NCBI RefSeq assembly: GCF_000018605.1
Contig: NC_010003.1
Location: 1,464,501-1,528,500, forward strand
DNA from: Petrotoga mobilis SJ95
Lineage (GTDB): Bacteria; Thermotogota; Thermotogae; Petrotogales; Petrotogaceae
Direction: 5' to 3'
Length of the DNA: 64,000 nucleotides
Part shown: positions 1-64,000 of the stretch, piece after piece
Numbering within the stretch: the first letter of the stretch is position 1
How the letters are laid out: the number at the start of each line of letters is the position of its first letter
Made by a program: the position numbers and the translations under genes
Notes under the pieces: model-generated
What the model saw: only the letters and a program-made list of their open reading frames with translations
What the model was told of the DNA's origin: nothing
Database searches by the model: none

Positions 1-536
1 TCGAAATAGTCTAATTTGAATGTGTTACCAGCAGATTCCCCTATAGAACCAGTAAATATAGGGGTGTCTATCAAGGTAAAATTATTTTGATTATAAAAAT
101 CTCTAATTGCCTTTAAAATTTCATTTCTAATATTTAAGATATGAAACTGTCTTCTCGATCTGATCCATAAATGCCTATTTTCCATTAAAAAGTCTATGCC
201 ATGCTCTTTTTTAGAAATGGGATAGTCTTCAATGGGTTCTTGTATTTTTTTGAAAGAAGTTATATGTAATTCAACGTTTTCAGGAGATCTTTCGTCTTTT
301 TTTATGGTTCCTTGTAAGATTATGCTGCTTTCCATTTTTATTTTTCTTATGTTTTCAAAGGTTTCATCATCAAAATCCTTTTTTTCAGCTATTCCTTGAA
401 TGAAACCAGTTCCATCCCTTAACTGTAAGAAAGCAATTTTACCGCTGCTTCTTTTGTTCCATACCCATCCCCGAAATTCTACTGTTTCATTGATGTGTTT
501 TTTGAAGTCTTTTATATATACCCAATTTGGAATCAT
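1..536 (-). CDS. asnS: Asparaginyl-tRNA synthetase, 5' part only
   Basis: Charges tRNA-Asn with asparagine in the cytoplasm. Only the first 178 residues are present; the gene runs off the left edge. The start is the ATG at 536, preceded by GGAGGTGATAGC. Residues 1-105 look like the OB-fold anticodon-binding domain (GWVWNKRSSGKIAFLQLRDG), and the stretch NRHLWIRSRR near 120-129 is typical of class II AsnRS and close relatives. The end of the visible part (TGSIGESAGNTFKLDYF) begins the catalytic domain. An archaeal-type AspRS is the main alternative, because both share this layout; the catalytic residues that separate them lie outside the window. A perfect hairpin sits just upstream of the ribosome binding site. 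Confidence 0.85.
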   Translation of the reverse strand, partial: MIPNWVYIKDFKKHINETVEFRGWVWNKRSSGKIAFLQLRDGTGFIQGIAEKKDFDDETFENIRKIKMESSIILQGTIKKDERSPENVELHITSFKKIQEPIEDYPISKKEHGIDFLMENRHLWIRSRRQFHILNIRNEILKAIRDFYNQNNFTLIDTPIFTGSIGESAGNTFKLDYF

Positions 537-553
537 GCTATCACCTCCGGACG

Positions 554-574
554 TTAAGGGGGTTCCCCCCTTAA
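554..574. repeat. Perfect 9-bp hairpin upstream of asnS
   Basis: TTAAGGGGG (554-562) and CCCCCTTAA (566-574) form a perfect inverted repeat with a 3-nt loop. In the leftward transcript it ends about 10 nt before the asnS ribosome binding site. No U-run follows it on the minus strand, so it is not a normal intrinsic terminator. The sequence GACGTTAAGGGG here recurs at about 3345, so it belongs to the local repeat family. Confidence 0.6.
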
Positions 575-605
575 AAACCCCAAATCAAGTTCAGGGTCAA
601 ATTCA

Positions 606-682
606 TTTAAAAACATCGTTTGCACACTGCGGCAAACTTAAAAAATTTTTTTGCACAAAACAGCAAAAGGTGAAACCCCTTA
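606..682 (-). repeat. Dispersed palindromic repeat, copy in the asnS-sirtuin gap
   Basis: Read on the minus strand, this 76-bp stretch nearly matches 30851-30926 on the plus strand. It holds two 20-bp imperfect palindromes, at 618-637 (arms GTTTGC/GCAAAC) and 649-668 (arms TTTTGC/GCAAAA). The 618-637 palindrome is identical, reverse complemented, to the one at 30896-30915. No protein or RNA gene is recognisable. Confidence 0.8.
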
Positions 683-690
683 ATGCTCTG

Positions 691-721
691 TTTTAGCGCC
701 CCTTCGCCCCGCTCCCCACCC
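691..721 (-). repeat. GC-rich 31-bp repeat module, copy 1
   Basis: Positions 691-721 are identical over 31 bases to 30704-30734, and close variants lie at 3282-3311, 3592-3620 and (reverse complement) 34648-34674. The module is made of C-runs (GCGCCCC, CGCCCCGC, TCCCCACCC), very unlike the surrounding AT-rich DNA. It contains the stop codon and last eight sense codons of the leftward sirtuin gene. Confidence 0.85.
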
Positions 722-1463
722 ATTCTTTGGCAACTTGCATAAAAAAGGTATCCAGTTCTTCGTTAACAATGAGAGCTACTTTTTGTGGCGGGAGATACAT
801 TTCTGATATTTCTCCTTTGTTCACAACTATTATCTTGCCTTTAGTTAAGGATGGCAACATTGCTGCTGGTATAACCGCAAGAGAAGATCCTAAAACCAAG
901 ACAAGTTCCGAATTTTTCATCAATATTTCAGATTCTGTTAGGTATTTTACAGGTTCTCCAAAAAATACTATGTCTGGTTTTATTACTCCACCGCAGTTAT
1001 CACATTTTGGTACTACTTCATTGTTCATCTTTTCTAATATTTCTTCTTGAGAATACTTTCTTTTACATTTTGTGCAGTAATTTTTCCAGCATCCTCCATG
1101 GATTTCATAGACTTTTTTTGAACCGGCTTTTTGGTGTAAAGAGTCTATGTTTTGAGTTACTATCCCTTTTAATTTTCCTTCCTTTTCAAGTTGAACTAAA
1201 AATTTGTGAGTAAAGGTTGGTTCTGCTTTCGTTATGTACTCCAAAAATTTTTTGTGAAACTTATAGAACAAAGAAGGATCCAGATAGAAATAATCTAAAT
1301 CGAAAATTCTCTCAGGATTTTCTATATTTGCCTTCGTGTAGATCCCGTTAGGGCCTCTGAAATCGGGGATACCTGCGTTAGTAGACATCCCCGCACCACT
1401 TAAGACCGCAATGGAATTTGAATTATAAATTAATTCGGCAAATTTTTTTGCAACTTCAGACAT
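693..1463 (-). CDS. cobB: Sir2-family NAD-dependent protein deacylase (sirtuin)
   Basis: Removes acyl groups from lysine side chains, using NAD+ and releasing nicotinamide. The 256 residues show the Rossmann motif GAGMSTNAGIPDFRGP (23-38), TQNID (103-107), the catalytic His in HGG (122), a four-cysteine zinc site (C130, C133, C154, C157), and GSSLAVIPA near 192-200. The ATG at 1463 has GGAGAAAAAG upstream. It overlaps the end of the preceding leftward gene by 8 bp, so the two are probably translated together. The last eight residues (VGSGAKGR) are encoded by the GC-rich 31-bp repeat, which supplies the stop codon; the natural C-terminus seems to have been replaced by repeat DNA. The catalytic core is intact. 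Confidence 0.95.
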   Translation of the reverse strand: MSEVAKKFAELIYNSNSIAVLSGAGMSTNAGIPDFRGPNGIYTKANIENPERIFDLDYFYLDPSLFYKFHKKFLEYITKAEPTFTHKFLVQLEKEGKLKGIVTQNIDSLHQKAGSKKVYEIHGGCWKNYCTKCKRKYSQEEILEKMNNEVVPKCDNCGGVIKPDIVFFGEPVKYLTESEILMKNSELVLVLGSSLAVIPAAMLPSLTKGKIIVVNKGEISEMYLPPQKVALIVNEELDTFFMQVAKEWVGSGAKGR

Positions 1464-3243
1464 CTTTTTCTCCTTTTAAAAACTTCAAAAGTTCTTGGGC
1501 GGCTATTAATGGACCTTGGTCTTCATAGCCTTCTACACCAAGTTGTGTCCGAAGTGTCCCGACTTTGACGTTACTTTTCATTAGAGTTTCCATGTATTTT
1601 CTAGCAATTTTTTCGTGTTTTTCTCTTCTTTGGATTGCACCAAAGGGATTGGCAAAGTAACTATAGGTTAGACCTTTCTCTGAAGTAGTACCTTTTGCCA
1701 TTCTTGCACCTTTGGAGAATATATCTAAAGCCTTATCTACGTCATTAAAAAATTCGATTGGTGGTTTGTTGTCGTCTATTTTTTCATAGTTGTTGGCGTA
1801 AAAGAAATAATCAATTTTAGTAGGTCTTATGATATCTTCGTAATTGGAGTATGGTACTATAACTCTGGCGTTGGTTATGTTTGGATTCAAAAAGATACTT
1901 CTATCCATAGCGGAGTAGGCATAACCTGGTTGTAAGTCATCTAGTCTAACAAAAGCACCAGTTTCTGTCCCATACGCAACCACTGTTCCATCTTCTAAAA
2001 TATCTAATGATCCCATATCATCTATCAATATATTTACTTCGGATACTTGTTTTCTTATTCTATTTAAGGCATCCAATGTTTCAGATTTTCCCGCTCCACT
2101 ATCTCCCATTATCATTACGTTGAAACTTTTTCCATCCCTTAACTTTATTTCAGCTAAAGCCCCGTGAATTGGTAGTCTATCTTCGTCTATTACTATTAAG
2201 TTGTGAATCGTCAATACCATTTTCTTCATATAACCAAAGTAGTCTATAGAAGGATCATCTCCGACAAGCCCTACGTAAGTTCCATCATCTTCTTTATAGA
2301 TGATACCATTGTAATCGTCTTCATCCTCAAAAAAACTTTTATTCATACCGAAAATGTATATGCCATCAGGTCTTCTGTTTTCTAAACTTTCAAAATCTGC
2401 AAACTCGTACAAATTTGCCAAACCTGCTGCCATCGCAAAGTATTCCTTGTAAACAACAACGAATATCAATTTGTCGTTAACGTATATAGGGAACACCAGC
2501 CAATCCTGTGGATTTTCAATATTAATTTTGTTTAATATAGGGCGATCGACAACTTTGAATACCCCTCTTCTTTTATTTGAGTATGTATAAAAGATAACAG
2601 GTGGTTCCAATACTACGCTCCAAACATATTCCATGTTGTATAAAAAATCAGCGGCGGCTATTTGAGCTTCTGGTTTTGTTCTAGGTCGATCAACTATAAA
2701 TCCAGCTTGAGCTCCACTGGGAAGTTGCCTGAGCACTTTTACCCTTCTGGCTGATATATTAACAAGGATTTGTCTATATACTCCCAAGACTAAGCTTTTT
2801 AAATCAGAGTTGTTTTTAACTAAGGATATTTGTTTGTGAATTCTCGTTCTTGAGTTGTGACTAAATGGATCCGCTTTTTTCATGAATCTGTGTTTTGAAC
2901 GCCATAGATTGAAAGTATCTTCAACAAAGAGAGCCAACGTTTCTCTGTATGAAGATAATTTTGGGAAACTAAAGTAAGAGGATTCATCCAAATGGTCTAA
3001 GCTGTTTAAAGATAATGCTAAGAGTAGTTGTCGGATTTGTTCTAAATCGTACCTTTCATGAACTTTTTGTTTGGTTTCATCTACTAGAAATAATTGAAAA
3101 AAAGGATACAACGTATTGCGTGTCTCTTCGGCATCCTCGATTAATTCTGAAATTATTTCTAGTAGATAACTTGAGTTTAGTATTTGAGATATGTTACTAT
3201 AAGATACCTCCCCGGGTATCAGCACCGTTCTTTCATAACTCAT
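1456..3243 (-). CDS. P-loop protein resembling HPr kinase/PEP carboxykinase fold, unknown function
   Basis: A 595-residue protein whose function I do not recognise. The N-terminal 340 residues have no motif I can name. Near residue 358 it has LPIHGALAEIKLRDG, followed by a Walker A loop GDSGAGKSET (380-389) and an acidic segment ILIDDMG about 20 residues later. This order, with GxSGxGKSE, resembles the nucleotide site of HPr kinase and ATP-type PEP carboxykinase, so phosphoryl transfer is a reasonable inference, but substrate and role are unknown. The C-terminal part (FANPFGAIQRREKHEKIARK) is soluble and basic. No signal peptide or membrane segment is visible. The ATG at 3243 has GGGAGG upstream. 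Its last 8 bp overlap the sirtuin start. Confidence 0.6.
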   Translation of the reverse strand: MSYERTVLIPGEVSYSNISQILNSSYLLEIISELIEDAEETRNTLYPFFQLFLVDETKQKVHERYDLEQIRQLLLALSLNSLDHLDESSYFSFPKLSSYRETLALFVEDTFNLWRSKHRFMKKADPFSHNSRTRIHKQISLVKNNSDLKSLVLGVYRQILVNISARRVKVLRQLPSGAQAGFIVDRPRTKPEAQIAAADFLYNMEYVWSVVLEPPVIFYTYSNKRRGVFKVVDRPILNKINIENPQDWLVFPIYVNDKLIFVVVYKEYFAMAAGLANLYEFADFESLENRRPDGIYIFGMNKSFFEDEDDYNGIIYKEDDGTYVGLVGDDPSIDYFGYMKKMVLTIHNLIVIDEDRLPIHGALAEIKLRDGKSFNVMIMGDSGAGKSETLDALNRIRKQVSEVNILIDDMGSLDILEDGTVVAYGTETGAFVRLDDLQPGYAYSAMDRSIFLNPNITNARVIVPYSNYEDIIRPTKIDYFFYANNYEKIDDNKPPIEFFNDVDKALDIFSKGARMAKGTTSEKGLTYSYFANPFGAIQRREKHEKIARKYMETLMKSNVKVGTLRTQLGVEGYEDQGPLIAAQELLKFLKGEKDV

Positions 3244-3281
3244 TTTTTAACCCTCCCTTTTAACGGTCTTTAGAAGTTTTA

Positions 3282-3311
3282 TTTTAGCGCCCCTTTCCCC
3301 GCTTCCCACCC
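3282..3311 (-). repeat. GC-rich repeat module, copy 2
   Basis: A 30-base variant of the module at 691-721 (TTTTAGCGCCCC then C-runs), with a few substitutions and one base fewer. It sits 39 bp upstream of the leftward P-loop gene, in the gap behind engB. A short leftward reading frame across 3284-3499 ends in the same GKGR-stop as the sirtuin, but it consists entirely of repeat DNA and I do not call it a gene. Confidence 0.75.
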
Positions 3312-3320
3312 TTCTTAAGG

Positions 3321-3388
3321 AGGGACCTAAGGTCCCTAACCCAGGACGTTAAGGGGTAAACCCGGACATTGAGGGGTACTCCCCTCAA
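3321..3388. repeat. Two short perfect hairpins in the engB-P-loop gene gap
   Basis: AGGGACC (3321-3327) pairs with GGTCCCT (3331-3337), and TTGAGGGG (3369-3376) pairs with CCCCTCAA (3381-3388). Between them is GACGTTAAGGGG, which is shared with the hairpin upstream of asnS. The gap from 3244 to 3626 (383 bp) contains only such repeat modules and no supportable gene. Confidence 0.6.
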
Positions 3389-3426
3389 ACTCCCCAAAAA
3401 CAAAAATCTCTTTTTAAAAAGATCTT

Positions 3427-3511
3427 TTTTGCACAGCTCTGGAAACAAAAGCTTCTTTGCATAAATCAGCAAAAAATCATTTAAAAACATAGTTTGCATA
3501 GTACAGCAAAC
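3427..3511 (-). repeat. Cluster of three palindromic repeat units
   Basis: Three members of the 20-bp palindrome family: 3427-3450 (degenerate), 3455-3474 (arms TTTGC/GCAAA) and 3492-3511 (GTTTGC/GCAAAC). The following ATTTAAAAACATAGTTTGCA closely matches the flank at 604-623, so the order of modules is conserved between gaps, although the sequences have drifted. Confidence 0.75.
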
Positions 3512-3591
3512 AAGGCTCCGCCCTGTGACCCTTTTAAAATCAAAATCTTAATTTTGAAGTGTTTATTATAAGAATAACTTCTAAATCTTAC

Positions 3592-3620
3592 TTTTAGTAC
3601 CCCTTTGCTCTGCACCCTGA
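3592..3620 (-). repeat. Degenerate GC-rich repeat module beside engB
   Basis: TTTTAGTACCCCTTTGC followed by TCTGCACCC aligns with the 31-bp module, with several substitutions. It ends 6 bp from the engB stop codon, so it lies immediately downstream of engB in the leftward transcript, the same relation the intact module has to the sirtuin gene. Confidence 0.55.
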
Positions 3621-3626
3621 TTGAGA

Positions 3627-4217
3627 CTAATCATTATCACCTAATATTTCGCCGATGGTTTTCAAAACCTCTTTTAACCCTTCTTTTGTTTTTGAGGAAA
3701 AAGGCATATATATATATTCACCATAAGTTGAAAAACTTCTTTTGATATCTTCAAAAAGTTTAGCTTTTTCAGATTTCGTTAATTTATCAGATTTTGTTAA
3801 GATAAACAAAAAAGGTGTTCCTAGATCTTTGAGCCATTCGACCATAGCATAATCCAATTTTTGAGGCATATGTCTATGATCGATAAGCAAAGAAACGGCA
3901 CTCAAAGAAAATCTGGTTTTAAAGTACTCGTTCATCAGTACGTTCCATCTTTCTTTTTCCTGTTTTGAAACACTTGCAAAACCGTATCCGGGCAAATCAA
4001 CAAAGTAATATTTATCATTCACCAAGTAGTAATTGATGGATCTGGTTTTCCCTGGGGTAGAACTCACTTTCGCTATTTTTATGCCTAAAATGGCATTCAA
4101 AAAGCTTGATTTTCCCACATTGGACCTTCCTGCAAAGGCGATTTCTTTTTTATCTGGTGGTGGGAGATCTTCAATTTTGTAGACGGTTTTTATTAATTGA
4201 GCTTTGTATACTTTCAA
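3627..4217 (-). CDS. engB: Ribosome biogenesis GTPase EngB (YsxC)
   Basis: A small GTPase that assists assembly of the large ribosomal subunit. The 196 residues match the usual family length. Motifs are clear: G1 GRSNVGKSS (30-38), the G2 region STPGKTRSIN (53-62), G3 DLPGYGFA (74-81) and G4 LTKSDK near 141-146. The start is the TTG at 4217, with GAGGAGGA about 12 nt upstream; no better start lies between it and the first motif. It is the last gene before a 383-bp repeat-rich gap, at the end of the run beginning with rodA. Confidence 0.96.
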   Translation of the reverse strand: MKVYKAQLIKTVYKIEDLPPPDKKEIAFAGRSNVGKSSFLNAILGIKIAKVSSTPGKTRSINYYLVNDKYYFVDLPGYGFASVSKQEKERWNVLMNEYFKTRFSLSAVSLLIDHRHMPQKLDYAMVEWLKDLGTPFLFILTKSDKLTKSEKAKLFEDIKRSFSTYGEYIYMPFSSKTKEGLKEVLKTIGEILGDND

Positions 4218-4235
4218 AATGTCGATGGTCCTCCT

Positions 4236-4712
4236 CTAAAGTTCTTTGATTTCAACTTTTGCTTCGTTAGGATCTATTATACCATAAGTTGCCTTCCCAG
4301 TTAGCCATCCAGAAAATTCTCCTGGGTTGAGTACAACGGTTTTACCGGTTTTCCTATTTCCTATTTCATGGGTATGACCAAAAAATACATAATCATAAAT
4401 CCCTGAATTTTCAGCAGCTTCTAAGGAATAAGGTTCGTGCATCAGAAATATTTTTTTACCATCTTTTTCTACGGTAATTGGTCCGTTTTTTATCTTTTTA
4501 TTTGATCTTTCATAAAGTAGTAACTTTTCTCCGTCGTTGTTACCAAAGACACCATAAAAGTCGATATCATCATAGATTAGATATGGTAAAGTAAAAGGAG
4601 CTACAAAGTCTCCACAATGGAAAATGGTATCGACATTGTACCTTTGGATTATATCTGGAATCTTTTTGAGTTTATCCATGTTGTCGTGAGAATCGGATAA
4701 TACTAACCACAT
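4236..4712 (-). CDS. YfcE/MJ0936-type metallophosphoesterase
   Basis: A two-metal phosphodiesterase of the calcineurin-like superfamily; the family cleaves artificial phosphodiesters such as bis-pNPP and its natural substrate is generally unclear. The 158 residues contain all five metal-ligand motifs in order: SDSH (6-9), HCGDF (near 33), FGNND (near 56), MHEP (near 91) and GHTHE (near 112). The ATG at 4712 follows GGAGGCGATCTA. It lies 15 bp downstream of thiN and 18 bp upstream of engB, so it is part of one leftward transcription unit. Confidence 0.9.
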   Translation of the reverse strand: MWLVLSDSHDNMDKLKKIPDIIQRYNVDTIFHCGDFVAPFTLPYLIYDDIDFYGVFGNNDGEKLLLYERSNKKIKNGPITVEKDGKKIFLMHEPYSLEAAENSGIYDYVFFGHTHEIGNRKTGKTVVLNPGEFSGWLTGKATYGIIDPNEAKVEIKEL

Positions 4713-4727
4713 TAGATCGCCTCCTGC

Positions 4728-5384
4728 TTACCATTTTTTGTCGATCCATCTGATATAAACGACCATGCCACTTTCAACGGATATTTCTATTTTGTTTTCT
4801 TTAGCTTCGTTGCTGATTCCTAAGGATTTGAAATCAAAGATATCTTTTTTATTTAATGGATATTTGAACCCTTTGAGAGTAAGGCCTATAACGGGTTCTC
4901 CTATTCTTAAAATGGACCAACTTTCACCGATCTGGGCTTCTTCTTCTACTTTTTTATTTACTATACCAATTTTAACGTCTTCTTCAAGTATAACAGGATT
5001 TAGATCTATATACTCGGCTAGGAGGAATATACTTGCCATTTCTTGATCAATACGATTGCCTAAAACCCCTGATAAAACAATGTTTTTGTAGTGATTTTCT
5101 TTCAGAAATATTAAAGCCAATTCGGTATCGATCTCATCTTTTTCTTTTGGATATTTCAATATCTCGGTGTTGTTATTTTCTGCCCACTGAAGGTCTTCAA
5201 TAGAAGCAGAATCAAAATCTCCTATTAAATAGTTTGGTGGTAAGTTTAACTTTTTGAAGATTTTGATTCCAGCATCACAGGCGATTGTCAAGGATGCCTT
5301 TTGAAACATTTTCTCATAGAATTCTAAAGAGCTTCTTGGCTCTGCTCCAGATATTATATAAACTATAGTTCGGTCGCCTCCCAA
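4728..5384 (-). CDS. thiN: Thiamine pyrophosphokinase
   Basis: Transfers pyrophosphate from ATP to thiamine, making thiamine diphosphate. The N-terminal half has the family signature: IISGAEPRSS, then ACDAGIKIFKKLNLPPNYLIG and GDFDS, and later YPKEKDEIDTELAL, which carries the acidic metal ligands. The C-terminal third is the beta-rich thiamine-binding domain. The start is uncertain. The only ATG/GTG/TTG in frame is the TTG at 5384, but that codon overlaps the start of the GGGAGG (5377-5382) that looks like the ribosome binding site. An ATA at 5366 lies 10 nt past that site and would give IVYIISGAE, the usual N-terminus of the family. No other thiamine genes are in the window. Confidence 0.9.
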   Translation of the reverse strand: MGGDRTIVYIISGAEPRSSLEFYEKMFQKASLTIACDAGIKIFKKLNLPPNYLIGDFDSASIEDLQWAENNNTEILKYPKEKDEIDTELALIFLKENHYKNIVLSGVLGNRIDQEMASIFLLAEYIDLNPVILEEDVKIGIVNKKVEEEAQIGESWSILRIGEPVIGLTLKGFKYPLNKKDIFDFKSLGISNEAKENKIEISVESGMVVYIRWIDKKW

Positions 5385-5397
5385 TTGGATTTTAGGT

Positions 5398-6870
5398 TCA
5401 TGAGTTTAATTGATGGATTGTCTTATATAGATTGTCAGCAATTGTTTTTGGAGTTAAACAGTAGTTTGTGTACTCTAAGGATAGATCTCTTGCTGTTTTA
5501 TATACTACATAGCTTCCAATGAGGCAAGCTTGCATTGTAGGTAAACCTTGAGCTATATACGATCCGATAACTCCTGATAGTAAATCTCCCGATCCTCCCT
5601 TGGCTAGACTTGAATTCCCTGTTATGTTGAAATACGTTTTTTCACCGTTTGTTACCAAGGTAGTTGATGATTTGAATACAATGGTACAGTTCAATTTTTT
5701 TGCGTATTCTTCCAAAGTGACCACGTCGTTTTTTAAATTTTTATAAACCTTTGATAGTTCTCCTACATGAGGGGTTATAACAAAATTTCTGTTTAATTTT
5801 ACATCTTTATCTTTTAAAATGGATAGAGCATCTGCATCTAAAACGAATAATTTGTTATCTTTGTAGGTTTCAACTAATTTTTTAACAAAGCCTTTTGCAT
5901 TTTCAGTTATACCGGGACCTAAAACTATAACGTTGGATTTTTCGATTTCTTCCTTTAAATTTTCAACGTCTTTTTCTTCAAAGTGTTCTTTTTTTAAAGA
6001 CTTATAGATTATGGATGGTTCAAGAGTTAAAACGTTTGATGAATCACCTGGTGTAATCAGTTTAACCATACCAGCTCCAGTTCTTTGAGCTCCAATAGCT
6101 GAAAGGATAGGGGCACCAGGGTATTTTTCACTGCCTGCGAGTATTAGAACCGTTCCAAATTTGTACTTATAGGAGTCTTCAGGCCTGTTTGGAAGTAAGT
6201 TCTTAACGGTATCTTCTAGTATGAGTTCTCGATTGATTGAGTTTACCAGCGAGTTGTCGAAAGATAGAGGAGCAACTTTTATTTCTCCACAATATTCTCT
6301 TGCAGGATAGAGTAGATGGCCAATTTTTAAAAAGCCGAATGTAACCGCTTGATCGGCTTTAACTGCCGTTCCTAGAACTTCACCTGTGTCAGATGATATT
6401 CCCGATGGAACGTCAACTGATAATACCTTTGATCCTGAAGAGTTTATGCGTGTTATCGCTTCAGCAACCTCCCCCTTGACTTCTCCTGTCAAGCCTATAC
6501 CTATTAACCCGTCTATTATGAGATCGTATTGGGAATAATTGATTTCATCAACATCAAAACGATAAATATTAATTTCGTATTTTTTGGCGATCTCAAGTTG
6601 CTTTTTAAAGCCGGGACTCCCTTGAGTTGGATCGCCTACTATAAGTATTTCAACGTTGTAGCCTCTATTTTTTAGGATCCTACCCGCTGCAATACCATCA
6701 CCTGCGTTGTTACCCTTTCCTACTACACATAGAATGGAATTTGGTTCAAAGGTTTCCGCTATGTCAGCTACAGAAAAAGCCGCTTGCTCCATCAGCGTTT
6801 CTGGGGCTATTCCTTTCTCTATAGTCAATTTGTCTATTAATTTTGCCTGGGAAGAAGTGAGTATTTTCAA
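5398..6870 (-). CDS. nnr: Bifunctional NAD(P)H-hydrate epimerase and dehydratase
   Basis: Repairs damaged NADH and NADPH hydrates: the N-terminal YjeF domain equilibrates R and S hydrates, and the C-terminal ribokinase-like domain dehydrates the S form using ADP or ATP. The first 210 residues hold LTSSQAKLIDKLT and GKGNNAGDGIAAGRIL; the second half holds GTVLILAGSEKYPGAP, ITPHVGELS and the nucleotide site LAKGGSGDLLSGVIG. I favour the TTG at 6870 as start, because the AGAGGTG in front of it has 8-nt spacing, while the GTG at 6879 overlaps that binding site. Fused Nnr is common in bacteria. It is 13 bp from the thiN start and 20 bp after purA. Confidence 0.95.
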   Translation of the reverse strand: MKILTSSQAKLIDKLTIEKGIAPETLMEQAAFSVADIAETFEPNSILCVVGKGNNAGDGIAAGRILKNRGYNVEILIVGDPTQGSPGFKKQLEIAKKYEINIYRFDVDEINYSQYDLIIDGLIGIGLTGEVKGEVAEAITRINSSGSKVLSVDVPSGISSDTGEVLGTAVKADQAVTFGFLKIGHLLYPAREYCGEIKVAPLSFDNSLVNSINRELILEDTVKNLLPNRPEDSYKYKFGTVLILAGSEKYPGAPILSAIGAQRTGAGMVKLITPGDSSNVLTLEPSIIYKSLKKEHFEEKDVENLKEEIEKSNVIVLGPGITENAKGFVKKLVETYKDNKLFVLDADALSILKDKDVKLNRNFVITPHVGELSKVYKNLKNDVVTLEEYAKKLNCTIVFKSSTTLVTNGEKTYFNITGNSSLAKGGSGDLLSGVIGSYIAQGLPTMQACLIGSYVVYKTARDLSLEYTNYCLTPKTIADNLYKTIHQLNS

Positions 6871-6890
6871 TTTTTTCACCTCTAAACTTT

Positions 6891-8153
6891 TTATTTGTTT
6901 TCCATGTTCAAGATCAAATCATTTTTTGAACACATTTCTTCGGTTTTTGGTCCGTAAGAAATGTAGTCAATATCAACACCGATTTGTTCTTCAATATACG
7001 ATAAATATTTTAAGAAATTAATATCGTTGGTATCTTTCCAACCGTTCAATTCAGTGTAAATAGGTTTGGCAACAAAAAAGTCGTACGAGGAGGATGGAGT
7101 ATCTTTTGTTTTTCCGTTGACCTCATAATGTGTACAAACTTTTATCTTATCTAACCCGTTTAAAACGTCCGCCTTGGTGATTACAAGCCCTGTTAAACCA
7201 GATCTTATTTTTGCGTATCTCAAAGCAGGGAGATCTAACCAACCAACCCTTCTTGGCCTTCCTGTTGTCGCACCGTATTCTTTTCCCAATTCCCTAATTT
7301 TGTGAGCTTCTTCTCCAAAGATTTCTGTTGGGAAAGGTCCCGATCCTACCCGTGTTGTGTAGGCTTTGAGTACCCCATACACCTCATCTAATTCAAAGGT
7401 TGAAAATCCTACAGAAGAAACTCCATGAGCCATACACGAAGACGAGGTGACAAAAGGATAGGTGCCAAAATCTAAATCTAACAAAACACCTTGAGCTCCT
7501 TCAAACAGTACCGATGTACTTCTGAAAACATTCCCCATCTCTACCGCACTAGCGTAATTTATCTTCAATTTTTCCAATTCATTTTTGGTTTTCATCAAGT
7601 ATTCAAACACATCATCTTTTGAAGTTTTTAATTTGTTCCCATACAGACTACTTTTTAAGTAATATATGTCTTCTAAACGTTCTTTAAGCATTTTTTCATC
7701 AAACAGGTAGTAGAGTTTTATACCCTCCCTTGATACCTTATCGGTATAGGCAGGTCCGATTCCTCTTTTTGTTGTTCCAATTGGCTTTTTTCTCATACTT
7801 TCTATAATTTCGTCTTCTTCTTTATGCCACGGGAGGACCAAAAAGGCTTCTAAATCAATGTAAAATTTAGAGGACATTCCAGGAAAATCAGCTTCTAGTA
7901 TATTTAGTTCCTCAACAAGTTTTTCTAAATCTAAAACCATTCCTGCACCTAAAAAACCTTTAGATTGAGAATTGGGCATAATAGAAGGAAGCATATGATT
8001 CACATATTTTTTGTCTTTGTAATAGATAGTGTGACCTGCGTTCGCCCCTCCAGAAAAACGTACGATCCATTCAAACTTTTCTGAAAAATAGTTGACAACC
8101 TTACCTTTACCTTCATCGCCCCATTGGGCACCTACAATCGACATTTTTTTCAT
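6891..8153 (-). CDS. purA: Adenylosuccinate synthetase
   Basis: Catalyses the GTP-dependent joining of IMP and aspartate in AMP synthesis. At 420 residues it has the normal family length. Visible motifs are GAQWGDEGKGKV (8-19, P-loop and catalytic Asp), GGANAGHT (35-42, catalytic His), GTTKRGIGPAYTDK (126-139) and TTGRPRRVGWLD near residue 300 (IMP and GTP contacts). The ATG at 8153 is the only credible start, yet the strong GGGAGG (8181-8186) lies 27 nt away, and the intervening RNA can fold into a 5-bp hairpin. The gene is the fourth in the run after rodA, ftcD and rlmH. Confidence 0.97.
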   Translation of the reverse strand: MKKMSIVGAQWGDEGKGKVVNYFSEKFEWIVRFSGGANAGHTIYYKDKKYVNHMLPSIMPNSQSKGFLGAGMVLDLEKLVEELNILEADFPGMSSKFYIDLEAFLVLPWHKEEDEIIESMRKKPIGTTKRGIGPAYTDKVSREGIKLYYLFDEKMLKERLEDIYYLKSSLYGNKLKTSKDDVFEYLMKTKNELEKLKINYASAVEMGNVFRSTSVLFEGAQGVLLDLDFGTYPFVTSSSCMAHGVSSVGFSTFELDEVYGVLKAYTTRVGSGPFPTEIFGEEAHKIRELGKEYGATTGRPRRVGWLDLPALRYAKIRSGLTGLVITKADVLNGLDKIKVCTHYEVNGKTKDTPSSSYDFFVAKPIYTELNGWKDTNDINFLKYLSYIEEQIGVDIDYISYGPKTEEMCSKNDLILNMENK

Positions 8154-8160
8154 GATTTTT

Positions 8161-8177
8161 GTACGATGATACCGTAC
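8161..8177 (-). promoter_or_regulatory. Hairpin between purA ribosome binding site and start codon
   Basis: In the leftward transcript, GTACG (8177-8173) and CGTAC (8165-8161) form a 5-bp stem with a 7-nt loop. The purA SD sequence GGGAGG lies 3 nt before the stem and the ATG lies 7 nt after it. With the hairpin folded, SD to ATG spacing drops from 27 to about 10 nt, which is normal. This is inference from base pairing only. Confidence 0.45.
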
Positions 8178-8215
8178 CTTCCTCCCTTCCTGTGATAAAA
8201 AATATTGTAATTTTT

Positions 8216-8683
8216 TTAATAATGATAGGTTTCATTGTGCAATATCTTGTTAACTCTAAACAATTGCTCTAAAAGAATCAAAACCGCAAATTCGTGGGTA
8301 AAAGTCATTTTAGATAACGATAAAATATAATCAGCTTTATTGTAAATTTTATCAGAATGTCCTAAAGGGCCACCAACAATGAAGTTTATGTGTTTCCCTT
8401 GCGAAGAGGTTTTTGTGCGGTCATAAAATTCAGAAAATTTTACAGAATCCATCTGTTCTCCTCTCTCATCCAATAAAACGTTGAAAGAATCCGGGAAATA
8501 TTTTTCAAACTTTTTGAAATCTTTATCTTTGTAAATTGAAGGTGGTGTCTTGTTTAAATCTCCGGACAAAGGAAGTTGTATTAGTTCAATTCGTTCAAAT
8601 TTCTTTATCCACTTTAAATATTGCTTGACTCCATCTATTATATAGGGACTTTTTAAAGGTCCTACGACTATGATTCTAGTCAT
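8216..8683 (-). CDS. rlmH: 23S rRNA pseudouridine-1915 N3-methyltransferase RlmH
   Basis: A SPOUT-class methyltransferase that modifies pseudouridine 1915 of 23S rRNA, in helix 69. The 155 residues match the usual size. Hallmarks are [16 protein letters not shown], the trefoil-knot SAM loop [22 protein letters not shown], and the C-terminal [19 protein letters not shown], which matches the family's conserved tail (xxPYHY in most members). The ATG at 8683 follows GAGGAAAA and overlaps the ftcD stop by 4 bp. Confidence 0.96.
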
Positions 8684-9597
8684 TTTTCCTCGTTTGAAAT
8701 ATGTTTTGTTTTGGTGATCTGTGATTCGGTTAGCAATTTTTCTTCTATTGTAAATAATTCTCCATCCAAGTTACCAATTAAGTTTTTAAAAGAATGTAAA
8801 AACAATTTTCCCGTTAAAGGAGATGGGAGAGTTACTTTTTCTATTTCGCTGCCAAAATGTTCTATTATCGTTTTAACTTTGCTGTAGAGCAAATAGAGTG
8901 ATACATCCCCTTCTTTTGCATTTAGAGTGAGACTGAATTTACCGTTTTGTTTTCTTTCTAAAAATACACTTGCGGGTAAATTCAAACTTATTTCTTGTTT
9001 TATTTGTTCTGCTAGCCATCTGTCTGAGGTGTTAATATGGAATTCCAAAGATATTAGAAAATCTCTAACCCCCATAATAGTTGCTCCCGCAGTGGGATGA
9101 GGATGATTTGGACCAAAGTCCGGTTCCCATTCAGGGAAAGACATTTTTTTTGCTAAGAATTCAAATTCACCTTTTCTTAAGGTGTTAATATTTCTACGAT
9201 AATCGTTTCTGGCTGATTTTTCGTATAGATATATAGGCAATTCAAAACTTTCAGAGATTTTTTTTGCTAATCTTTTTACAAGATTATCCGCCTCATCAAA
9301 GGTTGTAGATATTAGCGGTACAATCGGGATGACATCTACGGCACCTATTCTGGGATGATACCCACTATGATTTCTGAGATCTATATTTGCCACGCATATT
9401 TTCACCATTTCGAATAAGAAAGTCTCTATTTCGTTTAATTCACCTACAACACTGATGAAACTTCTATTGAAGTATTCATCACTTTTACAAGAAATAAACC
9501 AAATCTTATCAAAATTCTCAGAAAGGTCTTTGATTCGGTTGATTAATTCTTTGTTTTTCCCTTCACTGATGTTTGGTAGAGTTTCTACGATTTTCAT
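8680..9597 (-). CDS. ftcD: Glutamate formiminotransferase
   Basis: Transfers a formimino group between glutamate and tetrahydrofolate, linking histidine breakdown to one-carbon metabolism. The 305 residues correspond to the formiminotransferase N- and C-subdomains only; the cyclodeaminase domain of the bifunctional animal enzyme is absent. Recognisable segments are [11 protein letters not shown] at the start, [19 protein letters not shown], and [20 protein letters not shown]. There are no hut genes in the window, so the histidine-degradation context is missing. The ATG at 9597 follows GAGGTGATTCAAAA. It is 7 bp after rodA. Confidence 0.9.
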
Positions 9598-9604
9598 TTT
9601 TGAA

Positions 9605-10711
9605 TCACCTCGTGATGTTTTTTTCTATCATTAAACCTTTTGTTGCAACCCCTAGTATTATAGAAAAAGTAACAAAAGAAGAGCCACCATTTGATAATAG
9701 AGGCAGAGGGATGCCTGTAACTGGCAACATGCCTAGATTCATTCCAATATTTTGAAAAATATGGAAAAAGATCAAAAATGCAGATCCAACATAAAAATAC
9801 TTCCAAAATAGGTCATCGCTTTTTTTGTATCCTTCGTATAGTCTCCAAAGTATTGCCGAATAAAGTATTAGAATAAAACTTACCCCCAAAAATCCAAACT
9901 CTTCTCCAATAACGGAAAGTATAAAATCTGTATGACTTTCAGGTACGAATCCACTCAAATTCATGTATCCATTCATGTATCCTTCCCCTAGCAAACCTCC
10001 AGAACCTATAGCTTTTATCGCTTGAGCGGTGTTATAATAATAACTTAGAGAGTAGGTTTGAGGAAAGAGAAACCCTATTATCCTACCTTTTTGGTATTCT
10101 TGGAGGTTATAAAAAATTATAGGACTGCCAATCAAAGCTAATCCTAAGGAATACTGCCATAATTTTTCGAACCTTCCTGAAACAAAAACTAGTACAAACC
10201 AGGTGAATAGTACTATAATAGAAGTGCTAAAATCCGGTTCTTGGTATATCAACCCTGCAGATAAAAAAATCATTATTGATGCAAAATAAAACTTTTTATT
10301 ATCATTTTGAGAAAGAACATAACTAAGATATAATAACAATGCCAGCTTAAATATTTCAGATGGTTGGAAACCCACAGGTCCCAGCCTTATCCATCTTTTA
10401 GCCCCACTAATTGGTGTGGTGAATAGTACTAAAACCAAGGCAAGAATTACTAAATAAAATAGAATAGGGGTATATTTCTTAATAAACCTTTCTGGAATAA
10501 AAATGCTAATGGCAAAAAAAGCGATCCCTAGAATGATCCACATTAATTGTTGATTTTCTATGCCTTCTAAAGGACTGTTGATTACAGCACTCTTAACAGA
10601 TAAAAATCCAAAAATTGCCAATGAAACGTAAGCGATAACGAGGATAAATTCTATTTTTTTAATACGTTCTTTTCTTTCACCTATTAAATTTGTAATAAAA
10701 AAAGAATTCAC
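9605..10711 (-). CDS. rodA: Rod-shape peptidoglycan polymerase RodA
   Basis: A SEDS-family glycosyltransferase that polymerises lipid II during cell elongation, working with PBP2 (mrdA is at the right end of this window). The 368 residues contain about ten hydrophobic segments. Family motifs are GPVGFQPSEIFKLALLLYLS, PESHTDFILSVIGEEFGFLG (with the catalytic-site Asp), and NIGMNLGMLPVTGIPLPLLSNGGSS. RodA is preferred over FtsW because of the PVTGIPLP version of the last motif and the absence of division genes, but the two are close. The GTG at 10711 follows GGGAGAT. It heads a long leftward gene run. Confidence 0.9.
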   Translation of the reverse strand: MNSFFITNLIGERKERIKKIEFILVIAYVSLAIFGFLSVKSAVINSPLEGIENQQLMWIILGIAFFAISIFIPERFIKKYTPILFYLVILALVLVLFTTPISGAKRWIRLGPVGFQPSEIFKLALLLYLSYVLSQNDNKKFYFASIMIFLSAGLIYQEPDFSTSIIVLFTWFVLVFVSGRFEKLWQYSLGLALIGSPIIFYNLQEYQKGRIIGFLFPQTYSLSYYYNTAQAIKAIGSGGLLGEGYMNGYMNLSGFVPESHTDFILSVIGEEFGFLGVSFILILYSAILWRLYEGYKKSDDLFWKYFYVGSAFLIFFHIFQNIGMNLGMLPVTGIPLPLLSNGGSSFVTFSIILGVATKGLMIEKNITR

Positions 10712-10819
10712 TGAAAGTATCTCCCTTTACAAATTTTGATAAGAGTTTGCCTTTGATCAACCATATATTATATCATATTGATATATTAAAGTTTTTAAGA
10801 GGAGGAAAAGTCTGCTAAA
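10712..10819. promoter_or_regulatory. Divergent rodA/birA intergenic promoter region
   Basis: This 108-bp AT-rich gap separates two divergently read units, so it should hold a promoter for each. Leftward there is a TATAAT within ATTATATCA near 10770; rightward, TTGCCT near 10748 and TATATC about 16 bp downstream are possible but weak. I cannot fix the exact sites. Confidence 0.35.
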
Positions 10820-11554
10820 ATGATAGGTGATAATTTGATTCTTCTAGATAAAATTGATTCAACGAACAACTATATCAAAAAACACTGGCGTGAACTACCA
10901 TCAGAAACTGTTGTTTGGGCTTTAGAACAAACAGAAGGTTACGGGAGGAATAACAAAAGGTGGTATTCTCCTTTGGGAGGTTTATGGTTTTCTGTGTTAT
11001 TCAAGCCCCGTAAAAGGCCTTTGATTCCTTATTTTTACTTGAGAATGTATTCTTTGGTGATTTATAATGTCTTGAAAAAAAAATATAAGTTGGATCCCAT
11101 CATTAAATGGCCTAACGATATTTTGCTTAATTCTAAAAAGGTGTGCGGAATTTTGGGAGAGAGCGTTTATGAGGATGGTACACCAAGTTGCGTTATAGTG
11201 GGAGTAGGAATAAACGTTAACAATGAATTACCTGAAAAAGTTTCCAACAACTCAATTGCTTTAAAAGATGTTATTGGGAAAGAAATTCCTTTGAGGAAAC
11301 TTTTAAATGAACTAAACCATGTTGCTTATCATAGGTATTATCTAAAATATTTCAAACCTAAAGCAATTTCATCCATTACAAAAATGTGGTTGAATCATTT
11401 GAATGTGAAAGTAGGGGATAAGGTCCAAGTATCAGTTGAAAATAATGGAAATATTTACGGCACAGTAAACGAAATTCAGTCAGATTATTTGGAAATAATA
11501 GACAATAACGGTGAGATAAGAAAAATAAACTCTGGCGAATTAATTGTGTTATAA
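10820..11554 (+). CDS. birA: Biotin--protein ligase, catalytic domain only
   Basis: Activates biotin as biotinyl-AMP and attaches it to the lysine of biotin carrier proteins. The 244 residues comprise the catalytic core and the small C-terminal SH3-like domain; the N-terminal helix-turn-helix of repressor-type BirA is absent, so it should not regulate transcription. Motifs: DSTN (13-16), the biotinyl-AMP loop GYGRNNKRW (40-48, a variant of GRGRxGRxW), KWPNDILL (96-103) and CGILGE (109-114). The ATG at 10820 follows GAGGAGG. No biotin synthesis genes or biotin acceptor proteins are in the window. Confidence 0.93.
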   Translation: MIGDNLILLDKIDSTNNYIKKHWRELPSETVVWALEQTEGYGRNNKRWYSPLGGLWFSVLFKPRKRPLIPYFYLRMYSLVIYNVLKKKYKLDPIIKWPNDILLNSKKVCGILGESVYEDGTPSCVIVGVGINVNNELPEKVSNNSIALKDVIGKEIPLRKLLNELNHVAYHRYYLKYFKPKAISSITKMWLNHLNVKVGDKVQVSVENNGNIYGTVNEIQSDYLEIIDNNGEIRKINSGELIVL

Positions 11555-11737
11555 TCTTTAAGTAAGGGAGCAAATGGTCTTTACTTATGATACAATATAT
11601 TTGTTGGACTTAGATCCACAAAATAACTCATAATAACTTATAATATTTCTTAGAATGAATTTTTTGGGGGAAGTTTTGGTTTTTAAAAGAATAAGATATA
11701 AAGAGAGTAATTTTTTATTTCTATGGGGAGGTATATA

Positions 11738-12250
11738 ATGTCATTAAAAGTCCTTATTTCAGAGGAGGAAATTCAAAAAAAGGTCGAAGATTTGGCTAAG
11801 CAAATAGATGATTATTATAAAAATATAACGGATGAAATTGTCGCGGTATGTGTCTTAAAAGGATCCGTCAATTTCTTTAGTGATTTGGTAAAAAAGATAC
11901 ATTTGAACGTTAATTATAATTTTATACAGGTATCTAGTTATTCTGGGGATATAACCACGGGAAAAGTAAAGGTAAAAAGTTGGCTTGATGAGCCCCTTGA
12001 AAATAAACATGTTTTAATAGTCGAAGACATCGTGGATACTGGGAATACATTAAAATATATAGTAAAATATTTAGAGATGCAAAATCCTTCCTCTTTAGAA
12101 ATTACATCTATTGTTTTAAAAACAATTCACGAGCATGGAATTCAAGTAAGATTTCCTGGTTTTGAAATTGGAGATAAATTTATAGTAGGGTACGGATTGG
12201 ATTACAATGAAAAATATAGAAATTTACCTTACATTGGATATATAGAATAA
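11738..12250 (+). CDS. hpt: Hypoxanthine phosphoribosyltransferase
   Basis: Salvages hypoxanthine (and usually guanine) to the nucleotide using PRPP. From the ATG at 11738 it is 170 residues, the normal family size. The PRPP-binding loop VEDIVDTGNT is at 95-104, and the KG pair of loop I at 41-42. An upstream in-frame ATG at 11723 is rejected as the start because the GGGGAGG binding site lies between the two. Followed 15 bp later by punA, giving a purine salvage pair; purA on the other strand supplies the IMP-to-AMP branch. Confidence 0.95.
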   Translation: MSLKVLISEEEIQKKVEDLAKQIDDYYKNITDEIVAVCVLKGSVNFFSDLVKKIHLNVNYNFIQVSSYSGDITTGKVKVKSWLDEPLENKHVLIVEDIVDTGNTLKYIVKYLEMQNPSSLEITSIVLKTIHEHGIQVRFPGFEIGDKFIVGYGLDYNEKYRNLPYIGYIE

Positions 12251-12265
12251 GGAGGCTAATATTAC

Positions 12266-13093
12266 ATGGATATTGAACAGTACGTATCAAAAGTGAGAGA
12301 AGCAGCTAAGTATATTCAAGAAAAAACCACGAAAAAGCCCAGAATTGCGATCGTTTTAGGGTCTGGATTAGGGAAAATTTCACAAAATTTAGAAGATGCC
12401 CTAGCAATCCCTTATTCTGATATTCCTAACTTCCCCCGCTCTACCGCTCCAGGCCATAAAGGCGAATTAATGATAGGGAGTTTAAAGGGTAAAGATACGT
12501 TACTTATGAATGGAAGATTTCATTACTACGAAGGGTACACTATGAAAGAGGTTACCTTTCCAATACGTGTAATGCAAGAATTAGGTATTGAAACTCTTGT
12601 ATTGACTAACGCAGCAGGAACATTAAATCCTGATTTTGAAGTGGGTGTACCGTGTATAATCACGGATCACATCAACTTTTTTGGTGACAACCCCTTGATT
12701 GGACCAAATTTCGATGATTGGGGTCCTAGATTTCCAGATATGACGGAAGTTTACTCGAAATCTTTGGTGCAAGAAGCCTTTAAATCTGCTAAAAAACTTA
12801 ATATTAGAGTATATTCTGGTGTATATTTAGGTTTAAGCGGTCCTACATTTGAAACACCTGCTGAAATGGCTATGATGAGAAATTTTGGCGCCGATTTGGT
12901 CGGGATGTCGACTGTACCAGAGGCTATAGTTGCAAAACATGCTGGTATGGAGATTTTGGGTATCACCGCTATAACTGATAAAGCTGTTCCTGAGCAATTG
13001 AAAGAAGTTAGTGCAGAAGAAGTTTTGAAGATTGCAGAAAAAACAGGCGAAAATATAGCTGAGATCATCATGGACCTAGTAGATATCTTTTAG
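12266..13093 (+). CDS. punA: Purine nucleoside phosphorylase, trimeric type
   Basis: Splits purine nucleosides with phosphate into base and ribose-1-phosphate; the base can be used by the Hpt encoded just upstream. The 275 residues match the low-molecular-mass trimeric class: VLGSGLG (about 29-35, phosphate site), APGHKGE, NGRFHYYEGYT (phosphate and sugar contacts), TNAAGTL, and GPTFETPAEMAMMR near 191-204 with the base-site Glu. Start ATG at 12266 after AAGGAGGCTAATATTAC. The conserved base-site Asn appears replaced by the ITDKA segment (about 242-246), which suggests broader base use, but I cannot decide this by eye. Confidence 0.94.
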   Translation: MDIEQYVSKVREAAKYIQEKTTKKPRIAIVLGSGLGKISQNLEDALAIPYSDIPNFPRSTAPGHKGELMIGSLKGKDTLLMNGRFHYYEGYTMKEVTFPIRVMQELGIETLVLTNAAGTLNPDFEVGVPCIITDHINFFGDNPLIGPNFDDWGPRFPDMTEVYSKSLVQEAFKSAKKLNIRVYSGVYLGLSGPTFETPAEMAMMRNFGADLVGMSTVPEAIVAKHAGMEILGITAITDKAVPEQLKEVSAEEVLKIAEKTGENIAEIIMDLVDIF

Positions 13094-13104
13094 AAGGTGA
13101 TCTT

Positions 13105-14127
13105 TTGAAGTCTTTTGTTTTGTTGGCAATTTTTATATTTTTGCCAATTTTGTTCTTTTCTTATTATGAAGTTTACGATTACTTTTTTATGAAACCGAAT
13201 ACCTATTTTGAATACAATTCTAATTCCAACGGAGAATTTGGGATTGAGTTTTATTCGATTAACAAATATCCGATAATGGATTCTAATAAATTGCTAGAAA
13301 GTGTGTGGTCTCAGCCGCGGACTTTGATAGGTGGCCAAATGGTTGTAGAATCATCTAATTATACCCATGCTATTTCATCTTCTAAAGCGATGGGGCTACT
13401 TCAATTGAAAAATCCAACTGGGGTAGATTTACACGTTTATAATTTATTTGATCCGTATGACAATTTAAAAGGCGCTTTAGAATACCATGGGTATCTTCGA
13501 CGGCTTTTTGATGACGAAAGGTTGCAGATTATAGCATACCATGATGGACCTACCGCTGTTATGGCAGGGAAAGTGTCTCCTGGTGGTGAAGCATACTACG
13601 AGAAGGTAAAAAGAGCCCAACAAAATTATTCTAACTCAAAAATATATTCACCTTATTTTATAGGAGGTAGAGTATTTTATTTTCCAGAAGGTGAAGAAGA
13701 CAGAATAAATACGGATTTTGAAGCCGGCCTTGCATATAGAAAATTTGAAATATACGGAAATGTTGGTTTAGAACTTCCACTAAAACAAATCCAAGAATCT
13801 GATTTTACAAATATAAAAACAGATTACGGATATACCTTTTTGTATGTGCCTAGAACGAATTTTGGCTTTGGCATAGAAGGTAAAACCGTTCCCGACGACG
13901 TTGTTTTCCGGATAGGTTTGCCGTGGCAAAACTTTATTCTTAAAGGGCCTGAAAATCCTGAGTTAATTTACAAACACGAATTAACTGATAATTGGACCAC
14001 AAAAATATTAATTAATGCTGATACTTTATTGCTTTCCAGTTATTTTTCAATTTACAACTTAGACCTGTTTATGGGTTACGAAATTTACCAAACTTCTATA
14101 AATCTAGGTTTTAGATTAGCCTTTTAA
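13105..14127 (+). CDS. Membrane-anchored lytic transglycosylase with a beta-rich tail
   Basis: Residues 1-20 are a hydrophobic signal/anchor. Residues 60-170 match the SLT lysozyme-like fold: catalytic Glu82 in VVESSNYTH, then SSKAMGLLQLKNPTG (92-106), NLFDPYDNLKGALEYHGYL, and AYHDGPTAV (144-152, the AYNxGP motif). This predicts cleavage of peptidoglycan glycan chains outside the inner membrane. Residues 185-340 are unlike typical SLT proteins: alternating aromatic and hydrophobic residues with short turns, ending in INLGFRLAF. A terminal Phe after such a strand is the signature of outer-membrane beta-barrels. TTG start at 13105 after AAGGTGAT. It precedes fliF by 26 bp, so a role in opening the wall for the flagellum is possible. 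Confidence 0.75.
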   Translation: MKSFVLLAIFIFLPILFFSYYEVYDYFFMKPNTYFEYNSNSNGEFGIEFYSINKYPIMDSNKLLESVWSQPRTLIGGQMVVESSNYTHAISSSKAMGLLQLKNPTGVDLHVYNLFDPYDNLKGALEYHGYLRRLFDDERLQIIAYHDGPTAVMAGKVSPGGEAYYEKVKRAQQNYSNSKIYSPYFIGGRVFYFPEGEEDRINTDFEAGLAYRKFEIYGNVGLELPLKQIQESDFTNIKTDYGYTFLYVPRTNFGFGIEGKTVPDDVVFRIGLPWQNFILKGPENPELIYKHELTDNWTTKILINADTLLLSSYFSIYNLDLFMGYEIYQTSINLGFRLAF

Positions 14128-14153
14128 AAAATGCCTCAGGAAGGGATGCCCCT

Positions 14154-15704
14154 ATGGAAAAGTATATGCAACAAATAAGAGACTGGTGGAAAAATCTAGA
14201 AGATAGAAAAAAACGAAACTATATAGTTTTGTTAATTACTGTCGTTGCGTTGATAGTATTCTTTTCAATATTGCTTTCAAGAAAAAATTATGAGTTTTTT
14301 ATTGGAGGATTGGATCAAGCAAATGCGGGTAATATTGTAACAAAGTTGGAAGAAATGGGTATAGAATACAAAGTAGATGATTTTGGGAATATTTACGTTG
14401 CGAATCAGAATGTATCAGAATTGAGAATGAAATTAGCTAGTGAAGGTTCATTGGGTTACAATCTTCAAGGTTATGAACTTCTTCAAAATCAAGGTTTTGG
14501 AGCCACCAGTTACGATAAGCAGGTCAACTATCAGATCGCTTTGGAAGGTGAGCTGTCTAGGAGTATAGCTTCTATGGACTCGGTACAAAGTGCTCGTGTT
14601 CATTTGGTTATTCCTCCTAGAACTTACTATCAAGTTGGTGAAAGTCCAAAACCTTCTGCATCTGTTTTGTTAGTGTTGAATCCTGGGGCGAGTGTTACTT
14701 CAAGCCAAATTAAAGGGATAATTAATTTAGTTGCTGGAGCAGTTGCTGGGTTGCAACCTGAGAACATTAAAGTAGTGGACAATTTTTCGAACGATTTGAG
14801 CGCTCAGATTGCTTTGGGAGAAGATATTGGAAGTGCCGATACTAAATTTAAGTTAAAAGCTGAGATTGAGAGATATTATAAAGAAAAAGTAGAAAGCGGT
14901 TTGCAATCAGTCTTTGGTTTGGGGAATGTTGTTGTGGTTCCCGAGATAGAGTTAAATTGGCAAAAAATAGAAGAAGAGCAAAGAATGGTCGAACCGGTTG
15001 TAGATGAAAATGGAATAATTTTAAGTCAACAGACTAAGACTGAACAGAGTAGTTCTTCTCCAAATTCTGGTGGTGTACCTGGTGTTGATTCCAACATCCC
15101 CCCCTATACTTATCAAACGCCTACGAGTACGGGAAATTATTACAGCAGCTCGGATGTGATCACCAACTACGATGTAAATGAGATTTATACAAGAACTATT
15201 GAAGATAAAAATGGAGAAATATCTAATAAAAGCATAACAATTTTTATTGATTTCCAAAACAGCAAAGTAGGCGACAGTCAAGAGCTGAGGTCTCAAATTA
15301 AAACAGCTGTTGCTACAGCTATTGGCACACCTGAAGATAATATCTCTTTAGTTGATATACAGTTCAATAGGGATTTGGAAGCGATGAGAGCAGATATTGA
15401 ATATCAATTACAACTCAGAAGACAAAGAATCACTAATATTGTAATTGCTATAATTGTGATCGCATTCGTTATGATGCTTGTCATCCTAATTGCCAGAGCT
15501 CGTAGAGTTAGAAAGGCCTCACAACTTGTTGAAGAAAGAAAGCGGGAGTTAGAATCAAGAGTTGAAGAGGCGATGAAAGAAAGAGGTGTTGAGGTTGAGG
15601 AAGTTTCACCTGAACAAGAGAGATTTAGGGAGATTGCTACTTTAGCGGAAAATAATCCCGATGAGGTTGCAGATATCATTAAATCTTGGCTTAAAACTCG
15701 TTAA
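14154..15704 (+). CDS. fliF: Flagellar MS-ring protein FliF
   Basis: Forms the MS ring in the inner membrane, the base on which the flagellum is built. The 516 residues show an N-terminal membrane segment (about 22-42), a large periplasmic region with ring-building motifs (GSLGYNLQGYELL, SVQSARVHLVIPPRTYY), a low-complexity Ser/Gly/Pro stretch near 300-330, a second membrane segment near 424-446, and a cytoplasmic C-terminal tail (ENNPDEVADIIKSWL) that binds FliG, the next gene. ATG at 14154 after AGGAAGGG. Neither fliE nor flgBC precedes it, as often occurs elsewhere. Confidence 0.97.
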   Translation: MEKYMQQIRDWWKNLEDRKKRNYIVLLITVVALIVFFSILLSRKNYEFFIGGLDQANAGNIVTKLEEMGIEYKVDDFGNIYVANQNVSELRMKLASEGSLGYNLQGYELLQNQGFGATSYDKQVNYQIALEGELSRSIASMDSVQSARVHLVIPPRTYYQVGESPKPSASVLLVLNPGASVTSSQIKGIINLVAGAVAGLQPENIKVVDNFSNDLSAQIALGEDIGSADTKFKLKAEIERYYKEKVESGLQSVFGLGNVVVVPEIELNWQKIEEEQRMVEPVVDENGIILSQQTKTEQSSSSPNSGGVPGVDSNIPPYTYQTPTSTGNYYSSSDVITNYDVNEIYTRTIEDKNGEISNKSITIFIDFQNSKVGDSQELRSQIKTAVATAIGTPEDNISLVDIQFNRDLEAMRADIEYQLQLRRQRITNIVIAIIVIAFVMMLVILIARARRVRKASQLVEERKRELESRVEEAMKERGVEVEEVSPEQERFREIATLAENNPDEVADIIKSWLKTR

Positions 15705-15726
15705 TTGTCAAAAGGGGTTGCTTTAA

Positions 15727-16743
15727 ATGGCTGAAAAGAGTAAAGAATTAGATGGCTTAAAAAAATCCGCTATATTATTGGTACTCTTAGGTCCAGAAAG
15801 GGCAAGTAAAATATTAAAAAAGCTAGACGAAGAAGAAGTAGAACAGTTAACTTTAGAAATAGCAAATTTGGACAAGATTGATGAAAAAACAAAACAGGCG
15901 GTTATGGATGAATTTGGAGAATATATAAAAGCAAAAGATTACATCAACACCGGTGGCGTTGAATATGCAAGAAATCTTCTGGAAAAAACTTTTGGACCAG
16001 AAAAAGCCATAGATATAATAGACAGATTGGTTTCTAATTTGCAGGTTAAACCTTTTGAATTTTTAAGAAAAGTGGATGTTTCACAGATGGTTAATGTGTT
16101 ACAAAATGAACATCCACAGACAGTAGCACTTATATTATGTTATCTTCCACCTCAAGCAGCTTCTCAAGTTATTTCTGAATTACCAGAATCTTTACAACTA
16201 GACGTGATAAAAAGAATTTCTACGATGGATTCTGCCAATCCGGATATCGTAAAAGAGATAGAAAGTAGGCTAAAGGATCGTCTTTCTGCCTTCACCGTTC
16301 AAACCTTTTCTCAGGTTGGTGGGATAGATATTACCGCAGAAATAATGAATAACATCGATAGGGCTGTCAGTTCTAAAATATTTGAAAAGCTTTCAGAAAG
16401 AGACCCCAAACTGTCGGATGAAATTAGAAGAAGAATGTTTGTTTTTGAAGATATTGTCAAGTTGGACGATAGATCAATACAAAGAATACTTCGTGAGGTA
16501 GATAGCAAGGATTTAACAATTGCATTAAAAGGTTCTAGCGAAGAAGTTAAAAATACCATCTTTAAAAACATGTCTAAAAGGGCTTCACAGATTATAAAAG
16601 AAGAATTGGATTTTATGGGACCTGTTAGAGTCAAGGATGTAGATGAGGCACAGCAGAGAATCATCAATGTAATCAGAAAACTTGAAGAGTCTGGTGAAAT
16701 TATTATAGCTGGTGGCGGGGCAGGTGAAGAATTGATTGAATAA
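15727..16743 (+). CDS. fliG: Flagellar motor switch protein FliG
   Basis: Part of the C ring; transmits stator torque and sets rotation direction. The 338 residues fit the standard length. The N-terminal domain (SAILLVLLGPERASKILKKL) meets FliF; the middle domain has the EHPQTVALILCYLPP segment (the EHPQR surface that binds FliM, here with T replacing the Arg at the fifth position); the C-terminal domain carries the charged torque helix (RSIQRILREVDSKDLTIALKG). ATG at 15727 after AAAGGGG. The 3' end overlaps the proposed fliH start. Confidence 0.98.
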   Translation: MAEKSKELDGLKKSAILLVLLGPERASKILKKLDEEEVEQLTLEIANLDKIDEKTKQAVMDEFGEYIKAKDYINTGGVEYARNLLEKTFGPEKAIDIIDRLVSNLQVKPFEFLRKVDVSQMVNVLQNEHPQTVALILCYLPPQAASQVISELPESLQLDVIKRISTMDSANPDIVKEIESRLKDRLSAFTVQTFSQVGGIDITAEIMNNIDRAVSSKIFEKLSERDPKLSDEIRRRMFVFEDIVKLDDRSIQRILREVDSKDLTIALKGSSEEVKNTIFKNMSKRASQIIKEELDFMGPVRVKDVDEAQQRIINVIRKLEESGEIIIAGGGAGEELIE

Positions 16744-17434
16744 AAGAATCGTAAATAATAAATTCGTTGTTTTAGATAAAACCTTCGAATTATCCGTAGA
16801 AGAAATAGAACAAACACAATATGAAGAAAATAAAAGAGAAAAAGACAAATTAAAAGAGGCTATTGAGTCAGATGCCCAAAAAGAAGCTCAAAAGATAATT
16901 GAAAACGCAAAAATTACGAGTCAAAAAATCATTGAAAATGCAGAATTAGAAGCTAAAAGATTAAAGGAAGATCAAATTAAATACGTAGAAGAGAGGAAGA
17001 AGACGCTCGAAGAAGAACTGAAAAAGGTTAGAGCCCAAATTCAAAGGATTTCAAAAGAGTATGATATTTATATCAAAGAGTTGTCACAGCAGAGTTTAAA
17101 TTTCTGTGAAAACACTATCAAGGCTGTCGTCGAAAGATATTTTAAAGAAAAGTTTGATTTTCCTCAGTGGGTAGAAATTATTTTTCAAAATTTTGAAAAG
17201 AAGCTTTCATCAATGAAAAATTCTAAAATTAAACTAAGTCCTTCTTTCAATAAAGAATACGCAAATTTAATAAGAGACAGGTTTTCTGATTTTTTTTATA
17301 TAGTTGAAGACCCTTCTTTACAAGATAATCAAATAGTTTTGGAAACAGATCAAGGAATATTCGACCTAACTCCTCAAACATTTTTTGAAGATATTTTGAA
17401 CATGGTGGAGGAAGCTATAAATGCAAATAAATGA
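16736..17434 (+). CDS. fliH: Flagellar export ATPase regulator FliH
   Basis: Binds FliI and tethers the export ATPase to the motor. Identity rests mainly on position between fliG and fliI, plus layout: 232 residues with a long charged coiled coil from about 35 to 120 (repeated E, K, Q) and a C-terminal alpha/beta part. The TTG start at 16736 overlaps the fliG stop by 8 bp. Sequence conservation in FliH is weak in all phyla, so similarity to V-ATPase subunit E is also expected. Overlaps fliI by 14 bp. Confidence 0.88.
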   Translation: MNKRIVNNKFVVLDKTFELSVEEIEQTQYEENKREKDKLKEAIESDAQKEAQKIIENAKITSQKIIENAELEAKRLKEDQIKYVEERKKTLEEELKKVRAQIQRISKEYDIYIKELSQQSLNFCENTIKAVVERYFKEKFDFPQWVEIIFQNFEKKLSSMKNSKIKLSPSFNKEYANLIRDRFSDFFYIVEDPSLQDNQIVLETDQGIFDLTPQTFFEDILNMVEEAINANK

Positions 17435-18749
17435 TTTTTCTTCATCTTTAGCTTATTTTACTGATAAATTAAAAAATAGACCTTTATTTGAACTAGAAGG
17501 TAAAATTAGTAGGATAGTAGGTGTTACTATTGAATCAATCGGTCCCAGTGTGGCTTTGGGGGATCTATGTAGGATAAAATTGAAAGATGGTTCAAAGATT
17601 TTTGCAGAAACCGTAGGTTTTTCCGATAACAAAGTGCTTTTAATGCCATTAGAGGATGTAAGTGGAATCTATGTGGGAGCACCGGTAGAAAGAGTAGATA
17701 GTAAAATCAACGTGAAAATTAGCTCAGATCTCTTAGGACATGTGTTGGATGGTTTAGGAAGATCAATGGATGGTTCAAAAGTAAAGAGTTACGAAAGTAA
17801 AAGTATATATAGATCTGCCCCCAACCCTCTTTTAAGAAACAGAATTAAAGAACCTTTATCTGTAGGAGTGAGGGCAATCGATGCTTTTTTAACCCTTGGT
17901 AAAGGTCAAAGAATTGGAATAATGGCAGGGAGCGGTGTAGGAAAAAGTACCTTACTGGGAATGATAGCCAGGAATACCGAAGCAGATATTAACGTCATTG
18001 GGTTGATAGGAGAAAGGGGAAGAGAAGTTAAAGATTTTATTGAAAAAGATCTTGGGGAAGAAGGATTGAAAAAATCTGTTTTAATAGTTTCAACTTCAGA
18101 CTCACCTGCTCTACTAAGAGTAAAAGCTCTTTACACAGCCACCACTATCGCAGAGTATTTTAGAGATTTAGGTTACAATGTTTTAATGATGGTCGATTCA
18201 ATCACTAGATGGGCTATGGCTCAAAGAGAGATTGGACTTTCCATAGGTGAACCACCAACCACCAGAGGATACACACCCAGCGTCTTTGCAAATATGCCAA
18301 AAATTTTAGAAAGAGCTGGTAACTCACAAAAAGGAAGTATGACCGCTATCTACACCGTACTGGTTGAAGCCGATGATATGAACGATCCAATTGGTGACGC
18401 TGTAAGAAGTATAGTCGATGGTCATATTGTTCTTTCAAGAAGCCTCGCAGATTCTTCGCATTATCCCCCAATAGATATCCTTTCCAGTGTAAGTAGGTTG
18501 ATGAAAGAAGTAGTAGATGAAAAACACCTTAAAGCAGCAATGTTTATTAGAGATATTTACGCAAGTTATATGAATTCCAAGGATTTAATCGAAGTTGGTG
18601 CGTATAAGAAGGGAAGCAATAAAAAAGTAGATATTGCTTTGGAAGAAATAGAAAATATAAATAATTTTTTAACACAGAGAATAGAAGAAAAAGCGCCTTT
18701 TGAACAAACGTTGAAAAAGTTAGTCGAAATATACCAAAGGTACAACTAG
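17421..18749 (+). CDS. fliI: Flagellum-specific export ATPase FliI
   Basis: Energises loading of flagellar export substrates at the base of the motor. The 442 residues are related to the F1-ATPase beta subunit: Walker A GSGVGKST near 170-177, GLIGERGREV, the Walker B region MMVDSITRWAMAQREIGLSIGEPPTTRGYTPSVF, which is abbreviated here as VDSITRWAMAQREIG and GEPPTTRGY, and SGxxDSSHYPPIDIL. The ATG at 17421 lies inside the end of fliH after GGTGGAGGAAG. In many bacteria fliJ follows, but here the next gene is an ABC permease. Confidence 0.98.
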   Translation: MQINDFSSSLAYFTDKLKNRPLFELEGKISRIVGVTIESIGPSVALGDLCRIKLKDGSKIFAETVGFSDNKVLLMPLEDVSGIYVGAPVERVDSKINVKISSDLLGHVLDGLGRSMDGSKVKSYESKSIYRSAPNPLLRNRIKEPLSVGVRAIDAFLTLGKGQRIGIMAGSGVGKSTLLGMIARNTEADINVIGLIGERGREVKDFIEKDLGEEGLKKSVLIVSTSDSPALLRVKALYTATTIAEYFRDLGYNVLMMVDSITRWAMAQREIGLSIGEPPTTRGYTPSVFANMPKILERAGNSQKGSMTAIYTVLVEADDMNDPIGDAVRSIVDGHIVLSRSLADSSHYPPIDILSSVSRLMKEVVDEKHLKAAMFIRDIYASYMNSKDLIEVGAYKKGSNKKVDIALEEIENINNFLTQRIEEKAPFEQTLKKLVEIYQRYN

Positions 18750-18779
18750 ATTTAACTAAACAGCGGGAGGCAGAAAATA

Positions 18780-20141
18780 TTGTTAAAAGCGGAATACGCC
18801 ATCATTTTTTATGTTTTATTGATCGTCTTATCCTTGCTTTTAGTCAGAATGTTTTCGAAAAGATATTTAAAACCTGTTAAGTACAGGAAAGTTAAAGAAA
18901 GCATTTCAGCTTATTTGTATCTATTACCTTCTTTTGTGATTCTAGGGATATTTGTTTTTTGGCCTATTTTTTATTCTTTCTATCTGAGTTTTTTTAAGTG
19001 GGATTTCCAAAATCAAGGTAATCCAATTTTCATTGGGTTTCAGAATTATATAGAATTATTTAAGTTAAATCAACCTGTGAATATAACATTCAACGAAGCA
19101 TTTTTCAATACACTTCTAATCTTTATGACCGCTATTTTTATTATTCATTTGATCTTTGACCTAAAAAAGATAAAAACTCCTAGGCAAAAATATTTAATTG
19201 TCTGTATGAGTATATTGGGAATAATTTCTTTGTTAACTATTAATTCAATACAGTATCTTAATGTAGTGAGCGCCTTAGTTCTCGTTGTGGTATACACGAT
19301 TTTATTATCTTTACACTTTGCCGATCAAATGTCCAATAAAATTTTTCTTCGAATAATCACGTTCATCGGATTATGGATAGCCTTTTACTCGTTGGGAGTC
19401 CCCGAAATTATAAGGTTTTTGAGCTTAGCAAAGGAACAGTCGTTGTTCATCAAAGCAATATGGAATACGACTTATTATGTTCTACTTTCCACGCCTATTA
19501 CTATTCTGTTTGCTTTGTTAATAGCCTTATTGTTGAATAGAAAATTATATGGCAAGACTTTTTTTAGAACGGTTTATTTTATTCCTTTTGTAACAAGTGT
19601 AGTGGCAATTTCTCTAGTTTGGCAATGGATTTTCAACGACAATGGTTTATTAAATTATATTTTAACTCAAATAGGTTTTTCAAAAACTCCATGGCTTAAA
19701 GATCAGAAGTTTACGATTCCTACTGTTGCTATAATTTCTATATGGAAAATGGTAGGCTATTACGCGATCATCTTTTTGGCAGGCCTGCAAAATATTGATA
19801 AAGCTTACTACGAAGCTGCTGAAGTTGATGGAGCCACGCCTTTTCAAAAATTTCAGTTTATTACCTTACCTTTATTATCTCCCACAACTTACTTTGTAAT
19901 CATAGTTGCTATGATCGGGGCATTTAAAGTCTTCGATGAGATTTTCATACTCTATGTAGGTATGCCTGGACCTTACAACAACAGTGGGATGACAATGGTT
20001 TACTATGTGTATGATATGTTCTACGTTCAACAAAGGATGGGAAGAGCTAGTGCTGCTGCTTACGTACTTTTTGGGATTATTCTATTGTTTACAATCCTTC
20101 AGATGAGAAGTAGCAGAAGTAGAATACATTATGAATCCTAA
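18780..20141 (+). CDS. MalF-type ABC transporter permease with extra membrane helices
   Basis: Inner-membrane permease of a carbohydrate-type ABC importer. The EAA loop that contacts the ATPase is clear: YYEAAEVDGATPFQKF near 340-355. Typical members have about 300 residues and six helices; this one has 453. The extra length comprises an added N-terminal helix and about 110 residues (roughly 110-220) with around four hydrophobic segments placed between the first and second core helices. TTG start at 18780 after GCGGGAGG. It is paired with the next gene, which has a different insertion at the same place. No binding protein or ATPase gene is in the window, so the substrate is unknown. Confidence 0.85.
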   Translation: MLKAEYAIIFYVLLIVLSLLLVRMFSKRYLKPVKYRKVKESISAYLYLLPSFVILGIFVFWPIFYSFYLSFFKWDFQNQGNPIFIGFQNYIELFKLNQPVNITFNEAFFNTLLIFMTAIFIIHLIFDLKKIKTPRQKYLIVCMSILGIISLLTINSIQYLNVVSALVLVVVYTILLSLHFADQMSNKIFLRIITFIGLWIAFYSLGVPEIIRFLSLAKEQSLFIKAIWNTTYYVLLSTPITILFALLIALLLNRKLYGKTFFRTVYFIPFVTSVVAISLVWQWIFNDNGLLNYILTQIGFSKTPWLKDQKFTIPTVAIISIWKMVGYYAIIFLAGLQNIDKAYYEAAEVDGATPFQKFQFITLPLLSPTTYFVIIVAMIGAFKVFDEIFILYVGMPGPYNNSGMTMVYYVYDMFYVQQRMGRASAAAYVLFGIILLFTILQMRSSRSRIHYES

Positions 20142-20156
20142 AGGAGGAAATTATAC

Positions 20157-22388
20157 TTGAATTATTCAAAGTTTATTAAAACACTTTGGACTTTGATAGT
20201 TTACTTATTGTTAGCGGGTGGCGCCATAGTTATGCTCTTGCCTTTTGCATGGATGATAATGACCTCTTTGAAAACAAGTAGTGAAATCAACATGTGGCCT
20301 CCAACATGGACAACAAAAAATTTTCAGAGTGAATGGGGTTTAAATTTAAAATTAACCCCTTCAAAGCCTTCCCCACGGACAGGCTTAAGTTTAGCTGAAT
20401 TTAGAACTTTATCAGCCCAAGAGAGTTACAACCCTTACAAAATGGTCTATGAAATAGACGGGGACTATGTAAGCAGGGGAAGGGTACAACTCTCTTTTAA
20501 CGAGATAAATTATACAGATCAAGCAAGTGTCGATTATATGATGTCTGATATCTACGATTATATTTCAAATATTGAATTAAGAGAAGATTTATCAAGCTTA
20601 TTTGCTGTAGAAGATTATTCTCTTGAAACGTTTGAAAGTATTTATTTTACTCTTTTTTCCCAAGAAGATGGTTATTTTAAACAGACCACTACTATAAGAA
20701 GGATACAACAAAGTATAAGCAAAGTTCAGAATTTTATAGATATAACGCTCGAAAGAACTATCAACATCTTGCCGTATTTTAGAACGAACCCAAATATGAC
20801 AGAAAGTCAAATAGAAAGTATTACAAGAAGTAAAGAAATATTTTCAGATTATTTGGGAACGATAAAATTGAAAGCCGACGAATTGAATTCAAAATTGTCT
20901 TCCCATCCAGCAGAATTGAGAATAATTAGCCAAAGTGAGGTAGAACAATTAATCAATTTACTTGCCGATTTTTTATCGGAGATTCAAACTTTTGAAGATG
21001 AAATCCTATCTAACACCAATACTTTGATTCAAAGAAATATTTACGAACCCATTATGAAAGATATCAACACTTTAACTTTCTTTATGTATTTTAACGAAAA
21101 ATATGGTGAGGAACAAAATATAACATTTGAAGATGTAAACATAATATTTGACGTTCCTACGAAAGAAACAAAGTATCAGAATATCATCGAAGGTATCCAG
21201 CAAACAGCATATCCAGAGTCATTTAAACAAATTGTGATTTCATTGGCTGACGAGAAAAATATTGAGAATTTGAATCAAGAAGTCGTTTCATATCTTGAGA
21301 ACGATTTCGTAAATGATGTAAGTAATTCTTTAATAGATGACCCTAGAAACCTTTCAATATACACAAACATTATTAGAACTTTATCGCAGAAACAGGCTAA
21401 TCTTGAGCAAGCTAAGACGGTACTCTCAGAATCTGATTACAATTTTTTAATAGAACACATTCAAGGTAAGGAAAAAGAGTTTGGGAGGATATTGGAAAAA
21501 AGGGCAGAATATGATAAAATATTAAAAGATTTCGATAGGTTTTTCATTGATACGATCTCCAAAGCAACTATTGTAAGCGCACCGGCGTTTGTTGATAAAA
21601 TTTTGTACAAAAACAATTCAAATATTGAATTGTACACAGTAAATGTACCGTCGATCTGGTTCCTTGATGATGTACCTTCTGGAAAGGTTGAATATTCTTT
21701 TAGTCAGGTATTAGGTAATATTTTTCAAAATTATGTGGACGCATGGAACGGAGCTCCATTTTCTCGGTACTACATAAATACGGTTTTCGTTTCTCTGGTA
21801 ACCACTGTTTTAGAAATAATATTCGCCTCGATGGCTGCTTTTGCATTTTCAAAACTTAATTTTTGGGGAAAGGATTTTATTTTTATAACTTTTTTAGCGA
21901 CTATGATGATACCAGGCGAGGTTTTGTTAGTACCCAATTATATAACTATAAGTAAATTTTCTTGGATAGACAGTTACTATGCTCTGATCGTTCCGTGGGT
22001 GATTAGTGTTTTTGCTATATTTTTGATCAGGCAGCAGTTTATGACGGTACCCAACGAGTTATGGGACGCAGCTAAGATAGACGGATCTTCAAGTTGGCGA
22101 TTTTTATGGACCGTGATGGTTCCTCTTAGTAGACCTGCGATTTTAACTGGGGCGCTACTAAAATTTGTAGGGAGTTGGAACGCCTTTTTATGGGTTTTGA
22201 TCGTCACTAAAAGTCCTGAAATGAGAACACTTTCAGTGGGATTACAAAATTTTAGAACCGACGCGGGAGAGATTTACAATCTTTTAATGGCGGCATCCAC
22301 TTTTACTATGATACCTATAGTGATATTGTTTATATTCTTGCAAAGATATTTCATAGAAGGTATCGCAAGAACCGGTTTGAAAGGATAA
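20157..22388 (+). CDS. MalG-type ABC permease with a ~450-residue extracytoplasmic insertion
   Basis: The second permease of the pair. It starts like a normal MalG-type protein (helix near 12-36, then MIMTSLKTSSEINMWPP) and resumes near residue 510 with NYVDAWNGAPFSRYYINT and five further helices; the EAA loop is LWDAAKIDGSSSWRF. Between them is a mainly helical, charged insertion of about 450 residues with many E, N, Q and I residues and coiled-coil character, predicted to face outward. Ordinary members have 270-300 residues; this one has 743. TTG start at 20157 after AAAGGAGG. The insertion may act as a built-in receptor or docking domain, but that is inference. Confidence 0.85.
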   Translation: MNYSKFIKTLWTLIVYLLLAGGAIVMLLPFAWMIMTSLKTSSEINMWPPTWTTKNFQSEWGLNLKLTPSKPSPRTGLSLAEFRTLSAQESYNPYKMVYEIDGDYVSRGRVQLSFNEINYTDQASVDYMMSDIYDYISNIELREDLSSLFAVEDYSLETFESIYFTLFSQEDGYFKQTTTIRRIQQSISKVQNFIDITLERTINILPYFRTNPNMTESQIESITRSKEIFSDYLGTIKLKADELNSKLSSHPAELRIISQSEVEQLINLLADFLSEIQTFEDEILSNTNTLIQRNIYEPIMKDINTLTFFMYFNEKYGEEQNITFEDVNIIFDVPTKETKYQNIIEGIQQTAYPESFKQIVISLADEKNIENLNQEVVSYLENDFVNDVSNSLIDDPRNLSIYTNIIRTLSQKQANLEQAKTVLSESDYNFLIEHIQGKEKEFGRILEKRAEYDKILKDFDRFFIDTISKATIVSAPAFVDKILYKNNSNIELYTVNVPSIWFLDDVPSGKVEYSFSQVLGNIFQNYVDAWNGAPFSRYYINTVFVSLVTTVLEIIFASMAAFAFSKLNFWGKDFIFITFLATMMIPGEVLLVPNYITISKFSWIDSYYALIVPWVISVFAIFLIRQQFMTVPNELWDAAKIDGSSSWRFLWTVMVPLSRPAILTGALLKFVGSWNAFLWVLIVTKSPEMRTLSVGLQNFRTDAGEIYNLLMAASTFTMIPIVILFIFLQRYFIEGIARTGLKG

Positions 22389-22407
22389 CATAAGGTTCAG
22401 TTGGGAA

Positions 22408-22749
22408 GTGAGAGCAATTCCATTTATTGAGTTAGATAGTAGTAAAAATAAGAAAAAGCAGGTGCTCGATCGTAAAAAACCGAATATTTCTAACATTTTG
22501 CGACTGTTATTATTAAGCGCTTTAATATTTATATTGGGGTTCGTTTCCTTCCAAATATATAGACAAATAGATTTGTATTACAACTTAAAAGATCAATACA
22601 ATGAAATCGAAAAAAGAAAAAAAGAACTGAATGATGAAATTTTGAAGAGAAACCAAATCCTTTTGGACTTAAAAAATAGATTAGCTGATAAAGGAGTTAT
22701 AATTGATGGTGAAGAATTCCACCAAATGGATCTTTACAACTTCCCATAA
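22408..22749 (+). CDS. Small DivIC/FtsB-like membrane protein
   Basis: A 113-residue bitopic protein: a basic N-terminus (about 1-28), one membrane segment (about 31-53), and a coiled coil (about 55-95, LKDQYNEIEKRKKELNDEI). This layout matches septum-formation initiators of the FtsB/DivIC/FtsL type, which link divisome proteins outside the membrane. Sequence similarity in this group is low, so the assignment is by architecture only. GTG at 22408 without a strong binding site; translation may depend on the upstream permease gene, 19 bp away. The end overlaps the next gene by about 44 bp. Confidence 0.6.
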   Translation: MRAIPFIELDSSKNKKKQVLDRKKPNISNILRLLLLSALIFILGFVSFQIYRQIDLYYNLKDQYNEIEKRKKELNDEILKRNQILLDLKNRLADKGVIIDGEEFHQMDLYNFP

Positions 22750-23476
22750 GCCAAATAAAAAACAAGTAGAAAAAGCGTTGCAATTAGCCAACAAATACGG
22801 TGGTGTTTACTTAGAAAGAAATAAGCTCCGAATGAACGAAGGGGATTTTTATTTTGTAATAGATAAGAAGCTATCGCTGAACTTTCAATGGGAGGATGGA
22901 AAATTATTTTTCCATCCTTCTGTTTCCAAAATAAGGTTAAACAATTATTTAAAAAATGGAATCGATCATTTAATAAACGCAGTATCTCCGAAGAAAAACG
23001 ATATTATACTTGATTTAACCCTTGGCCTTGGAAGTGATGCCTTACTACTGTCATATTTTTGTGAAAAAGTAGTGGGCTTAGAGGCTTCTTTTCCTATATA
23101 TGCGGTTGTTGCAGAGAATATAACAAACTATGACTACAAAGAAAATTGGATGAAAGAAGCTTCAAAAAAAATCGAAGTGATCAATTCTGATTATAAAATT
23201 TTTTTAGACGAGCAAAAAGAAGGAAGTTACGATGTTGTATATTGTGATCCTATGTTCGAGAATCCTCAATACAAATCAAGCTCTATCAATCCTTTAAGGA
23301 AGTTTGCCCGATACGATAAAATAACACGAGAAGATTTAGAAAAGATGATTAAAATTGCTAAGAAAAAAGTAGTAATCAAAGCACGTTCTAACGACAGTGT
23401 ATGGGATTTATACAGTTTCGATAAAAAAATCGGAAGTAAAAAAAGTGGAGTATTTTTCGGAGTGATTGAAAAGTGA
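22706..23476 (+). CDS. RsmJ-like class I SAM-dependent methyltransferase
   Basis: Probably a methyltransferase acting on 16S rRNA guanine, by resemblance to RsmJ (YhiQ). It has the SAM-binding motif DLTLGLGSDALLLSYF, an acidic end of the next strand (VGLEAS), and a catalytic DVVYCDPMFE (compare the DPMYP motif of RsmJ) followed by KSSSINPLRKFA. There are about 256 residues. A TTG sits directly before the ATG at 22706; AAGGAG at 22691-22696 serves either. The overlap with the DivIC-like gene suggests coupled translation. It shares 4 bp with miaA, another RNA-modification gene, which fits an RNA target. Confidence 0.72.
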   Translation: MVKNSTKWIFTTSHKPNKKQVEKALQLANKYGGVYLERNKLRMNEGDFYFVIDKKLSLNFQWEDGKLFFHPSVSKIRLNNYLKNGIDHLINAVSPKKNDIILDLTLGLGSDALLLSYFCEKVVGLEASFPIYAVVAENITNYDYKENWMKEASKKIEVINSDYKIFLDEQKEGSYDVVYCDPMFENPQYKSSSINPLRKFARYDKITREDLEKMIKIAKKKVVIKARSNDSVWDLYSFDKKIGSKKSGVFFGVIEK

Positions 23477-24384
23477 ATAAAGTTTTAGTTATAGCAGGTC
23501 CTACGGCTGTCGGAAAAACAGAAATATCCATTGAGATAGCCAGAAGAATTAATGGTGAAATAATTTGTATGGATTCGAGACAAATTTATAGCCATCTTAT
23601 AATTGGTACCGCTACGCCTGATGAAGAAACAAAAAAATTGGTCCCACATCACTTGTATGGTTCAGTAGATCCACGGACCCATTTTACAGCTTTTGATTAT
23701 AAAAAATTGGCAGAAAAAAAAATCGGTGAAGTACTAAATAGAGGAAATACACCAGTTTTAGTCGGCGGGACAGGCCTATACCTTGATGCTCTGAGGAAAG
23801 GTTTTTTGAATGTAAAATCCGACTATGGTTTAAGGACTTATTTAAGAAAATTAGAAACAAATAATCCTGGTGTTTTAAGAAAGATTTTGGTAGATTTGGA
23901 TCCACAAAGAGCTCAAAAGATTCATCCAAACGACTTGAAAAGGATCATTAGGGCCATAGAGATTTATGTTATAACAGGTATAAAAATGGGTGAAATTGTA
24001 AAAGAAAATAGGCAAGACGAAAATTCTTTTGATTACCATATAATAGTACTGGATAGAGAAAGGCAAGAATTGCACGAAAGGATTAACAAAAGAGTTCATC
24101 AAATGATCGATGAAGGTTTGATAGAAGAGGTGCGAAATCTCTTGTCTTTAGGGTATTCTACAACTCTTAACGCTTTAAACACCATAGGTTATAAAGAAGT
24201 GGTACAATATTTATATGGAAAAATTGATTTTAATGAAATGGTTCACCAAATAAAAGTAAATACTCGTAACTATGCCAGAAGACAGATAATATACTTTCGT
24301 AAGATAGAAGGTGCAAAGTGGATCAATTTGAGTAAAACAAGTCAAGAAGAGGTAGTAGATCAAATATTAAGTGAATTTATTTAA
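23473..24384 (+). CDS. miaA: tRNA dimethylallyltransferase
   Basis: Adds a dimethylallyl group to A37 of tRNAs reading codons that begin with U. The 303 residues match the family: P-loop GPTAVGKTE (8-16), the DSRQIY motif (about 35-40), GTATPDEETKKLVPHHL, VGGTGLYLDAL and RAIEIY. GTG start at 23473 overlapping the preceding gene by 4 bp. It is followed 23 bp later by hfq, an arrangement found in many bacteria. Confidence 0.97.
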   Translation: MNKVLVIAGPTAVGKTEISIEIARRINGEIICMDSRQIYSHLIIGTATPDEETKKLVPHHLYGSVDPRTHFTAFDYKKLAEKKIGEVLNRGNTPVLVGGTGLYLDALRKGFLNVKSDYGLRTYLRKLETNNPGVLRKILVDLDPQRAQKIHPNDLKRIIRAIEIYVITGIKMGEIVKENRQDENSFDYHIIVLDRERQELHERINKRVHQMIDEGLIEEVRNLLSLGYSTTLNALNTIGYKEVVQYLYGKIDFNEMVHQIKVNTRNYARRQIIYFRKIEGAKWINLSKTSQEEVVDQILSEFI

Positions 24385-24407
24385 TTTCTTGTGCGAGGGG
24401 TGATAAC

Positions 24408-24650
24408 ATGGCAGAAAAGTTCAATTTACAAGACCGATTTTTGAATATTTTGAGGATTAACAAGATAGAAGTAAAAATCTATTTAGAAGGGGGATTTCAA
24501 ACAAGTGGAGTGGTGAGATCTTTTGATGATTATACTGTTTTGTTGGGAAAAAACGGTGAACAATCACTGGTTTATAAACATGCCGTAAAAATGATGGTAC
24601 CTTCGAAATATATTAAACTTTTCCAAGAACCACCGTCTAAAGATGAGTAG
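24408..24650 (+). CDS. hfq: RNA chaperone Hfq
   Basis: Forms a hexameric ring that pairs small RNAs with mRNAs. The 80 residues contain the Sm1 region (QDRFLNILRINKIEVKIYLEG) in shortened form LQDRFLNILRINK and VKIYLEGGFQTSGVV, and the Sm2 signature SLVYKHAVKMMVP, near the classic YKHA. ATG at 24408 after GAGGGGTGAT. An intrinsic terminator begins 6 bp after the stop codon, so hfq ends the transcription unit. Confidence 0.97.
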   Translation: MAEKFNLQDRFLNILRINKIEVKIYLEGGFQTSGVVRSFDDYTVLLGKNGEQSLVYKHAVKMMVPSKYIKLFQEPPSKDE

Positions 24651-24655
24651 AAAGA

Positions 24656-24687
24656 AAAACTACCCCCATTTAAGAAGGGGTAGTTTT
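24656..24687 (+). terminator. Rho-independent terminator after hfq
   Basis: AAAACTACCCC (24656-24666) pairs perfectly with GGGGTAGTTTT (24677-24687), an 11-bp stem with a 10-nt loop, and the downstream strand ends in T residues. It also shows that the next gene cannot start upstream of about 24690. Confidence 0.85.
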
Positions 24688-24735
24688 CTAGTATTTTTAC
24701 AAAATAATGTAATGAAAATGTTGGAGGGAATTAAT

Positions 24736-25719
24736 TTGAAAAAAACTTTTTTGATATTTTTGTATATACTAATATTTTCTGTTTTTTCCATTTCTCAACT
24801 ATTTCAGCCACCTATAAAAAACTCATACATAACAGCTTCCTTTGGTGAATACAGAGATACTGGCGTGGATCCGCATTTTCATTTAGGAGTAGATTTTTCT
24901 ACTTTTAACAGAAAGGGAGAGACTGTTTATGCGGCAGCTGAAGGTTCTCTATATAAGATATGGCTAAATGATCCTCTCTACGGTAATGCAATATTTTTAT
25001 ACCATGAAGACTCCGATTTAATTAGTGGTTATGCCCACTTAAGTGTTTTCTCTGATAAAATATCTAAATATACCCAATTAGTTCAAAACGAGTTTGGAAA
25101 TCAAAAGATAGAAATTATATTTCCTAAAGATGAAATTCCAATAAACTTAAATGAGATTATAGCCTATTCAGGAGATACAGGGGAAGCTATTGCTCCACAC
25201 CTACATTTTGAGGTTTTAAAACAAACCGGAGATGAATTCGTCAATTACGATCCCCTTGAGTTTTTAGAATATCATGAACAAAGGGATAAATCTTTGGAAT
25301 TAATGAACATTAGATCCAATAATAAGTATTTTGAGGTTACAGAAAATGGAGAAACCGTTGTAGAGTACACAGGTAACTACCCCCGGATAGACATTAGAGT
25401 AAGAGAAAAATTAGGAAATAACTCCACTATTCTTCCTAAAAAAGTATCGATGTATATCAATGGGATTTTAACTTATAAGTTGGATTTTAGTCAGATCAAA
25501 GAATCCGAAATATATAAAGCCGATGCTGTATTTGGATATGGTTCTACATCTTCCATATATTGGTTGAAAATGTACTCTGATGAATATTTATCTCCAATAG
25601 TTATCAATGACTTTTCTGCATTTTCATATGGAACATCTACGACATTAAATGGAGAAATCGTTTTAGAAGACATATGGGGTAACGAAAAAGTTTATAAATT
25701 GAAATTCATAAAGCCATAG
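24736..25719 (+). CDS. Secreted M23-family metallopeptidase
   Basis: Likely cuts peptide bonds in the cell wall or acts as a scaffold for wall amidases. From the TTG at 24736 (GGAGGG upstream) it has 327 residues and a signal peptide (KKTFLIFLYILIFSVFSIS). The zinc site is present: HFHLGVDFS (47-55), and HLHFE in APHLHFEVL near 155; GYAHLSVFS lies between. The C-terminal 150 residues are beta-rich and unassigned. A longer reading frame to 24643 would pass through the hfq terminator and is rejected. An AT-rich gap with the metK promoter follows. Confidence 0.85.
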   Translation: MKKTFLIFLYILIFSVFSISQLFQPPIKNSYITASFGEYRDTGVDPHFHLGVDFSTFNRKGETVYAAAEGSLYKIWLNDPLYGNAIFLYHEDSDLISGYAHLSVFSDKISKYTQLVQNEFGNQKIEIIFPKDEIPINLNEIIAYSGDTGEAIAPHLHFEVLKQTGDEFVNYDPLEFLEYHEQRDKSLELMNIRSNNKYFEVTENGETVVEYTGNYPRIDIRVREKLGNNSTILPKKVSMYINGILTYKLDFSQIKESEIYKADAVFGYGSTSSIYWLKMYSDEYLSPIVINDFSAFSYGTSTTLNGEIVLEDIWGNEKVYKLKFIKP

Positions 25720-25769
25720 GAAATGTTAATTCTATTTCTAAAATTTAACAATGTAAGAATTTTATTCAC

Positions 25770-25797
25770 TTGAGAAATTTGATTTTTTTGATATAAT
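25770..25797 (+). promoter_or_regulatory. Sigma-A type promoter for metK
   Basis: TTGAGA (25770-25775), a 16-bp spacer, and TATAAT (25792-25797), about 70 bp upstream of the metK start. The leader between it and metK shows no SAM riboswitch features that I can recognise. Confidence 0.65.
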
Positions 25798-25867
25798 ATA
25801 GCTCGTGGAATTCTAAAGATAATCTGTAATTCGTCGAAAAACTCGAAGAAATTAAGGAGGCTAAAAA

Positions 25868-27073
25868 GTGAAAAAAATGCTCTTTACCAGTGAAAGTGTA
25901 ACTGAAGGTCACCCAGATAAAATCTGTGATCAAATTTCTGATACTATACTTGATGCTATACTGGAAAAAGAACCTGAAGAAAATAAGATGAATGCCCGAT
26001 GTGCTGTGGAAACTTTGGTGACAAGGGGGCTAGTTGTAGTTACAGGTGAAGTTAGAACCTCAGCATATATAGATGTTCCAACGCTTGTCAGGAATACTAT
26101 TTTAGATATAGGTTATAACAGAGCTAAATTTGGATTTGATGGCGAAACATGCGCTGTAATTACTTCTATTGAAGAGCAATCACCTGATATAGCCCTGGGG
26201 GTTGACAGATCCTTCGAAGTTAAATCAAAAGAAAAGGAAGATCCTTTTGAGAAGATTGGAGCAGGAGACCAGGGCATTATGTTCGGATATGCCACAAACG
26301 AAACGGATGCTTATATGCCTTTACCCATTCTCTTAGCTCACAGACTTGCAAAAAGATTGGCTGATGTTCGAAAATCGAACACCTTGGATTTTTTAAGGCC
26401 CGATGGTAAAACCCAAGTAACGGTAGAATACGATGAAAATAATAACCCGGTGGGCGTTGAAACTGTACTTATTTCTGCTCAGCATTCTCCTGATATAAGT
26501 AGACAAGAGCTAGAAGAGGCAATAAAAGAACATGTAATAACCCCGGTGATACCCGAAAATCTTGTTACAAAAGACACAAAAATTCTTGTCAATCCTACAG
26601 GAAGATTTGTGATTGGAGGTCCTCAAGCTGATACAGGTCTCACAGGAAGGAAGATAATCGTTGATACATATGGTGGCTGGGCACCACACGGTGGAGGAGC
26701 CTTTTCAGGAAAAGATCCTACCAAAGTAGATAGATCCGCTACTTATATGGCAAGATATGTAGCCAAAAATTTGGTTGCAAGTGGTGCTGCAGATGAAGTT
26801 TTAATTCAACTGTCTTACGCCATTGGTGTTGCTCAACCTGTTTCAATAAATATTGACACAAAAGGTACTGCAAAAGTGGACGAAGAAAAGATATATAAAG
26901 TTGTAAAAGAGATTTTTGATTTTAGGCCTGCCGCTATAATTAGTAACTTGAATCTTTTACAACCTATTTACCAAAAGACTGCTGCTTACGGACATTTCGG
27001 GAGAAAAGATGTAGAATTTCCCTGGGAGAGATTGGATAAAGTTAAGGAATTGAAAGCAGCATTAGGTTTGTAA
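25868..27073 (+). CDS. metK: S-adenosylmethionine synthetase
   Basis: Makes S-adenosylmethionine from methionine and ATP. The 401 residues contain [18 protein letters not shown] near the start, [15 protein letters not shown] (about 132-146), and the P-loop-like [16 protein letters not shown] near 276-291. GTG at 25868 with AAGGAGG 7 nt upstream; the ATG at 25877 is a weaker alternative. SAM made here is used by several proteins in this window: SpeD, TrmB, RlmH, the RsmJ-like enzyme, the SAM hydrolase-like protein and the radical SAM protein. Confidence 0.98.
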
Positions 27074-27150
27074 TTTACTAAAAGGCAAAAGATTTTGATT
27101 TTAAAAGGGTTACAGGACGAAAAATAAAAGTTGAGGAGGTATTTAAAAAA

Positions 27151-27453
27151 TTGCCAAATAAAAAATCAGCAGAAAAAAGGGTTAGACAATCAGAACAAAG
27201 AAGACAAAAAAATCGTGGATATCAAAAGAGGATCAAGGAAATTTCTAAGGAAATAGACAAGAAAATACATGAAAATGCCGAAAGAGAAGAATTGATGCAG
27301 TTATTAAGCAAGTCTTTTAAAATTATTGACACTGCGAAATCACATGGTGCTGTACATAAAAACTACGCAGCAAGGAAAAAATCGAAATTACATTTAAAGG
27401 TTAAAAAATATTTAGGCGAAATGGCACCAGAAAGTTCACCAGTAAACGAGTGA
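27151..27453 (+). CDS. rpsT: 30S ribosomal protein S20
   Basis: A primary 16S rRNA-binding protein of the small subunit. The 100 residues are rich in Lys and Arg with long helices, beginning NKKSAEKRVRQSEQRR and ending with HKNYAARKKSKLHLKVKK, both typical of S20. TTG start at 27151 with GAGGAGG 11 nt upstream. It stands alone between metK and trmB. Confidence 0.95.
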   Translation: MPNKKSAEKRVRQSEQRRQKNRGYQKRIKEISKEIDKKIHENAEREELMQLLSKSFKIIDTAKSHGAVHKNYAARKKSKLHLKVKKYLGEMAPESSPVNE

Positions 27454-27463
27454 TCCATAAATT

Positions 27464-27493
27464 TTATAATCAAAAAGATTATAACCCCCTTTT
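27464..27493 (+). terminator. Possible weak terminator after rpsT
   Basis: TTATAATC (27464-27471) and GATTATAA (27477-27484) form a perfect 8-bp stem with an AAAAA loop, followed by CCCCC and TTTTTT. The stem is AT-rich, so its stability is low and termination may be partial. Confidence 0.35.
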
Positions 27494-27511
27494 TTGGGAG
27501 GTATTGAAATT

Positions 27512-28456
27512 TTGAATTCGTATTCTTTTTTACAAAAGTCTCAAATAAATACAAAAGATGTAAAAAGTTATCCTATCGAATGGAATAAGGTTTTTGGAAA
27601 CAGTAATAAGTTAATAGTTGAAATTGGATTCGGTGGTGGAGAGTTTTTAGTAAATTTAGCTAAAGAGAACAACAAGTATAATTATATAGGAATAGAAACA
27701 TCCCTAACTTCTTGTAGCAAAATAAAAAGCAAAATCTTTCAAAATAATTTAAACAACATACAAATAATTCTTGAAGATGCAAAATTCGCTCTTAGGGAAT
27801 TTTTTTGTGATAACTCTGTTAATAAAGTAATAGTTAATTTCCCATGCCCATGGCCAAAAAGCAAACATTCAAAAAACCGTCTTTTTGACGAAAAATTCAT
27901 AGACACATTATCGTCGGTATTAGAAGTAGATGGTGAATTAACTTTAACAACCGACGATTTTGTCTATGCTTCTGACGTTGAAGAAAAATTCACAAGCAAC
28001 GGATGCTTTGAAGTAAAAAATATTGCCGAAGTTCAGCAATTGCCTTTCAAAACTAGATATGAAAAAAAATGGGAAAGTGAAGGTAGAAAAAAGTATTTAT
28101 TAATAGCACGAAAAAGGTTCAAAAAAAACATAAAAAGATTGCTAGAAGGGGAATTAGATTTGCCTCATGAGAAAATTAAGAAAGTAGATTTTGATAAATT
28201 ACAATCTCTGGTTGGACTAAAAAAATCCATTAGTAACATGGTTATAGTTATAAAAGATGTATACACTAAAATAGATGGTTTGGAATATTTAGTGAAGGTT
28301 TATTCTGAAGACGAGGGGTATATTCAAAGTTACTTTGTGAATGTCATCAGAATGAGAGAAGGATGGTTAGTAAAACTAGACGATATAGCAAAAGCTTACA
28401 GAACCCCTTCTGTTAAAGAAGCTGTGAATACAATCGCCAAGGAGCTGGAAAATTAA
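27512..28456 (+). CDS. trmB: tRNA (guanine-N7)-methyltransferase with C-terminal extension
   Basis: Methylates G46 of tRNA. Motifs: [18 protein letters not shown] (SAM site), [21 protein letters not shown] and [10 protein letters not shown]. The TTG at 27512 is preferred, with GGGAGG at 27496-27501; the TTG at 27494 overlaps the binding site. At about 314 residues it is roughly 100 longer than common TrmB. The extra part (after [14 protein letters not shown]) carries a separate alpha/beta region of unknown role; Thermotoga TrmB is also known to be long. It shares one base with gpsA (TAATG). Confidence 0.93.
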
Positions 28457-29460
28457 TGCCTCATATAACGGTTTTGGGTGCGGGTAGTTGGGGAACCGCT
28501 ATATCGAAGCATTTAGTCGATAATGATCAAAAAGTAACAATTTGGGATAGGAACAAAAAACTCCTACAAGAAATAAAAGAAGGACGCAATTCCCGATATT
28601 TGCCTACCCTAAAACTTCCATCAAATGATATTAATGTTGAAGGGGATATAAATGAAAGCTTAACTAATGCACAAATTGTTATTTTAGCCGTCCCTGTTCA
28701 ACATATATCAGAGGTATTAAGCAAAATTCACAAGAGCTCTCTTACAAATAAAGAGGTTATTTTTGTCAATCTATCAAAAGGTATAGAAATTAACAACCGA
28801 AAAATACCAAGTAAAATTTTTGAGGAATACCTATCAGGATTTAATTATTGTACTCTTAGCGGTCCAAGTCATGCGGAAGAAGTAGCAGAAAATGTACCTA
28901 CATCAGTTGTAATTGGTGGTATAGATGATCAGGTCAACAAATATATACAGGAAATTTTTAGCAGTGAAACTTTTAGGGTGTATACTAACAATGATTTGAT
29001 AGGAGTAGAAATCAGTGGTGCTATAAAAAATATATATGCAATAGGTGCGGGTATAATAGATGGATTTGGGAAATGGGATAACACAAAAGCTGCCCTAATT
29101 ACCCGATCTTTGGTTGAAATTATTAGGTATGGAACGTATTATGGAGGAAAGAAAGAAACGTTCATGGGGTTAGCGGGAATTGGAGATCTTGTTGTAACAT
29201 GCACTAGCTCACATAGCAGGAATCGGTACGTTGGAGAAATGCTTTCAAAAGGTATGAGTCTAAAAACAATATTGGAACAGATGGTTATGGTAGCGGAAGG
29301 CGTTTACACGGCTAAAGCTGTGTATAACGACGCAAAGGAAAAAGAAATTGAAATGCCCATAGCTTCGAAAATATATCAAGTATTATATGAAGGTGTAGAT
29401 CCTAAAACGGCTATTTACGAATTAATGACGAGGGATTTGAAATCTGAATTTTTTAATTGA
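28456..29460 (+). CDS. gpsA: Glycerol-3-phosphate dehydrogenase [NAD(P)+]
   Basis: Reduces dihydroxyacetone phosphate to sn-glycerol 3-phosphate, the backbone of phospholipids. The 334 residues have the Rossmann motif [11 protein letters not shown] (5-15), the [12 protein letters not shown] stretch, [19 protein letters not shown] with the catalytic Lys (K in AIKNIYA), and [17 protein letters not shown] at 28456 overlaps the trmB stop. It is preceded by no other lipid genes. Confidence 0.97.
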
Positions 29461-29465
29461 AAGAT

Positions 29466-29478
29466 ATTATGGTATAAT
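29466..29478 (+). promoter_or_regulatory. Possible -10 element upstream of the coiled-coil gene
   Basis: TATAAT at 29473-29478 lies 42 bp before the start of the next gene. The bases 17 bp upstream are only a T-run (29449-29454), so a -35 box is poor. Called on the -10 hexamer alone. Confidence 0.4.
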
Positions 29479-29519
29479 TAAATATGAAAGTTAAATTTTA
29501 AGTTTAAGGAGGCATTCGA

Positions 29520-29969
29520 ATGCAAGTTTCTTTGGATCAGCTTTTACAAGCATTAATGATACGTTTGGAAAGTTTAGAGATATCTTTAGAAGATTTAAAA
29601 TTTAGAACAAATGTGGCTTTGAGGTTAATTAAGAAAAATGACCTGTTGGATGAAGACAAGGTGAAAGAATCTGTGAAAGAAGAATTAAGTGCTTTAAATG
29701 AACTAAGTGAAGATAAGATGGATTTGAGCGATGAAAGAATTGAAGAGATCTCAAAAGGAATAGTACAATGGATCGATAATGACTTAGATAGTTTAAGGGA
29801 AAGAATGGCAGATTACCAAGAAAAAATGAAACAGCTACTTGAGCAAGAGGAAGCTGAAGGTAATATAAGTATAGCACCCCCAGAACTTTTGAACCAACTA
29901 GAAAGAGCAGGCATTGCAAAGAATCAAAAAGAAAAAGGTAAGAATAGAGGAAATATAATCATGCCCTAA
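29520..29969 (+). CDS. Small acidic coiled-coil protein, unknown function
   Basis: I do not recognise this 149-residue protein. It is acidic, without membrane segments or cysteines, and almost wholly helical: heptad-like runs in 10-60 and in 85-115 (LRERMADYQEKMKQLLEQEE), with a basic tail (KNQKEKGKNRGN). ATG at 29520 after AAGGAGGCATTCGA. It is followed by a strong bidirectional terminator, so it is probably transcribed alone or as the end of the gpsA unit. Confidence 0.75.
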   Translation: MQVSLDQLLQALMIRLESLEISLEDLKFRTNVALRLIKKNDLLDEDKVKESVKEELSALNELSEDKMDLSDERIEEISKGIVQWIDNDLDSLRERMADYQEKMKQLLEQEEAEGNISIAPPELLNQLERAGIAKNQKEKGKNRGNIIMP

Positions 29970-29990
29970 GGTTTGATTTTAAAAAATAAG

Positions 29991-30021
29991 AGCCGGTATC
30001 AGTTTACCGGCTTTTGTTTTT
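29991..30021. terminator. Bidirectional terminator between the coiled-coil gene and nth
   Basis: AGCCGGTA (29991-29998) and TACCGGCT (30005-30012) form a perfect 8-bp stem with a 6-nt loop. T-rich tracts follow on both strands: TTTGTTTTT to the right, TTATTTTTT to the left. The stop codon of the leftward nth gene (30004-30006) lies within the hairpin. Confidence 0.85.
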
Positions 30022-30636
30022 ATATATTTGTTTTGCAGGGCAGACTTCATTCAAAAAACATTCGTCGCACTTTGGAGAAATTGGCTTACAAATCTTTTGA
30101 CCAAAATTCACCATTGAACCATTCAGAGGTCCCCACAATTCAGACGGGATAATTTTTTTCAATTGTTCTTCAGTTTCTTCAGGTGTCTTTGTTTTCACCC
30201 AACCGAGTCTATTAGATATTCTATGTACGTGCGTGTCAACTGCAAGTGCTTCTTTACCAAAAGACACGTACAAAACTATATTAGCGGTTTTTCTTCCCAC
30301 TCCAGGAAGCTCAATCAACTCTTCTAATTCATCAGGTACTTTCCCATTATACTTTTCAATTAAAATTTTAGAAATATTAATAATTCTTTCTGATTTTTGT
30401 TTGTACATACCTGCTGGCTTGATTAGATCGTATAGGTCCTGCGGATTCAATTTAGAAATCTCAAAAACATTTGTGTAGCAAGAAAAAAGTGATTTAGAAG
30501 CTTTTTCAGTATTTTCATCTTTTGTTCTTTGAGAAAGCACCGTTTCAATTAAAACCTTAAAAGGATCCGTTTCAGAGTTACTACGTGGAAACATATTTAT
30601 GATCTTTTCTGCTTCTTTTTTTATATCTCTCTGCAT
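30004..30636 (-). CDS. nth: Endonuclease III
   Basis: A DNA glycosylase and AP lyase that removes oxidised pyrimidines. From the ATG at 30636 it has 210 residues. The helix-hairpin-helix LPGVGRKTANIVL contains the catalytic Lys, and VDTHVHRISNRLG the catalytic Asp. The C-terminal iron-sulfur motif has C-x6-C-x2-C-x5-C spacing (CKPISPKCDECFLNEVC). The in-frame ATG at 30654 is rejected because AAAGGAG lies between the two starts. The gene points away from the repeat array at 30704-31237. Confidence 0.95.
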   Translation of the reverse strand: MQRDIKKEAEKIINMFPRSNSETDPFKVLIETVLSQRTKDENTEKASKSLFSCYTNVFEISKLNPQDLYDLIKPAGMYKQKSERIINISKILIEKYNGKVPDELEELIELPGVGRKTANIVLYVSFGKEALAVDTHVHRISNRLGWVKTKTPEETEEQLKKIIPSELWGPLNGSMVNFGQKICKPISPKCDECFLNEVCPAKQIYKNKSR

Positions 30637-30703
30637 GTCTACTCCTTTTATCATAAAGTTTTTGGGAACTTTTTAAAAAGCCTGACAGCTTGGATCTTGT
30701 TTG

Positions 30704-30734
30704 TTTTAGCGCCCCTTCGCCCCGCTCCCCACCC
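30704..30734 (+). repeat. GC-rich 31-bp repeat module, identical copy
   Basis: Identical over 31 bases to 691-721, in the same orientation on the plus strand, 30 kb away. It is followed one base later by the first palindrome of the array, so the GC-rich module and the palindromes appear to be parts of one composite element. Confidence 0.85.
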
Positions 30735-30735
30735 G

Positions 30736-31118
30736 TTTTGCAGCCTTGTGCAAAAAGCTTTTTGCTGGTCTGTGCAAAATGGTCTCTTTTGTAATGTTTT
30801 TGAATAACTTTCCAAATTCTCATTTGCGAAGCAAATGATGTACGGGGATCTTAAGGGGTTTACCTTTTGCTGATTTGTGCAAAAATCTTTTTTAAGTTTG
30901 CCGCAGTGTGCAAACGATGTTTTTTTGCAGCTTTGTGCAAAATGGTTCTATATAATGCCTTAGAAACAATTTCCATATTCTCATTTACCCAGCATTTTGC
31001 AGGCTTATGCAAAACGCGTTGTTCATAATGCCTTTGAAATAATTTCCAAATTCTCATTTGCGAAGCAAATGATGCACGGGGATCTTAAGGGGTTTACCTT
31101 TTGCTGATTTGTGCAAAA
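30736..31118 (+). repeat. Array of seven 20-bp imperfect palindromes
   Basis: Copies at 30736-30755, 30760-30779, 30865-30884, 30896-30915, 30923-30942, 30995-31014 and 31099-31118, with the general form TTTTGC, 8 variable bases, TGCAAA and a final A or C. Two 19-bp hairpins, TCATTTGC-GAA-GCAAATGA, are at 30820-30838 and 31054-31072. A segment of about 90 bp (30801-30890) recurs at 31035-31125 with few changes, showing internal duplication; part of it (ATTCTCATTT) also occurs at 30976-30985. Spacing is irregular and spacers are similar rather than unique, so this is not CRISPR. The whole gap between nth and cinA (30637-31347) contains only such repeats and no supportable gene. Confidence 0.85.
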
Positions 31119-31140
31119 AATCTTTATTAAAATGAACTTT

Positions 31141-31237
31141 GGTTTTGGGGGTTTGGGTTTGGTGGTCTCCCAAACCATGCTTTTTAATTACTTCTTTACA
31201 TTTAAAAGGGTTCGGGGGTTTGGGGGCTTGCCCCCAA
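31141..31237 (+). repeat. G-rich segment with two hairpins upstream of cinA
   Basis: GGTTTGG (31156-31162) pairs with CCAAACC (31170-31176), and TTGGGGG (31220-31226) pairs with CCCCCAA (31231-31237) around a CTTG loop. Both are flanked by runs such as TTTTGGGGGTTTGGG, which is unusual in AT-rich DNA. The last hairpin ends about 110 bp before cinA. Confidence 0.6.
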
Positions 31238-31347
31238 TGTGTAATGATAGCACCAAAATATTAAAATTAGCAAATTGTGAAAATAAGAAAAAAATTGTGG
31301 TAAAATATATTGATTTAGTTTAGGTAAAACATATTGGAGTGACAAAA

Positions 31348-32559
31348 TTGAAGTCTTGTATAATTGCGACGGGTAATGAATTAACAGAAGGTATAATATT
31401 GGACAAAAACTCAAAATACCTAGCCGAAAGGCTCAAATCTGTTGGATATGATACTTTAAAAATAACGAATGTAAAAGATGATTTATCTTTGATAAAGTTA
31501 TCCATAGAAGAATCGTTAGAGATGTGTGATATAATATTTCTAACAGGTGGTTTGGGACCAACACAGGACGATTTGACAGTTCAAGCTGTTTCTGAAAGTT
31601 GTAATATAGATATTGTATTTAACGAAGAATTATTTGAGAAAATAAAAAAGTATTATTACAACAAAACCGGGAAATACTTAAGTATCCTAAAAAAACAAAG
31701 CTACGTTTTAAAAAATGCTGAGATACTACAAAATCCTGTAGGAAGTGCACCAGGACAAAAAGTTCATTTTAACGGTCACACTATTTATTTACTGCCAGGA
31801 CCTTATAATGAGATGAAAGCAATCTTTGATACGCATATATATGATGAATTAAAAAGTAATATGAAAAACGATCATGTAGAATATTCACTTTACTTTTATG
31901 GCTTAACAGAAGCTGAGTTAATGCAAGAAGTTTCAGTCATCTTGAAAAATTTTGATTACTCTACAAAAATAGAAGAATACATAGGTCCCAGTTTAAGAAT
32001 TAGAATGCAAAAAAATGACGATTTTGAACCCATATTAGAAAAGATATTGTCTCAATTTAGTAGGTATTTTATTGGTTTTAAAAGTTTAGAAATTACTTTA
32101 TTTGATGTATTAATGAAGTCTTCAAAAACACTTTCTTTTGCGGAGTCATGTACTGGAGGGATGCTTTCGGATACATTGGTATCCATTCCAGGTGCTTCTA
32201 ATGTGTTTAAAGGTTCATTGGTGACGTATTCTAATGAATCAAAAGTAAGATTATTGGACGTCAAAAAAGAAACCATAGAAAAATTTGGAGCTGTTAGCGA
32301 AGAAACCGTCAAAGAAATGGCATATGGTTTGAAGAAAATCATGGAAAGTGATATCTGTGTGTCTGTTAGTGGCATAGCAGGGCCAAGCTTAGGAAGTGAA
32401 CAAAAACCAGTTGGGACAGTTTGGTATGGTTTTCTCATTAACGAAGATTTTTTTGCCCTAAAAAATGTTTTTACAGGGGATAGGGATGAAATTCGAAAAA
32501 GAGCCACGTATTTTGCTTTTTGGAATATTTTAGATTTGGTTCGAAAACGATATCTTTAG
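31348..32559 (+). CDS. cinA: CinA-family protein with nicotinamide-nucleotide amidohydrolase domain
   Basis: The N-terminal half is a molybdopterin-binding-like (MoCF) domain (IIATGNELTEGIILDKNS, FLTGGLGPTQDD) that in related proteins hydrolyses ADP-ribose. The C-terminal half is the CinA/PncC domain (SFAESCTGGMLSDTLVSIPG, VSGIAGP), which deamidates NMN to recycle NAD. The TTG at 31348 is favoured, with GGAG at 31336-31339; the GTG at 31339 overlaps that site. About 403 residues, the normal two-domain length. cheA begins 39 bp downstream. Confidence 0.94.
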   Translation: MKSCIIATGNELTEGIILDKNSKYLAERLKSVGYDTLKITNVKDDLSLIKLSIEESLEMCDIIFLTGGLGPTQDDLTVQAVSESCNIDIVFNEELFEKIKKYYYNKTGKYLSILKKQSYVLKNAEILQNPVGSAPGQKVHFNGHTIYLLPGPYNEMKAIFDTHIYDELKSNMKNDHVEYSLYFYGLTEAELMQEVSVILKNFDYSTKIEEYIGPSLRIRMQKNDDFEPILEKILSQFSRYFIGFKSLEITLFDVLMKSSKTLSFAESCTGGMLSDTLVSIPGASNVFKGSLVTYSNESKVRLLDVKKETIEKFGAVSEETVKEMAYGLKKIMESDICVSVSGIAGPSLGSEQKPVGTVWYGFLINEDFFALKNVFTGDRDEIRKRATYFAFWNILDLVRKRYL

Positions 32560-32598
32560 AAAATAGTGTAGAATAGCTTGAAATAGGAGGGGATAGAA

Positions 32599-34620
32599 TT
32601 GTCGAATTACGATGTATATTTAAATGTTTTTTTAGAGGAATCTAAAGAAAATATTCAAGAACTTAACGACCTTCTACTTGAACTTGAAAAAGATAAAAGT
32701 AACTTAGAAATAATAAATAATATTTTCAGAGTAATCCATACCTTAAAGGGTATGGCAGGGACAATGGAGTTTGACACGTTGGCTAAATTTTCCCACAAAT
32801 TGGAAAATGTGTTAGATTCATTAAGAAATAAAAATATTGATTTAACTGATGATCTGATGGATTTTTTATTTAAAGCTTCGGATGCATTAGAAGAAAGTAT
32901 TTCAGATATAGAACAAGGTGGAAATGGCGGTATAGAAAAGTTGGAAAAACTTTTGGATAAAATTAACTCTTATGTGGAGTCAACAGGTTCGTCTAAATCG
33001 GCCAAGTATAAAGCAACCGGAAAAGAAGAAAATCTAGTCAAACAAAATAATGAAATATATTCTAAAATGGGCGAAGAAACTAAAGAGCTTTTAGAGAATG
33101 TTTTTAAAAAAGCCAAAGAAAATAATCTGAACTTTTTAATTTTGAAGGTTATTTTAGAAGATGGCGTTCAGTTAAAGCAGGCAAGAGCTTACGCAATACA
33201 CCACAAATTAGAAGATAATGGCTGTGAGATAGTTTATACTTACCCCAGCGTCGAAGAGATAGAAAAAGAAAATTTTGATAAAGAGTTAATTTTTGGGATT
33301 GTTACCTCGAAAAGTATTGGAGAAATAGCAGAACTCGTTAATAAAGTTGCCGAAGTAGAATCAGTTTATGTGGATGAATTTTCAGCGAATAACCTTTTTG
33401 GATCAAAAGAAGAGAATAAAGATGAGGAAGAAGGGTCAAAAGAAGAGGGCATAGAGAATAACAAAAAAGAAGTTAAGCTTTCAAGAAGTATAAGAGTAGA
33501 TATAAATAAATTGGATGATTTGATGAATTTAATGGCAGAACTCGTTATAGCACGAAGTAGAATTATTGAAACTTTAAGTAAGTACGATGTAAAAGAAGTA
33601 GATGAAAGTTTAACTCAGCTTTCAAGAATAACCTTAGATCTTCAAAATGTTGTCATGAAAATTAGAATGGTTCCTGTCGCATTCGTCTTCAATCGGTTTC
33701 CAAGGCTTGTACGGGATCTTGCAAAAGAATTGGGTAAAAAAGTGAACTTTGTAATTCAAGGAGAAGAGACAGAATTAGATAGAACAGTTGTTGATGAAAT
33801 AGGAGAACCCTTAGTTCATTTATTAAGAAACTCTTTGGATCATGGTATTGAAGGTCCTCACGAACGATTAGCCAAAGGTAAACCTGAAACTGGGACTTTG
33901 AAGTTATCAGCCAGACATGAAGGAAATGGAGTTATCATAGAAGTCGAAGATGATGGGAAAGGGTTTGATGTAAATGAAATACTCCGAACAGCTATAAATA
34001 AGGGATTGATTAGTTCATCAGAAGCATCAAAATTAAGCGAAGAGGAGATATACAATTTTGTCTTTTTACCAGGTTTTTCTACTAAAACAGTTTCTACGGA
34101 ATTATCAGGTAGAGGGGTTGGAATGGATGTAGTTAAAAGTACAATAGAAAGTTTAAAGGGTAATATTTCTTTGGAAACAAAAAAAGGAAAAGGTACAAAG
34201 ATAAGTATAAGGTTACCTCTTACCTTAGCAATTATCGAAGCCCTTCTAATAACTGTAAATGAGCAAGTATATGCCATACCTATTGCTAACATTGATACAA
34301 CTCAAAGACTGAGTGATGGCGAGCTAAAAATTGTTCAAGGTCAAGAAGTTTTCCTTTTGCGAGGGGAAGTAATGCCTGTAGTACGTTTAAGAAAGTTATT
34401 TGGTTATGAAAAGAAAAAAGATTCTTCAAGTGAGTATATTATTATTGTCAAATTAGGGAACAAAAAATATGGTGTTGTTGTAGATAGATTATTAGGTCAA
34501 GACGATATAGTTATCAAATCCTTGGGATCTTTGCTGAAAGATGTTAAAGAATTTAGCGGTGGAGCAATTTTAGGAGATGGAAGAATTGCTCTAATATTAG
34601 ATGTAGCTTCTCTAATATAA
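32599..34620 (+). CDS. cheA: Chemotaxis histidine kinase CheA
   Basis: Senses receptor signals and phosphorylates CheY. Domains in order: HPt with the phosphorylated His47 ([13 protein letters not shown]), the P2 docking domain (about 155-265), an acidic Lys/Glu linker (near 270-295), the dimerisation helices ([19 protein letters not shown]), the ATPase domain with N box [13 protein letters not shown]1 VEDDGKGFD and G2 GRGVGMDVV, and the C-terminal CheW-like domain. There are 673 residues. TTG at 32599 after AGGAGGGGATAGAA. A 112-bp gap to cheW contains a repeat fragment. Confidence 0.98.
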
Positions 34621-34644
34621 CAAATTTAATAGACATTATTGTGA

Positions 34645-34676
34645 GGCGGGCTGCGGGGCAAAGGGGTGCAAAAGCA
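34645..34676 (+). repeat. GC-rich repeat fragment between cheA and cheW
   Basis: GGCGGGCTGCGGGGCAAAGG followed by GGTGCAAAAGC aligns with the reverse complement of the 31-bp module, with some substitutions. It lies between two genes that are adjacent in the chemotaxis operon and is the only copy of the family in the motility block. Confidence 0.6.
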
Positions 34677-34732
34677 AGTTTTTAAACTTCGAAAGGTATT
34701 ATAAAAAGTTGTAAAAGAGGGGGAAAAATTTG

Positions 34733-35158
34733 ATGGAAGACGTTCTTTCTTTCAAAATTGTGGATCAAGAATATGCTTTACCAATAGAGAATATAGAAAG
34801 TGTTGTTGATAAGACTGATGTAACACCCGTTCCAAATTCAAAATACTTCGTAGTTGGTTTAATCAATTTACGAGGAAGAATAGTTCCTGTTATCGAATTA
34901 ACTAAGATTTTAGGGATTGAAGTTCCAGAAGACCACATCTATCAAAATATCCTTGTTTTAAAAATAAACGAAGAGGAAATAGGAATGTATGTAGATGAAG
35001 TTGAAAACGTTCTTTCCATAGATCCTGAAAAGTTGGAAAAATTTCAATCAAAAGAGTCAGTTTATTCGGATAAAGTTAAAGGCGTTATAAAGATAGAAAA
35101 TAGGTTGATAGTATATTTAGATTTAGAAAGTGTCTTAGAGGCTGAGTTAGAAAAGTAA
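34733..35158 (+). CDS. cheW: Chemotaxis adaptor CheW
   Basis: Couples CheA to chemoreceptors. The 141 residues have the SH3-like fold signature: LSFKIVDQEYALPIENIESVV at the start (given in part as FKIVDQEYALPIENI), VGLINLRGRIVPVIEL and the strand LRGRIVPVI found in all CheW proteins. The ATG at 34733 has AGAGGGGG upstream with 10-nt spacing; a TTG directly before it is less likely. cheY follows 28 bp later. Confidence 0.97.
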   Translation: MEDVLSFKIVDQEYALPIENIESVVDKTDVTPVPNSKYFVVGLINLRGRIVPVIELTKILGIEVPEDHIYQNILVLKINEEEIGMYVDEVENVLSIDPEKLEKFQSKESVYSDKVKGVIKIENRLIVYLDLESVLEAELEK

Positions 35159-35186
35159 AAATTTTAAAGTCTTCGGAGGTGTTTTA

Positions 35187-35546
35187 ATGGCTAAAACTGT
35201 CTTAATAGTGGATGATGCTGCTTTTATGAGAATGATGTTAAAAGACATATTAACTAAAGCAAATTATGAAGTAGTAGGGGAAGCTAGCAACGGTCAAGAA
35301 GCGGTTGAAAAGTATCAAGAGCTGAAACCAAATTTTGTGACAATGGATATAACTATGCCCATTAAAGATGGTATTCAAGCTATAAAAGAGATAAAGAAAA
35401 TAGACCCTAACGCTAAGATTATAGTTTGCAGTGCTATGGGGCAGCAAGCTATGGTTATAGAATCGATTCAGGCTGGTGCCAAGGATTTTATTGTAAAACC
35501 ATTCCAGGCTAATAGGGTTATAGAAGCCTTACAAAAATTGGAGTAG
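35187..35546 (+). CDS. cheY: Chemotaxis response regulator CheY
   Basis: Phospho-CheY binds the switch to change rotation. A single receiver domain of 119 residues: acidic pair Asp9-Asp10, phosphorylation site Asp54 in VTMDITMP, Ser82 in VCSAMG, and Lys104 in VKPF. All conserved receiver residues are present and there is no output domain. ATG at 35187 after CGGAGGTGTTTTA. fliO begins 5 bp after the stop. Confidence 0.98.
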   Translation: MAKTVLIVDDAAFMRMMLKDILTKANYEVVGEASNGQEAVEKYQELKPNFVTMDITMPIKDGIQAIKEIKKIDPNAKIIVCSAMGQQAMVIESIQAGAKDFIVKPFQANRVIEALQKLE

Positions 35547-35551
35547 CTTAA

Positions 35552-35935
35552 ATGCCCACTAACTATGCAACGCCGACCAATAATTTGGTTAATGTATCAT
35601 TTTGGTTTGTAGCCATAATTTTACTCATCATACTTCTTGTGGTATTTTATTATATACTGGCTAAAACATTAAAAAAGGGCCCTAAAAGCAAAGAAGTTAA
35701 GATGGTAAAAAAATACTATCTAGATAGGAATTTATACGTTGGAGTATTGAAAGTTTTTAAAGAATATTACCTTATTTTGGCTACTTCCAATTCCAGTGAA
35801 ATAGTAAGAAAATTAGAAGAAGAAGAGGTTCAAGAAATTATGAATGAACATCCTAAATTTCTTGAAACCTTTTCAAATATATTGAAAAAAGATAAAATTC
35901 CAAGGGGAAGGGAAGAGAAAAAATTAGAAAAGTAA
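35552..35935 (+). CDS. fliO: Flagellar export gate assembly protein FliO
   Basis: Helps assemble the FliP ring of the export gate. The 127 residues have a short N-terminal outer segment, one membrane helix (about 16-38, FWFVAIILLIILLVVFYYIL), and a basic cytoplasmic region. Assignment rests on this layout and on the position directly before fliP-fliQ-fliR. ATG at 35552, 5 bp after cheY. The stop codon overlaps the likely fliP start region by 13 bp. Confidence 0.85.
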   Translation: MPTNYATPTNNLVNVSFWFVAIILLIILLVVFYYILAKTLKKGPKSKEVKMVKKYYLDRNLYVGVLKVFKEYYLILATSNSSEIVRKLEEEEVQEIMNEHPKFLETFSNILKKDKIPRGREEKKLEK

Positions 35936-36690
35936 AGACGATAATAACCCTTATTCTTTTTATCCTAGCTTTTAGCTTAGTTTTTTCTCAAAATACCGTT
36001 CAACTCCCAGGGGTAGATATACAAATAAACCCAAATGAAGAAGTTAATACTTTAACGCCGACGTTGACAATACTTTTAATAGTAACTGTTTTGTCCTTAG
36101 CCCCAGGGTTTTTAATGTTATTTACTTCATTTACAAGAATAGTTGTGGTGTTAAGTTTTTTGAGACAGGCAATGGGCACTAGGCAAGCACCTCCAAATCA
36201 AGTAATGTTGGCTTTGGCCCTTTTTTTGACTATAATGATAATGTTCCCAGTTTTTAATGGGGTGTATCAAGAGGCGATTATTCCGTACAATCAAAATGAA
36301 ATTAGTTACGAAGAAGCTATACAAATTAGTTGGCTACAATTCAAAGATTTCATGATTTCAGAGATTGTAGCCCATAAAAATGAAGACGATATCTATATGC
36401 TTTCATCTTCAATGAATGTAGAGATAGATAATATCGAAGAAACTCCTTTTCAAATTCTGGTACCTGCCTTTGCAATAAGTGAGTTAGAAATTGCCTTTAA
36501 AATGAGTATATTGCTCTATTTACCTTTTATAATAGTAGATATGGTGGTAGCGAGTATTCTGTTATCTATGGGGATGATCATGATACCTCCGATTCTGATT
36601 TCTTTACCTTTTAAAATAATGATTTTTGTAATGGTAAATGGATGGGACCTCATAATTGGTGGATTAGTGAGGAGTTTTGTGGGAGGATGA
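35923..36690 (+). CDS. fliP: Flagellar export gate protein FliP, probable non-standard start
   Basis: Forms the core ring of the flagellar export gate with FliQ and FliR. The mature part is typical: LAPGFLMLFTSFTRIVVVLSFLRQ (in part TSFTRIVVVLSFLRQAMG), APPNQVMLALALFLT and LPFKIMIFVMVNGW. The frame is open upstream to 35896 and encodes a clear cleavable signal peptide (IITLILFILAFSLVFSQ), as in other FliP proteins. No ATG, GTG or TTG precedes this segment. The best candidate is the ATT at 35923, with GGGAAGGGAAG shortly upstream, overlapping the fliO end. The first standard start is the TTG at 36064, which would remove the signal peptide. Function is certain; the start is not. Confidence 0.9.
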   Translation: MRKVKTIITLILFILAFSLVFSQNTVQLPGVDIQINPNEEVNTLTPTLTILLIVTVLSLAPGFLMLFTSFTRIVVVLSFLRQAMGTRQAPPNQVMLALALFLTIMIMFPVFNGVYQEAIIPYNQNEISYEEAIQISWLQFKDFMISEIVAHKNEDDIYMLSSSMNVEIDNIEETPFQILVPAFAISELEIAFKMSILLYLPFIIVDMVVASILLSMGMIMIPPILISLPFKIMIFVMVNGWDLIIGGLVRSFVGG

Positions 36691-36694
36691 TCTC

Positions 36695-36961
36695 ATGAGC
36701 GAAGAGGTACTAATAGAGATTTTTGAAAACGGTATAATGCTTTTTCTAAAAGTGGTCTCTCCAATTTTAATAATAAGTGTGGCGGTAGGGTTGATTATTA
36801 GTATATTTCAAGCCGTTACACAGCTTCACGAGCAGACGTTGACATTTGCTCCTAAAATTATAATAACTTTTTTAGCGTTGGTTTTGATGTTCTCTTGGAT
36901 AATGCAAAATTTATCAGATTTTTCATTCGAGTTATTCACTTATTATTTAGGGATGATTTAG
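36695..36961 (+). CDS. fliQ: Flagellar export gate protein FliQ
   Basis: Small two-helix subunit of the export gate. From the ATG at 36695 it has 88 residues, the standard size; GGGAGG (36681-36686) lies upstream, and the in-frame TTG at 36677 lies before that site. Typical motifs are VGLIISIFQAVTQLHEQTL and FAPKIIITFLAL. It starts 4 bp after the fliP stop. Confidence 0.97.
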   Translation: MSEEVLIEIFENGIMLFLKVVSPILIISVAVGLIISIFQAVTQLHEQTLTFAPKIIITFLALVLMFSWIMQNLSDFSFELFTYYLGMI

Positions 36962-37735
36962 TTGGAGTTGGAAAATTTAACATACCAACTATGGGTTTAT
37001 TTTTTCATTTTTGCTAGAGTGGCTGGAATCACCTTTTTCATTCCTTTTTTTAGCACTACTTTTGTCCCCGTTCATATAAAAGTTTTTATAACGCTCTTTA
37101 TTTCTTATTTGGTGCTATTTGAGGTTAACGGTACTTTCCCTATAAATTCATCGCCTTTAGTAATAATATTTTATTTGTTGATGAATTTTGTTTTTGGAAG
37201 TAGCGTAGGATTAATAGCTAATATTTTGTTTTATGCCTTTCAATTTGCAGGGGAGACGATAGGTATACAAATGGGATTTGCGATGGCGAATGTTTTTGAT
37301 CCAGTAACTAGCGATGAAGTTTCTTTGGTTTCTGAGCTTTCATTTTTATTCAGTATGTTGCTTTTTTTTATCTTTAAAGGACCTTTAATTTTATACTCAA
37401 TAATTATAGATTCTTTCAACAAGGTTCCCGTGGTTTTTACTCTAGCGCCTGATGGATTTATGGTTTTTTCCCAAAAATTATTTGATGTATTCACTATAGG
37501 ACTTCAACTTTCGATGCCGTTTATTGCATTTATGATCCTTTTGAAAGTTGCTTTGGGAATAGTTTCTAGATTGATCCCACAGGTTAATGTTTTTATGGTG
37601 GGTATCCCACTAGAAATACTGGTAGGATTTTTACTTTTCTTAGGAGTGATATTGATTTGGGAAGATCAGTTTACTACTCTATTCTTTCAACTAATGGAAT
37701 GGATAAAAAATTCAATGATCCTTCTATTTCAATAA
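36962..37735 (+). CDS. fliR: Flagellar export gate protein FliR
   Basis: Completes the FliP-FliQ-FliR gate. The 257 residues form about six membrane segments, with FARVAGITFFIPFFSTTFVP near the start and FAFQFAGETIGIQMGFAMAN-like sequence in the middle (written here as QFAGETIGIQMGFAMAN). The TTG at 36962 directly follows the fliQ stop. The 3' end overlaps flhB. Confidence 0.96.
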   Translation: MELENLTYQLWVYFFIFARVAGITFFIPFFSTTFVPVHIKVFITLFISYLVLFEVNGTFPINSSPLVIIFYLLMNFVFGSSVGLIANILFYAFQFAGETIGIQMGFAMANVFDPVTSDEVSLVSELSFLFSMLLFFIFKGPLILYSIIIDSFNKVPVVFTLAPDGFMVFSQKLFDVFTIGLQLSMPFIAFMILLKVALGIVSRLIPQVNVFMVGIPLEILVGFLLFLGVILIWEDQFTTLFFQLMEWIKNSMILLFQ

Positions 37736-38790
37736 ACCTTCAACTTTTTGCGGATCCAGATAAAACTGAGGATCCAACACCTAGACGTTTAGAAAAAGCT
37801 CGAGAAGAGGGAAACATTCCTCAATCGAATGAATTTAACATGGCGGTTAGTTTTTTATCAATTTCGCTTTTTTTGTGGATAATATTTGAGCCACTCCTTA
37901 ACGATATTTTTAAGGTATTTTATGATTATTTATCTTTAGATTTAGACTATTCACCAACAGATTTGCTTGGATATGAGATTACAGCACACATGAACTTATA
38001 CATAAAATTGATACTGTTTTTTGTCGTTGCCGTTGTAGTTTCTACCCTTTTGGGAATGATCCAAACCAAATTTTTGTTTACTTTTAAATCTTTAAAATTG
38101 GATCTGAGCAAGATAAACCCCATTAAAGGATTCAAAAGGTTATTTTCTTTAAGATCTGTTGTAGAGCTTATAAAGGCCCTTTTAAAATTAACCATATTAG
38201 GATTGTTAACTTACAATATAATAAAGTCCAATTGGTTTAAGATACTCTCGTTGGCAGGGGAAGAAACCGGTTTTTCCTTTAATGTGATTTTTGATTTAGT
38301 TATTAATATACTGTTTCAATTAGGAATAGTCCTACTTCTTCTCAGTTTGTTTGATTTTTGGTATCAGAGGTATGAATATAAAAAAGAGCTAAAAATGAGC
38401 AAGTATGAGGTCAAACAAGAACGAAAAGAAATTGAAGGGAACCCTGAAATTAAACAAAGACAAAGAGAATTGATGAGAAATTTAGCAAGAAGTAGGATGA
38501 TGCAAAAAGTCCCAGAGGCGGATGTTGTTATCACCAACCCTACTCATTATGCCGTTGCGATAGAGTACAAAGCTGAGGAAATGCAGGCGCCCATAGTTGT
38601 AGCAAAAGGAAAAGATGAAGTAGCTTTTAAGATAAGAGAAATTGCCTTTAAACACGGAATTCCTATCTTAGAAAGACCTGCTTTGGCAAGGGAAATTTAT
38701 GAGAAAGTTGAATTAAACGAAGAAATACCAGAAGATCTGTACACCTTGGTTGCAGAGGTACTAGCTTACGTCTACAAACTCAGTTCTTAA
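37699..38790 (+). CDS. flhB: Flagellar export switch protein FlhB
   Basis: Controls the switch from hook to filament export. Four membrane segments lie in the first 215 residues, preceded by INLQLFADPDKTEDPTPRR. The cytoplasmic domain contains the self-cleavage motif NPTH in VVITNPTHYAVAIEY (about residue 280). The start is uncertain: the ATG at 37699 gives 363 residues with a 37-bp overlap into fliR; a TTG at 37657, which has AGGAG 10 nt upstream, would add 14 residues that look unlike FlhB. Confidence 0.95.
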   Translation: MDKKFNDPSISINLQLFADPDKTEDPTPRRLEKAREEGNIPQSNEFNMAVSFLSISLFLWIIFEPLLNDIFKVFYDYLSLDLDYSPTDLLGYEITAHMNLYIKLILFFVVAVVVSTLLGMIQTKFLFTFKSLKLDLSKINPIKGFKRLFSLRSVVELIKALLKLTILGLLTYNIIKSNWFKILSLAGEETGFSFNVIFDLVINILFQLGIVLLLLSLFDFWYQRYEYKKELKMSKYEVKQERKEIEGNPEIKQRQRELMRNLARSRMMQKVPEADVVITNPTHYAVAIEYKAEEMQAPIVVAKGKDEVAFKIREIAFKHGIPILERPALAREIYEKVELNEEIPEDLYTLVAEVLAYVYKLSS

Positions 38791-38808
38791 TTGATTGGGG
38801 GGTTAGCG

Positions 38809-40941
38809 ATGAATTTTACTAGAATAAAAGGGTTAGATGTAATAATTTCCATACTTATTGTTGGAATAGTTGTGTTGATGGTAATACCTATTCCTACCTT
38901 TTTGCTAGACTTTTTGCAACTTTTAAACATAATCATTTCAATAATAATCTTGTTAGCAACCTTATATTTGAAAAGGGCATTGGATATTTCTATTTTTCCG
39001 TCTTTGTTACTGGTCATGACCATCTTTAGGTTGGCATTGAACGTGTCGTCTACTCGTTTGATACTCCTAAACGGTAAAAATTTTGAAGGAAAAGTAATAA
39101 GGGCCTTCGGCGACTTTGTTGTTGGTGGTAATTATATTGTTGGAATCATTATCTTTTTGATCCTTGTTATAATACAATTTCTTGTAATTACTAAAGGAAC
39201 AGAAAGAATATCCGAAGTAGCCGCAAGGTTCACTTTGGATGCCATGCCTGGCAAACAGATGAGTATAGATGCTGACATGTCTTCAGGGTTGATTAATGAA
39301 GAAGAAGCTAGGCAAAGAAGAGAAGACATACGAAGAGAAGCCGACTTTTATGGAGCTATGGATGGAGCTAGTAAATTTGTGAGGGGGGACGCAATAGCCG
39401 GTTTAATAATAACTCTAATAAATTTAGTTGGAGGATTAATAATTGGGATGCTACAGCAGGGACTGACTATCGCAGAGGCAGCGGAAGTATTTGCCTTACT
39501 CACGGTAGGGGATGGACTCGTTGCTCAAATTCCTGCGTTGTTAATTTCAACCTCTGCAGGTATGATAGTATCAAGAGCCGCTTCAAAAGATAATTTTGGG
39601 GTAGATTTAATAAGACAACTTACTTCTGACACGAGAGTTTTAAATATAGCAGGCGGAATAATAATAGTTTTAGGCCTATTAACACCAATCCCAGTTTTTC
39701 CATCGTTGATTTTAGGAGCAGGTTTACTCTTCGTAGCATACGCGAATAGAGCTAACGAAGGCCAGCTAGCTTACGAAACAACAGGTTCTGCTGGTGTAGG
39801 TATGGGAACTTCGGCTGCACCAAAAGCTGAAAAAAGAGGGGTTTCTGGCGGATTTGCACCACCTCTTACAACTCCAGAAGAAGTTTCAGAAGTTTTACAA
39901 GGTGACACAATTGAGGTAGACATTGGCTATGGATTGATACCTTTAGCTGATCCTGATCAAGGTGGAGACCTATTAGATAGGATAACCGTTGTTCGAAAAC
40001 AATTGGCATATGAATTGGGTATAGTCATCTCTCCCATTCGAATAAGAGACAGCGTTCTATTAAGTTCGAACGAATACGTTATTAAATTAAGAGGTGTTGA
40101 AGTTGGTAGATTTGAATTGATCCCCGATAGACTTCTTGCTATAAACTCAGGCATGGCGACTGAAGAATTGCCCGGTATAAAGACAAAAGAGCCTGCCTTC
40201 GGGTTGGTAGCCTTCTGGATAGACGAAAGTTTAAAAGAGGAGGCTATAGAAAAAGGTTACACTACTGTTGATGCCCCCAGTGTTTTCGCCACCCACCTTT
40301 CTGAAACCATCAAAAAATATGCTCATGAAATTATTGGAACCAAAGAAATAGAAATATTGATAGACGGATTGAGAGTTAATTATGCTAATCTAGTAGATAC
40401 ATTAATTCCAACCATGCTAAAAATGCATGAACTAAAAAAAGTTTTGAGTGAACTATTGTATGAAAGAGTTTCAATAAGAAATCTCCCTTTAATTTTTGAA
40501 AGTTTGATAGAGGGAGCTGATAAATATGGGAACAATATAGAGAATTTAGTAGAGTATGTTAGAAGGTCACTGGGAAGGCAAATAGTTGAAAATTTAAAAT
40601 CTGATGATGGAGAATTACACGTCTCGGCTTTGGATCCAACTATAGAGAAAAAATTATCTGAATCGATAAGGGATTCCGATTCGGGAAGGGTTATAATACT
40701 CGAGCCAGAATATTCAAATATTTTAGTACAAAGAATATCAAAGTCTCTGGAAAATATGATGATGAAAGGATTTAACCCTATATTGATTTGTTCTAAAAAC
40801 ATACGATACCCGTTTGCCAGATTTACACTAAAATTTGTTCAAAACATCAGTATTGTAGCATACGAAGAGATACCTTCAGATACCTCTCTCAACGTAAATG
40901 AAATAGTGAAAATAGAAGGTGTGGGATCCAATGCAAATTAA
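38809..40941 (+). CDS. flhA: Flagellar export gate protein FlhA
   Basis: Largest export-gate protein; its cytoplasmic nonameric ring docks export substrates. From the ATG at 38809 (GGGGGG 6 nt upstream) there are 710 residues. The membrane half includes the FHIPEP-type region (LALNVSSTRLILL, RISEVAARFTLDAMPGKQM, DADMSSGLINEEEA). The cytoplasmic half follows a Gly/Ala linker near 330-350. It overlaps the flhF start by 11 bp. Confidence 0.98.
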   Translation: MNFTRIKGLDVIISILIVGIVVLMVIPIPTFLLDFLQLLNIIISIIILLATLYLKRALDISIFPSLLLVMTIFRLALNVSSTRLILLNGKNFEGKVIRAFGDFVVGGNYIVGIIIFLILVIIQFLVITKGTERISEVAARFTLDAMPGKQMSIDADMSSGLINEEEARQRREDIRREADFYGAMDGASKFVRGDAIAGLIITLINLVGGLIIGMLQQGLTIAEAAEVFALLTVGDGLVAQIPALLISTSAGMIVSRAASKDNFGVDLIRQLTSDTRVLNIAGGIIIVLGLLTPIPVFPSLILGAGLLFVAYANRANEGQLAYETTGSAGVGMGTSAAPKAEKRGVSGGFAPPLTTPEEVSEVLQGDTIEVDIGYGLIPLADPDQGGDLLDRITVVRKQLAYELGIVISPIRIRDSVLLSSNEYVIKLRGVEVGRFELIPDRLLAINSGMATEELPGIKTKEPAFGLVAFWIDESLKEEAIEKGYTTVDAPSVFATHLSETIKKYAHEIIGTKEIEILIDGLRVNYANLVDTLIPTMLKMHELKKVLSELLYERVSIRNLPLIFESLIEGADKYGNNIENLVEYVRRSLGRQIVENLKSDDGELHVSALDPTIEKKLSESIRDSDSGRVIILEPEYSNILVQRISKSLENMMMKGFNPILICSKNIRYPFARFTLKFVQNISIVAYEEIPSDTSLNVNEIVKIEGVGSNAN

Positions 40942-42247
40942 AAAACTTACAGTAAAAACAATTTCTGAAGCGATGGAAAAGATAAGAAGAGAATTTGGAG
41001 AAGACGCATATATTTTAGACACAAAAAAAGTAAAAAAGGGGGGCTTCTTTGGAATCGGTGGAGAAAAATACCTTGAAGTAACTGTTTTGAGTGAGGAAAA
41101 TAAAAATTCTCAATACAAGCCTCAAAAAACAAAAAAATACCCGCAAGAATCTGAAAATACCTATACGCTAAACGATCTAATAAAAAGGAATACACCCGAA
41201 TTTTATAGAAAAAAAGAAAGAGAAGAAAAAATATCAACACCTTCGTATTTAAAAAGTGATAAAGAACCTAATTATAAGGATTCGAACGACGATTTAACAG
41301 AGTTTATAAAAACGAGTAGAGAAATATCCTCTAAGATAGACAAAAGTGTAGAATCATTTTATCATCAACACATCCAAAAGGAACCTACTGAAAGTGACAT
41401 CAAAGATAGTTTGAAATTACAAGATCTGATGAATATGGTTGAAAAGTTGAACAAAAAAATGGAAGCGAACGATCTCTATCTTCAAGATATAAAGGATAAA
41501 TTGTACGAAAAATCGTATTCAAGGATTTTTATCGAATCCTTTTTAAACCAATTGAACGATTTAAAAGTTGAAGAAAATTGGCAAAACCAAGAAATTATAA
41601 GAACCAGATTTGAAAAAAAACTTTATCAAAGCTTCGAAATTTTGAATTTTGGTGATATAAAGAATAAAGTTATGTTTATAGGTCCTACAGGAGTTGGAAA
41701 AACGACAACGTTGGCAAAAATAGCCGCTAACTTAAAAAAATTGAATAAAAAAATTGCACTAATTACAATCGACACGTACAGAATAGCTGCAACAGATCAG
41801 TTAAAAACTTATGCAGATATACTAGGTGTTTCGCTTCACATTTGTTATACCCCGTCTGACCTTAAAATTGCTTTGGAATCACTTTTGAATTTTGATGTGA
41901 TTCTAATAGACACAGCTGGAAGAAGCCATAAGAACAATTTACAGATGGGGGAACTAAAAGTGTTCAAAGACGTAGTTGAGCCTGATTACAATATAATGCT
42001 GGTATCCTCCAACACAAATTGTGAAGATATGATGCATATTTACGATAATTTTTCTTATCTAAAACCCAACGCATTAATTTTTACAAAGATGGATGAAACG
42101 TCATCATATGGGCAATTATTTTCTTTTCTGGAATATTCTAAATTACCTTTGTTGGGGATAACAGATGGTCAAAGAGTTCCTGAAGATTTGAAGTTTCCTT
42201 CTAAAGAATGGCTGACTCATGCAGCAGTGGAGGAGGTATTTAAATGA
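40931..42247 (+). CDS. flhF: Flagellar placement GTPase FlhF
   Basis: An SRP-type GTPase that sets flagellar site and number. The N-terminal 230 residues are basic and partly disordered (starting with KKLTVKTISEAMEKIRREFG). The NG domain follows: P-loop FIGPTGVGKTTTLAK near 252-266, DTYRIAATDQL, and IDTAGRS. The ATG at 40931 is favoured, with AAGGTG upstream; an in-frame GTG is at 40919. About 438 residues. The stop overlaps the flhG start (ATGA). Confidence 0.95.
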   Translation: MQIKKLTVKTISEAMEKIRREFGEDAYILDTKKVKKGGFFGIGGEKYLEVTVLSEENKNSQYKPQKTKKYPQESENTYTLNDLIKRNTPEFYRKKEREEKISTPSYLKSDKEPNYKDSNDDLTEFIKTSREISSKIDKSVESFYHQHIQKEPTESDIKDSLKLQDLMNMVEKLNKKMEANDLYLQDIKDKLYEKSYSRIFIESFLNQLNDLKVEENWQNQEIIRTRFEKKLYQSFEILNFGDIKNKVMFIGPTGVGKTTTLAKIAANLKKLNKKIALITIDTYRIAATDQLKTYADILGVSLHICYTPSDLKIALESLLNFDVILIDTAGRSHKNNLQMGELKVFKDVVEPDYNIMLVSSNTNCEDMMHIYDNFSYLKPNALIFTKMDETSSYGQLFSFLEYSKLPLLGITDGQRVPEDLKFPSKEWLTHAAVEEVFK

Positions 42248-43098
42248 ACCGGATATATCGTGATCAAGCAACTGGTTTAAGAGAAGAGTTTTCTAATACA
42301 CAAACAAAAATTATAACAATCGTAAGCGGAAAGGGAGGAGTCGGCAAGTCGGTATTATCAGTGAATATAGCTACTGAGTTAGCCACACATGGGAAACGAA
42401 TACTTTTGTTTGATTCGGATGCCGGTTTCGCGAACGCTTCTATTTTGATGGGAAAAACTGTGAAGGTTACGTTGAGTGAATATATGAGGGGAAATGTAAC
42501 CTTCAACGAGTGTGTTCAAGATACAGAGTACGGTGTTAAGATAATTAGTAGCGGTTTTGATTTCACAGATTGGAAGATCTTTCAAAATAATTTTACCGAT
42601 TCGATCATGGATGAATTTTTAAATTTGTTGAAAGATATCGATTTTTTTATAATAGACGTAGGTGCAGGTTATTCTGAAAAACTCAATAATTTTTATTTAA
42701 ATTCTGATACTATCTTTCTAATAACTGTTCCCGAACCGACGGCGGTAGTTAACGCTTACACCTTGCTGAAAGCTTTATCTGTTTTGAATGTAAATGGGGA
42801 AATAGAGATAATTCTTAACATGATCAAAAATAAAAATGAAGTGGAGATGGTTAAATCCGTCTTAAGTAGAACTGCAAAAAGGTTTTTAAACAGAGAAATA
42901 AATAACTTTCATGAAATTTCTTACGATGAAAACGTTCATATGAGTGTTAAGAGGCAGATACCATTAGTTTCATTGAAAGAAAACAGTAAATTTTCAAAAG
43001 ATATAAAAAAGATTACCTCCAATATATTGAATATAGAAACCTCTTCCCATATTAATTTTACCCAGAGATTGAAAGAGATGTTTGGAAAAGACCATTGA
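42244..43098 (+). CDS. flhG: MinD-like ATPase FlhG (YlxH)
   Basis: Works with FlhF to limit flagellar number. The 284 residues have the deviant Walker A GKGGVGKS (29-36), DSDAGFANASILMG, and FIIDVGAG. The N-terminal 22 residues (MNRIYRDQATGLREE) include the conserved Gln and Leu of the FlhF-activating helix, which activates the FlhF GTPase in B. subtilis. ATG at 42244 after GGAGGAGG. Confidence 0.95.
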   Translation: MNRIYRDQATGLREEFSNTQTKIITIVSGKGGVGKSVLSVNIATELATHGKRILLFDSDAGFANASILMGKTVKVTLSEYMRGNVTFNECVQDTEYGVKIISSGFDFTDWKIFQNNFTDSIMDEFLNLLKDIDFFIIDVGAGYSEKLNNFYLNSDTIFLITVPEPTAVVNAYTLLKALSVLNVNGEIEIILNMIKNKNEVEMVKSVLSRTAKRFLNREINNFHEISYDENVHMSVKRQIPLVSLKENSKFSKDIKKITSNILNIETSSHINFTQRLKEMFGKDH

Positions 43099-43146
43099 TG
43101 TTCGGGGTGGATGAACGCTATAAAATAGATAGAAAAGGGGTTTAAG

Positions 43147-43845
43147 ATGTCTGATTTTGTCGAAAAAGTAAGCTCAAAGAATGTTTTATACACTAATATG
43201 CCCTTGGATTTAGAGATTCAAGAAAAAGGAATTCAAGGAGTTTATAAAAGTATCCTATACGAACATGATCTCAGCAGTAATCTAGCTAAAATTGGAATGC
43301 CGATTTTTAAGGGAGCCTATCTGCAAATTTTTCGAGGTACTAATCTAAAAGTAAGAGCATACTCTTCAAGGGCTGTTTATTTATTCAAAAGCAAAGTTTA
43401 CAGCAGTGGAAAAGAAGGAAATATCAGATACCTTATAATAAACATTCCTGAAACAATTGTTAGAGTGCAAAGAAGGCAACATGCCAGGATCCCTGTTTCT
43501 GAAGAAGGTACCTTTTGTTTCAAAGAAGACCTAGAAAATAGTGAAAGTGAGGAGAACATTCAACCAACAAAATATCGGTTTATGACTAAAGATTTCAGTG
43601 CAGGAGGATTGGCTATCGTTACCTCTAAAGAGATGAAAGTCGGACAAAAGATAATAATAAATTTAGCATTAAAAAATGAGATCAGACTTGAAAACATGGA
43701 ATCCGAGGTTGTTAGGTCTATTGGAAAAACTACAAGTGGTGAATACATTTATGGAATTAAGTTTTTAAACTTAACAAGAGAAAAAGAAGAAGAGCTGGTG
43801 AGGTTCGTTTTCAAATTAGAGCGGGAGTCATTTAAAAAGATTTGA
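43147..43845 (+). CDS. PilZ-domain c-di-GMP-binding protein (YcgR-like)
   Basis: Probably adjusts motility in response to cyclic di-GMP. The N-terminal 100 residues match the YcgR N-domain layout. The PilZ domain has both binding motifs: RVQRRQHARIPV (RxxxR, about 100-111) and DFSAGGLAIV (about 146-155, the D/NxSxxG motif). 232 residues; ATG at 43147 after AAAGGGG. Its place between flhG and cheC supports a flagellar brake or switch role. No diguanylate cyclase is in the window. Confidence 0.9.
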   Translation: MSDFVEKVSSKNVLYTNMPLDLEIQEKGIQGVYKSILYEHDLSSNLAKIGMPIFKGAYLQIFRGTNLKVRAYSSRAVYLFKSKVYSSGKEGNIRYLIINIPETIVRVQRRQHARIPVSEEGTFCFKEDLENSESEENIQPTKYRFMTKDFSAGGLAIVTSKEMKVGQKIIINLALKNEIRLENMESEVVRSIGKTTSGEYIYGIKFLNLTREKEEELVRFVFKLERESFKKI

Positions 43846-43882
43846 TACAGTACCTTTTTCATAACAAAAAGGGGGAAGTTTA

Positions 43883-44515
43883 ATGTCAATCTATGATGAG
43901 ATTAACGAACAGAAATTGGATGCATTGAAGGAATTAGGAAACATAGGTGCAGGTAATGCGGCGACAGCTATTTCAACCATGTTGAACAAAAAAATAGATA
44001 TCACAGTTCCCTCTGCTGAAATTTTGCCGATTTCAGAGTTATGGGAGGAGTTTAGTGATCCTGAGGATATAACAGCCGGGTCAATGGTAGAAATTGGTGG
44101 AGAGCTTCATGGGGCGATTTTGTTTCTGCTAGGAACTGAAGAGATGAAAAATATTTTAGAGTTGTTAATGCTCCCCCGACCACAAGACTTAACCCAAATT
44201 GATGAAATGACCTCTTCAGCCATAGGTGAAATTGGTAATATTATGTGTAGCTCTTATATATCTGCGCTTTCGAATTTCACAGGTTTGAACATACATTCCT
44301 TGCCTCCAAAAATTACCGTAGATATGTTAACAGCTATAGTTTCTGAGTCTTCCCTCATGGTTACTGAAGGGAGCGATTTTGTAATTTTAATTAGAACAGA
44401 AATAAACATGGAAGAGTATGAAGGGAACGTAAAAGGCTTCTTGATATATTTATCAGACGAACAAAATATTTTAAAATTATTAAAATCCTTAGGAATGGGG
44501 ACGAATAATGACTGA
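43883..44515 (+). CDS. cheC: CheY-P phosphatase CheC
   Basis: Removes phosphate from CheY-P, stimulated by CheD. Two phosphatase signatures are present: LDALKELGNIGAGNA with Glu17 and Asn20, and SSAIGEIGNIMCSS with the matching Glu and Asn near 115-118. 210 residues, the usual length. ATG at 43883 after AAAAGGGGGAAG. The stop overlaps the cheD start by 8 bp, so CheC and CheD are translated together. Confidence 0.97.
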   Translation: MSIYDEINEQKLDALKELGNIGAGNAATAISTMLNKKIDITVPSAEILPISELWEEFSDPEDITAGSMVEIGGELHGAILFLLGTEEMKNILELLMLPRPQDLTQIDEMTSSAIGEIGNIMCSSYISALSNFTGLNIHSLPPKITVDMLTAIVSESSLMVTEGSDFVILIRTEINMEEYEGNVKGFLIYLSDEQNILKLLKSLGMGTNND

Positions 44516-45006
44516 GAGCAAGAAAAAAATAATAGGAATTGGTGAATACATCGTAGATAAAAATCCAGCTATTTTGGTAACATTAGGGTTAGGCTCGTGT
44601 GTAGCCGTTTGTTTGCGAGATAAGAAAAACCTCATTGGAGGGTTAGTCCACGTCATGCTTCCTGAAAGTAGAGATAATAAAAAAGATCAAAAGATCGGTA
44701 AATACGCAGATACAGGGATAAAAGCAATAATAGATGGAATTATAGATTTGGGTGGAAACGTTAAATATCTGGAAGCTAAGATAGCAGGGGGGGGCAGCTA
44801 TGTTCCAAAATTCGAATAATTCTTTGAATGTTGGAGCCAAAAACGTTGAAGCCGTAAGACAAATTTTGAAAGAAAACGACATAAAAATAATTTCTGAAGA
44901 TACAGGAGGAAATAGAGCTAGAAGTGTTGAATTTAACATCGCTAATGGAGAATTAAAAGTTAAGAAGGTCGGCGGGGGAGAAAAAGTTGAAATCGCAGTA
45001 ATTTAA
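44508..45006 (+). pseudogene. cheD: Chemoreceptor deamidase CheD, split by an eight-G run
   Basis: CheD deamidates receptor glutamines and stimulates CheC. The first frame (44508-44819) carries the catalytic residues Thr25, Cys31 and His48 (VTLGLGSC, GGLVHVMLP) and reads to KIAGGG, then diverges into SYVPKFE and stops. The second frame (44800-45006) carries the rest: NVGAKNVEAV, EDTGGNRARSVEFN, VGGGEKVEI. Removing one G from the G8 run at 44787-44794 joins them into a normal 165-residue CheD. Explanations are a sequence error, a phase-variable tract, programmed slippage, or true loss. The second frame has its own ATG at 44800, five bases after the G-run, which could serve as a ribosome binding site. 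Confidence 0.9.
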
Positions 45007-45018
45007 GGTGGCAAATAT

Positions 45019-45714
45019 ATGAAATACAAAATTAATGAAGAACAACTGGTAATGGAGTTTTTGCCAAAAATAAAGATTATAGCTTTGAATCTGAAAACCA
45101 CTTTACCAAAAAATATAGAATTAGAGGATTTGATTCAGGAGGGGATTATTGGATTACTTCAATCATATAAAAGATACAACCCGGAAAAAGGTACTTCCTT
45201 TTACACCTACGCTCTAAAAAGGATAAAAGGTTCAATGTATGATTATCTGAGGAGAATAGATTGGCTTCCAAAGGACGTTCGAAGTTTAGTAAAAAAGTAC
45301 GAAGATTTGATTTACGAATGTAAAGATAATGAGTACATAGACGATAATTCAGTGGCAGAAAAACTTCATATTGAAAAAAATGATGTAGATAAAATAAAGT
45401 TCTCCTTGAGCAAAAGGCAGATTCTTCAATTGGATGAGTACTTTTTAAACAATGAAGAAGATACCTGGCTTGAAGATATACAAGAAGAAAACGACCCTGA
45501 AATACTGGCTTATAAAGATATGTTACATGATAAATTAACAGAAAGTATCGAGAAATTGGAAGAAAGAGAAAAATTGATACTTTCTCTATACTATAACGAA
45601 GGCTTAACCTTTAAAGAAATAGGAAGTGTTTTAGAAATAAGTGAATCACGGGTTTCCCAGTTACACTCAGTAATATTGGTGAAATTAAAAAAGATGATTC
45701 AAGGAAGTGAATAA
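45019..45714 (+). CDS. fliA: Flagellar sigma factor FliA (sigma-28)
   Basis: Directs RNA polymerase to late flagellar and chemotaxis promoters. The 231 residues show region 2 (IELEDLIQEGIIGLLQSYKR, TSFYTYALKRIKGSMYDYLRR in shortened form SFYTYALKRIKGSMYDYLR), RSLVKKYEDL, and region 4 (REKLILSLYYNEGLTFKEIG and SESRVSQLHS). Region 1 is absent as expected for sigma-28. ATG at 45019 after AAGGTGGCAAAT, 12 bp after cheD. Confidence 0.95.
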   Translation: MKYKINEEQLVMEFLPKIKIIALNLKTTLPKNIELEDLIQEGIIGLLQSYKRYNPEKGTSFYTYALKRIKGSMYDYLRRIDWLPKDVRSLVKKYEDLIYECKDNEYIDDNSVAEKLHIEKNDVDKIKFSLSKRQILQLDEYFLNNEEDTWLEDIQEENDPEILAYKDMLHDKLTESIEKLEEREKLILSLYYNEGLTFKEIGSVLEISESRVSQLHSVILVKLKKMIQGSE

Positions 45715-45716
45715 AT

Positions 45717-46022
45717 ATGGCTTCACTTCATGAGTTACAAATATTAGTGACCAAATCTATAGATGTAGCAAACAATGTCCAGGCGATATCTCATTCTTAT
45801 GATGCAGCTAAAAATATGTTGCTAGTTAAACAAGCGAGTGAATATTCTCAAAACCTACAAAAAAGGATAAAGAGTAAAGATCAAGTTGAAAAGAAAAATG
45901 TTGATAACAAATCATCCAGCGGGGGTTTTTCTCAGAGATCCCAGAGTACTGAAAACAAAAATAGTGTAAAAAGGCTTGTAGTGGATGAGTACAGAGGTAA
46001 ACTTTTGGATTTAAGGTTATAA
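45717..46022 (+). CDS. Small unknown protein downstream of fliA
   Basis: I do not recognise this 101-residue protein. The first 58 residues are helical (HELQILVTKSIDVANNVQAI), the middle is a Ser/Lys/Asn-rich, probably disordered stretch (about 55-82), and the end is RLVVDEYRGKLLDLRL. No membrane segment. ATG at 45717, 2 bp after the fliA stop. An anti-sigma factor (FlgM-type) would fit the position, but I see no FlgM motif; this is only a possibility. Confidence 0.7.
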   Translation: MASLHELQILVTKSIDVANNVQAISHSYDAAKNMLLVKQASEYSQNLQKRIKSKDQVEKKNVDNKSSSGGFSQRSQSTENKNSVKRLVVDEYRGKLLDLRL

Positions 46023-46061
46023 GTATCTATCCTTATGGGTGGGGAAGGAGAAATAAAAATT

Positions 46062-46559
46062 ATGTTAGGATATTTTTCAATATATAAATCAGAAGATGAA
46101 ACGTTTTCAGGTGGATTATTGGTTCTCAATGAAAACGGTATCCCTGTTTCCTTTAAATACACAGAACCGATAAAACCTTCCAAAATCCAAAAAATAATTT
46201 ATGGATCGAACCTAAAAAATTATTTAGCCTTTCAGATACTAAGTAGCGAAGAATTATACTCACCTCACGATGTGGACTTAATACTAACGGACGACAGCGA
46301 TCTAATAAATTATATTGATATTGACAAAGTTATAATGTATATAATGGAAGTAAGTAGTGATAAAGGCTTTGAAGTTAAAGAAAAAGAAGGTATAATTCCC
46401 ATAAATCAAAATTCTAGCTTAAGATTTTATTCTTCGAAAGTTCTAGATTCTCTTACGTTGAAGAAGCTTAAATCCTACATAGAGATTTTTGATATCTTTG
46501 AACCATTTACTCGATTAAAAGAGGCTTTGGTGTATATATGTTCCTCAAAAGAAAAATAA
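46062..46559 (+). CDS. Unknown protein, second gene after fliA
   Basis: About 165 residues from the ATG at 46062 (AAGGAG at 46045-46050); a longer form from the ATG at 46035 would span that site. Mixed alpha/beta with motifs I cannot assign (LGYFSIYKSEDETFSGGLLV, FKYTEPIKPSKIQKIIYG). No membrane segment or cysteine cluster. It overlaps the next gene by 22 bp. The three genes between fliA and mfd look like one cotranscribed set. Confidence 0.7.
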   Translation: MLGYFSIYKSEDETFSGGLLVLNENGIPVSFKYTEPIKPSKIQKIIYGSNLKNYLAFQILSSEELYSPHDVDLILTDDSDLINYIDIDKVIMYIMEVSSDKGFEVKEKEGIIPINQNSSLRFYSSKVLDSLTLKKLKSYIEIFDIFEPFTRLKEALVYICSSKEK

Positions 46560-47239
46560 CTATCAATCAAGTTAATCTTTCATTGGATACCCCTATAAAT
46601 TCCGTGCCTTTCCAGAACATAAGTTTTCAACTTCTATCTTCAAAAACCCAAAACCTAAAAATAAAAACCATTGGTATTAACGAGTTGGTAAATATAACAG
46701 AACCCCCATGGGGCGAAAGGGGAATTAACTTTATTGAAGAAATAGATCACTTTTTACCAAAAAAAATAAATAATTTTGATTTTATTAAGATTAGTATAAT
46801 TAAAAATTCTTCTTTATCTGGTATAAATATAAAAGAGAGTGAAATTAAGATGGGAGTCAGCTTAATAAATGTTCCAATGCCAACAGGTGCAATCCCAAAT
46901 ACGACAAAAATGATAGAATTTAATATTAAAGAAAGTGTCCCTCAAAAAATAGTAGTTAAACCAATTAGAAAGGCTTTAAAAAGACCTGTTTCAAAGGAAT
47001 ACATCTTACAGTTAGCCCAAGAAGTTGTATCATCAAAAAAAATGCAAAAGATAAAGCTTTCGTTCTTAGGTTTTTGTATTAAAGTTCCCATAGCAGAAGA
47101 GATAAATTACTATTGGAAAGGTGAAAAATTAATATGTTTTCTCAAAAATAATAAAGCAGACATTACTGACTACCTTGATTGTGCCGTTTTTCTCGATTCT
47201 GAAACCAATAAGAAGTATTTGAAGTTTATCAGGAGGTAA
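46538..47239 (+). CDS. Unknown protein, third gene after fliA
   Basis: A 233-residue soluble protein that I do not recognise. The middle has VSLINVPMPTGAIPNTTKM, and the end is basic and aromatic (INYYWKGEKLICFLKNNKAD). No catalytic motif is evident. The ATG at 46538 lies in the previous gene without a strong binding site, so its translation is probably coupled. mfd follows 7 bp later. Confidence 0.7.
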   Translation: MFLKRKITINQVNLSLDTPINSVPFQNISFQLLSSKTQNLKIKTIGINELVNITEPPWGERGINFIEEIDHFLPKKINNFDFIKISIIKNSSLSGINIKESEIKMGVSLINVPMPTGAIPNTTKMIEFNIKESVPQKIVVKPIRKALKRPVSKEYILQLAQEVVSSKKMQKIKLSFLGFCIKVPIAEEINYYWKGEKLICFLKNNKADITDYLDCAVFLDSETNKKYLKFIRR

Positions 47240-47246
47240 CTTTGAT

Positions 47247-50171
47247 TTGATTAGAAAAGAACTTATAAATTTTCTAGATTCGCTAAAAAAAGTTAACAAA
47301 CAAAAAATTTTAGTTTTACCTGATGGATATCTCCAAGATTTTGACGATGAGGAAGAGGTTTTCATTTATCCAGATTTTGACATATTTCCATTTGAAAATC
47401 TGGATATCTCTCCAAATATCAAAGCAAAGAGAATGAAAACGTTACATGCCTTATTAACGAAAGAGAACGTGACCGTTTTAACTACCTTTTCATCCTTAAT
47501 AAGGTACACCTTGCCTAAAAACGAATTTGTAAGCAAAAAGATCAAAGTTGGAGATACGTTCGATCTTGATCATAACGTTCCTTACCATTTAGGATACAAT
47601 CTTTCAGAAGAAGTAACTAGTCCCGGAGAATATTCTAAAAGAGGTTTTGTCAGAGACTTTTTCATTCCAATTTACGAACAACCGGTTAGAATAGAGTTAT
47701 GGGATGAAGTAATAGATAGAATATCCTTTTTTGATTCTTATTCCCAAAGGTCTATTGAAAATTTAAAAGAAGTTGAGATAATTCCAGGATCTGAAATTAT
47801 GAAATTTGATCACAACTTAGAATTTTATGAGGAGAGATTAAAAAAATATCTTAATGGGACAAATGAAGAAGAGTTTCTGACTCTCGACCAATTCAATACC
47901 CTTCCGGGAATCTTTTACAAAGATAAAAACACAATATTTAGTTATCTTAATGAAGATGGAGATATTTATTTAATCAACAAAGAAGAAATCATAAACTCTT
48001 ACTCTGAAAAAGAAAAAGAAAATTATGAAATGTGTGACACTGAACTAAAACGAAAAATATATAAAATGTTTTCTGGACATAACCTTGAAATTTTAAACAA
48101 AATAAAATATGAAGAAGTTAAACTTACCTTAGAAAAGATTTATTTTATAAAATCCAAAAAGGAAGATAAAAGGTTAGAGTATATACCTCTTCTTGATTGG
48201 GAAGATCTAAACGATGGGGACTTGGTAGTACACGAAGATTATGGGATAGGAATATACCATGGTGTTAACAAAGTTGAGACTCTTTTGGGTTTGAGAGAGT
48301 TTGTAACATTAGAATACTCCGATAATTCAAGGGTATATGTCCCAGTAGGTAGGTTAGACAAACTATCTAAATACATCGGAGACCCAGAATCCGTTAAAAT
48401 ATCTTCTTTGAACAGTAAAAGCTGGAAAAATACAAAGCAAAAGGTAAAAGAAGAGATTAAACAAAAGATAGAAGAGCTTCAAAAGATCTATGCCTTAAGG
48501 GAAAATCAAAGAGGAATACAACTATTTGGAGATCCTGAATTGGAAGAAAAATTCAAAGAAACCTTTCCTTACGTCGAAACACCTGACCAAGAAAAAAGTA
48601 TCAAAGAGGTTATGAGAGATCTAGAAAGTGAAAGACCGATGGATAGATTGTTGTCAGGTGATTCGGGATTTGGTAAAACTGAAGTTGCAATGAGAGCAGC
48701 TTTCAGAACGGTTGTTTCAAATTACCAAGTGCTATTATTAGCTCCTACAACGATACTTGCCAAGCAGCATTACGAAAATTTCAAACAAAGAATGGACTCT
48801 TTTGGAATTAAGATAGCTTTAGTTACCCGTCATAAAACTCAAAAAGAAAAGAAAGACCTCTTTGAAAGTATAGGAAAAGGTCAAGTAGATATAGTAATAG
48901 GGACGCACGCCTTATTATCAGATTTATTGCAGGTAAAAAACCTGGGATTAGTTATAGTAGACGAAGAACAAAGATTTGGTGTACTTCAGAAAGAGAAATT
49001 CAAAAAGTTAAGTGATGGAGTAAACTTCCTTATGATGAGCGCCACTCCTATACCTAGAACCTTATACATGTCTATCAGCGGCTTAAGAGACATCTCCACG
49101 ATATCGACGCCGCCTGTGGGTAGGTTACCCATTCAAACATTTATTGGGAAATACTCAGATAAGTTAGTACGCACGGCTATTTTGAGAGAAAAATCTAGGG
49201 GTGGACAAGTAATCTATATTCACAACAGAGTTCAGGAATTGAATGAACTGCATAAAAAATTGCGAACACTTATTCCAGAAATAAAGATAGCAATGGTTCA
49301 TGGCGGGACACCAAAAAAGGAGTTTATAAAATCTATAAACGATTTGTATGATGGAAATATTGATCTCCTTCTTTCGACAACAATAATAGAAAATGGAATA
49401 GATATACCCAATGTCAATACCCTTATCCTAGATGACCCAGAAAGGTATGGGATCTCTCAGTTGTATCAAATTAAAGGAAGAGTTGGAAGATCTAACAGAA
49501 GAGCTTTTGTCTACTTTCTATTTAAAAAAGAAGTTACCCCTCAAACCAAAAAAAGGCTGGAAGCAATCAAACAGTACAATGAACCAGGAAGTGGATTAAA
49601 GCTTGCTTTGAGAGATTTAGAAATTCGTGGATACGGGGATATATTGGGAATAGAGCAAAAAGGTCATATTAACGCGATAGGCTATCATCTATACCATGAA
49701 ATGTTGAATAAAATTTTATTTGAATATGGCATTAAAAAGGAAGAAGAAATTCAAAAACCTCAAACTTACACAGAGATAAAAGGTATAAAAGGTTCCCTAG
49801 TTATTCCAGAATCATATATTTCTAATTCTATTGAAAGAATGAGAATATATAGAAGAATATCGGTGGCTAAAACAGTTGATGATGTTGAGGATATAAGGTC
49901 TGAAATACGCGATAAATACGGTAAATTTCCAGAAGAAGTTGAGAGATTGTTTCAGTACGCTTTGATAAAAGTTAAAGCCAATATGGAAGGCATTAAAGAG
50001 ATAGAAATAGGAGATACTTACATATCTTTTAAATTCGAAAATGATGTAAATCCTGTCATTGAAAAGTACAACAAATATTCAAGAAAGATTACCTTTTATC
50101 CAGAAACGAAAGAACTCATTAGTTATGGGCCAAAAGATCATATGAAATATATGGAAAAGGTTTTTTCTTAA
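47247..50171 (+). CDS. mfd: Transcription-repair coupling factor Mfd
   Basis: Removes stalled RNA polymerase from DNA damage and recruits UvrA. Domains in order: UvrB-like N-terminal module (about 1-200), the RNA polymerase-interacting CarD-like domain (DLVVHEDYGIGIYHGV near 327-342), helicase motif I SGDSGFGKTEVAMRAA near 470, the motif II box VDEEQRFG, TATPIPRTLYMS-like sequence (SATPIPRTLYMSISG), and the C-terminal TRCF domain. At 974 residues it is shorter than the E. coli protein (1148), mostly in the N-terminal part. TTG at 47247 after AGGAGG. Confidence 0.97.
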   Translation: MIRKELINFLDSLKKVNKQKILVLPDGYLQDFDDEEEVFIYPDFDIFPFENLDISPNIKAKRMKTLHALLTKENVTVLTTFSSLIRYTLPKNEFVSKKIKVGDTFDLDHNVPYHLGYNLSEEVTSPGEYSKRGFVRDFFIPIYEQPVRIELWDEVIDRISFFDSYSQRSIENLKEVEIIPGSEIMKFDHNLEFYEERLKKYLNGTNEEEFLTLDQFNTLPGIFYKDKNTIFSYLNEDGDIYLINKEEIINSYSEKEKENYEMCDTELKRKIYKMFSGHNLEILNKIKYEEVKLTLEKIYFIKSKKEDKRLEYIPLLDWEDLNDGDLVVHEDYGIGIYHGVNKVETLLGLREFVTLEYSDNSRVYVPVGRLDKLSKYIGDPESVKISSLNSKSWKNTKQKVKEEIKQKIEELQKIYALRENQRGIQLFGDPELEEKFKETFPYVETPDQEKSIKEVMRDLESERPMDRLLSGDSGFGKTEVAMRAAFRTVVSNYQVLLLAPTTILAKQHYENFKQRMDSFGIKIALVTRHKTQKEKKDLFESIGKGQVDIVIGTHALLSDLLQVKNLGLVIVDEEQRFGVLQKEKFKKLSDGVNFLMMSATPIPRTLYMSISGLRDISTISTPPVGRLPIQTFIGKYSDKLVRTAILREKSRGGQVIYIHNRVQELNELHKKLRTLIPEIKIAMVHGGTPKKEFIKSINDLYDGNIDLLLSTTIIENGIDIPNVNTLILDDPERYGISQLYQIKGRVGRSNRRAFVYFLFKKEVTPQTKKRLEAIKQYNEPGSGLKLALRDLEIRGYGDILGIEQKGHINAIGYHLYHEMLNKILFEYGIKKEEEIQKPQTYTEIKGIKGSLVIPESYISNSIERMRIYRRISVAKTVDDVEDIRSEIRDKYGKFPEEVERLFQYALIKVKANMEGIKEIEIGDTYISFKFENDVNPVIEKYNKYSRKITFYPETKELISYGPKDHMKYMEKVFS

Positions 50172-50183
50172 GAGGTGAAAAAT

Positions 50184-51542
50184 GTGTTGAATGATACAAT
50201 AGTAGCCATTTCATCTCCGATTGGTACGGGAGCCATAGGGGTAGTAAGAATTTCTGGCGATCACGTTAAAAACATAATAGACCAAGCATTAAAAAGAAAA
50301 AAATATACACCTAAGAAGATGTACTATGGTTGGCTTTACGATAAAGAAGGAGAAAAAGTCGACGAGATTACCTGGGTTTACCATTCACAGCCTCACTCTT
50401 ATACAGGGGAGGATATGCTTGAAATATTTTGCCATGGTGGTAAACTTATCACTTATGCTGTACTCAATACGATTATAAAATATGGGGCAAGACAAGCTTT
50501 ACCTGGGGAGTTTACAAAACGTGCTGTCTTAAACGGTAAGATGGATCTCATAAAAGCAGAAGCTGTAAACAATGTGATTACTTCAGAGACGGAAATCTCT
50601 TTAAAAGCGTCTTTTAATCAACTTAAAAATGCCGTTTCGGAAAAAATTAAAGACATAAAAAACAGTTTGCTAAATATCTCAGCCCAGATCGAGGTAGAAA
50701 TGGATTATCCTGATGACATAGAATTTGAAGATCACGATTTAAAAAACAAATTAGTCCATATCGTAAATAGTATGAATCAACTACTAAAAGAAGCTGAGAA
50801 CGGTATTATAGCCGTTGAAGGTGTAAGAACAGTTATAGTAGGAAAGCCGAACTCTGGGAAAAGTACCTTGTTAAACGCCCTTTTGAGAAAAGATAGAGCG
50901 ATTGTAACCGATATTCCTGGGACAACTAGGGACACAATAGAAGAAAACTTGAACATAAACGGCATATACATAAGGCTCATAGATACAGCCGGAATACGAT
51001 ATACAGAAGATACCTTGGAAAGGGTTGGAATAGAAAGGACCATAAATTCTATAAAGAATTCTCATCTAATCTTGTTTGTTTTGGATGGTACAACGCCTTT
51101 CACCCAGGAAGACGAACTAATTTATAATAAATTAAATGAATTGGGAGATAAAACTGTTATAATTATATTAAATAAATCCGACTCTCCTAATTTTACAGAG
51201 AATAATTATCTATCTTTGAAACAAAAAAATCCAAATGATTTTGTTATAATTTCTGCAAAGAACGGAGCAATTAAAAATTTGGAAAATAAGATTTATGAAA
51301 AATTTTTTGAGAAGGTCAACATAGAAGAACCAACTCTAACTAACCAAAGGCAAAAGATAACTTTAGAATCATCTAAAGAGTTTGTTTTAAACGCCATTAA
51401 TTCGCTTGAGAAAGGTTTTTCTAACGATATAATTATGTATGACGTAAGAAAAGCACTTGAAAAGATCTACGAACTCTCTGGGGAAAATTATACTGAAGAA
51501 TTACTGGATAAAATCTTCTCCACATTCTGTGTTGGAAAGTAG
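50184..51542 (+). CDS. mnmE: tRNA modification GTPase MnmE
   Basis: With MnmG, modifies U34 of certain tRNAs. The N-terminal folate-binding domain (IVAISSPIGTGAIGVVRISG) is followed by helices that hold the G domain: VGKPNSGKSTLLNALL (G1), TTRDTIEE, DTAGIRYTED and NKSD. The protein ends in FCVGK, the FCIGK-type tail with the catalytic Cys. GTG at 50184 with AGAGGTG 6 nt upstream; a TTG follows directly and a GTG at 50175 overlaps the binding site. Confidence 0.97.
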   Translation: MLNDTIVAISSPIGTGAIGVVRISGDHVKNIIDQALKRKKYTPKKMYYGWLYDKEGEKVDEITWVYHSQPHSYTGEDMLEIFCHGGKLITYAVLNTIIKYGARQALPGEFTKRAVLNGKMDLIKAEAVNNVITSETEISLKASFNQLKNAVSEKIKDIKNSLLNISAQIEVEMDYPDDIEFEDHDLKNKLVHIVNSMNQLLKEAENGIIAVEGVRTVIVGKPNSGKSTLLNALLRKDRAIVTDIPGTTRDTIEENLNINGIYIRLIDTAGIRYTEDTLERVGIERTINSIKNSHLILFVLDGTTPFTQEDELIYNKLNELGDKTVIIILNKSDSPNFTENNYLSLKQKNPNDFVIISAKNGAIKNLENKIYEKFFEKVNIEEPTLTNQRQKITLESSKEFVLNAINSLEKGFSNDIIMYDVRKALEKIYELSGENYTEELLDKIFSTFCVGK

Positions 51543-51554
51543 GAGGTAAAATAT

Positions 51555-52259
51555 ATGTATCTGTTAGTTTCAATTTTTTTTGGACTAATCCCCTTGATAC
51601 AATTTTTCATAAAAGGTTGGTACTTTTTTGGACTATCTTCTATAGGCTTAATTGTTTCGTATTTTATTCTTAAAAAGAGGGGAGCCAAACCATTCATCAC
51701 AGAAGGTGCGCTCTTATTAATCTCGCAGCTTTTTATGAATATAATTGGGCTATCAAATATACCGATATTTTTATATATCTCTTTGGCAGCGGTTTTGATT
51801 TTTGTTGCCTCGAGAGATGAAAAAATAGTTGACGATTTGAAAGATTATATAAAAGAGACAGGCCATTCTAAAGAAAATTGGGATTTTGAAGTATGTTTTT
51901 TTGGAATGGGGCAGATTAAAAATATCGATCAATTAACAAATTTATCCACTGCTGCATTTGGTTTTTCAGACAAAGGTATAGCTTTCAACACCAAGTTAAG
52001 AAGCGGGTATTACACGAGGTTCATTGATTATAATGAAATAGATGATTTCGGAATGTTCAAATTGCAAAAGAAACAAGAGTTGTACTACCCCAAAATAAGA
52101 GATATGTTCATCTGGCCAAGTAATATGAGCACTATGCATAAACCGTATATAAACACCTACGGTTTATATCTTTTAGTGGGGGATGAATCTTTGACTTTTT
52201 ATGAATCGCCAAGTATCATACTTAAAATATCTGCACATTTAGAAGAAGCGAGGAGATAG
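51555..52259 (+). CDS. Membrane protein of unknown function
   Basis: A 234-residue protein: four hydrophobic segments in the first 85 residues (LLVSIFFGLIPLIQFF, FGLSSIGLIVSYFIL, and two more), then a soluble region of about 145 residues. The soluble part looks beta-rich (AAFGFSDKGIAFNTKLRSG) and could be a PH-like fold, but that is a weak guess. ATG at 51555 after GGAGGTAAAATAT. It is 3 bp upstream of an ABC-2 permease gene and may work with it. Confidence 0.75.
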   Translation: MYLLVSIFFGLIPLIQFFIKGWYFFGLSSIGLIVSYFILKKRGAKPFITEGALLLISQLFMNIIGLSNIPIFLYISLAAVLIFVASRDEKIVDDLKDYIKETGHSKENWDFEVCFFGMGQIKNIDQLTNLSTAAFGFSDKGIAFNTKLRSGYYTRFIDYNEIDDFGMFKLQKKQELYYPKIRDMFIWPSNMSTMHKPYINTYGLYLLVGDESLTFYESPSIILKISAHLEEARR

Positions 52260-52262
52260 ACA

Positions 52263-53438
52263 ATGAAAATTTTGAAGATGTCGTGGTATGAGATAAAAAA
52301 AGTACTGAGAAATAGAGGAGTATTAATACTAAGTATTATAATACCCGTTATTTTAGCATATTTTGGCTCTTCATTCTATCCTGCTGATATGGCACAAGAT
52401 TTCCAGTTGGCCTTATATAACGAAGATAACAGTCTTTTAGGTAATTTCAGTTTCATTTTGATAAAACAATTTTTGAATTTTGAGAACACTATAGAAATTA
52501 AAAATGATGAACAATTGAATCAAATAATTAGAGAAGGAAGTTATGATTCAATACTGATCATTCCAAAAGGTTTTACGCAAGATTTGGTTGATCACAAGCA
52601 GACGGTCTTGTACATTATACCAAACCCTCACAAAATTCAAAACAGTATGATGGTCTATACCGGTTTTAAAGCTGTTTTTGATGAGCTAGCTGGTATACCC
52701 GAAATAAAAGTTGGCTCCACAACTGAGTTCTTACTTCAAGGAGGTATAGGGATCGACGAAACGAGGCCCAAACCAGAGATAAAAATGCTTATACCAAGTG
52801 CCTCTGACGGTTCTTTAGTTGTTTCTCCCACTACAAATTTGGGGATTAATGATATGTTTGCTCCTATCGTTGCGGTGGTTGTAATCCTTTTGTTATCTAT
52901 GATAGGAATAGCCTCTTCCATCGGTCAAGCCAGAGAAGTTGGATTACTAGATTTATACATATCAAATGGATTAAAAACGTGGCAATTCATTTTATCAAAA
53001 ATAATATCGTACATCATAATAGGTTTCGTTGCAGGAATGTTCTCGTGGTATATGTTTAGAATGTTTGGTGTTCAATCACAAGCTAACCCATGGAATTTGA
53101 TCTTACTTGTTTTAGTATCCGTATTTTCTTTCACCTCTTTTGGGTTGTTTTTATCTTCTTTTTTAAAAACAGCTCGAGCTGCTTCTTTCCTTGTAACGGC
53201 AATGATTGGAGGGATGTTGGTATTTGGCGGTACTTTAATTCCAATTCCTACAGGAAGCATTCTTGAAAAGATTGCGAACCTATTTCCCGTTAAATACTCT
53301 TTAGATGGCTGGAGAAAAATAACGGTATTAGGTTATGGCTTAAGTGATATAAGCTTTGAAATTCTAATTTTATTAGGTTTTGGACTTTTTTTCTGTTTGG
53401 CATCATTACTTTTGTTACAAGCTACGCAAGAAACATAG
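52263..53438 (+). CDS. ABC-2 type permease
   Basis: A 391-residue exporter permease. It has one helix near the N-terminus (about 18-37, RNRGVLILSIIIPVILAYFG), an extracytoplasmic region of about 170 residues, and five or six helices after residue 200 (PIVAVVVILLLSMIGIASSI, with the typical QAREVGLLDLYISNGLKTWQ loop). This fits the YhhJ/DrrB layout of drug, lipid or polysaccharide exporters. No partner ATPase gene is nearby. ATG at 52263. Confidence 0.85.
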   Translation: MKILKMSWYEIKKVLRNRGVLILSIIIPVILAYFGSSFYPADMAQDFQLALYNEDNSLLGNFSFILIKQFLNFENTIEIKNDEQLNQIIREGSYDSILIIPKGFTQDLVDHKQTVLYIIPNPHKIQNSMMVYTGFKAVFDELAGIPEIKVGSTTEFLLQGGIGIDETRPKPEIKMLIPSASDGSLVVSPTTNLGINDMFAPIVAVVVILLLSMIGIASSIGQAREVGLLDLYISNGLKTWQFILSKIISYIIIGFVAGMFSWYMFRMFGVQSQANPWNLILLVLVSVFSFTSFGLFLSSFLKTARAASFLVTAMIGGMLVFGGTLIPIPTGSILEKIANLFPVKYSLDGWRKITVLGYGLSDISFEILILLGFGLFFCLASLLLLQATQET

Positions 53439-53464
53439 GGAAGGAATAAGGGAGGTCTAATTCG

Positions 53465-54271
53465 GTGAATCATATAGCCTTTTTAACGGATTGGGGGCTA
53501 TCTTCATATTATGTCTCTGTTTGTAAATCTGTTATAAAAAGAATAAATCAAAATGCTGATATAATTGATATCACCCACAGTGCTGGACATTTTAATATAA
53601 AGAAGTATGCAGCTATAATTTTTAGAGCCTGTCAAGATTTTGAAGAAGGGACCGTCTTTTTGTGTGTTGTTGATCCAACCGTAGGTAGCCCAAGGAAACC
53701 GATCGCATTGAAAACGTCAAAGTACAACTATTATTTTGTTGGACCAGATAATGGTTTATTTACTTTTGTGATGCAAGAGTTCGGAGTTGAAAAATCTGTT
53801 GAGCTATCCGACAAGAGATTTTTCTATAAAACCGATTATTCATCAACATTTCATGGGCGTGATATATTTGCACCAGTGGCTGCATACATTTCTAAAGGTA
53901 TCAATATCGATCATTTTGGACCCAAAACTGAAAAATTAGCAAATTTAGATGTGCAAAGACCTATTATTGAAGATAACAAAATAATATGTGATTATTTATA
54001 TTCAGATGATTTTGGAAATATCGAAACTAACTTATCTTCCAACCATATAGAACATTTAGATTTAAGCAAAAAGGTAACAGTTGAAATAAACGGTACAAAA
54101 GAAGTTGTTAGGGTCGTGAAGAACTACTCTGAAGTTAAAAAGGGCGAATTATTGTTACATGTTGACAGCTCAGGATTCTATGAGATTTCTGCCAATCAAT
54201 CCAGTGCGGCTAATAAATTTAACCTAACCGATGATTTTGAAGGGAAGATAAAGATATATCTTGAATTATAA
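53465..54271 (+). CDS. SAM hydrolase / SAM hydroxide adenosyltransferase family protein
   Basis: A member of the DUF62/fluorinase-related family, which splits S-adenosylmethionine into adenosine and methionine. The 268 residues have LTDWGLSSYYVSVCKSVI (family LTDFGxxDxYVGxxKGVI), DITHSAGHFN, VVDPTVGSPRKP, VGPDNGLFTF and TFHGRDIFAPVAAYI. GTG at 53465 after GGAGGTCTAATTCG. Three residues vary from the common motif (W for F, S for D, S for G), so substrate preference may differ. It overlaps the next gene by 11 bp. Confidence 0.9.
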   Translation: MNHIAFLTDWGLSSYYVSVCKSVIKRINQNADIIDITHSAGHFNIKKYAAIIFRACQDFEEGTVFLCVVDPTVGSPRKPIALKTSKYNYYFVGPDNGLFTFVMQEFGVEKSVELSDKRFFYKTDYSSTFHGRDIFAPVAAYISKGINIDHFGPKTEKLANLDVQRPIIEDNKIICDYLYSDDFGNIETNLSSNHIEHLDLSKKVTVEINGTKEVVRVVKNYSEVKKGELLLHVDSSGFYEISANQSSAANKFNLTDDFEGKIKIYLEL

Positions 54272-54878
54272 ATCAATAAAAGATCCGATCGAAATTACAT
54301 ACACTGTAGAAAGGTCAAAATTCATTGGTAATATCGCAAAGACCAATTCGGTTGATGAAGCACAAAAATTTATAAAACAGATTTCCCAAATGTACAATAA
54401 CGCCACGCATAACTGTTGGGCTTATAAGGTGCATGAGGGAGGAAGAGAAATCGCTAATTATTCCGATAACAATGAACCATCAGGCACCGCTGGCAAACCT
54501 ATATACGGTGTAATTGAAAAATTTGGTCTCTTGAACGTGACCATTGTTGTTACGAGGTATTTTGGAGGAGTGAAATTAGGGATTCGAGGTTTAATAGATG
54601 CCTATTCTAAAACAGCTGAAGATGTTGTTAAAGCTTCTAAAGTGGTTACCTATGAAAAGGTATTTATTTACGAGGCAAAATGTGACTACAGTAATTTTTC
54701 CTTCATACAAAACCTCATGCAAAAACAGAATAACTTCAAAATAATAAAGCAAAACTTTTCAGACGAAGTTTATTTCATATTTGAGGTATTAGAGGATAAC
54801 AAAGAAGATGTGTTATCACTAATAAAAAACAAGGTGTACAAATTAAATCTTGTCGGCAATTCGGAGGGAACTTTGTGA
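54261..54878 (+). CDS. YigZ/IMPACT-family protein
   Basis: A conserved 205-residue protein of the IMPACT family; bacterial members have no firmly established function, though links to translation control are proposed. Motifs: EITYTVERSKFIGNIAK, NATHNCWAYKV, NEPSGTAGKPIYGVIEKF (part of the UPF0029 signature), and VVTRYFGGVKLGIRGLIDAY. TTG at 54261 inside the previous gene. The 3' end overlaps dnaX by 4 bp. Confidence 0.9.
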   Translation: MNYKSIKDPIEITYTVERSKFIGNIAKTNSVDEAQKFIKQISQMYNNATHNCWAYKVHEGGREIANYSDNNEPSGTAGKPIYGVIEKFGLLNVTIVVTRYFGGVKLGIRGLIDAYSKTAEDVVKASKVVTYEKVFIYEAKCDYSNFSFIQNLMQKQNNFKIIKQNFSDEVYFIFEVLEDNKEDVLSLIKNKVYKLNLVGNSEGTL

Positions 54879-56278
54879 ACAATAATTTATATAGAAAATA
54901 CAGACCAAAAGATTTTGATGAAATTTTAGGACAACCTCATGTAGTAAAATACTTTAAAAACGCTTTGAACAAGCAAGAAGTTTCTCATGCTTATATTTTT
55001 TCGGGTCCGCGGGGCACCGGGAAAACCACTACCGCCAGAATACTTGCCAAGGTATTAAATTGTAAGGATCCTCAAGGGTACAATCCTTGCAACAAATGCG
55101 AGAACTGTGTTTCTATAAACAATAACAGTTTTTTGGATGTAATTGAAATGGATGCGGCTTCGAATAGAGGAATAGACGAAATTAGAAACATCAGGGACTC
55201 CTCCAATTACAGGCCAGTCTATGGGAAATACAAAGTATATATAATCGATGAATTTCATATGTTGACAAGAGAAGCATTCAACGCGCTATTAAAAACGTTA
55301 GAAGAACCACCTTCACATGTTATTTTTATTTTAGCAACCACAAATTTGGAAAAAGTCCCTGATACCATCATTTCTAGGGCTCAAATTATAAACTTCAAAA
55401 ATTTAGGTCAGAATGAAATAGTAGAAGGATTGAAAAATATAGCAAGCTCTGAAGGAATAGAATATGAGTTAGACGCCCTAGAAATCATTGCTAAAAGGGC
55501 AAAAGGTGGGATGAGAGATGCCATATCGATGTTGGAACAAGTAGAAAAATTTGGAGAGAAGAAGATCACTCACCAAGACACCCTCGATATACTAGGTTTG
55601 TTCGATGAAAATTTTATTGTTCAATTCATAGAAAATGTCTACAATTCAAAAATCGATGAATTTTTGGCGCAATCTGAAGATCTTTTCAATTTAGGGAAAG
55701 ATCCAGAAATTCTTTTGGAGCAATCCATAGAATATATTTTTGATTCACTAATTAACGAGAAAAGAAGTAACTTAATTCACTTAATGGGGACATTCAACGA
55801 TATACTTAAAGATTTAAAATACAGTGAAAATAAAAGGTTGATTTTCGATGTGGAGATCTTAGATTTCATGCATAAAAATTCAACTACGTCCTCAACTATA
55901 TCTTATGATAAAGAAACAACTCCAAAAAGAAAACAAGTAGCCACAGAATCCGTTCCCAAAGAAACTCAACACCCAATTATGAAGAAGATTCTTGATTACT
56001 TCAGCGATCCACACGAGAAGAAGTCCAACATGGCTATATACTTCGCTATGCTATTTTCGAATCCGGAAATTGAAAACAATAAAATACATTTCAAATTCTC
56101 CTCAAACCAAAAGTTAGAATATGAAATCCTAAAAAAGTATGTAGATGAATTAAAGGTGAATATATTTTTGCTGATCGATGGATCATACGAAATCACTTTT
56201 TCTCTCGAAGGTGGCGAGGTGGAAAGTCTGACCCAACAAAAAGAAAAAGCCAATTTGAGAGAAAAGAAACTGTTCTGA
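54875..56278 (+). CDS. dnaX: DNA polymerase III gamma/tau subunit
   Basis: The clamp-loader motor. The 467 residues begin LYRKYRPKDFDEILGQ; Walker A is SGPRGTGKTTTARILA; a four-cysteine zinc site (C-x8-C-x2-C-x2-C) lies in NCKDPQGYNPCNKCENC; Walker B IIDEFHMLTREAFNALLK and the sensor region follow. The C-terminal part after residue 330 is low in conservation, shorter than E. coli tau. GTG at 54875 after CGGAGGGAACTTT. Confidence 0.97.
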   Translation: MNNNLYRKYRPKDFDEILGQPHVVKYFKNALNKQEVSHAYIFSGPRGTGKTTTARILAKVLNCKDPQGYNPCNKCENCVSINNNSFLDVIEMDAASNRGIDEIRNIRDSSNYRPVYGKYKVYIIDEFHMLTREAFNALLKTLEEPPSHVIFILATTNLEKVPDTIISRAQIINFKNLGQNEIVEGLKNIASSEGIEYELDALEIIAKRAKGGMRDAISMLEQVEKFGEKKITHQDTLDILGLFDENFIVQFIENVYNSKIDEFLAQSEDLFNLGKDPEILLEQSIEYIFDSLINEKRSNLIHLMGTFNDILKDLKYSENKRLIFDVEILDFMHKNSTTSSTISYDKETTPKRKQVATESVPKETQHPIMKKILDYFSDPHEKKSNMAIYFAMLFSNPEIENNKIHFKFSSNQKLEYEILKKYVDELKVNIFLLIDGSYEITFSLEGGEVESLTQQKEKANLREKKLF

Positions 56279-56287
56279 GGGAATTAC

Positions 56288-57124
56288 ATGCTTAATATAA
56301 TCTCTGCAATGGGTGTTGAAGCACGAGCGATAATAAAATATTTAAATTTAAAAAAAACAACAGATAGACCTTTTGAGAGTTATCACGATGACGAAGTCAA
56401 CCTTGTAGTATCAGGCGTAGGAAAAATCAACGTAGCCGGAGCTACATCTTATCTATTGAAAGATACCTTAAAAGGTTATCCCCATAATGATTATGCAATA
56501 AACATAGGAATATGTGGTAGCTTAAATAACAAATTTGAAGTTGGAGATCTAATTTTAGTTAATAAAGTAGTAGATTATGAAAGAAAAAGGAAGTACTATA
56601 CGGATATCTTAGTCGAACACAACCTAAAAGAAGGTTCCATTCAAAGTATAGATATTCTCAACAGCAATTATGAATTTGAAGAAGACCTAGTCGATATGGA
56701 ATCATCGGCTTTTTTTGAGATTGCTTCAAAATTTTTATCTGTTCATCAGATATATGTAGTAAAAATAGTCTCCGATAAAGTAAGTAAAAATCAACCATTA
56801 GAAAGATTGACTAAAAAGAATATAGATGAGTTGATTAACGATAAATTAGAAGAAATTTTTTCTTTCACAAAATTGGTGAGTTCTCTACTAAAGTTATTTC
56901 ACCCTATTCTTCAACAACAAGACGAAGAAATCATAGAGAAGGTATCTAAAGGTTTGAAGCTAACGTTCTCACAGACCAAACAACTTGAAAATGCATATGC
57001 CTATTTCAAATCTAATAAGAAAGTAAGCCCTTTATTCTTAGAAGAATATTTTAACTACATTCCAAAAAGCCAAAAAGAAAGGGATGCGACTTTTGAAGAT
57101 CTCAAATCAAAACTATACAAGTGA
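56288..57124 (+). CDS. Nucleosidase-like protein (MTA/SAH nucleosidase fold) with helical extension
   Basis: Residues 1-190 resemble 5'-methylthioadenosine/SAH nucleosidase: MGVEARAI near the start with the catalytic-type Glu, GVGKINVAGA, NIGICGSLNNKFEVGDLI, VDMESSAFFEIA (ribose-binding Glu) and IVSDK (catalytic-type Asp). The central region between GDLI and VDMES is shorter than usual. An extra 80 helical residues follow. The gene overlaps a radical SAM gene by 41 bp; radical SAM enzymes release 5'-deoxyadenosine, a known substrate of this fold, so a clean-up role is a good inference. Confidence 0.75.
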   Translation: MLNIISAMGVEARAIIKYLNLKKTTDRPFESYHDDEVNLVVSGVGKINVAGATSYLLKDTLKGYPHNDYAINIGICGSLNNKFEVGDLILVNKVVDYERKRKYYTDILVEHNLKEGSIQSIDILNSNYEFEEDLVDMESSAFFEIASKFLSVHQIYVVKIVSDKVSKNQPLERLTKKNIDELINDKLEEIFSFTKLVSSLLKLFHPILQQQDEEIIEKVSKGLKLTFSQTKQLENAYAYFKSNKKVSPLFLEEYFNYIPKSQKERDATFEDLKSKLYK

Positions 57125-58109
57125 AACCTTCTCACACATCTACATTGAAAAAGAAGCTTTAAATTACTCCCTAACAAATGAAATTACTAGCAAGCTGAGC
57201 AAAAGTAAGATAGTATATATAGATAACTACAATGAAATATTCTCTAGAAAGAACCAAAACCCTTTTCTACAAAAACTCTCACTGTCTTTGATTCTAGCAG
57301 TTAACAAGGGTGATTTTATCTATAAAGGGTCTCCTTTGTGCCATGACTTTGAACAACAAAATTTCTACTACACAAATTTCATAGTTAATTGTCTGTTCGA
57401 TTGCGATTACTGTTATTTGAAAGGTATGAACTTCTCTTCCCACATTTTATTCTTTGTTAATCTCTCAGATTACTTTCATGAATTAAGCAGATTGTTAAGT
57501 GAAGAAGGGAAGCTTTATCTAAGCATATCGTATGATTCAGATATCCTTCTTTTTGAAGGGATCTACCCATTTTTAAAAGAATGGATAGAGTTTGCTAAGG
57601 CAAACCCTTTGATAACTATAGAAATTAGGACTAAAACAACCAATTATAAAAAATTTTTGAACTACTCTCCATTAGAAAATTTGATCATTACATGGAGTAT
57701 ATCCCCCCAAGAAGTAATAGCAAAATATGAAAAAAACACCCCCTCTTTAGAAAGAAGGCTAATGGCTATATCTCAGTTACTACAAAAAGGTTGGAAAGTC
57801 AATTTAGCGTTGGATCCTATACTTTATATAGGAGAAGATTGGGGAGAGAAATATAAGGCGTTCATTAACCAGATATCACAGAACATTAACTTAAAGAAGA
57901 TTAATGCGATTACACTGGGAGTATTCAGAATGCCGTCTGACTACTTAAAAAGATTTAAAAAGTTTTTTAAATCCCCGATTGCATTTTTCCCTTATCAAAC
58001 CGCAAATGGTGTATCCACTTACCCTGAGGAATTAAAAAGTAAAATGATTGAATTCGTCTCTTCAGAGTTGGAAAAAATATATGATAAAAGAAACATATAC
58101 ATAGTTTGA
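57084..58109 (+). CDS. Spore-photoproduct-lyase-like radical SAM protein
   Basis: A 341-residue radical SAM protein with the iron-sulfur motif CLFDCDYCYL (C-x3-C-x2-C), followed by LYLSISYDSDILLFEG and TIEIRTKTTNYKKFL, arranged as in the SplB family. After this cluster motif it has no further cysteine, so the Cys that donates hydrogen in true spore photoproduct lyase is missing; it should not be called that enzyme. Its substrate is unknown. It starts within the nucleosidase gene and ends just before a terminator. The organism type does not make spores, which also argues for another role. Confidence 0.75.
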   Translation: MRLLKISNQNYTSETFSHIYIEKEALNYSLTNEITSKLSKSKIVYIDNYNEIFSRKNQNPFLQKLSLSLILAVNKGDFIYKGSPLCHDFEQQNFYYTNFIVNCLFDCDYCYLKGMNFSSHILFFVNLSDYFHELSRLLSEEGKLYLSISYDSDILLFEGIYPFLKEWIEFAKANPLITIEIRTKTTNYKKFLNYSPLENLIITWSISPQEVIAKYEKNTPSLERRLMAISQLLQKGWKVNLALDPILYIGEDWGEKYKAFINQISQNINLKKINAITLGVFRMPSDYLKRFKKFFKSPIAFFPYQTANGVSTYPEELKSKMIEFVSSELEKIYDKRNIYIV

Positions 58110-58117
58110 TTGTTTTA

Positions 58118-58143
58118 GAAAAAAAGACGGACCAATGTCCGCC
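58118..58143 (-). terminator. Terminator after speE
   Basis: On the minus strand, CGGAC (58141-58137) and GTCCG (58132-58128) pair around ATTG, extended by a G-C pair at the base, and are followed by TCTTTTTTTCT. It ends the leftward polyamine operon; in the plus direction it may also mark the end of the radical SAM unit, though the T-run is weak. Confidence 0.75.
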
Positions 58144-58156
58144 ATTATTTAATGAA

Positions 58157-59023
58157 TCAATTGATTAATTTTTTTACAAAAACAGGTAGAGAAAAAGATG
58201 CAACGTGAACTTCTTCATCGTAATATTTAAGTTCTTTATTAAACTCCCTAACCTTTTCAGGATCAAAATCTTTTATTGGATCCAAATTTTTTGAAGCAAA
58301 TGTCCATGTCCATGTACCCGGCATATATTGAGGTACATAACCCATGTACAATCGAGCTACATTGAAGGTATTGCTGATTCTTTTATACGCCCTTATCATC
58401 CATTCTTTTCTTAAAAAAGGCTCCTCTGTTTGTGCAGAGAAAACTCCGTTTTCCTTCAAGGCTTCAAAACATTTATGATAAAACTCTTCGGTGAAAAGTA
58501 GTCCACCTTCACCTTCTGTGGGATCAGTGGAATCAATCAATATAGCGTCGAACTCATCTTTAAATTGAGAAACAAATTTACTTCCATCCTCATAGACTAT
58601 TTCTACTTTTGGATTTTTTAACTCATAAGAAATGTTGGGTAAATACGTTAAAGCAGTTTCTACAACCTTTTTATCCAATTCGCAAAGGATCACTTTCTCT
58701 ACAGAATCATGTTTCAATACTTCTCTGACAGTTCCTCCATCGCCTCCACCGATTACCAAAACCTTTTTGGGATCAGGATGTATGAACAAAGGAACGTGTG
58801 AGATCATTTCATGATAAACAAATTCATCTGAATCTCTCGTCATGATGAACCCATCTAATGAAAATAACTTTCCAAATGTTGGAGTTTCATATATATCTAT
58901 TCTTTGATATTCAGTTTGTTCGGTATAAATGTGATTAGTTACTTCTGTGAAAACTCCTACATTATGTACTTTATCGTACTCGGTAAAAATAGTATGTGGA
59001 AAGTTAAAATTATTTTCAGCCAT
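58157..59023 (-). CDS. speE: Spermidine synthase-family aminopropyltransferase
   Basis: Transfers an aminopropyl group from decarboxylated SAM to a diamine or polyamine. From the ATG at 59023 there are 288 residues. Signatures: TEYDKVHNVGVFTEV-like N-terminal region (EYQRIDIYETPTFGKLFSLDG shortened to YQRIDIYETPTFGKLFSLDG), VIGGGDGGTVREVLKH, VCELDK-type strand (ILCELDKKVVE), and the catalytic IDSTDPTEGEGGLLF. The ATG overlaps the speD stop (TGATG) and a TTG precedes it. Thermophile enzymes of this family often act on agmatine; substrate cannot be read by eye. Confidence 0.95.
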   Translation of the reverse strand: MAENNFNFPHTIFTEYDKVHNVGVFTEVTNHIYTEQTEYQRIDIYETPTFGKLFSLDGFIMTRDSDEFVYHEMISHVPLFIHPDPKKVLVIGGGDGGTVREVLKHDSVEKVILCELDKKVVETALTYLPNISYELKNPKVEIVYEDGSKFVSQFKDEFDAILIDSTDPTEGEGGLLFTEEFYHKCFEALKENGVFSAQTEEPFLRKEWMIRAYKRISNTFNVARLYMGYVPQYMPGTWTWTFASKNLDPIKDFDPEKVREFNKELKYYDEEVHVASFSLPVFVKKLIN

Positions 59024-59421
59024 CAACTCACCTCTATTTTATGAGCGGAATTTTCAGGAATTCCTATAGAAGAAAAGACTCCTCGTTTGAATTCTTGACT
59101 TTCCTGTCTTTTTGAATTTAAAGCATCTTTTAGATAATAGAAAGCTTTCCATGGATCTACAGAATCTCCACAAGTATATATATCTAAAGAAGCATAATTG
59201 TATTCAGGCCAAGTATGAATTGCCAAATGAGATTCAGAAACAATTATTGCTCCACTTACCCCATGAGGTAAGAATCTATGAAATGTTGAAGTAACTATTG
59301 TTGCCCCTGATTCAATGGCTGCCTTTTTCATTAAGTATTCTATTTGTTCAACATCGTTTAGTATCTCTTCATCACAGTCGTATAATTCGGCTATCAAATG
59401 CCTTCCTAGGGATTTAGCCAT
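59023..59421 (-). CDS. speD: S-adenosylmethionine decarboxylase proenzyme
   Basis: Makes decarboxylated SAM, the aminopropyl donor for SpeE. It is made as a precursor that cuts itself between Glu63 and Ser64 (VSESHLAIHTWPEYNYA), giving a pyruvoyl group from Ser64. His69 and Cys84 (IYTCGD) are the other expected catalytic residues. At 132 residues it is the short class also known from Thermotoga. ATG at 59421 after AAGGAGGATTGAG. Lies between the regulator and speE in one operon. Confidence 0.97.
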   Translation of the reverse strand: MAKSLGRHLIAELYDCDEEILNDVEQIEYLMKKAAIESGATIVTSTFHRFLPHGVSGAIIVSESHLAIHTWPEYNYASLDIYTCGDSVDPWKAFYYLKDALNSKRQESQEFKRGVFSSIGIPENSAHKIEVS

Positions 59422-59435
59422 CTCTCAATCCTCCT

Positions 59436-59972
59436 TTAAAATATTTCTATCCATATTAGAGTTGCTGAATTTGTACTACTTTTATTTTTTATGAAATGCT
59501 TCTTATTTGCTGAATAAAAAAAAGTTTCCTCTTTGCGTACCAAATAAACTTCTTTGTTTAGGTATAACTCTATCTCTCCTTCGATCACATATCCCAATTC
59601 CACACCTTCATGAGGTTTCTCAATATCCGTTGAACAACCTGGTTCCAAAACTACCAAAGAAGGTTCTATATTTTTTGGTTCTGACGTCGTTAAAAGGAGC
59701 TCTTCTTTAACACCTGTTGGTGAATCATATATAGGTATTCGATCTTCTTTTGTGAAAACGATCTTTTCCTTGTTTTCAAGATTTGAAAAAAAGTCTTTCA
59801 GATCAGTTCCTAAGGCTCTTAGAATCATTTCCAAATTTTCAACGGTAGGAGAAGCTAAATCCCGTTCAACTTGGGAAATAAAGCCTCTAGTTAAATCAGA
59901 TCTCGTCGCGAGCTCCTCTTGGGTCATGTTTCTCATTATTCTAAGGCTTTTTATCTTTTCACCTATTTGCAT
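59436..59972 (-). CDS. XRE-cupin transcriptional regulator of the polyamine operon
   Basis: A 178-residue regulator with an N-terminal XRE helix-turn-helix (about 5-60; MTQEELATRSDLTRGFISQV) and a C-terminal cupin (about 105-178; KPHEGVELGYVIEGEIELYL). This two-domain layout is that of PuuR and similar regulators; ligand binding by the cupin is the general rule. As the first gene before speD and speE it probably controls polyamine synthesis and its own transcription. ATG at 59972 after GGAGGAACCTTGA. Confidence 0.9.
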   Translation of the reverse strand: MQIGEKIKSLRIMRNMTQEELATRSDLTRGFISQVERDLASPTVENLEMILRALGTDLKDFFSNLENKEKIVFTKEDRIPIYDSPTGVKEELLLTTSEPKNIEPSLVVLEPGCSTDIEKPHEGVELGYVIEGEIELYLNKEVYLVRKEETFFYSANKKHFIKNKSSTNSATLIWIEIF

Positions 59973-60030
59973 TCAAGGTTCCTCCAATAAACTATCAAAA
60001 ATGCACAGTTAATTAAACAAGTCGGTTAAT

Positions 60031-60059
60031 ATTATAAATTTTTATTTTATATTTGTCAA
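60031..60059 (-). promoter_or_regulatory. Consensus sigma-A promoter of the regulator-speD-speE operon
   Basis: On the minus strand, TTGACA (60059-60054), a 17-bp spacer, and TATAAT (60036-60031): both hexamers are perfect. The regulator starts about 59 bp downstream. The short palindrome GTTTAATTAAC (60019-60009) lies between the promoter and the gene and could be an operator, though no proof is visible. Confidence 0.85.
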
Positions 60060-60109
60060 TTACAACAATTTACATTTATGTTTCTACAACATCAATTTTG
60101 AGTTGTTTG

Positions 60110-60118
60110 TGTTATACT
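60110..60118 (+). promoter_or_regulatory. Extended -10 promoter of the mreB operon
   Basis: TGT followed by TATACT (60113-60118) makes a TGn extended -10 element, 54 bp before the mreB start. No good -35 box is present at the usual distance. Between it and mreB is GGGTGGGGAGC (60130-60140), an 11-bp match to the core of the GC-rich repeat module. Confidence 0.6.
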
Positions 60119-60171
60119 AATAACTAGTGGGGTGGGGAGCATAATATACTTTTAAGGAGGACTTTTAAGCA

Positions 60172-61191
60172 ATGCGATCGTATTTGAGGCCTTATCTAGG
60201 TATAGATTTAGGAACAGCAAACACGTTAGTTTATATGAAAGGTAAAGGGATAATTTTAAACGAACCCTCTGTTATAGCTATCAACAAAGATACTTCAGAA
60301 TTGCTAAAAGTAGGAAAAGAAGCTAAAAAAATGATTGGGAAAACGCCTGCTAATATAATCGCCATCAGGCCTCTTAAAGAGGGGGTAATAGCAGATTACA
60401 ATGTGGCTATGACGATGCTTAAGTATTTTATAAACACTGCATTGAATGGTTTTAGCTTTTTTAAACCAATGGTAGTTGTTGGAATACCTACAGATGCAAC
60501 CCAGGTGGAAAGGAATGCTTTGAGAGAAGCAGCCTTGGATGCCGGATCCAGTAAGGCTTTTTTGATTGAAGAAGCCATGGCAACTGCTATTGGAGCTGGA
60601 TTGGATGTAGAAGAACCCTCGGGAAATATGATCGTAGACATAGGTGGAGGTACCACAGAAATAGCTGTAATTTCACTTGGAAATATTGTATTATCCAAAT
60701 CTATAAGGGTAGCGGGAGATTTAATCGACCAGGAAATTATCAATCACATAAAATCAAAATACAATATGGTAATAGGAGAAAAAACTGCTGAGAGGATAAA
60801 AATTGAAATTGGAAATGTTTTTGATAGTCCTCAGTACAATGATTTAAGCATGGAAGTGATAGGCTTAGATGTTCTAAGCGGCCTTCCAAAGAGTGTTACG
60901 ATCACAGGCTCAGAGATAAGAAATGCGATGCGGATACCGGTTAACAAGATAGTTGAAAATATTAAATTGGCTATCGAAGAAACCCCACCTGAACTTTTGT
61001 ATGATATAGTAAATAGAGGTATATTTTTGGCTGGTGGAGGGGCTTTGATAAAGGGCATAAAAGAGCTATTAGAAAGGGAAACTTTGATAAGAGTTGTAAT
61101 AGCGGATGATCCAATAACTTGTGTGGCAAGAGGGGCAGGGATGGTTATTGATAAGATAAATCTTATAAAAAGTATATCTCAAAAAGCTTAA
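60172..61191 (+). CDS. mreB: Rod-shape actin homologue MreB
   Basis: Forms membrane-bound filaments that direct side-wall synthesis. The 339 residues have actin-fold motifs: GIDLGTANTLVYMKGKGIIL (phosphate 1), the IVDIGGGTTEIAV phosphate 2 loop, and FLAGGGALIKGIKELL (adenosine site). The N-terminus MRSYLRPYLG is hydrophobic and basic, suited to membrane contact. ATG at 60172 after AAGGAGG. First gene of mreB-mreC-mreD-mrdA. Confidence 0.98.
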   Translation: MRSYLRPYLGIDLGTANTLVYMKGKGIILNEPSVIAINKDTSELLKVGKEAKKMIGKTPANIIAIRPLKEGVIADYNVAMTMLKYFINTALNGFSFFKPMVVVGIPTDATQVERNALREAALDAGSSKAFLIEEAMATAIGAGLDVEEPSGNMIVDIGGGTTEIAVISLGNIVLSKSIRVAGDLIDQEIINHIKSKYNMVIGEKTAERIKIEIGNVFDSPQYNDLSMEVIGLDVLSGLPKSVTITGSEIRNAMRIPVNKIVENIKLAIEETPPELLYDIVNRGIFLAGGGALIKGIKELLERETLIRVVIADDPITCVARGAGMVIDKINLIKSISQKA

Positions 61192-61192
61192 T

Positions 61193-61870
61193 ATGAGATA
61201 TTTTGGGATTTTATTTTTAGTAATTTTGATCTTTATTTCGATTTTATTTAATACTTTTGAAAGCTTGGGAGGTATTTTAAAACCTCTAACATACCCGGTT
61301 GATATGCTTTTTTCAACGCTTCATTTCAAGGTTTCAGAAAGAAATGCAAGTGCTGAAAAAATTTCTAGTATCTTGGATGAACTCAAAAAACAGCCTATCT
61401 ATATAATAGAAAGTAAAGAGATCGAAAATGTAGATTTAACGATCCCTCGAGGTATAATTTTGAGTGAAACAGAGCGCTCTTTTAACGTTTTGACGAGTAA
61501 TGAAGGAAATTTAGACAAAGGTTATTTAGCCGTTTCTACTGATGGGAATCTTTTAGGCTTTGTTGAAAATACATTTTCAGATAGAGTAGTGGTTAGAAAA
61601 TTGGGTTGGGGAAACCAAGATTTTTTTGGAAAAATAGGTTTCGTAGATGTGTTGATAAGAGAAGATAAAGGTAATTTATTGGTTGAAATACCTGATAATT
61701 ATAATGTAATAATGGACGAACACCTGAATATAGATCTTCCTAATTATGTAAAAAGCGGAGAAAAAGAAGGTATATTTTTATCAGGTGAAATTGTTTCTAA
61801 ATATGGAGATCTTTATCTTTTCAACCCTGTGACGATTGATGGTTTTTTAGTTTACTTTTTCCCTTACTAA
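61193..61870 (+). CDS. mreC: Rod-shape protein MreC
   Basis: A bitopic protein that links MreB to PBP2 outside the membrane. The 225 residues have one membrane segment near the N-terminus (GILFLVILIFISILF), a short coiled-coil stretch (about 55-75), and beta-rich domains (SNEGNLDKGYLAVSTDGNLL). Shorter than many MreC proteins (270-300 residues), but the layout and position are clear. ATG at 61193, directly after mreB. Confidence 0.9.
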   Translation: MRYFGILFLVILIFISILFNTFESLGGILKPLTYPVDMLFSTLHFKVSERNASAEKISSILDELKKQPIYIIESKEIENVDLTIPRGIILSETERSFNVLTSNEGNLDKGYLAVSTDGNLLGFVENTFSDRVVVRKLGWGNQDFFGKIGFVDVLIREDKGNLLVEIPDNYNVIMDEHLNIDLPNYVKSGEKEGIFLSGEIVSKYGDLYLFNPVTIDGFLVYFFPY

Positions 61871-61889
61871 AGTAAAGAAGTGAGAATAT

Positions 61890-62303
61890 ATGATGTATCT
61901 AATTTATTTTTTATTAGCCCTCATTACCGCTTCGTTTGATAGATGGCTTGGAGAAATACTTTTTTTTGTTTTCCCTATAATTGCTTTATATGTGGCAGAC
62001 TTTAAAGAAGATGATACTAGACTTCTTTTCTTCGTATTGATATATACTATTTTCTATTTCAATTCTAGGTTTGAATTGGGATTTCTTGCAATAATTTTTT
62101 TTGTTATCTTTCTTCTCATCAACTTTTTCTTACATCAGTTGGAAATGACTTTAATTAAAGCATTGATATACGTGGGTGTTTTGTCGCTTTATATGAGTGT
62201 CATTACTTCTTCTCTTTATCCTTTTTTATGGGATATGATTATCGTCTTTGTATTATATTTTATGAACATGAGGCTGGTTTTCAATGAAAGAAAAAAGAGC
62301 TAA
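61890..62303 (+). CDS. mreD: Rod-shape protein MreD
   Basis: A small, very hydrophobic protein (137 residues, about five membrane segments) of the elongasome. MreD sequences are poorly conserved, so the call depends on hydrophobicity and on its position between mreC and mrdA. ATG at 61890, with a second ATG immediately after it; the binding site is weak. The 3' end overlaps mrdA by 20 bp. Confidence 0.85.
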   Translation: MMYLIYFLLALITASFDRWLGEILFFVFPIIALYVADFKEDDTRLLFFVLIYTIFYFNSRFELGFLAIIFFVIFLLINFFLHQLEMTLIKALIYVGVLSLYMSVITSSLYPFLWDMIIVFVLYFMNMRLVFNERKKS

Positions 62304-63993
62304 AATACTGTTTTCTTTATTTTTTTTGGGTATTGCTTTACTTTTTGCGAGATCATTTCAATTACAGATTTTAAACTGGGATAAATATTCAATGGAAGTT
62401 CAAGAGTTATCAACAAGAATTGTAAAAGATTCTCCTAAAAGAGGAAATATATACGATAGAAATGGAAATTTGTTAGCATGGAACCAAAGGATATATAATT
62501 TAACGAATTTAGGAGGAACGCTCAGTGAAGAAACAGAGGCCGAATTGTATCAAGTTCTAAAAGATGTAGTGGATAATCCGTATGCTATAATAGATAAATT
62601 AAATTTTCAAAAAAGAGTGAATTTAGAAATAAATTCGGTAACAGCTCAAAAGATAGCCAGTATTGACAGAAATCTACAAGTTGAAGAAAGATATATAAGA
62701 AAATATGCCCACGAATCTTTGTACCACGTCTTAGGCTATGTCGACAATGAAGGTACTCCAAGGTCAGGATTGGAATTAGTGTTTGATGAAGAATTACAGG
62801 GGCAGACAGGGTACAAAATGGTCAATATTGCAACAAACGAATCAGTTTCTCCTATAATAATTAATGCCCATTCTATTAATGGAAACAATATTTATTTGAC
62901 ATTAGATTTAGATTTACAAATTAAAGCGTACAATTATTTAAAAGAAAACAACTACAATGGTTCGGTGATAATCTCCGAACCAAAAACGGGAGAAATTTTA
63001 GTCTTTGTTAGTCATCCTTCGGTAGATCCTAATTTGTTTGCCCAAGGAATGAGTAATTTAGAGTTTCAAAGAATTTTGAATGACAATAATTTGCCATTGT
63101 TAAATAGAGCTGCATCCGCATTGTATCCGCCTGGATCTATTATAAAACCGTTTGTTGCATATGCTGCACTTGAGGGGGGTATATCTCCACAAGCAACCAT
63201 AAATTCAACCGGAAGATACGATTTAAAGAACTCTCAAGGTAACGTTATCGCATCTTATTACGATTGGTATACTTTAGGACATGGTGAAACCGATTTGGTA
63301 AAATCCTTGAGAGCATCGGTTAACTCTTATTACTATTGGCTTGGGGAAAATTTGGGAATAGATTATTTAAAAAGTGTTGCAGATAGATTTGATATTACTT
63401 CTAAAACAGGTATAGAAATACCAAATGAAAAAAATGGGATTTTTCCAGACCCTGAATGGAAGTATGAGAAATTTGATACTATATGGTATCCAGGAGAAAC
63501 ATTATTAACGTATATAGGTCAAGGATACATCACAATGACGCCACTTCAAATTCTAAGAATATATAACATCCTTGCTACAAAAGGTGAATATTATCAGTTT
63601 AGCTTATTTGAAAGAGAAGAAGATGTTTTTGGAAATATAATAAATAAAAATGAACCTTTACTTAGAGATTCATATGAAATGAACGAAGAATACCTGAAAT
63701 ATGTTTACCAAGGTATGATAGAAGTGACTTCATTCAGTGGGCCACCTGGTGAAGAAGGTACTGCTTATCAGTCGTTTATGGATTTCCCAATAACGGTAGC
63801 CGGAAAGACAGGTACCGCAGAAGTAGGAGGTGGAAAACCTGCTCACTCGTGGTTCGCCGGATTTTTACCAGCAAATGATCCACAGTACTCGATTGTGGTT
63901 GTAATAGAAAATGGAGGGATGGGGTCCACCGGTGCAGCACCTATTGCTAGAGAGATACTCGATGATCTACTTGAAAAATATCATATTCAATAA
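62284..63993 (+). CDS. mrdA: Penicillin-binding protein 2
   Basis: The elongation transpeptidase that cross-links peptidoglycan and pairs with RodA (encoded at the other end of this window). The 569 residues include a membrane anchor (about 8-26), the dimerisation domain (DSPKRGNIYDRNGNLLAWN) and the transpeptidase domain with all three motifs: Ser285-Ile-Ile-Lys, Ser345-Val-Asn and Lys508-Thr-Gly. The gene is complete; its stop at 63991-63993 is seven bases before the window end. Confidence 0.97.
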   Translation: MKEKRAKILFSLFFLGIALLFARSFQLQILNWDKYSMEVQELSTRIVKDSPKRGNIYDRNGNLLAWNQRIYNLTNLGGTLSEETEAELYQVLKDVVDNPYAIIDKLNFQKRVNLEINSVTAQKIASIDRNLQVEERYIRKYAHESLYHVLGYVDNEGTPRSGLELVFDEELQGQTGYKMVNIATNESVSPIIINAHSINGNNIYLTLDLDLQIKAYNYLKENNYNGSVIISEPKTGEILVFVSHPSVDPNLFAQGMSNLEFQRILNDNNLPLLNRAASALYPPGSIIKPFVAYAALEGGISPQATINSTGRYDLKNSQGNVIASYYDWYTLGHGETDLVKSLRASVNSYYYWLGENLGIDYLKSVADRFDITSKTGIEIPNEKNGIFPDPEWKYEKFDTIWYPGETLLTYIGQGYITMTPLQILRIYNILATKGEYYQFSLFEREEDVFGNIINKNEPLLRDSYEMNEEYLKYVYQGMIEVTSFSGPPGEEGTAYQSFMDFPITVAGKTGTAEVGGGKPAHSWFAGFLPANDPQYSIVVVIENGGMGSTGAAPIAREILDDLLEKYHIQ

Positions 63994-64000
63994 AAAAGGG

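Follow-up and report, generated by a model that had tools for sequence, protein, structure and literature searches.

In the 64,000-nucleotide window of the Petrotoga mobilis SJ95 genome analysed here, the chemotaxis gene cheD lies on the plus strand between two intact genes. Upstream is cheC, encoding the CheY-P phosphatase (43883..44515, plus strand; NCBIfam NF041093, 305 bits), which overlaps the start of cheD by 8 bases. The next gene encodes a FliA/SigD-type flagellar sigma factor (45019..45714, plus strand; TIGR02479, 218 bits). A run of eight G on the plus strand (44787-44794) breaks cheD into two parts, as a sequence-only reading of this DNA had reported. The 5′ part (44508..44819, plus strand) is read from an ATG at 44508 to a TAA at 44817-44819, a frame of 103 codons of which the last, past the G run, are no longer in the CheD frame. 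The 3′ part (44795..45006, plus strand) continues in the +1 frame, which is open from an ATG at 44800, five bases 3′ of the G run, to 45006 and encodes 68 amino acids.

Both parts are recognisable as CheD. The Pfam CheD profile (PF03975) is split over the two fragments at positions 1-52 and 45/51-108, with scores of 44.1 bits for the 5′ part and 61.2 bits for the 3′ part, each above the cut-off of 25 bits. Thermotoga maritima CheD (2f9z chain C) is likewise matched over residues 3-94 by the first (E 4.6e-29) and 97-157 by the second (E 4.3e-20). Against the NCBIfam equivalog NF041119 (CheD_Thtga) the fragments reach 151.8 and 97.0 bits, each alone below the cut-off of 240. As written, cheD is therefore broken, with no single intact protein that attains the equivalog score. 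The P. mobilis gene spans 499 bases, compared with 498 bases and 165 amino acids in each of the four closest relatives, which bears out the expected length of 165 residues. The break falls at about residue 95, just before the Met-Phe of a GGxxMF motif, and this pair is still encoded (ATG TTC at 44800), although solely in the shifted frame. Judged from its place in the motif, the ATG at 44800 encodes a Met that CheD proteins conserve. Intact homologues have this Met as part of their protein sequence, so the presence of the ATG requires no start-codon function; the sequence-only reading located the codon correctly, but the separate C-terminal fragment that it suggested there has no support.

The interruption is confined to one genome. 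Among 61 genomes of the class, 41 contain CheD, and the gene gives a single uninterrupted match in all five other Petrotoga species and a single full match in 34 of the 35 further CheD-positive genomes. This class-wide search revealed no relative with a split CheD. The one partial match comes from a distant genome of another family that mostly lacks CheD (L034:2234-2524, minus strand), where a short CheD-like open frame has a divergent downstream part; it is either a remnant or a diverged paralogue. At the position of the break, relatives read AKIAGGAAMF or near variants, encoded by GGA GGA GCA or by mixed glycine codons. None of the relatives whose sequence was read there has a G run, seven genomes being represented instead by an upstream GGM motif, and the tract is thus private to the P. 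mobilis genome. In the closest relative, the strand opposite cheD has an open frame of 170 codons that covers the entire gene and exceeds it in length (L049:13351-13860, minus strand), probably as a by-product of codon usage.

Both halves of cheD carry the mark of purifying selection, in agreement with the earlier description of two well-conserved parts. Comparison with the four closest relatives gives a dN/dS of 0.04-0.07 for the 5′ half and 0.03-0.05 for the 3′ half, values within or below the range found among the intact relatives themselves (0.04-0.14). Changes specific to the P. mobilis lineage comprise 28 synonymous and 6 nonsynonymous substitutions, with omega at 0.055 and 0.062 in the two halves. 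When the number of nonsynonymous changes is set at its Poisson upper bound, the unconstrained share of the branch is at most about 6-9%. Thus any period without full constraint on the two halves spans no more than the last ~10% of the lineage, and the break must be very recent if it exists in living cells at all. The genome also retains 12 MCP-domain matches (receptors) and CheB, as does the sister species, so that CheD still has substrates.

The tract alone is no more than chance would produce. Dinucleotide shuffles of the window predict 0.38 tracts of eight G, and 25 of 100 shuffles contain at least one; what is notable is that this tract falls where the frame of a conserved gene breaks. Across the whole genome (2,169,548 bp) there are six such tracts, compared with about 13 predicted by scaling the window shuffles, and no run of G or C of 9 or more. 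The five congeners contain 1-6 tracts of this length per genome and two genomes of a sister genus none. In P. mobilis, two of the six lie in unbroken genes (PduL-like and aroK-aroB), two at or near gene starts and one between genes, leaving cheD as the sole gene broken by one. A wider inspection took in 24 of the 28 distinct G/C tracts with a length of at least 7. Besides that in cheD, all ten tracts of 7-8 situated well inside genes, with at least 30 codons on either side, sit in unbroken frames, two of them being G8. The genome is not enriched for long intragenic G/C tracts, as one with contingency loci would be.

These observations point, with somewhat better than even confidence, to an extra G added to a G7 tract during sequencing or assembly of this one genome. 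The sequence-only reading had offered sequencing error as the alternative to its own proposal, and it has become the best-supported explanation. The gene descends from an ordinary cheD of 165 codons, in which synonymous third-position changes turned a stretch of glycine codons (GGA GGA GCA in the closest relatives) into an uninterrupted G run. Because relatives carry the glycine codons without the run, the run itself arose in this lineage and the extra base was added to it; the eighth G would be a one-base overcount, introduced on sequencing or assembling a single genome. From a one-base homopolymer difference, seen in one genome only, in a fully constrained gene whose receptors and CheB have been kept, we infer that sequencing, and not the cell, was the source of the extra base. 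Normal CheD is then most likely made in the cell. Against a miscounted base, the other G7-G8 tracts of this assembly have been handled well and stand in frame.

The quality of the assembly is also touched by smpB, which has been listed as frameshifted in Petrotoga mobilis SJ95 (PMC4131195). The possibility that the assembly is full of homopolymer errors was considered and rejected, as smpB has the frame and length found in all five congeners and the other G/C tracts of 7-8 inspected well inside genes are in frame. In smpB (394180-394605) and its five congeneric counterparts there is no ATG, GTG or TTG at the N-terminus; the position expected for the start holds a conserved ATA, preceded by GAGGTGA. 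The gene may use a conserved AUA start codon, which may in turn be the reason for the listing of the SJ95 gene as frameshifted.

A real and very recent polymerase slip at G7, in the sequenced strain or in culture, is a possible but less probable source of the eighth G, and would have created a cheD null allele. G tracts are slip-prone, and genuine broken genes exist elsewhere in this genome, which makes a real mutation of cheD plausible. In the window and its right flank, cheD is the only clear frameshift; a screen of ~235 kb against the closest relative revealed a few further broken genes, including thiI as a true pseudogene. The thiI-like gene (184595-185385) has a frameshift at an A run and, measured against the closest species, has lost ~415 bp internally. 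A gene for a LacI-type regulator (149314-150303), with 95% identity to an intact relative, has an in-frame stop at codon 229. In a sensor-like gene (~908304-910639), whose C-terminus appears HD-GYP-like by eye, the frame shifts by -1 at a short A run compared with the closest species.

The position of the break would make such a slip consequential. In Bacillus subtilis CheD, mutants of M101 have little deamidase activity, while F102E retains deamidation, binds CheC and receptors more weakly and is non-chemotactic like a cheD null (PMC3513319). The GGxxMF motif suggests where this Met-Phe pair lies in P. mobilis, immediately past the break, and these phenotypes lead one to expect a null phenotype from a true G8 allele. 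If the eighth G is real, the protein loses the Met-Phe residues on which its activity and its binding to CheC depend, along with the C-terminal third, and adaptation would be impaired. The 5′ fragment would keep the catalytic Cys/His region, which we take from T. maritima CheD to lie within it. However, neither half of the gene shows relaxed selection, so that the mutation would have to be very young, and it is found in one genome only. An error of sequencing or assembly is consequently judged more likely than a mutation of the strain or culture, a weighting that reflects judgement and not computation.

Explanations that give the G run a function, whether as a switch, a slippage site or the boundary of a split protein, together hold only a small share of the probability. 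That a new poly-G tract toggles adaptation on and off, or leaks full-length CheD by slippage, appears improbable. The switch that the sequence-only reading had proposed would be reversible phase variation, with G7 expressing CheD and G8 silencing it; an intragenic G8 of which one length restores the full gene is indeed the classical layout. Such a switch is nevertheless quite improbable here, since the relatives whose site was read all lack the tract, G runs in the genome reach eight at most and do so six times, its congeners have as few, and five of the six break no gene. Neither a conserved tract nor a population of long G tracts supports the proposal, and a search of the literature for frameshifts in Thermotogae CheD or phase variation of CheD found nothing relevant. 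A real switch would mean that a thermophile controls an adaptation protein by phase variation, and this would be an unusual case.

Slightly less credible still is a recovery of some full-length CheD at the G8, through slippage during transcription or a +1 shift of the ribosomal reading frame. The sequence-only reading had raised polymerase or ribosomal slippage as well, and eight G could permit it, the frame needed being +1 or -2. Yet relatives read at the site are in frame without the tract, so nothing there has been selected as a recoding site, as a conserved slippery site would be, and inspection by eye revealed no known +1 signal. Least credible of all is a CheD assembled from two pieces, in which the G run would act as a Shine-Dalgarno-like stretch for translation from the ATG at 44800: the 5-base spacing fits a ribosome site, several other G7-G8 tracts lie just upstream of gene starts and the 5′ frame stops 17-19 bases beyond this ATG, where coupling is possible, but the Met is conserved as a residue in intact homologues and thus gives no evidence of a start, and the search of the class met no split CheD among the relatives.

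Phase-variable poly-G contingency loci are known from organisms such as Campylobacter and Neisseria, and cheD resembles them in having an intragenic G8 of which one length is in frame. In contrast to these loci, the cheD tract is unconserved, belongs to no set of such loci and targets a core adaptation protein. With the CheD deamidases (PF03975, NF041119, T. maritima 2f9z chain C), the P. mobilis gene shares its sequence, its order after cheC and matches of both halves over their length; it departs from them in that the frame is broken by one extra base in the G run. A conserved chemotaxis gene should not be listed as lost or regulated in P. mobilis on account of a single homopolymer base. We found no difference between cheD and the homopolymer frameshifts that occur in single records, as sequencing errors or recent pseudogenes, and the likeness extends to both of their features: a private one-base difference and a gene that is otherwise constrained.
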